Below are positions 1-36,551 of a stretch of 36,551 nucleotides of DNA, piece after piece. Each line of letters starts with the position of its first letter. The first letter of the stretch is position 1. The stretch covers positions 1-36,551 of the forward strand of contig JAADGP010000120.1 in the NCBI GenBank assembly GCA_013152315.1, written 5' to 3'. The notes under the pieces are model-generated. The model ran no database searches and had not been told where the DNA came from. It saw only the letters and a list, made by a program, of their open reading frames with translations. Origin of the DNA: FCB group bacterium. GTDB lineage: Bacteria; Fidelibacterota; Marinisomatia; Marinisomatales; JAADGP01. A program made the position numbers and the translations under genes.

Positions 1-11
1 TTTAGGCGAAG

Positions 12-3000
12 ATGGCAATAAAGAAAGTAAATCCGAAAGTTGATTTTATCGCTCTGGAACACCGCGTTCTGGACTTCTGGGCGAAAAACCGGATATTTGA
101 GAAACGCGTTCAACTTAACAAAGGCAAACCCAAGTGGAGTTTTATTGACGGTCCCATAACCGCCAATAATCCCATGGGTGTGCACCATGCCTGGGGTCGG
201 ACACTGAAAGACTTGTACCAGCGGTACAAAGCCATGACCGGTCATGAATTGCGCTATCAGAATGGTTTCGACTGCCAGGGGTTATGGGTTGAAGTGGAAG
301 TGGAAAAAGAACTTGGCTTTAAGTCCAAGCGCGACATCGAGGAATTCGGGGTTGAAAAGTTTATCGACCTTTGTCGGAAAAGGGTAATAAAATATTCGGG
401 TGTGCAAACGGAACAGTCAATCCGGTTGGGTTATTGGATGGACTGGGATAATTCCTATTACACCATGTCCGATGAGAATAATTATACGATTTGGATGTTT
501 TTAAATAAATTATATCAAAGAGGAAAAATTTACCGCGGAACGGACGTGGTTCCCTGGTCCGGCAGATCGGGCACCTCCTACTCCCAGATGGAAATAATCG
601 AAGGAAGAAAGTTGGTCGCCCATGATGCCCTCTTTGTGCGCTTCCCGTTAAAGCAACGTGAGAACGAATATCTTTTAGTGTGGACAACCACGCCCTGGAC
701 GCTTACGTCCAACGTCGCCGCCGCGGTTAACAGGAATTTGGAATACGTGAAACTGCGGGCGGCCGATGGAGCGCTTTATTATTTTGCCGCCGACAACCTG
801 GAATATCAACGGTTGGAAAAACAATTCAAGGAACAAAAACAATGGGTAAAAGGCGTTCCTAAGCTGAAAACCATTGCCCAGATTTTTAAGGAACGCGGCG
901 GATATACCATCGAAGGATCGGTGATGGGCGAAGATATGATCGGATGGGAATACGAAGGTCCCTTCGATTATCTGGAAGCGCAGTCCGTTGCGGGTGGGTA
1001 TCCGTTCGTGAAGAAAGATTTGCAGGAGCAGGGTATCCGCGGGGTCGATTGCCATAAAGTCATCGATGGCGGCAAGGATAAGGAAGGAAATGATGTCGTG
1101 GTTGGGGGAGAGGGAACCGGTATTGTCCATATTGCCCCCGGTTGCGGTGATATCGACCACCAGATCGGAAAAAAACTTGGGTTAGTCGACATTGCCCCCC
1201 TTGATGAGGAAGCGCGTTTTATCGAAGGCTTCGGATGGCTTAAGGGGATGAGCGCTACGGCGGAGGAAACCAAACAAAAAATTATCGCCGATCTGAAAGA
1301 ACGCGGGTTTTTGATCCAGGTGGAAAAATATCCCCACATCTATCCGCACTGCTGGCGTTCCGGCGAGGAGCTGGTGTTCCGGATTGTGGAAGAATGGTAT
1401 ATCCGGATGGACTGGCGCGATCAGATCAAAGCCATTGTGGATCAAATAAAATGGATCCCCGAGTGGGGCCGTGATCGGGAACACGAATGGTTAGATAATA
1501 TGGGCGACTGGATGATTTCCAAGAAACGGTTTTGGGGATTGGCGCTGCCGATCTGGACCTTCGAAGACGGCTCCTTTTACGTGGTCAGCTCCAAGGAAGA
1601 GTTGCAAAAACTGGCGGTTGAAGGTTGGGAAGAGTTCGAGGGGCACACTCCCCACCGCCCCTGGATTGATAAAGTGAAAATCAGGCATCCGCAATCGGGA
1701 CTGATCGGTAGTCGCATCCCCGATGTGGGTAACCCGTGGTTAGATGCCGGTATTGTGCCCTACTCAACCCTGAAATACACATCCGACCGGGAGTACTGGC
1801 GACAGTGGTTCCCGGCTGATTTTGTAACCGAATCGTTCCCCGGGCAGTTCAGAAATTGGTTTTATTCGTTATTGGCGATGTCAACCGTGATGGAAAATGA
1901 ACCCCCGTTCAAGACCTTGTTGGGACACGCCATGGTAAAAGATGAAACCGGTCGTGATATGCATAAATCCTGGGGGAATGCCATCTGGTTCGACGACGCG
2001 GCCGAGAAAATGGGGGTCGATGTGATGCGCTGGATTTACGGAGCGCAAAATGTGGAACACAACCTCTTGTTCGGATATGGAACAGCCAACGACGTACGTA
2101 AAAAATTAATCACCTTGTGGAACACCTATTCATTCTTCGCGACCTATGCCGCCGTGGACGGTTTCGATCCTACGAAAGCCTCCGTTTCCGATGACGATTT
2201 AACCGTCCTGGATCGTTGGATCAGGTCGAAGCTACACTTGTTGATTCAGGATGCCCATAAGGCGTTTAATGAATACCAGGTGGATAAATTCATGCGCAAG
2301 GTGGAACGCTTCTTAGAGGATTTGTCCAACTGGTATATTCGGCGTAACCGCCGCCGCTTCTGGAAAAGTGAAGATGATATGGACAAGCAGACCGCGTACC
2401 ACACGTTGTACGATGTACTGCTTACCACCAGTAAATTACTGGCCCCGATCATCCCGTTCGTCACCGAAGAAATATATCAGAACCTGGCAGTAGGCGTGGA
2501 CAAAACAGCGCCCGAAAGTGTTCATCTATGTGATTATCCGGTTGCCAATTCCGATTACATTGATGAACAATTGATGCAACGCGTGGACGCGTTGAAAAAG
2601 TTGGTGGAGTTGGGTCGTTCCGCCAGAAATAAAGCCAATATCAAAATACGGCAGCCATTGGCGAAATTGTGTTTTGTAGTGGAGGACGACCATCTGGCCG
2701 ACTTTATCCTGGAACAGCAATCAGTTGTTCTGGATGAATTAAATGTTAAGTATATTGAACGGTTTGATAATATTGAGGAATTGATAATATATCGTATCAG
2801 ACCAAACCTTGCCGTTATAGGAAAAACCTATGGGAAAGCGCTTCCCGTTATTCAGAAAGCTCTTTCCGAGCAATCCGCTATGGAAGTCGTTAATCAACTT
2901 CAGAAACAGGGAGAAATCGCCCTGGATACGCCCTCCGGTAAATTCAATCTTACGTCCGATGATATAATTGTTGAAGTTGAATCGGCAGAAGGGTTTACGT

Positions 3001-3323
3001 CCGCTACCAGCGAAGGCCTTACTGTCGGACTCGCTACGAAATTAGATGAATCCCTGATTAAGGAAGGAATTGTTCGCGATATAATTCGACAAGTTCAGAT
3101 CATGCGTAAAAATGCCGGTTTTGCGGTCGAAGATCGTATTATCGTATATGGTTCATTTGACGGGCAGATTGGTGAGGCGATGAAGGAATTTCAGGAATAT
3201 TTTTGCAACGAAACATTGACGGTTTCAATGGAAAGCCAGTTTAAACCGGGCGAATACCAATCTACCTTTAAAGTAAGGGAAGAGACGATTACCTTGGGTA
3301 TTCAAAGAGCAACAAAGGCTTGA
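12..3323 (+). CDS. ileS: Isoleucyl-tRNA synthetase (class I)
   Basis: 1103 aa ORF; class I aaRS architecture with HIGH-equivalent 'GVHHAWG', KMSKS-equivalent 'DMHKSWGN', editing domain and anticodon-binding region ('SNWYIRRNRRRFW'). Confidence 0.93.
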   Translation: MAIKKVNPKVDFIALEHRVLDFWAKNRIFEKRVQLNKGKPKWSFIDGPITANNPMGVHHAWGRTLKDLYQRYKAMTGHELRYQNGFDCQGLWVEVEVEKELGFKSKRDIEEFGVEKFIDLCRKRVIKYSGVQTEQSIRLGYWMDWDNSYYTMSDENNYTIWMFLNKLYQRGKIYRGTDVVPWSGRSGTSYSQMEIIEGRKLVAHDALFVRFPLKQRENEYLLVWTTTPWTLTSNVAAAVNRNLEYVKLRAADGALYYFAADNLEYQRLEKQFKEQKQWVKGVPKLKTIAQIFKERGGYTIEGSVMGEDMIGWEYEGPFDYLEAQSVAGGYPFVKKDLQEQGIRGVDCHKVIDGGKDKEGNDVVVGGEGTGIVHIAPGCGDIDHQIGKKLGLVDIAPLDEEARFIEGFGWLKGMSATAEETKQKIIADLKERGFLIQVEKYPHIYPHCWRSGEELVFRIVEEWYIRMDWRDQIKAIVDQIKWIPEWGRDREHEWLDNMGDWMISKKRFWGLALPIWTFEDGSFYVVSSKEELQKLAVEGWEEFEGHTPHRPWIDKVKIRHPQSGLIGSRIPDVGNPWLDAGIVPYSTLKYTSDREYWRQWFPADFVTESFPGQFRNWFYSLLAMSTVMENEPPFKTLLGHAMVKDETGRDMHKSWGNAIWFDDAAEKMGVDVMRWIYGAQNVEHNLLFGYGTANDVRKKLITLWNTYSFFATYAAVDGFDPTKASVSDDDLTVLDRWIRSKLHLLIQDAHKAFNEYQVDKFMRKVERFLEDLSNWYIRRNRRRFWKSEDDMDKQTAYHTLYDVLLTTSKLLAPIIPFVTEEIYQNLAVGVDKTAPESVHLCDYPVANSDYIDEQLMQRVDALKKLVELGRSARNKANIKIRQPLAKLCFVVEDDHLADFILEQQSVVLDELNVKYIERFDNIEELIIYRIRPNLAVIGKTYGKALPVIQKALSEQSAMEVVNQLQKQGEIALDTPSGKFNLTSDDIIVEVESAEGFTSATSEGLTVGLATKLDESLIKEGIVRDIIRQVQIMRKNAGFAVEDRIIVYGSFDGQIGEAMKEFQEYFCNETLTVSMESQFKPGEYQSTFKVREETITLGIQRATKA

Positions 3324-3332
3324 GAGGTAAAC

Positions 3333-3731
3333 ATGACAAAGAAAAAACGTTATACAAAATCGGAATTAAATAAGATTAAGAAAGCCATTATGGAACGCAT
3401 GGATCAAGTGGTTTTTGAGATGGGCGAGATCAAGGACGGTATCAGCGATACCGGTCCGACGAATACCAGTTTATCACCGGATTCGATTTACAGCTTGCAT
3501 ATGGCCGATGCCGGAACCGATTCCCACGAAAGGGAGAAGAATTATTTGTTAATGACGCGGGAGAACAGTTACTATCGGAATTTGGAAATGGCTTTGGAGC
3601 GATTGGAGCAGGAAGACTTTGGTGTTTGTCAGATTTGCGGTGACTTAATTCCCTATGAAAGGATCCTGGAGGTACCGAATACAACGAAGTGTGTGGATTG
3701 TAAAACCAAAGAAAAACTAAACCTGATATAG
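3333..3731 (+). CDS. TraR/DksA-family C4 zinc-finger protein
   Basis: 132 aa; N-terminal coiled-coil-like region and C-terminal 'CQICGDLIPYERILEVPNTTKCVDC' (CxxC...CxxC) typical of DksA/TraR zinc fingers. Confidence 0.85.
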   Translation: MTKKKRYTKSELNKIKKAIMERMDQVVFEMGEIKDGISDTGPTNTSLSPDSIYSLHMADAGTDSHEREKNYLLMTRENSYYRNLEMALERLEQEDFGVCQICGDLIPYERILEVPNTTKCVDCKTKEKLNLI

Positions 3732-3871
3732 ATTATTTCCATAACCGGCGGGCTATTCCCCAATAAAACAAAAGCAGTCGAATTAAACTTTTTCAGTGTA
3801 TTTCGAATCGAATTATGCCGGTTTCGAGCGGCACATGGCGCTCCGTCTTTTTGTGGTAGGAAAAGACCGGT

Positions 3872-4402
3872 ATGTCCATTTACATTGAACGTATCAGGAA
3901 AGGTGGGCTATCCACGCTATATCCAATGCGAATATTATTTGTCACCGCAATTATTCTGGTAATTGACCAGTTTACAAAATATTTAACCCGGACCTACATG
4001 GACTTGTATGAGTCCATTCCGGTAATAAAGAATTTTTTTCACCTTACCTATGTTACCAACAAGGGGATGGCGTTTGGCATCGATTTTCCGGGAGGAATCT
4101 ATTTTTTTACGATTGCATCGGTGATAATGACGATGGTGTTGATTTGGTATATCTGGCTTGAACGCAAAGGGGATTTTTTATTACGATTATCATTGGCGAT
4201 GATTTTAGCCGGTGCAATCGGGAATTTGATCGATCGTTTATTTTTAGGCGAAGTGACCGATTTTATGGATTTTATGTTTGGCAGTTACCATTGGTATATT
4301 TTTAATATCGCCGATTCTTCCGTCACCGTGGGAATGATACTTTTCTTGATTCATTCCTTTTTCATTCAACCGAAAACCGCTGTATCCTCCGGGGATAGTT
4401 GA
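3872..4402 (+). CDS. lspA: Lipoprotein signal peptidase (signal peptidase II)
   Basis: Multi-TM protein with catalytic-region motifs 'GNLIDR' and 'FNIADSS'. Start codon uncertain (internal Met possible). Confidence 0.9.
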   Translation: MSIYIERIRKGGLSTLYPMRILFVTAIILVIDQFTKYLTRTYMDLYESIPVIKNFFHLTYVTNKGMAFGIDFPGGIYFFTIASVIMTMVLIWYIWLERKGDFLLRLSLAMILAGAIGNLIDRLFLGEVTDFMDFMFGSYHWYIFNIADSSVTVGMILFLIHSFFIQPKTAVSSGDS

Positions 4403-5361
4403 GTAAGATACTGTTCCAAGTAGAGGAGCCCGGTATACGGCTTGACCTGTACCTGTCGAAGTATTTAACCGCCTATTCACGCACACAATTACAAAAGCTT
4501 ATCAAAACAAATCGCGTAACCGTCGATGACGTCGTTAAACGTCCCAGTTACCGGCTTGAAGAGGGAGAATGGATTCAGGTCGAACTTCCGGAAATTCCGC
4601 AAACACCAATTCGGATTGAACCGCAGGATATTCCTCTGCAGGTAATTTATGAGGATGAGGATATCATTATCGTTGATAAACCTGCCGGATTGGTCGTTCA
4701 TCCCGGGACCGGCAATCCCGATGGTACCCTGGTGAATGCCCTGGTTTACCATTTCCGGTCCTTATCCAGCGTTTATGGTCCGTTAAGACCCGGGATAGTG
4801 CATCGCCTGGACCGGGATACTTCGGGTCTGATGGTTGTGGCCAAAAATAATGCCGCCCATGTGAACCTTTCCGATCAATTTCGCAATCGGACGATCGGGA
4901 AATCCTACATAGGCATTACCTGGGGTACCTGGAAAGAAGACTCGGGCTTGATTGATGAACCGATTGCGCGGAAAAGAAGTGATCCCACGGCGTTTACGGT
5001 AGCCGAGCGGGGACGGCCCGCCCAAACGGAATTCACCGTCAAACAAAAATGGCGGAATTTTAGTGAGGTTATCTTTAACCCTAAGACAGGCCGGACGCAT
5101 CAAATCCGGGTGCATGCGGCATTTTTGGGCCACCCCATATTCGGTGATGAAAAATATGGGGGAGGAAAGGCAAGAATTAAGGGATTTATTCCTGAAGTTT
5201 CAAAAAGATTACAAAAATTGATAAATTCATTGGGGCGCCATGCGCTGCACGCAGCGGAGTTGTCTTTGAGCCATCCCGTGTCCGGTGAGCGATTGTTTTT
5301 TCATTCGGATTTACCGGATGACATGCGATCAGTTATTGAGGGACTTTCGTCTTATGACTGA
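4399..5361 (+). CDS. rluD: RluA/RluD-family 23S rRNA pseudouridine synthase
   Basis: S4-like N-terminus and 'GIVHRLDRDTSGLMVVAKN' catalytic motif; TTG start overlaps the lspA TGA stop. Confidence 0.9.
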   Translation: MSKILFQVEEPGIRLDLYLSKYLTAYSRTQLQKLIKTNRVTVDDVVKRPSYRLEEGEWIQVELPEIPQTPIRIEPQDIPLQVIYEDEDIIIVDKPAGLVVHPGTGNPDGTLVNALVYHFRSLSSVYGPLRPGIVHRLDRDTSGLMVVAKNNAAHVNLSDQFRNRTIGKSYIGITWGTWKEDSGLIDEPIARKRSDPTAFTVAERGRPAQTEFTVKQKWRNFSEVIFNPKTGRTHQIRVHAAFLGHPIFGDEKYGGGKARIKGFIPEVSKRLQKLINSLGRHALHAAELSLSHPVSGERLFFHSDLPDDMRSVIEGLSSYD

Positions 5362-6265
5362 TAACCAGGAAGGAATAATTTCGGATTTTTTAAATTATCT
5401 GGAGAAAGAGCGAGGGTTTTCCAGGCATACTTTGACAGCCTATAAACATGATTTGGGCCGTTTTATTAAATTCATGCGCACAGTAAGGGAACAATCGGAT
5501 TTTGCGGATATTAACAAAAACGATATCCGTATGTTTTTGGGTCACGAATTTGAAGCCGGATTGTCCAGCCGGACGGTTGCGCGTCGATTGGCTTCAATTA
5601 AATCGTTGTTTAAATATCTGGTACGCTGTGAGGCGATTTCCGATAACCCGGCGATTCATGTTAAGACGCCGAAGACCCCGAAGACCTTACCGGTTTATTT
5701 CAGTGAAAAAACCATTGAAGCGATTATGACAGCGCCCGCGGGAGATACATTTATTGGTCTTCGTGACCGTGCCATACTGGAATTGTTTTATAGCACTGGT
5801 ATGCGATTGAGCGAACTGGTAAATTTAAATATTGATGACTTCAATATTTACGATCAGTTAGTGAAAGTAAGGGGAAAAGGTGATAAGGAGCGACTGATTC
5901 CCTACGGTGAACGTGCTAAAGTTGCTTTAAATAATTATTTTCATAAACGTGGTATCCACTTTAATACTACTGCTCAGGCCGGGGTGCCATTGTTTGTAAA
6001 TACGAAAGAGCGAAGACTGACTCCCAGCGCTATACAGAAAAGAATTAGGAACTATTTGCGATCGGTGGCCGAAGGGGAACAGATGGGACCACACACATTA
6101 CGCCACACCTTTGCGACGCATTTAATGGATCACGGGGCGGATATTCGCGCGGTAAAAGACCTGCTGGGCCACAGCAGCCTTTCATCTACACAGGTCTACA
6201 CGCATATTCAACCCGACCGAATGAAGAAAATACATGAACAAGCCCATCCACATGGAACAAAATAG
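5354..6265 (+). CDS. Tyrosine recombinase XerC/XerD
   Basis: N-terminal SAM-like core-binding domain and 'HTLRHTFATHL...LLGHSSLSSTQVYTH' catalytic C-terminus. ATG at 5354 (MTDNQEGII...) preferred over the track start at 5285, which overlaps rluD. Confidence 0.9.
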   Translation: MTDNQEGIISDFLNYLEKERGFSRHTLTAYKHDLGRFIKFMRTVREQSDFADINKNDIRMFLGHEFEAGLSSRTVARRLASIKSLFKYLVRCEAISDNPAIHVKTPKTPKTLPVYFSEKTIEAIMTAPAGDTFIGLRDRAILELFYSTGMRLSELVNLNIDDFNIYDQLVKVRGKGDKERLIPYGERAKVALNNYFHKRGIHFNTTAQAGVPLFVNTKERRLTPSAIQKRIRNYLRSVAEGEQMGPHTLRHTFATHLMDHGADIRAVKDLLGHSSLSSTQVYTHIQPDRMKKIHEQAHPHGTK

Positions 6266-6273
6266 GGGAAACC

Positions 6274-7875
6274 ATGACTTTAGAAGAACTTGGATTAACA
6301 GATATTGGTGAAATAAAAGTAAACCGTACTCCCGAACAATTGATCGAAGACGCGATCCGTTGGGATGAAGGTAAATTAGGCATGCGGGGAGTATTGATGG
6401 TAGATACCGGCAGGTATACGGGGCGCAGTCCGCAGGATAAATATTTCGTGGAAGAAGACTATTCAAAAGATAATCTGTGGTGGGGAGCCGTTAACCGGCC
6501 GACGGATGAGAAAATATTTGACGAATTGTTCGCGAAAGTTGTCGCTTACTACAACAAGAATGAGGATAATCGCGGAGCGTATGTATTTAACGGTTACTGC
6601 GGTGCCAATCCGGATTACCGGATGAATGTACGGATAATTGCCAAGAAAGCCTGGCAGAATATTTTCGCGAACAATATGTTTATCCGGCCCGAACGATCGG
6701 AGTTAAAAGATTTTGTTCCCGATTTTACGATTATTAACGCTTCCGATGTTATCGATGAGGATTGGAAGAAACATGGACATCATTCCGAAACGTTTATCAT
6801 TTTTAATTTAAAGAAACGCCTGGCGATTATCGGGGGAACGGAATACGGCGGCGAAATGAAGAAGGGAATTTTCTCGGTAATGCATTATTATCTGCCTCAA
6901 AAAGGTGTCTTGTCCATGCACTGCTCCGCCAATGTCGATCAGAACGGAGGGAATCCGGCTCTCTTTTTTGGTCTATCGGGAACCGGAAAAACCACTCTGA
7001 GCACCGATCCCGAACGACCCCTGATCGGGGACGACGAACACGGTTGGTCTGATGACGGCATCTTCAATTTTGAAGGGGGATGCTATGCCAAGGCGATTGA
7101 TTTGAATCCGGAAGAGGAACCGGAGATCTATAATACTATCAAACACGGCACGTTGGCTGAAAATGTCGTTTTCGATCCCGAAACCCGGATTATCGATTTC
7201 TCCGATAAAACCAAGACTGAAAACACCCGTCTTTGTTATCCTATTGAATTTATAGAAAATTCGTTAGCAGCGAAGGGGAAACCCAGTGTCGCCGGTCATC
7301 CCAATACAATTATCTTTTTGGCGTGTGATGCTTACGGCATATTACCCCCGGTCGCGAAACTTTCGCCGGAACAGGCTATGTACCATTTTATCAGCGGTTA
7401 TACCGCGAAAGTAGCGGGAACGGAACGGGGCGTGACCGAACCGGTAGCGACTTTTTCTCCCTGTTATGGCGGGCCGTTTCTGACCCTTCATCCCTTAAAA
7501 TATGCGGAACTTTTAAGGGATCTGATGAATAAACATAATGTGTCTGCCTACTTAGTGAACACCGGATGGGTTGGAGCCAGCGCCAGTTCCGGTGCGAAAA
7601 GAATAAAATTACCGATTACCAGGCAGATAATTCGTACGATATTAAATGGTAGCATTGAAAAGGCGGAATTTCAAACCGATCCTTATTTCGGGGTGCAGGT
7701 TCCCACTGCCCTGCAAAACATTGATTCCGATTTGCTTATTCCCCTCAACGCCTGGAAAGATGAGTCGGAATACCACGCTACCGCGAAAGAGTTGGTTGCC
7801 AAGTTCCGGTCAAATTTTAAGGAATACGATCTGGGCGATCCAATTATTAGAAACGCAGGACCAATTTCAAACTGA
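6274..7875 (+). CDS. pckA: Phosphoenolpyruvate carboxykinase (ATP)
   Basis: 533 aa; 'FFGLSGTGKTTLSTDPERPLIGDDEHGW' kinase motif characteristic of ATP-PEPCK. Confidence 0.97.
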   Translation: MTLEELGLTDIGEIKVNRTPEQLIEDAIRWDEGKLGMRGVLMVDTGRYTGRSPQDKYFVEEDYSKDNLWWGAVNRPTDEKIFDELFAKVVAYYNKNEDNRGAYVFNGYCGANPDYRMNVRIIAKKAWQNIFANNMFIRPERSELKDFVPDFTIINASDVIDEDWKKHGHHSETFIIFNLKKRLAIIGGTEYGGEMKKGIFSVMHYYLPQKGVLSMHCSANVDQNGGNPALFFGLSGTGKTTLSTDPERPLIGDDEHGWSDDGIFNFEGGCYAKAIDLNPEEEPEIYNTIKHGTLAENVVFDPETRIIDFSDKTKTENTRLCYPIEFIENSLAAKGKPSVAGHPNTIIFLACDAYGILPPVAKLSPEQAMYHFISGYTAKVAGTERGVTEPVATFSPCYGGPFLTLHPLKYAELLRDLMNKHNVSAYLVNTGWVGASASSGAKRIKLPITRQIIRTILNGSIEKAEFQTDPYFGVQVPTALQNIDSDLLIPLNAWKDESEYHATAKELVAKFRSNFKEYDLGDPIIRNAGPISN

Positions 7876-7898
7876 AAACCCAAGAAAGGGAGGTAGCC

Positions 7899-8186
7899 TT
7901 GAACGTTGAATTCACAGCCAGACATTTCCACGCCCCGGACAACCTCAGGGAATACGCTGAAAGGGAAGTGCAACGAATCACCAAATATTACAACCGCGCT
8001 ATTCAGTGCCAGGTGATTCTTTATCGCGATAATAATCACTATACGGCGGAAATCAATCTTTCGGTCCCACAGCGAAAACTCAACGTCAAAGAAACCACTG
8101 ATAATGTTACCAAATCCATTGATCATGCGGTGGATAAAATGATTGCCCGTGTTTCCAAAATTAAGGAAAAGATGAATAAATATTAG
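7899..8186 (+). CDS. hpf: Ribosome hibernation-promoting factor / RaiA family (short form)
   Basis: 95 aa beta-alpha HPF-like protein 'NVEFTARHFHAPDNLREYAEREVQRITKYYNRA...'; TTG start preceded by GGGAGG Shine-Dalgarno. Confidence 0.88.
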   Translation: MNVEFTARHFHAPDNLREYAEREVQRITKYYNRAIQCQVILYRDNNHYTAEINLSVPQRKLNVKETTDNVTKSIDHAVDKMIARVSKIKEKMNKY

Positions 8187-8215
8187 GTAGCTGACCGATA
8201 CTCTGTGACATATAG

Positions 8216-9130
8216 ATGAAAGCGATATTACCTGTAGCGGGCTACGGGACCCGGTTACGTCCCCATACCGATAAGATTCAAAAAACGTTGTTGCCGATTG
8301 CGGGCAAAGCGACCCTGGATCATATTGTGGAACCCTTGCTGGATTCCGGGGTGAGTGAAATTACATTCATCATTGGTCACCTGGGGGATCAGGTTGTTTC
8401 ACATATGAAAAAACATACGGGCCGTTTTGTTTATATTGAACAGAAAGAACGTCTTGGGTTGGGCCATGCCGTGCTCCAGGGGTTAGCCGACAAAGATGAA
8501 CCGGTATTGGTTCAGCTGGGCGATACGATTTTCGATATTAATTTGGACGATATGAGGGCCCCTGACAGAAATATAATTGCCGTGGGGGAAGTGGATGACC
8601 CATCGCGTTTCGGAATTGTGGAATTGGAAGGGAAACGAATAACCCGGTTTCATGAAAAAGTAAAGAATCCACCCAGCAATCTGGCGATCACGGGCTTGTA
8701 TTACTTTTACAGTCAGCGAAAATTAAAACGCGCTATTGAACAGTTGATTGCCAGGGATATTCGTACCAAAGGTGAATATCAAATAACCGACGCCTTTTCA
8801 ATTATGCTTGAGCAGGGAGAATTGTTTGAAGCCTATTTAATGGATGAATGGTACGATACCGGTGTCCCTGAAACGTATTTGGAAACCAACCGGAAATTAT
8901 TGAAACCGGACCATGATGAATATCCCGGCACATTAATTAACGAACCGGTTCATATTGGCAAAGGCTGTACGATTGAACGTTCCGTTATCGGTCCCTTTGT
9001 AACAGTCATGGACAATTGCACCCTGATTGACTGCAATATAAGCGATAGCATCATCCTGGAGGGGGCCGCATTAGAAGGACAGAAATTTTCGCACCGCATT
9101 GTGGCCGGTGACGGTTCCGAATACTGTTAA
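8216..9130 (+). CDS. Sugar-phosphate nucleotidyltransferase (RmlA/GlmU-like)
   Basis: 'MKAILPVAGYGTRLRPHTDKIQKTLLPIAGKATLDH' nucleotidyltransferase signature and C-terminal left-handed-helix-like repeats. Confidence 0.88.
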   Translation: MKAILPVAGYGTRLRPHTDKIQKTLLPIAGKATLDHIVEPLLDSGVSEITFIIGHLGDQVVSHMKKHTGRFVYIEQKERLGLGHAVLQGLADKDEPVLVQLGDTIFDINLDDMRAPDRNIIAVGEVDDPSRFGIVELEGKRITRFHEKVKNPPSNLAITGLYYFYSQRKLKRAIEQLIARDIRTKGEYQITDAFSIMLEQGELFEAYLMDEWYDTGVPETYLETNRKLLKPDHDEYPGTLINEPVHIGKGCTIERSVIGPFVTVMDNCTLIDCNISDSIILEGAALEGQKFSHRIVAGDGSEYC

Positions 9131-9241
9131 GTCCCATCAACGGCGGGAAAATAATCCGACCAGGGTCGGCAATAATTTGGAGTATAGCGCCAAAAGACAT
9201 TAACTTTCATTTCTTATATTATCCAAACATACGGAGTTAGA

Positions 9242-10417
9242 ATGGGTCGATTTCTTTTTACCTCAGAATCGGTAACGGAAGGACATCCCGATAAGGTCTG
9301 CGATGCCATATCGGATGCGGTTCTTGATGAACTAATCGCACAGGATCCCGATTCACGGGTTGCCTGTGAGACCTTGGCTACCAAGGGATTGGTGGTAGTG
9401 AGTGGTGAAATTTCCACCCATGGGTTTGTGGAAGTGGAACGGGTTGTAAAGGACACTTTACGTCAAATAGGTTATACCGATGTGGCGTATGGCATGGAAG
9501 ATGAATCGGTTAAGGTCATTACTTCCATCCATGAACAGAGTCCCGAGATCGCCCAGGGCGTCGACGCCGGAAAAAATCGCGAACAGGGAGCCGGAGACCA
9601 GGGCCTTATGTTCGGTTTCGCCTGTCGTGAAACCCCGGAACTAATGCCCCTGCCGATTCAACTGGCACACCGTCTGACGGAACGCTTGGCGACTTTACGC
9701 AAGAACGGAGAGTTGTCCTGGTTGGGACCGGATGGTAAATCACAGGTGAGTGTGGCCTATGAAAATGGCCAACCGACAAAAGTCGCGAAGGTGGTTATTG
9801 CCACCCAACATGCGGATATGCTACCCCGTTTCGGTACCGAAGAAAAGGAACATGCCTTTGTACAGAAGGAAGTTATCGAACATGTAATTATCCCTGTCCT
9901 GGAGGCCCAACAAATTGCTTATGACCGGGATTTTATTGTAAACGGTACCGGCCGGTTTGTCGAAGGTGGTCCCCAGGCGGATACCGGGCTGACCGGAAGA
10001 AAAATTATTGTGGATACCTACGGAGGATATGCCCCCCATGGTGGCGGCGCCTTCTCCGGGAAAGACCCTTCGAAAGTCGATCGATCGGCCACCTACATGG
10101 CGCGCTATATTGCCAAAAATATTGTTGCCGCCGGCTTGGCCGATAAATGCGAAGTTCAATTATCTTACAGTATCGGGATCGCCGAACCGATCTCGTTATA
10201 TGTTCAATCGTTTAATACCGGACCCTTAAGTGATGAACAGTTAACGGAAATTGTCCGCGAAGTATTTCCCTTAAAACCGGCGGAAATCATTAAACATTTG
10301 GACTTAAAAAAACCACGATATCGCCCCACTTCCGCCTATGGGCACTTCGGCCGTAATGGCGACAACTTCTCATGGGAAAAGACGGACATGGTGGATAAAT
10401 TGAAATCGTATTTATAG
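9242..10417 (+). CDS. metK: S-adenosylmethionine synthetase
   Basis: '[24 protein letters not shown]' and '[17 protein letters not shown]' signatures. Confidence 0.98.
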
Positions 10418-10426
10418 AGGTGTCTG

Positions 10427-11872
10427 ATGGAAACAACTATTAAAACGGAATCGATTGTTGAATCTTTGCCCTATAAGGTCAAGGATATAACCTTAGCGGA
10501 TTCCGGCCGAAAAGCGATTGGAATTGCCGAAAAGGAAATGCCCGGCCTGATGGCCGTGCGTGAAAAGTACAGCACACAAAAACCGTTAACCGGATTTCGG
10601 CTGAGCGGATCCCTGCATATGACGGTGGAGACGGCGGTATTAATCGAAACCTTAAAAGCGTTGGGGGCGGATGTTCGCTGGGCCAGTTGCAATATCTTTT
10701 CAACGCAGGATCACGCCGCCGCCGCTATCGCCGCGACCGGTACCCCGGTTTTTGCGTGGAAGGGCGAATCACTGGAAGAATACTGGTGGTGCACCCTGGA
10801 AGCGTTAACCTTTCCCGGTAATCAAGGCCCCAATCTCATTGTTGATGATGGCGGTGACGCCACATTATTAATTCACAAGGGCCACGAATTGGAGGAGCAT
10901 TACCTGAAGACCGGCGCCGCGCCGGAGATTACCTCCAGCGTCGAAGAAGAACGAATTATTGATGAGTTATTAAGGGATGTATTGCGGAAGGATCCTCTGC
11001 ACTGGCATAAGGTGGTGAAAGAGCTGATCGGTGTTTCCGAAGAAACAACCACCGGTGTGAATCGCTTAATTCGCATGGAAAAGGAAGGGACACTGCTGGT
11101 CGCCGCCTATAATGTGAATGATTCGGTGACCAAGTCGAAATTTGATAATGTGTACGGTTGCCGGGAATCGCTGGCCGACGGGATAAAACGCGCCACGGAT
11201 GTGATGATCGCGGGGAAAACCGTGGTGGTTTGTGGTTATGGTGATGTGGGACGTGGTTGTGCCCAATCGATGCGTGGCTATGGCGCCCGGGTTTTGGTAA
11301 CCGAAATAGATCCGATTTGCGCCTTACAGGCGGCGATGGAAGGATATGAAGTCGTCACCGTGGAACAGGCCTTATACGAGGCCAATATCTTTGTAACCGC
11401 CACCGGCAATAAGGATGTGATAACCCTGGACCACATGCGAAAAATGAAAGATCAGGCCATTGTCTGCAATATCGGTCATTTCGACAACGAAATTCAGGTG
11501 TCGCAACTCAATAATGCCGAGGACGTAACCAAAGAGAATATTAAGCCTCAGGTTGACCGTTATACGTTTGCGGACGGTCATCAAATCTTTTTATTGGCGG
11601 AAGGGCGGTTGGTTAACTTAGGGTGTGCCACCGGTCATCCCAGTTTTGTCATGTCTAATTCTTTTACGAACCAGGTCCTGGCCCAAATGGCCCTGGCCAG
11701 GGAAAAACCGGAAATCGGCGTCTATCGACTTCCGAAAAAACTGGACGAGGAGGTCGCCCGTCTCCATTTGGATAAATTGGGAGTGACTTTAACGGAATTG
11801 ACCGAAGAACAGGCACAATATATCGGGGTACCCAAAGAAGGACCATACAAGCCTGATCATTACCGTTATTAG
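10427..11872 (+). CDS. ahcY: Adenosylhomocysteinase
   Basis: '[40 protein letters not shown]' NAD-binding region; C-terminal 'KPDHYRY'. Confidence 0.98.
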
Positions 11873-12039
11873 AGCGCGGAAAACCGGGCGACGATAATTG
11901 GGCACCACCCCCAATCGCCTTTTAACGCGCCGACCTGCCACAAGACTATATTTCGGCAAACGTAAATTTTTGTGGCAATGCTCCTTAAAATGGGTGAATT
12001 TTAGGCCGCCTGTCCTGTTTAGATCGTGAAAAAAACGAC

Positions 12040-14976
12040 ATGATCCAGCAGATAAAAAGAAAAATATTCCGAAAAGCAGGGGCTTTGCTACTGTTAGGGT
12101 CGTTGCTGTTTATTACAAACGCCTGCGATTTCGAGAGCCCCGCCGATTTCGAAACCCCTACCTGGTTCGTCGATATCAAGTTTCCCCTTGTTCATGAGCG
12201 GTATCTCCTGAGCGATATCGTCGACGGTAAAATTATTACTCCCACGCCCGATTCCCTGGGTATGCAGATCATTTTTGAAGGAGAATTACCGGACACGTCA
12301 ATAGACCCGTCTTATCTGCAGGTGGCTGTGAATCAGGATATTCAGGCCGAACAGGATCCGGTGATGACTCCGGATCTCACGGTTGAAATAGATACCGTCA
12401 TTTCAATGGTTATTCCCCTTGCCCCTAAAGGAATGATTGATGTGAACGGTGATCAATTCTCCGTACCCCCGGCCGTGGACCGGCAAATATTCACGTCCGT
12501 CTGGAATAAGATTGCGGCGGCGTTCGATACTCTGATCCAGGTGGATATCGCCCTTCCGCAGATTAGCTCCGGTGATCTGCCCGTGTTTATCACCTCCGTT
12601 GACGCCTTTGTCATCAGCGAGGACACGGATACCGATTCCAGTATGTTTTCCACGTATATCACCAATAATGGTCTACCTACGGCCATCCGGGATATCCGAT
12701 TCCGGCTTCTCACGGACACCCAAAGCCCCTTTGACACGTTGGCGAACCATACGCGGGATTCCCTGGCGAAAGATTCCACGTATCGTGATCATACCCTCCT
12801 GGGCAGAGATTCGCTGGGAACAGCCTTACGGATGGAATTTGGTTTCGGGCTTCAACAAGAAACGGTATTGGACACGCTCACCATTAATGCGGGGGATTCG
12901 GTTCAAATTAACCTGGGGATTCGGATCCGTATTGCCGGTATCGATCAGGCCGTGGTAACGATCGCCGAGACGGATATATCACCGGATCTTCCGGCAATCA
13001 CGTTCCCTTCGGATGTTGAGATTTATTCCGGTGTTTTTGCCAGTAACACCAGGATGGGTGTGAATGAAATAAAAGTATCCAATCTGCGAAGCACGTTTCC
13101 GTTCGATATTAATTTTACGATGAATTTCAGGAATTTCGTTCCGCCGGCAGGACAGGATTCGGTAAAAATTGAGACCACATTGGGTGAAAGTAACCCACCC
13201 TATGCTCAAACTTTTGACATTGACGGTTATACTTTTTCCAATCCGGAGGGATCTGACAGCGCTTTGCGGGCACTGGTAATCGATATGGCTGCGATATTAA
13301 CGGCGCAACAGACTACCATACCACTGGATGGCTCCGAACTGGGCCGTTTTACCATGCGGGTGCAGGTCGGTGAATTACATTTCGAATCGTTGCAGGCGAA
13401 CATCATTCAGGAATTCCCACCGACACAACAGGATATAACCGGACTACCCCAGGGATTTACCGGCATGGCATTTACGGACGTCAGAATTGAATTTATCATG
13501 CTAAACCAAATCCAGTTGCCGGTTACCCTGAATATTACCATGATTGGAATTAACACGTTCGGTGATTCCTCGATTGTCGCTGTCAGGGGATCCGTCGGCA
13601 GTCCTGATAATGCGGAGGATACCACCAAAACCATTATTCGCCTGAGCCGTGAAGGGACGACCACATTAATTTACAATTCTCCTTCCGATAAAACCTGGGC
13701 CGATAGCACCACGGTTCCACCGGGCCCCGGTGAATCGACGATCGTCGAACTGATGTCCTTCAACCCGGCGCGGATGCAGGTGGATGCCGCGGCGAAAATC
13801 GACGGGCGGGGAAAAATTGTTGTGGGGGCCTCCATCGGGGGCTCGTATCGGTTGGTCGCGCCTTTTGAAGTGCGCATGGATGAGATGACTTTTATTCCGG
13901 CGACAAAAACACCGCTCCGGGAAATGGACAATAGTACCCGGAACAGGATTCGCAGCTCTCTTTACCTGGCCGAGTTGGGAACTCACGTCGTTAACCGGAT
14001 TCCCGTGGGGGGAGAAATATCCATTCTGCAGTCGAATAAGAATTATTTCCCGCTGGATACAACCAGCGCCATGCTCCGTGCTTTTCGTGATTCGATGGTC
14101 GTGAGCGAGGGCTGGTTACCTACCGATAGTCTCTATATCATTACCGATTGTGCGCGCCTCGATCCGGATATGGGAGGGCCTTATATTTTCGATGTGATGA
14201 CCGATTACAGCGATTGTGTGGACGGGTTGGTGTACCTGGTGCGCAGCACCGGGTCGGCCGTCGATACCGTTATATCCTACGTGGACACACTGGCGCAGGT
14301 CATATTGCCCGATCCGGCCGAATTGTACGCCGATACTTCCACTTCCGGGCGTCCCGGCGCCGTGGCCGTCCCCGGGGAGATCAATTTTGCCAGCGTCATC
14401 GATACCAATCGTATTTTTCTGATGACCGATTACGGCGACCATTTTATTGTCCCGCGATTTCATTTGAATGGAACAGATGGGGAGCGGGTTTACTTTTCCC
14501 TGTCCGATTACATCGATATCCAATCAACCATTACCTTCCGCATCAGCAGCACCGGGATGTTTTCCCCGGCGCCGAATGAACTGGTCGTGGTTTACCCCAA
14601 TGGCGGGGAAACCCTGAACATGAAAAATGAATACGTAGTTCGTTGGAAAACATACGGATCCATCGAAAAAGTCAATCTCTATTTCGGAACCGGGGCAGGT
14701 CTGGATGTTAACGTGGATGAGGATTGGTCGCCCATTGCCACCGAAATTGCCAATGTCGATTCGTTTTTATGGACTCCCGATACCACAGCCGGTATTGGTG
14801 AACTGACACAGTCCCAACGGGATAGTGTAAAAATTCGTATTTCCGATTCCAATTCCGACGTCAGTGACGCCAGCGGTTGGTTCTTTAAACTGACGGACAG
14901 TTCACTGCGCAGCCGAAGTTTATCCAATGACATTTTACCGATAAAAAATAACAACAAGCGGTTCAAAAGACGTTGA
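12040..14976 (+). CDS. Large secreted lipoprotein of unknown function with C-terminal beta-sandwich ('YPNGGE') domain
   Basis: Signal peptide with lipobox 'LLFITNAC|D'; C-terminal 'VVYPNGGETLNMKNEYVVRWKT' resembles Kre9/Knh-like surface domains. Confidence 0.75.
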   Translation: MIQQIKRKIFRKAGALLLLGSLLFITNACDFESPADFETPTWFVDIKFPLVHERYLLSDIVDGKIITPTPDSLGMQIIFEGELPDTSIDPSYLQVAVNQDIQAEQDPVMTPDLTVEIDTVISMVIPLAPKGMIDVNGDQFSVPPAVDRQIFTSVWNKIAAAFDTLIQVDIALPQISSGDLPVFITSVDAFVISEDTDTDSSMFSTYITNNGLPTAIRDIRFRLLTDTQSPFDTLANHTRDSLAKDSTYRDHTLLGRDSLGTALRMEFGFGLQQETVLDTLTINAGDSVQINLGIRIRIAGIDQAVVTIAETDISPDLPAITFPSDVEIYSGVFASNTRMGVNEIKVSNLRSTFPFDINFTMNFRNFVPPAGQDSVKIETTLGESNPPYAQTFDIDGYTFSNPEGSDSALRALVIDMAAILTAQQTTIPLDGSELGRFTMRVQVGELHFESLQANIIQEFPPTQQDITGLPQGFTGMAFTDVRIEFIMLNQIQLPVTLNITMIGINTFGDSSIVAVRGSVGSPDNAEDTTKTIIRLSREGTTTLIYNSPSDKTWADSTTVPPGPGESTIVELMSFNPARMQVDAAAKIDGRGKIVVGASIGGSYRLVAPFEVRMDEMTFIPATKTPLREMDNSTRNRIRSSLYLAELGTHVVNRIPVGGEISILQSNKNYFPLDTTSAMLRAFRDSMVVSEGWLPTDSLYIITDCARLDPDMGGPYIFDVMTDYSDCVDGLVYLVRSTGSAVDTVISYVDTLAQVILPDPAELYADTSTSGRPGAVAVPGEINFASVIDTNRIFLMTDYGDHFIVPRFHLNGTDGERVYFSLSDYIDIQSTITFRISSTGMFSPAPNELVVVYPNGGETLNMKNEYVVRWKTYGSIEKVNLYFGTGAGLDVNVDEDWSPIATEIANVDSFLWTPDTTAGIGELTQSQRDSVKIRISDSNSDVSDASGWFFKLTDSSLRSRSLSNDILPIKNNNKRFKRR

Positions 14977-16460
14977 AGCGAATAATTACGTTCACGGCCT
15001 GTTTTGTTTTAATCACGTTTTTCGTGTACGGACAGTCCAAGCGCGACCCACGGTCGGTGGCCATGGCGGACGCTTATACCACCATAGCCGACGGTATTTT
15101 CGCGATTGGGTATAACCCGGCGTTGTTAGCCTACCAACGGGATAAACCGTTTATGCTGCAACTGTTGGGAGTGGATTTTGGGATTGTCGGAAATTTCTTT
15201 TCGTTAAAGAATCTGAGTGAAATCAGCGGGGATACGTTAGTAGGCGCCAGAAAAGACGCCCTGTTCCGGAATTTTGAAGACAGCGGTGGACTGACCTTTT
15301 TCCAGGATCTGCATGTTCCGACACCAATCTTAAACTACGCTTCGGGGAACATGGCTTTTACGAGCAATACGATTATTCTGACGAATACGCGAATTCCCCT
15401 GGGATTGCTGCGATTGATGTTGTACGGAAACGCCGATTACCCGGATATCGATCTGACGTTTAATTATGAAATCCTGGGGGTCAATGAACTGGGGTTTTCC
15501 TTTGCCGTTCCTTACGAGACATTTGCCTGGGGGGTAACACTCAAATATTTACAGGGTCTTTTCTATTTCGGGATTGATCCCGATTCCAGCAAAGCGAATC
15601 TGGAGACGACGGAAGACGCGTTGTACGGTCAGGGTTCGTACCTGCTGCGCCAGGGAATAGGGGGATCCGGACTTGGACTTGACGTGGGATTTGCCACCAA
15701 AGAAATAAATGGTTGGCGGGTAGGGTTTTCAATGATCAACGCTATTGGGAAAATAACCTGGAACCGTCCCAGCTTCATCAAGGATATCCTGGCCGGACCC
15801 GATAAAATATATGGGAATAAAGACGATCTCTGGCATTTCTCCTGGGGCGGCACCGTTCTGAACGATTCCATGGCAATCCGGTACACGTACCAGATTGATT
15901 CGGTTAACGCGCAAACGCTTTCCAGCGATTCGTTGTTTACCAGCAAACAGGTGATCGTGCGGAACGTGGATGAAAACGGGAAACTGAAGGAATTCTCAAT
16001 CAATTACCCGGCGATTTTCCGGATCGGAGTCTCCAAATCCTTACCTGATTATTTGATCAGTTCCGATTTGGTTACCGGCTTTGAGAATCGATTCTTTGCC
16101 CGCGCGCGTTGGCGATGGTCGATCGGAGTGGAAATGCAGAAGTTTCCCAGTTTTCCCCTTCGCATTGGTTACGGATGGGGGGGCGCCGATTTCAAGGAAT
16201 TGTCATTGGGTTTCGGTTTTCATAAAGGACCGATCATATTCGATTTTGGTTTCGCTTTCCGTAACGGGATCTGGATTCACACCATGAAAGGGCTGAATAT
16301 ATCGACGGCGCTGACGATAACCAGCTTCAGGAGCCGGAAGAGCAAGCCGGCGGAAGAAACAAGCGCCGGGCCGGCGCCTGTTCCCGTCGAACAAAACGAA
16401 CAGGAAGCGAAACCCGAGGAACAACCGGAATCACGATCATTTCCGGGCGAAGAACAATAG
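14973..16460 (+). CDS. Outer-membrane beta-barrel-like protein (DUF5723-like)
   Basis: Signal peptide; 'RDPRSVAMADAYTTIADGIFAIGYNPALLAY' N-terminus typical of FadL/PorV/DUF5723-like barrels; TTG start overlaps upstream TGA. Confidence 0.65.
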   Translation: MKRIITFTACFVLITFFVYGQSKRDPRSVAMADAYTTIADGIFAIGYNPALLAYQRDKPFMLQLLGVDFGIVGNFFSLKNLSEISGDTLVGARKDALFRNFEDSGGLTFFQDLHVPTPILNYASGNMAFTSNTIILTNTRIPLGLLRLMLYGNADYPDIDLTFNYEILGVNELGFSFAVPYETFAWGVTLKYLQGLFYFGIDPDSSKANLETTEDALYGQGSYLLRQGIGGSGLGLDVGFATKEINGWRVGFSMINAIGKITWNRPSFIKDILAGPDKIYGNKDDLWHFSWGGTVLNDSMAIRYTYQIDSVNAQTLSSDSLFTSKQVIVRNVDENGKLKEFSINYPAIFRIGVSKSLPDYLISSDLVTGFENRFFARARWRWSIGVEMQKFPSFPLRIGYGWGGADFKELSLGFGFHKGPIIFDFGFAFRNGIWIHTMKGLNISTALTITSFRSRKSKPAEETSAGPAPVPVEQNEQEAKPEEQPESRSFPGEEQ

Positions 16461-17543
16461 CAACAATCCTCCCGTAGAAAAAACAATATTCCCGATCCAG
16501 GCGGCCAATAGCGGATCCAGGACCGCCTTGTACCCCAGGGATTGTCCGAACTTGATAAAAACGTAATAACCAAAGATTACGAAAACACTCATCCCGGCGC
16601 CGAAGGAAAGCCCCCCCTTTTGCCGCATGACCACCAAAGGTAAACCGAATAAAACGACGATTAAATTCGTGAACGCAAAAGAAATTTTGAAATAGCGAGC
16701 CACTTCCCAACGTCGCGTGTCGACACCGTTTTCCTTTAACAGGGCAATGCGTTCCGTCAATTCGGTGAAATTTAACTCGTCCGGCGACTTGAATTGTTTG
16801 GTAATATCGTCAGGAACGAATCCCAATACCATTACTGAGTCGTGCTTGGAAATAACAACATCATTTTCAGTTCGGTCGGGGCCAAAAGAACGTATCGAAA
16901 AATCGGAAACCACCCAACCTCCTAGAGAATCAACCCAGGTGATGGACTTGGCATCGATGCGCTTGTCGATCATACCATTATCCAGAAAGATAATCGTTGC
17001 GCCCTGAGCGGAGCGTTTGTTAATCCGGTATTTGTTAAGGGCAATATGAATGGTTTCCTGTTTCTGCAGGAACACGTCGTTTAAAATACTTTTATGCCTT
17101 ATCAGACGTCTTCGGGACTTCTTTTTCATATACTTTCTTTCGATGGCAAAGCGTTTTTCATTTCCCCAACTGACAAGAACATTATCCAGATCGTAGGCGA
17201 CGGCGCTCATTATGAAACCGATCAAAATTAGCGGAATGGCAAGGCGGTAAAGACTGATCCCCGATGATTTCATCGCCGTCCATTCATTCCTTTTAACCAT
17301 GAGTCCGACACTGAACACGGTCGCAATCAGCATGGACATGGGTAAACAGATACTTAAAAACCAAGGTAGAGTGTAAAAATAGTACCGGAGTACCGTCTCC
17401 ACGGGAACGGAATTATCAATAAACTGGTCCAGATTCTCGATCAGGTCGACGATAATAAATACGGTGATGAATCCGACCAGCGACATGGCAAGAATGCTAA
17501 GAAATTGTTTGATTAAGTATCGGTCTATTATTTTCACAAGCAT
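16437..17543 (-). CDS. LptF/LptG (YjgP/YjgQ) family permease
   Basis: N-terminal 'IIDRYLIKQFLSILAMSLVGFITVFIIVDLIENLDQFI', six-TM architecture with periplasmic jellyroll region. Tail-to-tail overlap with the preceding + strand ORF. Confidence 0.88.
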   Translation of the reverse strand: MLVKIIDRYLIKQFLSILAMSLVGFITVFIIVDLIENLDQFIDNSVPVETVLRYYFYTLPWFLSICLPMSMLIATVFSVGLMVKRNEWTAMKSSGISLYRLAIPLILIGFIMSAVAYDLDNVLVSWGNEKRFAIERKYMKKKSRRRLIRHKSILNDVFLQKQETIHIALNKYRINKRSAQGATIIFLDNGMIDKRIDAKSITWVDSLGGWVVSDFSIRSFGPDRTENDVVISKHDSVMVLGFVPDDITKQFKSPDELNFTELTERIALLKENGVDTRRWEVARYFKISFAFTNLIVVLFGLPLVVMRQKGGLSFGAGMSVFVIFGYYVFIKFGQSLGYKAVLDPLLAAWIGNIVFSTGGLLLLFFARK

Positions 17544-17617
17544 AACTGTTGTTTTACCAGACGGTAATTTCCATATAATGCGTATATTTTAAAAATGATT
17601 CAAAGGCGATTATACAA

Positions 17618-19018
17618 ATGAATGATCAATCCGGGTTGATAGAAGTTCTGGATAAATTAGCGGCTGATTTTGCTAATTTTATGTGGGGCACACCACTGCT
17701 GATATTAATGATCGGGGGTGGTTTGTATTTTACGATTTATTGTCGTTTTATTCCCTTCCGCTATTTTAAACATGCCATCAATATTTTGCGGGGAAAATAT
17801 GATCGTGATGATGACCCCGGTGACATTACCCATTTTCAGGCGCTTTCCAGCGCCCTGGCCAGCACGGTAGGAATGGGGAATATCAGTGGCGTGGCGATCG
17901 CCATATATATGGGTGGACCCGGCGCTTTGTTTTGGATGTGGGTCAGCGCCATTGTGGGGATGTCGACAAAATTTTTCACCTGCACTTTAAGTATTCTTTA
18001 TCGGGGGAAAGATGATCGTGGTAACATCCAGGGGGGACCGATGTATTATATCGAAACCGGCTTGGGACCGAAATATCGTCCCCTGGGAATTGTATTCAGC
18101 ATCGCGGGATTGGTTGGCTGCCTTTCTTTGTTTCAAGCCAATCAGCTCACGCAAATTATTCGTGACGCAATCTTCATACCCAGTGGTTTGTTCCTGGTCA
18201 CCCCGATCTACGGCAATCTTGTTGTCGGGGTAATAATAGCGATCCTCGTTGCCAGTGTCATTTTCGGCGGGATTAAACGGATAGGTCTCGTTGCTTCGCG
18301 ATTGGTGCCGGTCATGGTAGCGCTTTATATGTTTGCCGGGTTGTTTATTTTATTGAAGAATGTCACCGCCGTTCCGTCCTTGTTTATGTTGATATTCCGG
18401 GACGCTTTTACCGGCGATGCCGTGGCGGGCGGTGCGGTGGGAGTGGTCATTATTACGGGTGTTCGCCGGGCGGCGTTTTCCAACGAGGCCGGTATCGGCA
18501 CCGAAGCGATGGCGCATGGCGCGGCCAAAACAAACGAGCCCGTCCGTGAAGGTCTGGTCGCGATGATGGGACCATTTATCGATACTATAGTCGTGTGTAC
18601 CGTCACCGCCATTGTTATCCTGACGTCAGGAATATGGCAAGGCAATGTGGCGAACGGTGTGACGTTGACAACCCAGGCTTTTACCCAGGAATTGGGGGGG
18701 GTGGGACAGCTCTTGTTGCTTGTTTCCGTGTTTACCTTCAGTATTTCCACCATGATCGGCTATTCGTACTATGGATGCAAATGCGCCGGCTATTTATTCG
18801 GGTCCCGATGGAAAGGGGTTTATAACGGTGTTTACGTAATATCTTTGGTTATCGGCGCCGTGGTTTCGATTGATATGGTAATCAATATTCTGGATGGCAT
18901 GTTCGCCATAATGGCCATCCCGACCATGACGTCAACAATTCTTTTATCACCAAAAGTCATGGCCGAAGCCAGACGATATTTTGCCAAATTGAAGGTACAG
19001 GAAAAGGTTAAAGCTTAG
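17618..19018 (+). CDS. Alanine/glycine:cation symporter (AGCS) family
   Basis: 'FQALSSALASTVGMGNISGVAIAIYMGGPGALFWMWVSA' and 'RAAFSNEAGIGTEAMAHGAAKTNEPVREGLVAMMGPFIDT' AGCS signatures. Confidence 0.94.
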   Translation: MNDQSGLIEVLDKLAADFANFMWGTPLLILMIGGGLYFTIYCRFIPFRYFKHAINILRGKYDRDDDPGDITHFQALSSALASTVGMGNISGVAIAIYMGGPGALFWMWVSAIVGMSTKFFTCTLSILYRGKDDRGNIQGGPMYYIETGLGPKYRPLGIVFSIAGLVGCLSLFQANQLTQIIRDAIFIPSGLFLVTPIYGNLVVGVIIAILVASVIFGGIKRIGLVASRLVPVMVALYMFAGLFILLKNVTAVPSLFMLIFRDAFTGDAVAGGAVGVVIITGVRRAAFSNEAGIGTEAMAHGAAKTNEPVREGLVAMMGPFIDTIVVCTVTAIVILTSGIWQGNVANGVTLTTQAFTQELGGVGQLLLLVSVFTFSISTMIGYSYYGCKCAGYLFGSRWKGVYNGVYVISLVIGAVVSIDMVINILDGMFAIMAIPTMTSTILLSPKVMAEARRYFAKLKVQEKVKA

Positions 19019-19023
19019 AATTT

Positions 19024-19125
19024 GAAACGTAAAACGTGATGCGTGAAACGTGAAACGTGAAACGTGATGCGTATCGGGACGCCATTTAGACATTAACAGT
19101 TCTCACGTTTTACGTTTCACGTTTC
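19024..19125. repeat. GAAACGT-rich direct and inverted repeat between convergent genes
   Basis: Iterated 'gaaacgt(g/a)' units; gaaacgtaaaacgtg (19024-19038) is a perfect inverted repeat of cacgttttacgtttc (19104-19118). Confidence 0.8.
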
Positions 19126-19189
19126 ATTCGGTACTCTCCACGTCTCAAACCGTAATGGATATTAATAAGTAATAAAATGGTTCTATCAG

Positions 19190-20110
19190 TTACTTTTTTA
19201 TCCCCTCCAGCCGTACCCACCCGGTATTGATTACGGGATCGCCGAACTCGAAGAACGATCGATAAGCGGATTCAACCGATGAACTCTGATCCTCGAGAAT
19301 GCCGGATAAAATCAAGTGGCCGCCGATCTTAACCAGCGCGGATAAGGTTGGCGCCAATTCCTTAAGCGGATTGGCCAGTATGTTCGCTACCAGCACATCG
19401 AACGGTTCCGATTTGATTTGATCAGGGGAACCGACAACCAGATCACAATGATTCAAATTCGCGTTTTGACGGGTAACGTCCAACGCCCTCTTGTCGATAT
19501 CGACACAAGTAACCGTTTTCGCGCCCAGCATTTTCGCGGCGATTCCCAGGATTCCGGAACCGCACCCGTAATCCAGGACGGTTTCGCCGCCCGTGAGATT
19601 TTCCACCAGCCACTCCAAACACATCAGCGTGGTGGGATGAGAGCCCGTCCCGAAAGCCAATCCCGGATTGATAAACACGTTTACGGCCGTCGGGTCGGGT
19701 GGGGTATGCCAAATCGGTACAATCCATAGTCGCTTATTTATTCGGAAGGGTTGGTATTGGCGTTGCGTGTATTCGACCCAATCCCGGTCTTCAATGAAGT
19801 CAACCTGAAACGCAGGAGGTTTTTTCAAGGCGAAATGCGTCTGAATCCTTTTTACAAATCCATCAATGTCTGTTTGCTCATCCAGTAGCAATGTTACTAT
19901 CGAATTATTCCAGGCCGAGTAATTTTGGTGTCCCGGTTCGTCGAACCATATTTCGGACGCGGTTTCCGTGGAAGAATCATCGTGAATCGTCGCCGACAGG
20001 GCGCCCAATTCCAGGGCCAGGTCGCACAATTCCATGGGATCCGAATTCTCAATCCGGATTGTAAGATTAATCCATTTTCGGGGCTGAATGTTTTGTGAAT
20101 CCTGTGACAT
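19190..20110 (-). CDS. prmA: Ribosomal protein L11 methyltransferase
   Basis: 'NPGLAFGTGSHPTTLMCLEWLVENLTGGETVLDYGCGSGILGIAAKMLGA' PrmA motif. Confidence 0.93.
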   Translation of the reverse strand: MSQDSQNIQPRKWINLTIRIENSDPMELCDLALELGALSATIHDDSSTETASEIWFDEPGHQNYSAWNNSIVTLLLDEQTDIDGFVKRIQTHFALKKPPAFQVDFIEDRDWVEYTQRQYQPFRINKRLWIVPIWHTPPDPTAVNVFINPGLAFGTGSHPTTLMCLEWLVENLTGGETVLDYGCGSGILGIAAKMLGAKTVTCVDIDKRALDVTRQNANLNHCDLVVGSPDQIKSEPFDVLVANILANPLKELAPTLSALVKIGGHLILSGILEDQSSSVESAYRSFFEFGDPVINTGWVRLEGIKK

Positions 20111-20274
20111 TGAGATACTAGTTTACCAAAATTTTTCCATTGCCGGAGCGGATTTCCGATGCAAAATGGTTCATTTCGTCTGTTTTTGATGATCGGATAT
20201 GAGTTGACGTTTCAAGAATAATGAAAACGGAATAAGTATTAATACCTCCGATTGAATTTGCTTTAAATTAAGAT

Positions 20275-21192
20275 ATGAATGAACAGCAACTGAAAAGCCG
20301 AAAGGATCTGACTACCGAGCAGCAAAACCCCAATTCCCATCAAATCGATAAACGATCCATACCGGAAATACTAAAGATCATTAACCGGGAGGATCAGTCC
20401 GTCGCCGGGGCGGTTGAGAAAGTTATTCCCGAAATAACCCGGGCCGTGGAGTTGGCCGTTAAGACCATTAAAAGCGGACACCGCATTTTTTATGTCGGCG
20501 CCGGAACCAGCGGACGGCTGGGAGTGTTGGATGCCACGGAAATGCCGCCCACGTATTCCGCTCCGCGGAATTGGTTTCAGGGAATCATCGCCGGAGGATG
20601 GGAGGCGCTTGTTCGATCCGTTGAAGGCGCCGAAGATAAACCGGAAGATGCTATCCTGGATTTGGAAACGGCCGGCGTGGAAGCCGGTGATTTGGTGTTC
20701 GGCATCGCCAGCAGCAGCGCGACTCCTTACGTGGTATCGGCATTGAAATATGGGCGCTCGGTGAAGGCATCCACAGTTTACCTGATTTGCAATCCCAAAC
20801 CGTTGGTGCCGGTGGAGGTTGACGTATTGATTGCCGTGGACGTGGGTCCGGAAATCATTACCGGCTCGACGCGAATGAAATCGGGCACCGCCACCAAAAT
20901 GATATTAAATATGGTGTCCACAACGACCATGATTCGAATCGGCAAGGTCTATGGCAATCTGATGGTGGATTTGCAGGTTGTGAATGATAAGTTGGCCGAT
21001 CGCGGGACGCGCATTATCGAACAATTAACCGACCTGGATTACGATAAGGCGCGGAAGTATCTTTACCTGGCCGAGGGATCGGTTAAAACCGCCATTGTGA
21101 TGGCGCGGAAAAATTGCGACCTGGAAGAAGCAAAAAATTTGCTACGAGAAAACGATGGTTTGCTAAGGCGGGTGATCGGAGATGTGGAGTGA
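20275..21192 (+). CDS. murQ: N-acetylmuramic acid 6-phosphate etherase
   Basis: 'IFYVGAGTSGRLGVLDATEMPPTYS' and 'EIITGSTRMKSGTATKMILNMVSTTTMIRIGKVYGNLMVD' SIS-domain signatures. Confidence 0.96.
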   Translation: MNEQQLKSRKDLTTEQQNPNSHQIDKRSIPEILKIINREDQSVAGAVEKVIPEITRAVELAVKTIKSGHRIFYVGAGTSGRLGVLDATEMPPTYSAPRNWFQGIIAGGWEALVRSVEGAEDKPEDAILDLETAGVEAGDLVFGIASSSATPYVVSALKYGRSVKASTVYLICNPKPLVPVEVDVLIAVDVGPEIITGSTRMKSGTATKMILNMVSTTTMIRIGKVYGNLMVDLQVVNDKLADRGTRIIEQLTDLDYDKARKYLYLAEGSVKTAIVMARKNCDLEEAKNLLRENDGLLRRVIGDVE

Positions 21193-21353
21193 AAATAATT
21201 GACGTGTGACTTGTGCATCAGCCGGAAAGCATGATGTCCGGCAATCGTCGGAAAAAAACAGGTTGCTGATTTTTACCAGGCGTAAAAATGTTTGTAACCC
21301 CGGTAAAAAGTGTATTAACTTCCCGCCACGAGATTCAGGCGAATAAAAACATA

Positions 21354-21416
21354 ATGAATTGCAAAAGAAAAAATTGTTGTTGTATGGTGGACTCAAGAGG
21401 ACTTGTGCCGGTGTAG
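21354..21416 (+). CDS. Cysteine leader peptide 1 (MNCKRKNCCCMVDSRGLVPV*)
   Basis: 20-codon ORF: ATG AAT TGC AAA AGA AAA AAT TGT TGT TGT ATG ... CTT GTG CCG GTG TAG; followed by an intrinsic terminator; same design repeated 187 nt downstream. Confidence 0.82.
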   Translation: MNCKRKNCCCMVDSRGLVPV

Positions 21417-21477
21417 AGGTATATAGAAATACAATTACAAAGAACCCTTTCATCAGCACAAGTGAAAGGGTTTTTTA
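21402..21477 (+). promoter_or_regulatory. Attenuator 1: antiterminator 21402-21413 with 21451-21462, mutually constraining with terminator 21443-21472
   Basis: cttgtgccggtg pairs with catcagcacaag (one mismatch, one G-U). Terminator stem AACCCTTTCA/TGAAAGGGTT (10 bp) followed by a T-run. Confidence 0.78.
21443..21477 (+). terminator. Intrinsic terminator 1 of the cys leader
   Basis: aaccctttca-tcagcacaag-tgaaagggtt then tttta; 10-bp perfect stem. Confidence 0.85.
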
Positions 21478-21540
21478 TTAAAGATATCGAATCAAAAGCG
21501 AAAAAAGAAAAATAATATAGTGCGAAACAAGCGTAAAAAT

Positions 21541-21603
21541 ATGATTAACGGAAATGCCGGTTGTTGTTGTATGATGAAAGCAAGGGGACTTGTGCTGGTG
21601 TAG
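21541..21603 (+). CDS. Cysteine leader peptide 2 (MINGNAGCCCMMKARGLVLV*)
   Basis: 20-codon ORF: ATG ATT AAC GGA AAT GCC GGT TGT TGT TGT ATG ATG ... CTT GTG CTG GTG TAG; Cys triplet in the same codon register (8-10) as leader 1. Confidence 0.82.
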   Translation: MINGNAGCCCMMKARGLVLV

Positions 21604-21665
21604 CCGTACAATCAAATTTCAATCAGTCAAGCCCCTTCACCAGCACAAATGAAGGGGCTTTTTTA
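21590..21665 (+). promoter_or_regulatory. Attenuator 2: antiterminator 21590-21600 with 21638-21648, mutually constraining with terminator 21629-21660
   Basis: ttgtgctggtg is a perfect 11-nt complement of caccagcacaa; terminator stem AAGCCCCTTCA/TGAAGGGGCTT. Confidence 0.78.
21629..21665 (+). terminator. Intrinsic terminator 2 of the cys leader
   Basis: aagccccttca-ccagcacaaa-tgaaggggctt followed by tttt; 11-bp perfect stem. Confidence 0.88.
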
Positions 21666-21676
21666 TAAAGAAATAA

Positions 21677-23272
21677 GTGAAAAAGAAGATGGATACGAAC
21701 AATAAGACTCAAAAAACGAAGATAGACGTAGAAGCATTAAGAAAGGGCGGGGTGGTAAAGCTGAAGGACCCCGATATGTATTCGGTATGGATAAAAACCG
21801 CGTGCTGTAACCTGAATTCCGAACAATTGATTAAAATCGCGGACATTACCGATAAATACGCCCGGGGTTATCTTTTATTCAGTACCAGACAGATCCCGAT
21901 TATTCCTCATATTCATTTGAATGATGTTGAACAGGTTAAGGAAGAGCTGAGCCGGGTTTATCTGGAATTGGATCGGTGCGGACCGCGCGTGAGAAATATT
22001 AACGTTTGCTACAGCAATACGATATGTCCCGACGCGATTACCGACTCCATATCCCTGGCTGAAAAACTTGAGAATTATTTTCGTGACCCGATTCTCCACA
22101 AGATAAAGATCGGTGTGGCCGGTTGTAAGAAGGACTGCATCATATCCCGGGTACTGAACGATATCAGCTTTGTCGGTGTGGAGCAAGATGGCCGGCAGGG
22201 TTATTACGACGTGTACGTTGGTGGGAAATTGGGATTAAATCCCTTCGTAGGGGTGAAAATGGCAAGTCGGATATCGGAAGAAGAAGCGGTACGATTTGTT
22301 AATAACTACTTCGAATTGATGCGCAATGAAGGGAAAAAGGGAGAAAGGGGTTCGCACCTGATTAAAAGGCTTGGAGTGGAATACGTGAAGCAGGTCCTGA
22401 ACACGGATTTGCAGCAACGTCCGCCTGTCGAGCCGGTTCCCTGCGCCACCAAGACGAATGAGGTCGCCACCAATAAGATGATTCTGAAGATTCGTGCCAC
22501 GTGTGGAGAAATAACATCGAACCAGTTAAGGGAGATTGCCGACATTTCCGAAAAGTACGGCCATGGATTTGTTCATTTCGCGGTACGGGGCGCGCCTGAG
22601 ATTCCCTATGTGGATACGCAATATCTGGAAATCATCCGGGAAAGATTGGCTATTGTCGGTCTGCAGATACTGGACAGGGGAATAGATAATCTGCAATCCT
22701 GCTTCGGCGAATATTGTACCGAAAGCAACGCCCACACGCAACCTCTGCTGCGGAAAGTCGAACGGCTGGTGGAGGACCTGGGTCTGAACAATCTGAACAT
22801 CAAAATATCGGGGTCCGGCTGCCCGAATTCCTGCGGGATTTCCCATATTAACGACATCGGCTATATTGGTGTGGCAAAACCGGCTGTGAATGAGAGTGAG
22901 TGTGTTGGTTGCGAACTCTGTCTGGATGTGTGTAAACGGGAAGCCATCGACATGGTCGCCGATATTGCCGTGATCAATGAAGACAAATGCCGTCATTGCG
23001 GTCAATGTATAGCGGTTTGCCCCTTTGAAGCGATACTGGAAGAACAGAAAGGTTTCTCCATATTGGTGGGGGGCAAAGAAGGTGAGGACACGCGACTGGG
23101 AGAAGTGATTGCCGAATTCCTGACGGATGAGGAAACACTGGAAGTTACCGAAAGATGCTTGCGCATTGTAAAGGACCGGGGCGTGAATGTTGCCACCCTC
23201 CTGGATGAAATCGGCATTGAGGGCTTAAAGGAAATGATTCTACCCAGTGAACAATTCGTGTATTGTGATTAA
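21677..23272 (+). CDS. Siroheme-dependent nitrite/sulfite reductase with two siroheme/[4Fe-4S] repeats and a 2x[4Fe-4S] ferredoxin domain
   Basis: Repeat 1 'CYSNTIC...GCKKDC' (CX5C..CX3C); repeat 2 'CFGEYC...GCPNSC'; then 'CVGCELCLDVCKREA...CRHCGQCIAVCPFEA'. GTG (21677) or ATG (21689) start. Confidence 0.85.
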   Translation: MKKKMDTNNKTQKTKIDVEALRKGGVVKLKDPDMYSVWIKTACCNLNSEQLIKIADITDKYARGYLLFSTRQIPIIPHIHLNDVEQVKEELSRVYLELDRCGPRVRNINVCYSNTICPDAITDSISLAEKLENYFRDPILHKIKIGVAGCKKDCIISRVLNDISFVGVEQDGRQGYYDVYVGGKLGLNPFVGVKMASRISEEEAVRFVNNYFELMRNEGKKGERGSHLIKRLGVEYVKQVLNTDLQQRPPVEPVPCATKTNEVATNKMILKIRATCGEITSNQLREIADISEKYGHGFVHFAVRGAPEIPYVDTQYLEIIRERLAIVGLQILDRGIDNLQSCFGEYCTESNAHTQPLLRKVERLVEDLGLNNLNIKISGSGCPNSCGISHINDIGYIGVAKPAVNESECVGCELCLDVCKREAIDMVADIAVINEDKCRHCGQCIAVCPFEAILEEQKGFSILVGGKEGEDTRLGEVIAEFLTDEETLEVTERCLRIVKDRGVNVATLLDEIGIEGLKEMILPSEQFVYCD

Positions 23273-23295
23273 TAAAAAATAATAAATGGTGAAAT

Positions 23296-24021
23296 GTGGA
23301 AGAAAAAATTAAACGCGCGAAAGAGTTAATTGAGTCGGCGATAACGACCTACGATAACGTTGCGGTAGCCTGCTCTTTCGGAAAAGACAGCATGGTTACT
23401 CTCCATCTGGCCAGGGAAGTGGATCCGGAGATCGAAGTTTTTGCGGTAATGACGGTATATAAACCAAGGGTAACCTACCTGTATCTCAGATTGATGAATT
23501 CAAAATGGAATCTGAATACAACCGTTTACATCGTGGCCGATCATATTCCGGAAGCTCTGCGGGATGACGCTTTAAATGTGGTATTGCTACCGGTGGAAGA
23601 GTTTGCCAGTCGTTCCTTACAGATCAAAGCTCAAACAGGGAAAGAAATTTATGAAGCGGATCCGGATGAATGTTGCCGGTTATTGAAAGTCGACCCCACC
23701 AAATTAGCCGTTAGCAAATTGGACGCCTGGATTTGCGGGTTGAGAAATACGGAAGGGCGAACCAGGAAAGATTACCGGGAGATCGAGAGCAAGGGTGGCC
23801 TTGTTAAAATAAATCCGATATTAACTTTCACGGAAGCCGAGATTTGGCGATATATCTCAACCCGAGGAATCGACCCCCATCCCTGGTATGGATTGGGCTA
23901 CAGGTCTCTTGGTTGTGAGACTTGCTCGCACATCGGTGGTGAGCTTGAAAGAGACGGACGCTGGATAAATACGAGTAAGTGCGGCGGCGAATGCGGTATC
24001 CACACACAAATATTAAAATAG
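23296..24021 (+). CDS. cysH: APS/PAPS reductase (CysH family, Fe-S type)
   Basis: 'ACSFGKDSMVTLHLA' PP-loop, 'ECCRLLKVDPTK' and 'GCETCS' Cys pairs, C-terminal 'GECGIHTQ'. GTG start. Confidence 0.88.
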   Translation: MEEKIKRAKELIESAITTYDNVAVACSFGKDSMVTLHLAREVDPEIEVFAVMTVYKPRVTYLYLRLMNSKWNLNTTVYIVADHIPEALRDDALNVVLLPVEEFASRSLQIKAQTGKEIYEADPDECCRLLKVDPTKLAVSKLDAWICGLRNTEGRTRKDYREIESKGGLVKINPILTFTEAEIWRYISTRGIDPHPWYGLGYRSLGCETCSHIGGELERDGRWINTSKCGGECGIHTQILK

Positions 24022-24036
24022 AGTAAGGGTGAGTCA

Positions 24037-25242
24037 ATGGGACAAAATAACAAAAAGATAGAATTTGATCATCAATTGAGGGTTTATTCCAATATTATCC
24101 AACTGATTGCCAATTCGGATAATCCGACACCGCTGGTAAAGTTAAACCGGATAAACCCCAACAGCGACTTTGATATCTTCCTTAAACTGGAACGATATAA
24201 TCCTTTCGGTTCGATTAAGGATCGGATTGCCTATGAAATGTTAAGCGCTCTGGAAATCGGTGACAAAACCGTTGTGGAACCGTCTTCGGGGAATACCGGA
24301 ATCGCCCTGGTCAGTATTGCCAATGCTCTGGGAATACCGATCGAAATTGCCGTTCCGGAAGGGATTCCCGAAGAGAAAAAGGTGATGTTGAATTTTATGG
24401 GCGCCAAAGTCAACGAAGCCGATGATGAACTGTGCCCCTTATTTCCGTCCGAAGGCGCCCGGGGATTGGTAAACGCCCTCGTTAACAGTCCGGCTACAAG
24501 AGATAAATACATCAGCCCGAATCAATACGAAAATGAATTAAATGTCCAGGCCCATTATCGTACCACGGGACCGGAGATATGGAAACAAACGGGAGGGAAA
24601 ATTGATTATTTCTTTGCCGGATTTGGTACCTGCGGGACAATAACCGGAGTCGGGAAATACTTGAAGGAGAAGAATCCGAATATTAAGATCATTGGCATTG
24701 AACCGGCTTCTCTAAACCATAAATTACCGGGAATGAAGAGGATTACCGGGCTATCGGAAGATCTGGTACCCAAGATACTTGATAAATCGGTAATTGACGA
24801 TATCGTCGAGGTTAAGGATAATGATGCCTTTAAGACGGCTTTGAATCTCGCACGGAAAGATGGGGTGCTTGTTGGCCCTACTACCGGTGCCATTCTATAC
24901 GCGGCTTTGCAGTATGCGAAATCAAATAAAGGATTGTCCGTTGTGATCTCACCGGACGACGCGTTCAAATATGCCAGTTTCTACAAAGAAGTAATGGAAA
25001 CGATACAAGATGAACCCACGGTGAAAGAATATGATTTGAGCGACTATGTTTGCCCCATATCGAAAATAAAATCACTGGAGATAATTAATGAGTTAAATAC
25101 CGGTGAGACCATTAAAATCAAGTTGGGCGATATTGATTCTCTCAAAAATGTCATCAAGGAAGTGAAGACCCGGGGTTTCAAGCCCGGCATAGACCGGAAA
25201 CCCGACGATGGGTTCATCTTAACAATCGCAAACGAAGGTTGA
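24037..25242 (+). CDS. Cysteine synthase-like PLP enzyme with C-terminal TusA/SirA-like domain
   Basis: 'NPFGSIKDRIAYEML' PLP lysine region, 'EPSSGNTGIALVSIANALG' and 'GFGTCGTITGVGKYLKEK'; C-terminal ~65 aa 'VCPISKIKSLEIINELNTGETIKIKLGD...' resembles TusA. Confidence 0.85.
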   Translation: MGQNNKKIEFDHQLRVYSNIIQLIANSDNPTPLVKLNRINPNSDFDIFLKLERYNPFGSIKDRIAYEMLSALEIGDKTVVEPSSGNTGIALVSIANALGIPIEIAVPEGIPEEKKVMLNFMGAKVNEADDELCPLFPSEGARGLVNALVNSPATRDKYISPNQYENELNVQAHYRTTGPEIWKQTGGKIDYFFAGFGTCGTITGVGKYLKEKNPNIKIIGIEPASLNHKLPGMKRITGLSEDLVPKILDKSVIDDIVEVKDNDAFKTALNLARKDGVLVGPTTGAILYAALQYAKSNKGLSVVISPDDAFKYASFYKEVMETIQDEPTVKEYDLSDYVCPISKIKSLEIINELNTGETIKIKLGDIDSLKNVIKEVKTRGFKPGIDRKPDDGFILTIANEG

Positions 25243-25290
25243 GCTCTGGTTGAGAAATATGAAGGACTTGCGAGGATAGTCATGTTAGAA

Positions 25291-25361
25291 TGATTTCCGC
25301 CGGCCGGCACGAAATTAGTGTCCGCCGCCTACGGAAATCACCCCCGCTTTATCTTAGCGGG
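25291..25361. repeat. Pair of consecutive hairpins downstream of the cys operon
   Basis: tgatttccg (25291-25299)/cggaaatca (25332-25340) with inner complementarity; cccgct/agcggg (25343-25348/25356-25361) followed by ttt. Confidence 0.6.
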
Positions 25362-25374
25362 TTTAAAATCACAT

Positions 25375-25418
25375 AATCATCCCGCCCGCCTGATTGGTGT
25401 GGCGGGATGATTACTTTT
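25375..25418 (+). terminator. Probable intrinsic terminator of the cys operon
   Basis: Perfect 12-bp stem aatcatcccgcc/ggcgggatgatt (25375-25386/25401-25412) followed by acttttac. Confidence 0.65.
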
Positions 25419-25609
25419 ACGTCGATGTCGGAATCCCCGCTTCAAAGGCGAAAGCAACCCTTTTAAATTTTCGCATGTAAACGTTACAATAATATTTATT
25501 CCGCAATGTGCAGAAATAGTTAAATATTAAAGCATAACGATGATATCACATAAATTAATTAAGTATAAATAGTAATACGCTTAAATATTTCTTGATTCAT
25601 ATGGCATAT

Positions 25610-25933
25610 TCATTTTATTGTCTCCCCCGTTAGAAAAAGGTTTGTCTTAAAATTGCGGTCCGGATTGAGTTCGATGAACTTACAGTGGAAACCATCTGTA
25701 CTGTGGCCGGGACGAAGGAAGGTCTTCAATCGACCAATTGAAGAATGCATCAGAATCCGTACAGGGGAAATGGACAACCAAAGCAAGCGGGTAAAGCGGA
25801 TGTATTTTATCGGTTCCATCCGGAAGATTCTCCTGGTATATCCGTGATGCATATCGATTGACCATTCTTCCCCGACAAAGTTTATTTCATACTCGTTAAT
25901 ATTATGTGTATTACCGTAGTGTCCCGTTTTCAT
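25610..25933 (-). other. Unassigned 107 aa ORF, possibly a decayed gene
   Basis: Open frame on the - strand in an otherwise empty 800-nt intergenic region; no convincing Shine-Dalgarno; no family recognised. Confidence 0.25.
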
Positions 25934-26042
25934 GATTGGGATACATTATTCAATTTATTGTTGATGGGTTAAAAAGGACTATTACCGCAATGTTGAATGA
26001 CACGACAAGAAAAGGACTGTTTTTACTTAAAGGAATGACATT

Positions 26043-27593
26043 ATGGTAACCCGTTATAAACACTTACAGCGCGAAGTAAAGGAATTGTCTCTGTTGTTCG
26101 AAATAAGCCAGACTTTAAATCGGAGTAAAAATATAAAAGAGATTGTAAGACCGGTATTGAAAGTGGTTGCTGAGCACATGGGTTTGTCGCGAGCGGCCTT
26201 GACTATTTTGAATCGCACAACCAATGAGATATTTATCGAAGATGCTTACGGTCTTTCCGTGGAGGAGCGTGCCCGGGGACGGTACAAGGTCGGTGAAGGA
26301 ATAACCGGTAAGGTTGTCGCTTCGGGCCGTCCCATGATCATACCGAAAATTTCCGAGGAACCGCAATTTCTCGATCGGACCGAAGCCCGGAAGAACCTCA
26401 ATAAAAGTGATATTTCATTTATTTGTGTCCCTATAAAGTTATCGGGTGAGGTGATTGGCGCTTTCAGCGTTGATCGGTTATTCGATGACAGTTTCTCCCT
26501 GGAAGATGACGTGCGTTTGCTTTCCATCATCGCCTCGATGATCGCCCAATCGGTGCGGGTTTACCAATCCCTCCAGGAGGAACGGTTGTATCTCCAGGAA
26601 GAGAATCAGCGCTTACAGAATGAAGTTAAGGACGTGTTCCGGCCGGCCAATATTATCGGTAATGCCAAACGCATGAAGGAGATGTACGCCCTTATCGAGC
26701 GGGTCTCTTCGACGGACACCACCGTGTTCATATATGGAGAAAGTGGAGTCGGCAAGGAATTGGTTGCCGCCGCTATTCATTACAACAGTAACCGGGCGGA
26801 TAAGCCATTCATAAAAGTCAATTGCGCCGCTTTTCCCGACAGCCTCGTGGAAAGTGAACTCTTTGGGCACGAGAAAGGATCCTTTACGGGAGCCGTTGCC
26901 ACCCGCAAGGGTCGGTTCGAATCGGCAAACGGGGGAACGCTTTTGCTGGATGAAATAGGCGATCTGTCGTTGGTTACACAGGTGAAACTATTGCGCGTGC
27001 TCCAGGAAAAGGAATTCGAACGGATCGGCAGCAACACCACTATTAAAACCGACGTGCGCATTATCGCGGCCACAAACCGTGATATTGAGGAGTTGATATC
27101 AAAAAGACTGTTTCGCCAGGATTTGTTCTATCGTCTCAATGTTTTTCCCATCCATGTACCGCCTTTAAGGCAGCGTAAATCCGACATTATGTTGTTGGCC
27201 GATCATTTTGTGGAAAAATACAGCAAAAAACTGGGACATCGCGTAAAACGAATCACCACATCCGCCATTGACATGATGATGTCTTACCATTGGCCCGGAA
27301 ACGTTCGTGAACTTGAAAATGCCATGGAAAGGGCCGTGCTGCTCAGTACCGATGGTGTAATTCACGCCTATCACATGCCGCCCAGCCTGCAGACGGCTGA
27401 AACCAGTGGAACAGTATGCCGGAGCACACTGGCGACAATTCTGTCGAATGTGGAACGGGATTTAATCATCGATGCTTTAAAATCCACAAAAGGGAACATG
27501 TCAAAGGCCACCAAGATTCTGGGTATAAGTGAACGAATAATGGGATTACGGGTAAAAAAATACGGAATAAATCCGAAGAATTATCGCGATTAG
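26043..27593 (+). CDS. nifA: Nif-specific sigma54-dependent transcriptional activator
   Basis: N-terminal GAF domain, AAA+ 'GESGVGKELVAAAIHY' and 'ELFGHEKGSFTGAVA' (GAFTGA-equivalent), Fis-type HTH 'KATKILGISERIMGLRVKKYGINPKNYR'; immediately upstream of nifH. Confidence 0.9.
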   Translation: MVTRYKHLQREVKELSLLFEISQTLNRSKNIKEIVRPVLKVVAEHMGLSRAALTILNRTTNEIFIEDAYGLSVEERARGRYKVGEGITGKVVASGRPMIIPKISEEPQFLDRTEARKNLNKSDISFICVPIKLSGEVIGAFSVDRLFDDSFSLEDDVRLLSIIASMIAQSVRVYQSLQEERLYLQEENQRLQNEVKDVFRPANIIGNAKRMKEMYALIERVSSTDTTVFIYGESGVGKELVAAAIHYNSNRADKPFIKVNCAAFPDSLVESELFGHEKGSFTGAVATRKGRFESANGGTLLLDEIGDLSLVTQVKLLRVLQEKEFERIGSNTTIKTDVRIIAATNRDIEELISKRLFRQDLFYRLNVFPIHVPPLRQRKSDIMLLADHFVEKYSKKLGHRVKRITTSAIDMMMSYHWPGNVRELENAMERAVLLSTDGVIHAYHMPPSLQTAETSGTVCRSTLATILSNVERDLIIDALKSTKGNMSKATKILGISERIMGLRVKKYGINPKNYRD

Positions 27594-27644
27594 ACAGACT
27601 GGCCTCATATCCACTCTGATTAAATGGGGCATAAATCAATGATT

Positions 27645-27674
27645 ACGTGGGATCAGAAGATCCCGCGTTTGTTT
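27645..27674 (+). terminator. Probable intrinsic terminator after nifA
   Basis: acgtgggatc-agaa-gatcccgcgt (27645-27654/27659-27668, one G-U) followed by ttgttt. Confidence 0.6.
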
Positions 27675-28090
27675 ACCCGATTGTCGTTAGGTTTTTTTAA
27701 TCACTATACTGGTTATATGGGTTACAAATGCATGGCAAGCCAGGCCCAGGCTATGTCCCGTTAAGCCCTCTTTTACAATAGTTAATATAGACATATAATG
27801 TTGAGGTCCTGCATTATCTTCCCGTTATTATTCTGTACCCTTGTGCTTTTCCTCCTTACCCCTCCGAAAGATAACAATTTATCTTTCCCTACATTTTTGT
27901 AATTCTCCCCATGTATTGGTCTGTAAACACAACATTATTGTAGGATTCTTTCAGCGAAAGAAAGGCCGGTAACAAACTTTCCTCCCGGAGTGGACTGAAA
28001 AATAATAAAAATTGTTGCACGCATAACCTGTTGGATATCTGTTTGTTATGAGTACCTGTGATTCGGATGGAGAAAATTGGCGTCATGAAT

Positions 28091-28105
28091 TGGCCCGTTT
28101 ATTGC
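28091..28105 (+). promoter_or_regulatory. Putative sigma54 (-24/-12) promoter of nifH
   Basis: TGGCCCGTTTATTGC: GG-N10-GC spacing and close match to TGGCACG-N4-TTGC, about 97 nt upstream of the nifH ATG. Confidence 0.8.
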
Positions 28106-28186
28106 CAATCGGTACTAACGTAACAGTTATACGAAATGATAAAAATATGAGTTTAATCGATCGGTAGTAAACGATAAAAAAAATAG

Positions 28187-29023
<837 letters not shown>

Positions 29024-29077
29024 TCCTTTCGGTAAAGTTGGTGCTCGTAATTTTTCAATAAAAACAGAGGATAAGTC

Positions 29078-29425
29078 ATGTTAATGATCAGATCAATTGT
29101 CAGGACGGAAAAGGCCGATGCGGTGCTTGCCGGACTTTTGGAAGCGGGATATCCTGCCGTAACAAGAATTTCCGTATATGGGCGTGGGAAACAGCGAGGT
29201 TTGAAAGTCGGGAGTGTTACCTATGATGAACTTCCCAAGGAATTGCTTCTCACGGTAATAAAAGAGAAAGATAAGGATTTCGTGGTCAAAACGATTATCG
29301 AGGCGGCGAAAACAGGGGATATGGGAGCTTATGGTGAGACGGGAAAATTTTCGTTTCTCCCGTACTCGAGGCCTATACTATCAGTTCCGGTGTTAAAGAA
29401 GTATCAACCAAGGAGTGAACCGTGA
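29078..29425 (+). CDS. nifI1: Nitrogenase-associated PII protein NifI1, apparently frameshifted near its C-terminus
   Basis: 'MLMIRSIVRTEKADAVLAGLLEAGYPAVTRISVYGRGKQRGLKVGSVTYDELPK' PII; after 'GAYG' the canonical DGKIFVSPVLEAYTISSGVKEVSTKE* lies in another frame ending at 29418. Confidence 0.9.
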   Translation: MLMIRSIVRTEKADAVLAGLLEAGYPAVTRISVYGRGKQRGLKVGSVTYDELPKELLLTVIKEKDKDFVVKTIIEAAKTGDMGAYGETGKFSFLPYSRPILSVPVLKKYQPRSEP

Positions 29426-29829
29426 AAGAAGTTATGGCAATGATTCGCATTAACCGGATAAATGCGACTAAAAGGGCGCTTAATGAGGTTGGAATAACCT
29501 CTTTTACAGCTACCGGGAAGGTTCTTGGACGCGGAAAAGGATTGGTTGATTTCCGGATCCTTGAAGGCGCCAAGGAAGGACGCCAAGAGGCAATTTCCTT
29601 ATTGGGAGATGGTCCCCGACTCGTACCTAAAAGACTCATAACGGTAATTGTCTCGGACAATTTTGTCGAAAGGACGGTAAAGGCGATCATTAAGGCAAAC
29701 CACACCGGGAATGCCGGTGACGGAAAAATATTTGTTTTGCCCATTCTGGAGGCCACGCGCGTCAGGACGGGAGAAACCGTAAGAGGGGAATCGGGAGGAA
29801 CCGTTCTTGATTCTTCAGGAGGACTATAA
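29422..29829 (+). CDS. nifI2: Nitrogenase-associated PII protein NifI2
   Basis: GTG start; PII fold with extended T-loop region and intact 'GNAGDGKIFVLPILEATRVRTGE' C-terminus; located between nifI1 and nifD. Confidence 0.93.
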   Translation: MKEVMAMIRINRINATKRALNEVGITSFTATGKVLGRGKGLVDFRILEGAKEGRQEAISLLGDGPRLVPKRLITVIVSDNFVERTVKAIIKANHTGNAGDGKIFVLPILEATRVRTGETVRGESGGTVLDSSGGL

Positions 29830-29831
29830 TA

Positions 29832-31454
29832 ATGGAACACAATATCCCAAAACCACCAACCGCGATAAAGGAGGAAATCCTTTCAAAGTATCCGCCGAAA
29901 GTCGCGCGGAAAAGAAATAAATCCATTGTTATCAGGGATCCGGAGGACGAACAGAAAATCCAGGCGAACGTCCGAACTATTCCCGGAATTATTACACAAC
30001 GCGGATGTGCTTATGCCGGTTGCAAAGGAGTGGTCCTCGGTCCCACCAGGGACATCATAAACATTACCCACGGACCGATTGGTTGCGGTTTTTACAGTTG
30101 GCTGACAAGAAGAAATCAAACCAAACCCGAAGGCGCCGAAGGTGAGAATTATATGACCTACTGTTTTTCGACGGATATGCAGGACTCAAATATCGTTTTC
30201 GGCGGCGAAAAGAAACTGAGGGAGGCTATTCAGGAAGCCTACGATCTCTTTAAGCCCAAGGCAATCAGTGTTTTTTCTACCTGTCCCGTCGGTTTGATCG
30301 GAGATGACGTCCACGCGATTGCCAAGGAAATGAAAAAGAAACTGGGAATTAATGTTTTTGCATTCAGTTGTGAGGGGTATAAAGGGGTAAGCCAGTCCGC
30401 CGGTCACCACATCGCCAACAACGGTCTCTTCAAACACGTAGTGGGTCTCGATGATACGGTAAGGGAAGGTGATTTCAAGATCAATATGCTTGGTGAATAC
30501 AATATCGGCGGCGACGCGTTTGAACTGGAACGTATTCTTGAGTTGGCGGGGTTTACGCTGATTTCCACCTTCAGCGGGAACTCGGATATGGGCCGCTTCG
30601 CGAATTCACACACAGCGGATCTTAACGTGATCATGTGTCACCGGTCCATCAATTACATGGCCGAGATGATGGAAACGAAATTCGGGATTCCCTGGTTGAA
30701 GGTGAATTTTACCGGCGCGAAAGCCACGGCAAAATCCCTGCGAAAAATGGCCCAGTATTTCGGTGATAAAAAACTTATTAACCGGGTGGAGAAACTTATC
30801 AGGAATGAAATGGCGGCGGTAAACAAGGTTTTAAGCGAAACGAGACCGCGGTGCGAAGGGAAACTGGCCATGCTCTTCGTCGGTGGCTCACGGGCCCATC
30901 ATTACCAGGAGCTGTTTAATGAACTGGGAATGAAAACGGTTTGCGCCGGCTATGAATTCGGCCACCGCGATGATTATGAGGGCCGTGATGTTCTGCCCGA
31001 CATAAAAATCGACGCCGACAGTCGCAATATTGAAGAGCTGTTTGTCGAAAAGGATGAAAAACGATATCGTCCCCGGAAAACTTCAGAAGAAATCCTGGAG
31101 CTCAAGAAAAAGGGCCTCGAAATTGGCGAATATAATGGATTAATGGCGGAGATGAGTAAACAGTCGCTTGTTGTGGATGATATTACCCATTATGAAACGG
31201 AAAAATTAATTGAATTCTACAAGCCGCACATATTCTGTGCCGGAATCAAGGAAAAATATGTTGTGCAGAAAATGGGTGTCCCTTTGAAACAGTTGCACAG
31301 TTACGATTATGGCGGGCCCTATGCCGGATTCCGGGGGGCGATCAATTTCTACCAGGAAATTGATCGTATGGTCAATACCCGCATTTGGGATTTGATAACA
31401 CCTCCCTGGGAAAAGAATGGGGCGGAAATCACGGCTGAATTTGTCTCTTTGTAG
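29832..31454 (+). CDS. nifD: Nitrogenase molybdenum-iron protein alpha chain
   Basis: P-cluster Cys motifs 'RGCAYAGCKG', 'GPIGCGFYSW', 'STCPVGLIGDD'; 'SQSAGHHIAN'; cofactor Cys 'IMCHRSINY' and His 'LHSYDYGGPYAGF'. Confidence 0.97.
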   Translation: MEHNIPKPPTAIKEEILSKYPPKVARKRNKSIVIRDPEDEQKIQANVRTIPGIITQRGCAYAGCKGVVLGPTRDIINITHGPIGCGFYSWLTRRNQTKPEGAEGENYMTYCFSTDMQDSNIVFGGEKKLREAIQEAYDLFKPKAISVFSTCPVGLIGDDVHAIAKEMKKKLGINVFAFSCEGYKGVSQSAGHHIANNGLFKHVVGLDDTVREGDFKINMLGEYNIGGDAFELERILELAGFTLISTFSGNSDMGRFANSHTADLNVIMCHRSINYMAEMMETKFGIPWLKVNFTGAKATAKSLRKMAQYFGDKKLINRVEKLIRNEMAAVNKVLSETRPRCEGKLAMLFVGGSRAHHYQELFNELGMKTVCAGYEFGHRDDYEGRDVLPDIKIDADSRNIEELFVEKDEKRYRPRKTSEEILELKKKGLEIGEYNGLMAEMSKQSLVVDDITHYETEKLIEFYKPHIFCAGIKEKYVVQKMGVPLKQLHSYDYGGPYAGFRGAINFYQEIDRMVNTRIWDLITPPWEKNGAEITAEFVSL

Positions 31455-31478
31455 ACCTTTTCAATAAAGGAGAAATTA

Positions 31479-32861
31479 ATGCTTTTACGACATACACCTT
31501 CTGAAATTAAAGAAAGAAATGCGCTTACAATAAATCCTGCCAAGACTTGCCAGCCGATTGGAGCGATGTATGCCGCGCTGGGAATCCATGGTTGTTTGCC
31601 ACACAGCCATGGTTCCCAGGGCTGTTGTGCCTACCATAGAAGTACCCTTACCCGACACTTTAAAGAGCCCGTCATGGCCGCCACCAGTTCCTTTACGGAA
31701 GGGGCCTCGGTGTTTGGAGGACAGGCCAACCTGCTCCAGGCCATTAACAACATGTTTACCGTGTATACTCCCGAAGTGATTGCGGTTCATACCACGTGCC
31801 TTTCGGAAACAATTGGGGATGACATAAACCAAATTATCCGCAAGGCCTATGAAGATGGAAAAGTTCCGGAAGGAAAGCATGTGATTCACTGCAACACTCC
31901 CAGTTATGTAGGCTCGCATGTTACCGGCTATGCGAATATGGTGGCCGGAATGGTGAAATATTTTTCCGAATCAACAGGGAGGTACCGTGATCAGATTAAT
32001 ATTATTCCGGGGTGGATCGAGCCGTCGGATATGAGGGAAATAAAAAGAATCGCCAAGGAGATGGGTGTGAAAATCATTCTTTTTCCCGATACCTCCGATG
32101 TCCTGGACGCTCCTCAAAAGGGGAAACACATGTTTTATCCCGAGGGGGGTGTTACGATACCGGATCTGAGAAGTACGGGAGACAGCAAACTGACAATTGC
32201 GCTCGGGCCCTTCGGCACCGAAAGCGCAGCCGCCTTGTTGGATACCAAATGCAAAGTGAAATATGAATTGCTCGATCTCCCCATCGGGATTTCCGCTACG
32301 GACAGATTTATCAGCGGTTTGAGCCGGGCAGCCTGTGTGGAAGTACCGGTATCGATTACCGCCGAAAGGGGAAGGGCGGTCGATATTATTACCGATATGC
32401 AACAATACTTCTATAATAAAAAGGTTGCCTTGTTCGGCGATCCGGACCAACTGATGGCGCTTACCGAATTCCTGGTGGACCTTGAAATGAAACCCATCCA
32501 TATTATTAGTGGTACGCCCGGTAAACAGTTTGTGCCAAGGATCAGAAACATCCTGAAAGACAAGGTCCCCAATGCAAATGTCAGGAATGGTGCAAATGCC
32601 GATCTATTTCTGCTGCACCAGCTCATTAAGAACGAACCCGTGGACCTTCTCGTCGGCAATACCTACGGTAAATATATCGCCAGGGACGAGGATATTCCTT
32701 TTGTGCGAATGGGATTCCCGATTCTGGACAGGATTGGTCATAGTTATTTCCCAACGGTCGGCTATTCCGGCGCGATGCGTTTACTGGAAACGATCTTGTC
32801 CGCCCTGATGGACCGGCAGGACAGGGATGCTCCGGAAGAAAGTTTCGAACTTGTGATGTAA
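31479..32861 (+). CDS. nifK: Nitrogenase molybdenum-iron protein beta chain
   Basis: 'CQPIGAMYAALGIHGCLPHSHGSQGCCAYHR' and 'TTCLSETIGDDI'. Confidence 0.97.
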   Translation: MLLRHTPSEIKERNALTINPAKTCQPIGAMYAALGIHGCLPHSHGSQGCCAYHRSTLTRHFKEPVMAATSSFTEGASVFGGQANLLQAINNMFTVYTPEVIAVHTTCLSETIGDDINQIIRKAYEDGKVPEGKHVIHCNTPSYVGSHVTGYANMVAGMVKYFSESTGRYRDQINIIPGWIEPSDMREIKRIAKEMGVKIILFPDTSDVLDAPQKGKHMFYPEGGVTIPDLRSTGDSKLTIALGPFGTESAAALLDTKCKVKYELLDLPIGISATDRFISGLSRAACVEVPVSITAERGRAVDIITDMQQYFYNKKVALFGDPDQLMALTEFLVDLEMKPIHIISGTPGKQFVPRIRNILKDKVPNANVRNGANADLFLLHQLIKNEPVDLLVGNTYGKYIARDEDIPFVRMGFPILDRIGHSYFPTVGYSGAMRLLETILSALMDRQDRDAPEESFELVM

Positions 32862-32987
32862 CCTCATTGCTGGTTCAATCCGGTTATGTATTCATGAGAA
32901 ATTTAATGAAACGAAATAAGGCCATGGAACCTCGGGGACATCGCTGGTATCCATGGAACTCCAATACTCTTTGGAATATGAGCGAGT

Positions 32988-34355
32988 GTGAAAATGGTTA
33001 AAGTATTGGCACAGCGTGAAAAGCAGGTTTTTCGCAAGGGCGAAGACACGTTCAACATCGGTTGTGAACGCAATAGCGTTGCCGGATCCGTGAGCCAACG
33101 GGCTTGCGTGTTTTGCGGATCACGGGTAGTGCTTTACCCGATTGCCGATGCCTTGCATCTTATTCATGGACCGATCGGATGTGCTGCTTACACCTGGGAC
33201 ATCCGGGGTGCTCTTTCGTCCGGACCGAAACTCCACAGATTGAGTTTTTCGACGGATATTCAGGAGAAAAACGTTATCTACGGCGGTGAAAAAAAACTGT
33301 ACAATTCCCTTATTGAATTAATCGACATCTACCATCCCAAAGCAGCGTTCGTGTATGCCACCTGCATAGTGGGGATTATCGGCGATGATGTCGACGCGGT
33401 TTGTAAACGGGTTGCCGGTGAAAAAGGGATTCCGGTACTGCCTGTTCATTCCGAGGGCTTTAAGGGGACTAAAAAAGACGGTTACAGGGCTGCCTGTGAA
33501 GCGCTCCTGAAAATCATCGGCCGCGAAGCGACCGACAAAGTCCCCGAATTCAGCATCAATATTCTTGGTGACTTCAACATTGCCGGGGAAACGTGGGTTA
33601 TTCGGGATTATTACCGCCGGATGGGCGTTGAAGTGGTTTCCGTCATGACCGGAGATGGTAGGGTGGCGGATATCGGCCGTTCACATGGGGCTTCGTTAAA
33701 TGTAATCCAATGTTCCGGTTCCATGATGTATCTGGCGAAAAAGATGAAGGAAAAGTATGGTATCCCTTATATCCGTGTTTCCTATTTCGGGATTGAAGAT
33801 ACCTCGGAGGCGCTCTTTGCCGTGGCTCGTTTTTTTAACGACACGGAAATTCTGGAACGCACCGGCCTGCTTGTCGAATCGGAAGTTGAACGGGTTAATC
33901 GGCAAATACAACGTTATCGGAAAAAACTGAAAGGCCGGAAAGCCACGATTTATGTCGGGGGCGCGTTCAAGGCCTTTTCTCTGATCAAGGCCTTACATTT
34001 ACTGGGTATGGAGGTAGCCGTTGTCGGGTCTCAGACCGGCAACATCGACGACTACACGCGACTTAAGGACATGTGCCTCCCGGGTACGATTATTCTCGAC
34101 GATTCCAATCCGGTTGAACTGGCGAATTTTTCACTCGAGAAGGAAGTGGATTTGTTTATCGGAGGTGTTAAGGAAAGACCCCTGGCTTACAAACTGGGGA
34201 TAGGCTTTTGTGATCACAACCATGAGCGAAAACAAATATTGGCCGGTTACGAAGGAATGGTGAATTTTGCAAAAGAGGTTTATTCCTCGGTGATGAGTCC
34301 TGTTTGGAGGTTTTCTCCACGAAAGACAGGGAGAATGGCAAATGATATCGGCTGA
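32988..34355 (+). CDS. nifE: Nitrogenase FeMo-cofactor scaffold protein NifE
   Basis: NifD paralogue with 'RACVFCGSRVVL', 'GPIGCAAYTWDIRGA', 'ATCIVGIIGDDV'; downstream of nifK. Confidence 0.94.
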   Translation: MKMVKVLAQREKQVFRKGEDTFNIGCERNSVAGSVSQRACVFCGSRVVLYPIADALHLIHGPIGCAAYTWDIRGALSSGPKLHRLSFSTDIQEKNVIYGGEKKLYNSLIELIDIYHPKAAFVYATCIVGIIGDDVDAVCKRVAGEKGIPVLPVHSEGFKGTKKDGYRAACEALLKIIGREATDKVPEFSINILGDFNIAGETWVIRDYYRRMGVEVVSVMTGDGRVADIGRSHGASLNVIQCSGSMMYLAKKMKEKYGIPYIRVSYFGIEDTSEALFAVARFFNDTEILERTGLLVESEVERVNRQIQRYRKKLKGRKATIYVGGAFKAFSLIKALHLLGMEVAVVGSQTGNIDDYTRLKDMCLPGTIILDDSNPVELANFSLEKEVDLFIGGVKERPLAYKLGIGFCDHNHERKQILAGYEGMVNFAKEVYSSVMSPVWRFSPRKTGRMANDIG

Positions 34356-35685
34356 GAAAAACTTTACGGCCACAACCAATCCCTGCAAGTTGTGCGCTCC
34401 TTTGGGAGCCTCCCTGGTATTTAAGGGTGTGCGGGATGCGTTGTGCCTTCTGCACGGTTCACAGGGATGCGCGACCTATATCCGAAGATATCTTATCAGC
34501 CATTTCAGGGAGCCGGTCGATATTGCTTCATCGAGTTTTGCGGAGGCCGCTGCCGTTTTCGGCGGTGGCGATAACCTTAAAAAAGCTTTAATGAATGTTG
34601 GCAGTCAGTACCACCCTGAAATTATTGGTGTCGCCACCACTTGTCTCAGCGAAACCATCGGGGATAATGTGCCGATGTATATAAGCGAATTCAAAAAGGC
34701 GAATGCCGGAACGGATTTACCGGAGATTATTCATGTCTCCACACCAAGTTACCGGGGGACACACATGGATGGATTTTATGAATCCGTAAAGGCCTTGGTA
34801 AAGTCATTGGCGCGCGGGGGCGACCGTACCGATCGGATTGCCCTGTTTCCCGGTTTTGTTTCACCCGCGGATATGCGTTATCTGAAAGAAATTTTTTCCG
34901 ATTTTGGTTTGCCCTGGGTGATGCTTCCCGATTATTCGGAAACATTGGACGGTCCCTTGTGGAAAGAATATCAAAGAATCCCAAAGGGAGGAACAACCTA
35001 TGATGAGATTGTTTCCCTGGGATGCTCACAGGCAACCATCGAATTTGGGCACACCCTGAAAACGGGCGGGAGTGCCGGTGAGAAGTATTCCGTGCCGCGG
35101 TATACCCTTGGAATGCCGATCGGCATAACCCTCAGTGATGAATTTTTCAGTGTATTGGGACAATTGAGCGGGAAAGAAATGCCGGCGAAATATGGGGAGG
35201 AACGCGGAAGACTCATTGATGCTTATGCCGATGCCCACAAATATATTTTCGAAAAAAAAGCAATTGTATTCGGCGAGGAGGACCTGGTCATAGCAATGAC
35301 ATCGTTCCTGCTTGAAATCGGTGTCGTCCCGGTGCTCTGTGCTTCCGGTTCCAAAAGCGGCACCATGAAAAAAACGATATCGGAAATGGGAGCCGGCTAC
35401 GGACGATCGATTTCGGTCCGTGAAGGCGCCGACTTTGCCGATATTTTGGATGAAGCAAGAATTTTGCGTCCCGATTTCATGGTGGGGAACAGCAAAGGCT
35501 ACGCAATAGCCCGTGAATTAGATATTCCCCTGGTTCGTATCGGCTTTCCGGTACACGATCGCATTGGCGGGGGGCGGTTATTGCATTTGGGATATCGGGG
35601 CAGCCAGGAACTTTTTGATCGTATCGTCAACACCATTATCGAGTGTACCCAGGCAAAATCGCCCGTGGGACATTCGTATATGTAA
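34342..35685 (+). CDS. nifN: Nitrogenase FeMo-cofactor scaffold protein NifN
   Basis: NifK paralogue with 'NPCKLCAPLGASLVFKGV', 'HGSQGCATYIRRYLISHFREP', 'TTCLSETIGDN'; overlaps nifE end. Confidence 0.94.
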   Translation: MISAEKNFTATTNPCKLCAPLGASLVFKGVRDALCLLHGSQGCATYIRRYLISHFREPVDIASSSFAEAAAVFGGGDNLKKALMNVGSQYHPEIIGVATTCLSETIGDNVPMYISEFKKANAGTDLPEIIHVSTPSYRGTHMDGFYESVKALVKSLARGGDRTDRIALFPGFVSPADMRYLKEIFSDFGLPWVMLPDYSETLDGPLWKEYQRIPKGGTTYDEIVSLGCSQATIEFGHTLKTGGSAGEKYSVPRYTLGMPIGITLSDEFFSVLGQLSGKEMPAKYGEERGRLIDAYADAHKYIFEKKAIVFGEEDLVIAMTSFLLEIGVVPVLCASGSKSGTMKKTISEMGAGYGRSISVREGADFADILDEARILRPDFMVGNSKGYAIARELDIPLVRIGFPVHDRIGGGRLLHLGYRGSQELFDRIVNTIIECTQAKSPVGHSYM

Positions 35686-35699
35686 GAGAGGAATGGAAT

Positions 35700-36551
35700 G
35701 TGAAAGCGGAAACATTAGGAAATAAATCCACGCATCCCTGTTTTGATTTCGATGCCAGGCATCGATATGCCAGGGTTCACCTCCCGGTTGCGGCTAAATG
35801 CAATATTAAATGCAAATTTTGTGACCGGCGATATAGTTGTCTCAACGAAAACCGGCCCGGTGTATCCACGGAGGTCCTCTCACCCCGGCAGGCATTGGCC
35901 TATTTTGATATGCTTACCAAACGATTGAAAAATATTTCGGTTGTCGGTATCGCCGGCCCGGGAGATGCTTTCGCGACTCCGGGAAAGACCGTTGAAACAT
36001 TGCGATTAATACGGGGGAAATATCCGTCGATGCAGTTTTGCGTGGCCACCAACGGTTTTAATGTGTGGCCTTATATCGGCATATTGAAGAATGTCGGTGT
36101 GACGCATATGACGATTACCGTAAATGCCGTTGATCCGGAAATCGGTGAGAAAATCTATGCCTGGGCAAGAGAGGGAAGGACAATTTATCGCGGCCGGAAA
36201 GCCGCGGAAATATTAATAGAGCGTCAATTAGCCGTGGTTAAGGCGCTTGGGAAGGAGGGAATCGCCGTTAAAGTAAATACCGTGCTTATACCGGGTGTAA
36301 ATGACGAGCATGTTGTTGACATAGCGAAAAAGGCCGGTTCTCTGGGCGCCTATACCTTCAACGCCATGCCCCTTTATCCCTTGGCCGGCACCGAGTTCGA
36401 GGACATTGAAGCGCCTACCGCAAAGGCGCTGTCCGCGATCCGTGAACAATGCGGAAAGTATCTTCGTCAAATGGCACATTGCCAACGGTGCAGGGCGGAT
36501 GCGGCCGGCATGTTGAATGAACCGATGAGCGATGACCTGAAAAATAGTCTC
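35700..36551 (+). CDS. nifB: Nitrogenase cofactor biosynthesis radical-SAM protein NifB (truncated by window end)
   Basis: GTG start after agagagg; translation by eye gives 'HRYARVHLPVAAKCNIKCKFCDRRYSCLNENRPGVSTEVLSPRQAL' (CxxxCxxC radical SAM). Not in the ORF track because it runs off the edge. Confidence 0.93.
   Translation, partial: MKAETLGNKSTHPCFDFDARHRYARVHLPVAAKCNIKCKFCDRRYSCLNENRPGVSTEVLSPRQALAYFDMLTKRLKNISVVGIAGPGDAFATPGKTVETLRLIRGKYPSMQFCVATNGFNVWPYIGILKNVGVTHMTITVNAVDPEIGEKIYAWAREGRTIYRGRKAAEILIERQLAVVKALGKEGIAVKVNTVLIPGVNDEHVVDIAKKAGSLGAYTFNAMPLYPLAGTEFEDIEAPTAKALSAIREQCGKYLRQMAHCQRCRADAAGMLNEPMSDDLKNSL

Follow-up and report, generated by a model that had tools for sequence, protein, structure and literature searches.

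Putative cysteine leader-peptide attenuators arranged in series upstream of a sulfite reductase operon in Candidatus Neomarinimicrobiota

The locus

The window analysed here is a stretch of 36,551 nucleotides from an FCB group bacterium (contig JAADGP010000120.1). It carries two complete modules, at 21354-21476 and 21541-21665, upstream of a sulfur-assimilation operon. Each module consists of a 20-codon leader ORF with the run Cys-Cys-Cys, a predicted antiterminator arm in the final codons of this ORF and an intrinsic terminator with its U-tract. The features of the region are as follows.

21292-21323, plus strand: candidate promoter, TTG (21292-21294), 21 nt, TAACTTCC (21316-21323), 5' of both modules
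21354-21416, plus strand: leader ORF 1, MNCKRKNCCCMVDSRGLVPV and stop; Cys codons at 21360-21362 and 21375-21383
21401-21413, plus strand: predicted antiterminator arm of module 1, ACTTGTGCCGGTG, within the last codons of ORF1; pairs with 21451-21463
21439-21476, plus strand: terminator 1, hairpin 21439-21453 / 21462-21476 with U-tract
21541-21603, plus strand: leader ORF 2, MINGNAGCCCMMKARGLVLV and stop; Cys codons at 21562-21570
21588-21603, plus strand: predicted antiterminator arm of module 2, ACTTGTGCTGGTGTAG; pairs with 21635-21648
21629-21665, plus strand: terminator 2, hairpin 21629-21639 / 21650-21660 and U-tract
21677-23272, plus strand: sulfite reductase, 531 aa, with NIR_SIR domains and a 4Fe-4S ferredoxin domain (Pfam, NCBIfam)
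23296-24021, plus strand: phosphoadenylyl-sulfate reductase, CysH-like (Pfam, NCBIfam; PRK02090 above its cut-off)
24037-25242, plus strand: cysteine-synthase-like PLP enzyme with a C-terminal TusA-like domain (below NCBIfam cut-offs)

The original prediction described a whole module that recurs about 187 nt apart with its layout kept. Both modules are found where they had been placed: a direct repeat of 57 nt with 79% identity has a start-to-start spacing of exactly 187, and the modules are 69% identical across a core of 109 nt. In both modules, 11 codons separate the last Cys codon from the stop codon, with about 24 nt more to the beginning of the hairpin. The duplex between arm and terminator reaches -18.2 kcal/mol in module 1 and -20.5 kcal/mol in module 2, where AAGGGG, immediately 5' of the arm, offers an alternative pairing with CCCCTT in the 5' arm of terminator 2. 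Terminator 1 folds with -17.7 kcal/mol (shuffles mean -4.9, z -5.8) and terminator 2 (21629-21660 plus the U-run) with -17.5 kcal/mol (shuffles mean -6.7, z -5.0), and none of 200 shuffles was as stable in either case. A simple terminator scanner called none in this region, although folding shows both hairpins. We see no clear Shine-Dalgarno sequence in front of ORF2, and take its translation as an assumption.

Three marks of an attenuator can be read directly from the locus: leader ORFs rich in codons for the product amino acid (Cys3 in both), an intrinsic terminator after the leader ORF and ahead of the first gene, and regulated genes that make the sensed amino acid, as the operon covers sulfite reduction and cysteine synthesis. 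The anatomy of leader, antiterminator and terminator, twice and with cysteine as the signal, stands as it was predicted, and the related genomes described below strengthen it.

Two further observations concern the neighbouring genes. The fusion of a cysteine-synthase-like enzyme with a C-terminal TusA-like domain at 24037-25242 is unusual; the TusA-like match lies just under the Pfam cut-off. Just 3' of the cysteine operon, at 26043-35685, the window carries a molybdenum nitrogenase cluster (nifH, two small ORFs, nifD, nifK, nifE and a nifN/nifK-like gene) with a NifA-like activator. A nifD model search of 247 genomes of the phylum gave matches only in the genome of the window and in its one same-genus relative, and in both nif-bearing genomes the cluster shares a contig with the sulfite reductase operon.

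A family of modules across the phylum

We searched the 247 genomes of Candidatus Neomarinimicrobiota with two covariance models, R2 built from eight modules and a broader R3. R3 served for candidate finding only, and the matches of both models were then inspected individually. The strict filters of these scans lose weak matches, and all counts of modules, loci and genomes are lower bounds. We found at least 28 intact modules, distributed over 23 loci and 14 genomes, and all 28 intact modules inspected contain runs of Cys codons.

The 531-aa sulfite reductase is present in four of the 247 genomes, namely that of the window (G000), G001 (leader L033), G088 (L036) and G180 (L035). In all four, two Cys leader ORFs with terminators precede the gene. 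A fifth tandem, in G179, precedes a different sulfite reductase of 765 aa in another family. Counting modules in related genomes had been named beforehand as a check, and it came out for the tandem, in four of four orthologous leaders and additionally in G179. In G179 (L072, G179:C36, 1034-1582) a divergent cysM with a single module and the sulfite reductase with the tandem share one common intergenic region.

The single-module loci, at least 18, all precede cysteine or sulfur genes.

7 loci: before 750-780-aa sulfite reductases (G001, G153, G154, G155, G156, G157, G167)
8 loci: before cysM-type cysteine synthases (G153, G154, G155, G156, G158, G167, G179, G183)
1 locus: before cysD-N (G167)
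1 locus: before a DUF4395 gene plus cysE (G184)
1 locus: before a DsrE-like gene (G155)

In G167 the cysM-type gene is followed by genes for a JAB-domain protein and a MoeB/MoeZ-like protein. The downstream genes of L071, L074, L075, L076, L085 and L098 were run against a family library; for the remaining genes, the assignment follows a clear resemblance to this set or agreement with it in size and gene order. Matches of R2 or R3 that have no poly-Cys leader ORF were dropped (L054, L056-L062, L100, L101 and L103). At L102 (G200:C1 near 58596-58715, minus strand) a Met/Cys-rich leader ORF, MGIMMCLMCMYSS, with a terminator lies upstream of a threonine-synthase-like gene and a MoeB-like gene, and is perhaps an attenuator of another kind.

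Since single modules stand before many cysteine and sulfur genes, we take the module to be the unit of a predicted cysteine attenuation regulon in Neomarinimicrobiota. The tandem is a variant of this module, so far at sulfite reductase genes only (at least five tandem loci).

A proposed single promoter for two serial modules

In the four orthologous leaders the motif TTG-N21-TAnnTTTg precedes module 1 and has no counterpart before module 2. The end of its -7 box lies exactly 30 nt from ORF1 in all four, and the candidate promoter block is 86% conserved between the window and L033. Over 24 leaders a spacer of 21 gave a mean score of 7.6 out of 9 versus at most 6.6 for the other spacers from 14 to 29, a post hoc comparison for a motif first recognised by eye. 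Second modules score 4-7, and the full pattern occurs in none of them. The motif resembles the -33/-7 promoters of Bacteroidota. Scoring for E. coli-type sigma-70 promoters did not separate first from second modules, and a promoter scan of the window returned two unrelated matches. The tandem of G179 has no recognisable promoter motif before module 1; there, about 10 nt lie between the first U-tract and the second ATG, so that a promoter in this gap would need to span terminator 1.

A distance of 3-6 nt from the end of the -7 box to the chosen start codon recurs in 18 of the 24 leaders and suggests leaderless mRNA for the single-module leader ORFs. Single-module leaders with this distance are L071, L075-L086 and L097-L099.

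If the main transcript came from a promoter between the modules, regulation would be left to module 2, and module 1 would be a remnant or a terminator of transcripts from further upstream. In this gap L033 has a weak sigma-70-like match (TTGGAT-19-CATAAT) and L035 a better one (TTGACA-19-TAAAAT), but neither the window nor L036 has a comparable match between its modules. With the conserved motif on the far side of module 1 in four of four leaders, the narrow gap in G179 and an ORF1 as conserved as ORF2, we consider this reading quite improbable. The motif before first modules only, together with the near lack of room in G179, favours a single promoter followed by two serial decisions. The original prediction that RNA polymerase passes both terminators to reach the sulfite reductase gene is in line with these results, as the four leaders share no promoter motif between their modules.

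Conservation of the first module

The leader L033 comes from a Candidatus Neomarinimicrobiota MAG, the closest named relative, whose sulfite reductase is 92% identical to that of the window. Between the two leaders the functional parts are highly conserved (ORF1 90%, terminator 1 92%, ORF2 92%, terminator 2 100%), and the other parts less so (5'UTR 70%, spacer 1 73%, between the modules 76%).

These values bear on the idea that chance has preserved module 1 as a duplicate in decay, and that its terminator lowers expression without sensing cysteine. Decay does occur in the phylum: a relic resembling module 1 in G016 (L073, G016:C143, 1116-1221, minus strand) has a broken, frameshifted leader frame and a damaged, mismatched terminator, and our sulfite reductase search of the 247 genomes did not find the 531-aa enzyme in G016. 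In four of four orthologous leaders, however, module 1 has kept its Cys codons, its arm and its terminator intact, and ORF1 and terminator 1 are conserved well above the spacers, which makes chance retention very improbable.

The unrooted tree of the sulfite reductases shows three well separated lineages and is compatible with the tandem arising once or twice. Likewise, the tree of the modules fits one old duplication or two independent ones. The two modules of the window resemble each other (69%) more than any module of L035 or L036 (54-65%), a pattern that independent duplication and concerted change would explain equally well. A related sulfite reductase (65% identical) in a MAG labelled Planctomycetota (L034) has a single Cys-attenuator at 918-1051, with a very strong duplex of arm and terminator (-26.5 kcal/mol).

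Computed switching

The geometry of the modules is nearly constant across the phylum, with 8-12 codons from the last Cys to the stop and 17-26 nt from the stop to the hairpin. In an alignment of 25 modules, five terminator pairs show double changes (24 cells), a value that none of 500 shuffles equalled. For the antiterminator, 89% of the positions are paired in eight modules versus at most 47% when the arm is slid, and four pairs have changed on both sides; with eight related sequences only, 49 and 66 of 500 shuffles reach the observed values. Because 49 shuffles reach the observed percentage, we regard this covariation as moderate evidence for a pairing of the arm.

Duplexes of an arm with its cognate terminator have a mean of -15.3 kcal/mol versus -11.0 kcal/mol for non-cognate ones, a difference of 4.3 in which related modules are counted repeatedly. 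In simulations of co-transcriptional folding that placed a ribosome at the last Cys codon, 23 of 26 modules had the 5' arm or loop of the terminator bound by the antiterminator arm, and in these the pairing preceded the appearance of the terminator 3' arm. Tested module by module against shuffled arms, some modules show a clear excess and others none (median P 0.16). The masking of the arm by a ribosome at the stop codon follows by construction from the position of the arm. The further mark of an attenuator, an exclusive antiterminator that is exposed by stalling and masked at the stop, is therefore one obtained by computation. At equilibrium the complete terminator is more stable than the antiterminator in both modules of the window, and the switch must therefore be kinetic.

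That the terminators answer another signal, for instance a protein or a metabolite that binds to the leader, while the Cys-rich peptide acts elsewhere, has a precedent in the trans-acting leader peptide peTrpL (PMC7298713), but it is highly improbable here, as conservation of the peptide across loci is confined to the Cys run, whose spacing from the stop codon is kept along with the pairing of arm and terminator, and an Rfam scan of the window gave no match to any family.

Discussion

Overall, our data very probably reflect ribosome-mediated transcription attenuation by the charging of Cys-tRNA, acting twice in series on one transcript. With cysteine plentiful, the ribosome would pass the three Cys codons, reach the stop codon and cover the antiterminator arm, so that the terminator forms and RNA polymerase stops. 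A polymerase that escapes terminator 1 would meet the same test about 187 nt downstream. When cysteine is short, the ribosome would stall on the Cys codons; the arm in the last codons, left uncovered, would then capture the 5' arm and loop of the terminator as it emerges, and RNA polymerase would continue. The sulfite reductase operon would be made only once both modules are read through. Ribosome stalling, termination in vivo and multiplied tightness are what we infer from this architecture; that termination probabilities multiply and that the response becomes steeper and less leaky are arithmetic expectations.

Strict independence of the two modules should not be assumed, because pairing of the leader 1 arm with terminator 2 is nearly as strong as with its own terminator (for example -16.6 versus -18.2 kcal/mol in the window). 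This cross-pairing might reflect the shared origin of the modules, or it might truly couple them. A cooperative switch, in which the first decision biases the second through this pairing, seems unlikely to us; if it were true, the response would depart from the simple product of two termination probabilities.

The modules share with the attenuators of the trp, his, leu and ilv operons a leader ORF with regulatory codons, an antiterminator that is alternative to an intrinsic terminator, and an operon that makes the sensed amino acid. They differ in reading cysteine, in belonging to Neomarinimicrobiota, in standing as two copies in series and in having the partner of the antiterminator largely in the terminator loop. 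Peptide-leader attenuation is usually a single leaky switch, and tandem riboswitches and tandem T-boxes are known.

Leader ORFs with Cys codons have been described in other bacteria. In Rhodobacterales, the motif uORFC-8-2 combines such an ORF with an intrinsic terminator before cysS (PMC8632094). It differs from our modules in being single, in its alphaproteobacterial hosts, in having two adjacent Cys codons and in its position before the cysteinyl-tRNA synthetase gene, where other genes lie downstream here. In Actinobacteria, attenuation was proposed for polycysteine leader ORFs before cys operons (PMC1262725). Both groups of leaders have their Cys codons in runs close to the stop and are associated with cysteine operons, whereas no conserved terminators were reported there and intrinsic terminators belong to the modules here. 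The mycobacterial cysteine leader ORFs are leaderless according to Canestrari 2020, as cited in PMC13236596, as the single-module loci here probably are too; those of M. smegmatis are described as translational attenuation in work cited there.

Serial arrangements are also on record. The leader of Salmonella mgtCBR contains two peptide-leader attenuators in one mRNA, responding to two different signals, ATP and proline (PMC3641672), whereas here the same signal would be read twice, at two separate intrinsic terminators. Serial terminators in one leader are likewise found in the tandem riboswitches of B. clausii metE, as cited in PMC3641672, and in the rimP leader (PMC2965389), but these depend on a ligand-binding RNA or an unknown signal and not on peptide leaders reading tRNA charging. 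Our literature search, which lay mostly outside subscription journals, found no same-signal tandem of peptide-leader attenuators and no report of a cysteine attenuation regulon in the largely uncultured phylum Neomarinimicrobiota. This agrees with the original view that a tandem cysteine peptide-leader attenuator is unusual. Cysteine leader-peptide attenuators as such are already known; the serial tandem for one signal would be a new form.

The findings extend to Neomarinimicrobiota a putative cysteine attenuation regulon with canonical intrinsic terminators and, at most loci, apparently leaderless leader ORFs. Moreover, they indicate that two peptide-leader attenuators with one and the same input can be placed one behind the other, like riboswitches and T-boxes, and that the stacked form is conserved. 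The conserved doubling suggests that tight on/off control may have been built through duplication of an RNA switch. With single and double forms before sulfite reductase genes, this one phylum offers a natural comparison for whether serial placement would sharpen the response or lower its leak.

Follow-up and report, generated by a model that had tools for sequence, protein, structure and literature searches.

Polycysteine leaderless short ORFs of mycobacteria were reportedly described by Canestrari in 2020. According to three reports, such ORFs carry runs of Cys codons ahead of cysteine genes and are associated with cysteine-responsive attenuation (PMC9094748, PMC9031893, PMC13236596), and the leaders are classified as translational attenuators in the latter two (PMC9031893, PMC13236596). 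Actinobacterial Cys leaders, which lack terminators, were first predicted in PMC1262725. In Rhodobacterales, uORFC-8-2 precedes cysS, has adjacent Cys codons with an intrinsic terminator behind them, and was predicted to be a Cys attenuator (PMC8632094). For Salmonella mgtCBR, a leader that contains two short ORFs and their attenuator structures has been described (PMC3641672). No leader-peptide papers on Marinimicrobia were found in the literature searched, in which few subscription journals were covered.

The window analyzed here is a stretch of DNA of 36,551 nucleotides from a Candidatus Neomarinimicrobiota MAG (contig JAADGP010000120.1). Judged from its sequence and that of its relatives, it very probably carries two complete and independent ribosome-mediated transcription attenuators in series, with one likely promoter, before a cysteine operon. 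The mechanism is ordinary in kind, being classical leader attenuation, and Cys leaders are already known (mycobacteria) or predicted (Rhodobacterales cysS). New are the tandem arrangement, a predicted Cys regulon that spans the phylum, and an antiterminator directed at the terminator loop.

Comparison with described systems

Like the trp, his, and leu leaders of enterobacteria, each unit combines a run of end-product codons with a terminator, an alternative pairing that a ribosome would mask, and a biosynthetic operon downstream. Unlike in those leaders, cysteine would be sensed, two units stand in series, and the predicted antiterminator is formed by the leader's own final codons, pairing mainly with the terminator loop. 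As a further difference, pairing of the leader tail with the spacer after the stop codon into a conserved protector (1:2-like) hairpin was not a general feature of the leaders here (mean z 0.04). Cys codon runs before cysteine genes are shared with the mycobacterial polycysteine ORFs. Those ORFs are leaderless and control translation without terminators, whereas an intrinsic terminator is present in each unit here and the ATG of leader 1 lies ~35 nt downstream of a promoter-like element. Compared by its description, uORFC-8-2 is likewise a Cys-codon uORF followed by an intrinsic terminator, but it is a single alphaproteobacterial unit in front of cysS with the Cys codons inside the first stem, and both the regulated gene and the architecture differ here. 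As in Salmonella mgtCBR, two short ORFs and their attenuators share a single leader. The two ORFs of that Mg2+ transport operon read different signals, while both ORFs of the present locus would read the same amino acid. No family of Rfam 15 gave a covariance-model match above its gathering score, and the one sub-threshold match was to an unrelated plastid 3'UTR hairpin.

Leader ORFs and downstream operon

The two leader ORFs are each 20 codons long with TGT TGT TGT ATG as codons 8-11. By translation, they agree exactly with the preliminary description, including an extra Cys at codon 3 of leader 1. The features of the leader region and operon are as follows.

21292 to 21319, forward strand: putative promoter-like element TTG-N18-TATTAAC, 5' of leader 1
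21354 to 21416, forward strand: leader ORF 1, translating as MNCKRKNCCCMVDSRGLVPV and a stop, kept in the same genus and two other families
21375 to 21383, forward strand: Cys run of leader 1, TGT x3, with the additional Cys codon at 21360-21362
21541 to 21603, forward strand: leader ORF 2, translating as MINGNAGCCCMMKARGLVLV and a stop, kept in relatives
21562 to 21570, forward strand: Cys run of leader 2, TGT x3
21677 to 23272, forward strand: gene 1, protein of the siroheme sulfite/nitrite reductase family that carries an additional 4Fe-4S domain (PF01077, PF03460, Fer4)
23296 to 24021, forward strand: gene 2, CysH-family APS/PAPS reductase (PF01507; NF002537 at cut-off)
24037 to 25242, forward strand: gene 3, PALP cysteine synthase whose C-terminal part is TusA-like (domain matches)

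The sulfite reductase, APS/PAPS reductase, and cysteine synthase that had been named from the sequence alone were recovered by domain matches as a NIR_SIR protein, a PAPS_reduct-domain protein, and a PALP cysteine synthase. Gene 1 starts at GTG 21677 or at ATG 21689. The gene 2 product contains the motifs CC...CxxC and ECGIH, which, from general knowledge of the family, presumably indicate an APS reductase. The region 3' of the operon (26043-35685) encodes a nifA-like activator together with nifH, two PII-like genes, and nitrogenase-type genes of a nif cluster, so the host may be a nitrogen-fixing member of the Neomarinimicrobiota.

In the whole 2.08 Mb genome, TGTTGTTGTATG occurred at 2 sites, which are the two leaders, and its reversed control pattern at 0; GGACTTGTGCNGGTGTAG without mismatch was again found just at the two leader sites. 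Scanning 1.20 Mb of the source genome yielded 70 strong terminators, four of which were located between a CDS on their 3' side and, on their 5' side, a short ORF that starts with ATG and contains a run of one or more amino acids. These four belong to leaders 1 and 2, to a Tyr/Trp leader before trpE, and to one ORF overlapping the end of the upstream gene. Leaders 1 and 2 with their terminators are more than chance. For an overlap with the end of the upstream gene, MACSIWKTWWAAVK with its stop (L223) was rejected as a leader and is probably a chance ORF.

The pattern TTG-N18-T(A/C)TTAA was present at the matching position 5' of leader 1 in 4/4 operons, and both attenuators are therefore probably served by one promoter. 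A generic promoter scan returned no sigma-70 consensus match at the leader region.

Terminators and alternative pairing

The preliminary description was right about the ORFs of the locus and left out two intrinsic terminators. Strong terminators are located 3' of each leader, 23 nt (copy 1) and 25 nt (copy 2) past the stop codon, so that, as in amino-acid-leader attenuators, a short ORF with end-product codons lies 5' of a biosynthetic operon and a terminator separates it from the first gene.

21401 to 21413, forward strand: putative antiterminator strand 1, formed by the final codons of leader 1, with complementarity to the loop of terminator 1
21440 to 21480, forward strand: terminator 1, 14-bp stem, 8-nt loop, and T-tract, with the complement of the leader 1 tail at 21451-21463
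21590 to 21600, forward strand: putative antiterminator strand 2, TTGTGCTGGTG, complementary to 21638-21648 over all 11 bp
21629 to 21666, forward strand: terminator 2, 11-bp stem, 10-nt loop, and T-tract, with the complement CACCAGCACAA at 21638-21648

As isolated hairpin segments, terminators 1 and 2 had z-scores of -6.1 and -4.6. Neither was detected by the generic promoter/terminator scan, which has a loop limit of 8 and scores stems by G+C. In copy 1, the tail ACTTGTGCCGGTG pairs with the loop CATCAGCACAAGT with one C.A mismatch and one G.U, and in copy 2, the tail TTGTGCTGGTG pairs with CACCAGCACAA perfectly over 11 bp. The C.A mismatch arises from a Pro codon in copy 1 and in several relatives. 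The shared RGLV(P/L)V end, to which attention had been drawn earlier, is present in both otherwise differing peptides, though the emphasis shifts from the peptide to the RNA, as the end is mainly explained by pairing of the leader tails with the terminator loops.

Complementarity, covariation, and spacing indicate an antiterminator strand that a ribosome halted at the stop would hide. In the window copies, the antiterminator spans the loop and just the top of the stem, and this loop-type pairing is predicted to physically exclude the terminator hairpin.

Conservation of the tandem leaders

Four genomes, representing three families of the phylum, carry the operon with tandem Cys-rich leaders at the same place, and a genome of the same genus has the operon at 92% protein identity. 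Conservation of the Cys codons and their register in relatives, proposed as a check when the leaders were first noticed, was thus observed. In an alignment of the 8 leaders from the four genomes, 88% of cells of the tail:loop helix were paired, compared to 29-47% when the helix was slid by 1-3 columns. Four pairs of this helix changed on both sides, e.g., from G-C to A-U. The terminator stem was 100% paired in the same alignment, and three of its pairs showed such two-sided changes. When columns were shuffled as a control for the tail:loop helix, the covariation score was reached in 19/500 and the number of double-change cells in 13/500 shuffles, a modest outcome that is to be expected for 8 related rows.

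In two of the relatives, the second leader can be read as a longer ORF of >50 codons (L035:5742-5909 and L036:4592-4777) with a conserved N-terminal part MIDNKxPxGFNA..., whereas the window leaders have 20 codons. Beyond the Neomarinimicrobiota, the element is known from one contig, a Planctomycetota MAG (L034), which has a more distant copy of the operon. Its only leader contains Cys-Pro-Cys, and the tail of this leader forms ~14 bp with the 5' arm and loop of the terminator. On this contig, a transposase-like gene (L034:36-761) lies 5' of the Cys leader and operon, as would fit either horizontal transfer of the operon or an error in binning the contig.

Cys leaders across the phylum

A covariance model built from the 8 leaders was searched in 245 Neomarinimicrobiota genomes. 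At E <= 2e-4, it identified one relic and 15 additional Cys leaders that are intact and share the geometry of the window copies, and a second, refined model added one leader (G157). All 15 new leaders and G157 precede cysteine or sulfur genes: seven cysM-type synthases, six 750-aa NirA-like sulfite/nitrite reductases, one DUF4395-cysE, and one tusA-dsrE2 follow the 15, and a NirA-like reductase follows the G157 leader. As the model contains the TGT run, the Cys codons of its matches are not independent evidence, while the gene contexts are, since the downstream genes lie outside the model. Weaker matches (E about 1e-3 to 1e-2) were mostly ordinary terminators and were discarded.

A T-tract hairpin follows every leader, and spacing is uniform, with 18-33 nt from the last Cys codon to the stop and 20-28 nt from the stop to the terminator. 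The number of Cys codons per leader varies from 2 to 7, and the peptide from the Cys run to the tail is not conserved. Because p-values from spacer shuffling were weak when leaders were taken one at a time, tails and terminators were permuted across leaders. The sum of pairing energies with the own terminator was -196 kcal/mol, compared to -131 +/- 10 kcal/mol for permuted combinations, and 0/100,000 permutations were as good. Scored singly, tail:terminator complementarity is weak in several cysM, cysE, and other leaders. In G154_71, G155_24, and L034, the tail pairing covers the 5' arm of the terminator, and the exclusion predicted for these three is of the classical kind.

The relic belongs to G016 (L053/L087, G016:C143:1113-1215), where the ORF is frameshifted, the terminator stem is broken, and the promoter-like element is recognisable. 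The cysteine operon was not found in this genome, and none lies downstream of the decayed leader, which fits an element kept only for its genes.

These leaders add a complete, comparatively supported Cys attenuator family for this phylum and predict that sulfite reductases, cysM, cysE, and tusA-dsrE2 belong to a single cysteine regulon. The presence of such a leader in front of the 750-aa NirA-like reductases suggests that they reduce sulfite, not nitrite.

Predicted mechanism and alternatives

A trp/his-type leader-peptide attenuator sensing cysteine, the reading offered in the preliminary description, is supported by the terminators, the covarying antiterminator, the footprint spacing, and the Cys and sulfur gene contexts. 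With ample Cys-tRNA, the ribosome would reach the leader stop codon and cover the final codons, so that the terminator hairpin 23-25 nt downstream would form and transcription would end. With scarce Cys-tRNA, the ribosome would stall within the Cys codons and leave free the leader tail, which begins 17-19 nt after the Cys run. The free tail would pair with the terminator loop on its emergence, ahead of synthesis of the 3' arm, and this pairing would hinder the hairpin and let RNA polymerase read through. The scheme predicts that the leaders are translated, that ribosomes stall when Cys is scarce, that transcription terminates or reads through accordingly in vivo, and that a single promoter is used.

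Folding of three RNA states supports the switch. In each copy, a nascent transcript that begins 12 nt beyond the Cys codons and ends with the loop adopts the antiterminator (-18.8 and -18.2 kcal/mol), and RNA that begins 3' of a ribosome halted at the stop codon adopts the terminator (-18.2 and -17.5 kcal/mol). Once the RNA is complete, the terminator is the more stable fold (-24.5 and about -26 kcal/mol); the switch must therefore be kinetic and act during transcription. Because polymerase must pass both attenuators, repression should multiply, and the tandem leaders offer a natural test of how two same-signal attenuators in series affect the dose-response curve. As a genomic element, the locus is a well-supported, real variant of leader attenuation, with its function predicted from sequence comparison.

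Translational attenuation as in mycobacteria, in which a Cys stall would open the start of the downstream gene and the hairpins would be incidental, is quite improbable. Mycobacterial Cys leaders do act on translation by experiment (PMC9031893, PMC13236596), and terminator 2 lies within about 20 nt of the start of the SIR gene. However, leader 1 and its terminator are ~200 nt away from the gene, a hairpin and T-tract occur at fixed spacing for every leader, and the tail pairs with the terminator, with no conserved pairing to the gene start seen.

Arrest by the nascent peptide would mean that the Cys run or a Pro-x-stop end binds thiol, metal, or sulfide in the exit tunnel and that Cys-tRNA is not sensed. 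The penultimate residue is indeed Pro in 16/25 leaders, encoded by three different Pro codons. Such an arrest is nevertheless highly improbable, as the peptide between Cys run and tail and the number of Cys codons vary among leaders, a stall freeing the tail must occur at the Cys codons, and the regulated genes make cysteine, as with starvation-type leaders. The reading of the leaders as chance ORFs in a duplicated, functionless terminator region fits the presence of GGACTTGTGCYGGTGTAG in both copies, which may thus descend from a duplication, but it has a negligible probability and is already contradicted by the comparative data: the leaders are conserved in three families and in front of other genes, they covary and keep a uniform spacing, and they decay where the operon is absent.

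Within the preferred reading of ribosome-mediated transcription attenuation, shared ancestry may account for part of the Pro excess, and slow peptide release at the stop may matter as well. A tentative extension, which we regard as possible though rather doubtful, is that the antiterminator acts by loop capture, with the final leader codons pairing to the loop and not to the stem of the terminator, and that the conserved Pro-x-stop slows release and thereby masks the strand at high cysteine. Selection would then act on the peptide as well as on the RNA, and the response to cysteine would be steeper with two serial switches than with a single one.

Other amino acid leaders

In the source genome, a Tyr/Trp-rich leader (MSTKTDRFNYYWYYQTRGLETRP and a stop, L144:1515-1633, contig C16) precedes trpE, with a terminator 28 nt past the stop and the same architecture as the Cys leaders. 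Two other Neomarinimicrobiota have a His5 leader with a terminator before hisG (L123, G099:C148) and an Ile/Leu-rich leader with a terminator before ilvD (L124, G216:C67). In a further relative, an Asn-rich short ORF (ending in QYNLINNRFNNANIFGMGDLF and a stop) with a terminator precedes the asparagine synthase gene asnB (L114, G090:C1, about 20.0-20.1 kb) and is a possible Asn attenuator, for which the literature search found no precedent. Together, the trpE, hisG, ilvD, and asnB leaders suggest that leader attenuation is a normal mode of control in the phylum. A leader with Met and Cys codons (ending in MGIMMCLMCMYSSDTVGVEWLL and a stop) was also observed before a threonine synthase gene (L091, G198:C1, about 58.6 kb), where tail and terminator form a strong duplex.

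Follow-up and report, generated by a model that had tools for sequence, protein, structure and literature searches.

A private GA duplication breaks the assembled nifI1 of an uncultured diazotroph: a possible recent null allele

Introduction

Ammonium switch-off of nitrogenase in Methanococcus requires both NifI proteins (PMC9765008). NifI1 belongs to the PII superfamily and is encoded in nifH-I1-I2-D-K-E-N clusters. In GlnK of methanogens ATP is contacted by Gly87, Lys90 and Phe92 together with Arg101 and Arg103 of the neighbouring subunit (PMC8395244). Draft bacterial genomes contain spurious pseudogenes that arise through the assembler, the platform or low coverage (PMC11017572). The heptamer G_GGA_AAG is highly prone to −1 shifts in E. 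coli, and phage tail genes use similar sites (PMC5009743).

Here we describe a nifI1 gene in a 36.5-kb window, by which we mean the whole stretch of DNA analysed. The gene resembles NifI1 of the clusters above in operon position and in residues 1-86, but its zero-frame product is without the GDGK loop, the last strand and the C-terminus.

Results and Discussion

The nifI1 frame is broken at a GA repeat

The gene is located between nifH and nifI2-nifDK, the position expected of nifI1 (Table 1). Translation reproduced both the 115-aa frame and the alternative frame from 29338 that were quoted in the preliminary description. The zero-frame product terminates in ...GAYGETGKFSFLPYSRPILSVPVLKKYQPRSEP, and DGKIFVSPVLEAYTISSGVKEVSTKE is encoded from 29338 in the other frame, with its stop codon at 29416-29418; read in the old frame, the displaced tail gives the NifI1 peptide IFVSPVLEAYTISSGVK. 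The P-II (Pfam) match pairs residues 1-81 with positions 1-84 of 102 and the domain end is absent, as both the GDGK[IV]F block and the C-terminus are out of frame in the assembled gene and found in the other frame. Judged from its sequence, the gene is a disrupted nifI1, not a working one. This bears out the earlier proposal of a nifI1 that adjoins an intact nifI2 and has lost a canonical PII end, and also the GA repeat as the break point. NifI1 of the congener has GGCGACGGG where the window has GGTGAGACGGG.

The window is part of a genome (G000) of 2.08 Mb in 163 contigs, with 91.5% completeness and 3.5% contamination. One nifI1 copy was found in this assembled genome (about 91% complete), where a second, intact copy was sought and none was found. 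Three P-II genes other than nifI1 and nifI2 are present, as in the congener.

Table 1. Features of the nif cluster and of the second broken gene
Feature	Position	Strand	Remarks
nifH	28202..29023	+	intact; comparison with congener
nifI1, zero frame, 115 aa	29078..29425	+	PII fold to about residue 86, out-of-frame tail after
GAGA	29336..29339	+	2-nt tandem duplication absent from congener and other relatives; sequence comparison
Displaced original C-terminus and stop, other frame	29338..29418	+	translation
Slippery heptamer G_GGA_AAA	29341..29347	+	zero-frame register for −1 shift
nifI2	29422..29829	+	intact, 135 aa like congener's; GTG start overlapped by shifted-frame stop 29423-29425
nifD	29832..31454	+	intact; comparison with congener
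nifK	31479..32861	+	intact; comparison with congener
nifE	32988..34355	+	intact; comparison with congener
nifN (by position)	34342..35685	+	intact; NifK/NifN family matches below cut-off
Heavy-metal P-type ATPase, split	G000:C29 (L124) 6890-8873		5-nt deletion at 7367 and TTAAG tandem duplication at 8596; congener gene intact

The change is private and its neighbours are intact

One congener was compared (G001, contig C86, 60,511 bases). Over residues 1-86 its NifI1 shares 98% identity with that of the window, and it continues in frame to 112 aa. In a species-genome collection, the G-[D/E]-G-K-[I/V]-F block was in the NifI1 frame at all 80 related loci. Since the block is in frame both in the congener and at every one of these loci, the GA insertion is private to G000 among the genomes compared, and the relatives do not carry the frame-breaking change, which is the pattern of a pseudogene formed by recent frameshift. 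A short C-terminus common to relatives, raised earlier as an argument against a lesion, is thus not what the comparison gave. Downstream of the block a single locus departs, L032 (Desulfobacteraceae S24.Bin080), whose nifI1 (2065 onward) reads YTISSG and then runs into NifX/NifB-type cofactor-binding-domain-like sequence in place of the usual end and nifI2; this arrangement may be a fusion, a deletion or a misassembly.

The six neighbouring genes nifH, nifI2, nifD, nifK, nifE and nifN are all unbroken relative to the congener. A nifB gene starts at 35721 and is cut off by the contig end (36551); more nifB-like pieces are located on G000:C57 and are perhaps the rest of it.

The displaced tail bears the mark of selection in the old frame

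Of the 17 bases that separate the window from the congener upstream of the break, 15 are at third positions. Across the 21 codons of the displaced core, all five differences were synonymous in the frame of the relatives (simulated neutral P about 0.001), and over the whole displaced tail six codons differ synonymously and two nonsynonymously (P about 0.005). No relaxation of selection after the lesion was found in the tail, where the substitutions are mostly synonymous in the old frame. Old-frame selection has acted on the tail during almost the whole period since the two lineages split, and the lesion is therefore either very recent or not real.

Two explanations follow from this and the choice between them is close to even. 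A real and very recent null allele of nifI1 is our leading reading, held at slightly below an even chance. For it we count the private change, the single nifI1 copy, a short tandem duplication that is not a homopolymer change and the loss of invariant residues described below; against it stand the purifying selection in the displaced tail and a second broken gene, which has two frame-breaking 5-nt indels. The other explanation, to which we give a substantial though somewhat smaller probability, is an assembly or consensus artefact, where nifI1 is intact in the cells and low coverage, a few faulty reads or poorly resolved strain variation in the metagenome-assembled genome produced the additional GA. 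The five synonymous core substitutions count in favour of such an artefact, as does the well-documented occurrence of spurious pseudogenes noted above (PMC11017572). Our case is like those in being a single private indel in a conserved gene of a draft assembly, and nothing except the gene affected sets it apart from them.

Frame-breaking indels are rare in the shared genes sampled

We calibrated the indel by aligning the window to G001:C86 and reading the gaps against the ORF lists. There were many gaps, and those in shared genes were multiples of three, mutually compensating or placed at gene ends; the gap at 29338 was the sole uncompensated frame-breaking indel found in shared genes of the window. 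When the comparison was widened to about 129 shared ORFs with about 42,300 residues, window included, G000 had one more broken gene, a heavy-metal P-type ATPase (Table 1), and G001 had no convincing break. This low frequency speaks against an artefact, as does the fact that the nifI1 indel is not a homopolymer error; neither are the ATPase indels homopolymer changes. The assembly has N runs of variable length (27-115 bases) in other contigs, which suggests paired short-read assembly, where errors of this kind would be uncommon.

The ATPase itself points the other way. Between its two lesions 138 of the 184 differences from the congener are at third positions, so that from its sequence the gene looks strongly constrained. 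A constrained gene with two lesions, both of which would have to be recent, raises the odds of consensus errors, and thereby supports the artefact explanation. A P-II gene is located directly upstream of this ATPase (6282-6602). An apparent break on G000:C72 was rejected as a scaffold N run, and a 1-nt difference between L109 and L191 was left out of the count, as the stretch looks non-coding.

Expected effect on NifI1 and on switch-off

According to the alignment, the zero-frame product has lost D87, G88, K89, F91, T100, S102 and G104, residues that are invariant in the relatives and in part counterparts of the ATP contacts of GlnK (PMC8395244). Because the lost tail holds nucleotide-binding residues, the product is probably null. 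The closest solved match for NifI1 was a PII protein, 9p1x chain H, and the same entry also contains a NifI2-like chain; the match to chain H falls from 94 bits to 67 bits in the zero-frame product and stops at residue 83. Foldseek confirmed the PII fold and nothing beyond, and a paper on a NifI1 cryo-EM structure was not found in the literature searched. AlphaFold2 models point in the same direction, with a mean pLDDT of 80 and a last strand at 89-94 for NifI1 of the congener and residues 81-98 below pLDDT 50 in the zero-frame product; both were made on shallow alignments and are taken as supporting evidence only. The two arginines by which GlnK contacts ATP correspond to columns 100 and 102 of the A1 alignment, and there 18/18 aligned bacterial NifI1 carry Thr and Ser; NifI2 of the window keeps Arg-Val-Arg and 9p1x_H has Thr and Arg.

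Possibly, the new tail makes a functional, selected NifI1 variant. The shifted frame is indeed open to 29425, and its end overlaps the nifI2 start, but this tail is common to no relative, it is modelled at low confidence and the substitutions track the other frame, and we regard such a variant as extremely improbable.

Returning to a real lesion, we propose that a 2-nt tandem duplication of the replication-slippage type, GA to GAGA, would have arisen very recently in nifI1 of the sampled lineage. The resulting protein would retain PII residues 1-86 and lose the GDGK loop, the last core strand and the nucleotide-binding C-terminal region, giving a null product. Translation of nifI2 would probably be spared, given that its start codon is overlapped by the new stop. 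By analogy with Methanococcus, nitrogenase would then evade direct switch-off by ammonium/2-oxoglutarate, and ammonium switch-off would be impaired. DraT, another route to switch-off, had no match in the genome, nor in any control genome, which makes this negative uninformative. If real, the change means that nifI1 has been lost naturally, as a null allele, in a wild and uncultured diazotroph whose nif cluster is otherwise intact, and such cells might go on fixing nitrogen once ammonium appears. If it is an artefact, it illustrates the caution needed when regulatory losses are inferred from single metagenome-assembled genomes.

A slippery heptamer directly past the break

According to the preliminary description, the sequence shows no canonical slippery heptamer. 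This was wrong, as G_GGA_AAA is found in exact register directly past the break; no other X_XXY_YYZ site occurs where the two nifI1 frames overlap. A −1 slip at G_GGA_AAA leads to ...GAYGETGKIFVSPVLEAYTISSGVKEVSTKE, by which the tail is regained with a loop one residue longer than in the congener. A real lesion could in this way be partly rescued, with NifI1 made at low level and switch-off weakened instead of lost. The window site shares the X_XXY_YYZ pattern and the right register with the shift-prone phage heptamer G_GGA_AAG (PMC5009743), and a GGGAG is located 13 nt upstream, both of which favour a rescue. However, the heptamer ends in A and not in G, no downstream stimulatory structure stands out (fold z-score +0.89), and the site is not conserved for recoding. 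A conserved two-frame arrangement was not found, as 80/80 loci are in one frame at the site, and no relative needs the shift. The GGG AAA codons occur in 3/80 relatives, the congener among them, and in sequence terms the heptamer is a chance product of inherited Gly-Lys codons. Taken together, programmed recoding of nifI1 is not supported and we consider a partial rescue very unlikely, although some full-length NifI1 might be produced by slippage at this heptamer.
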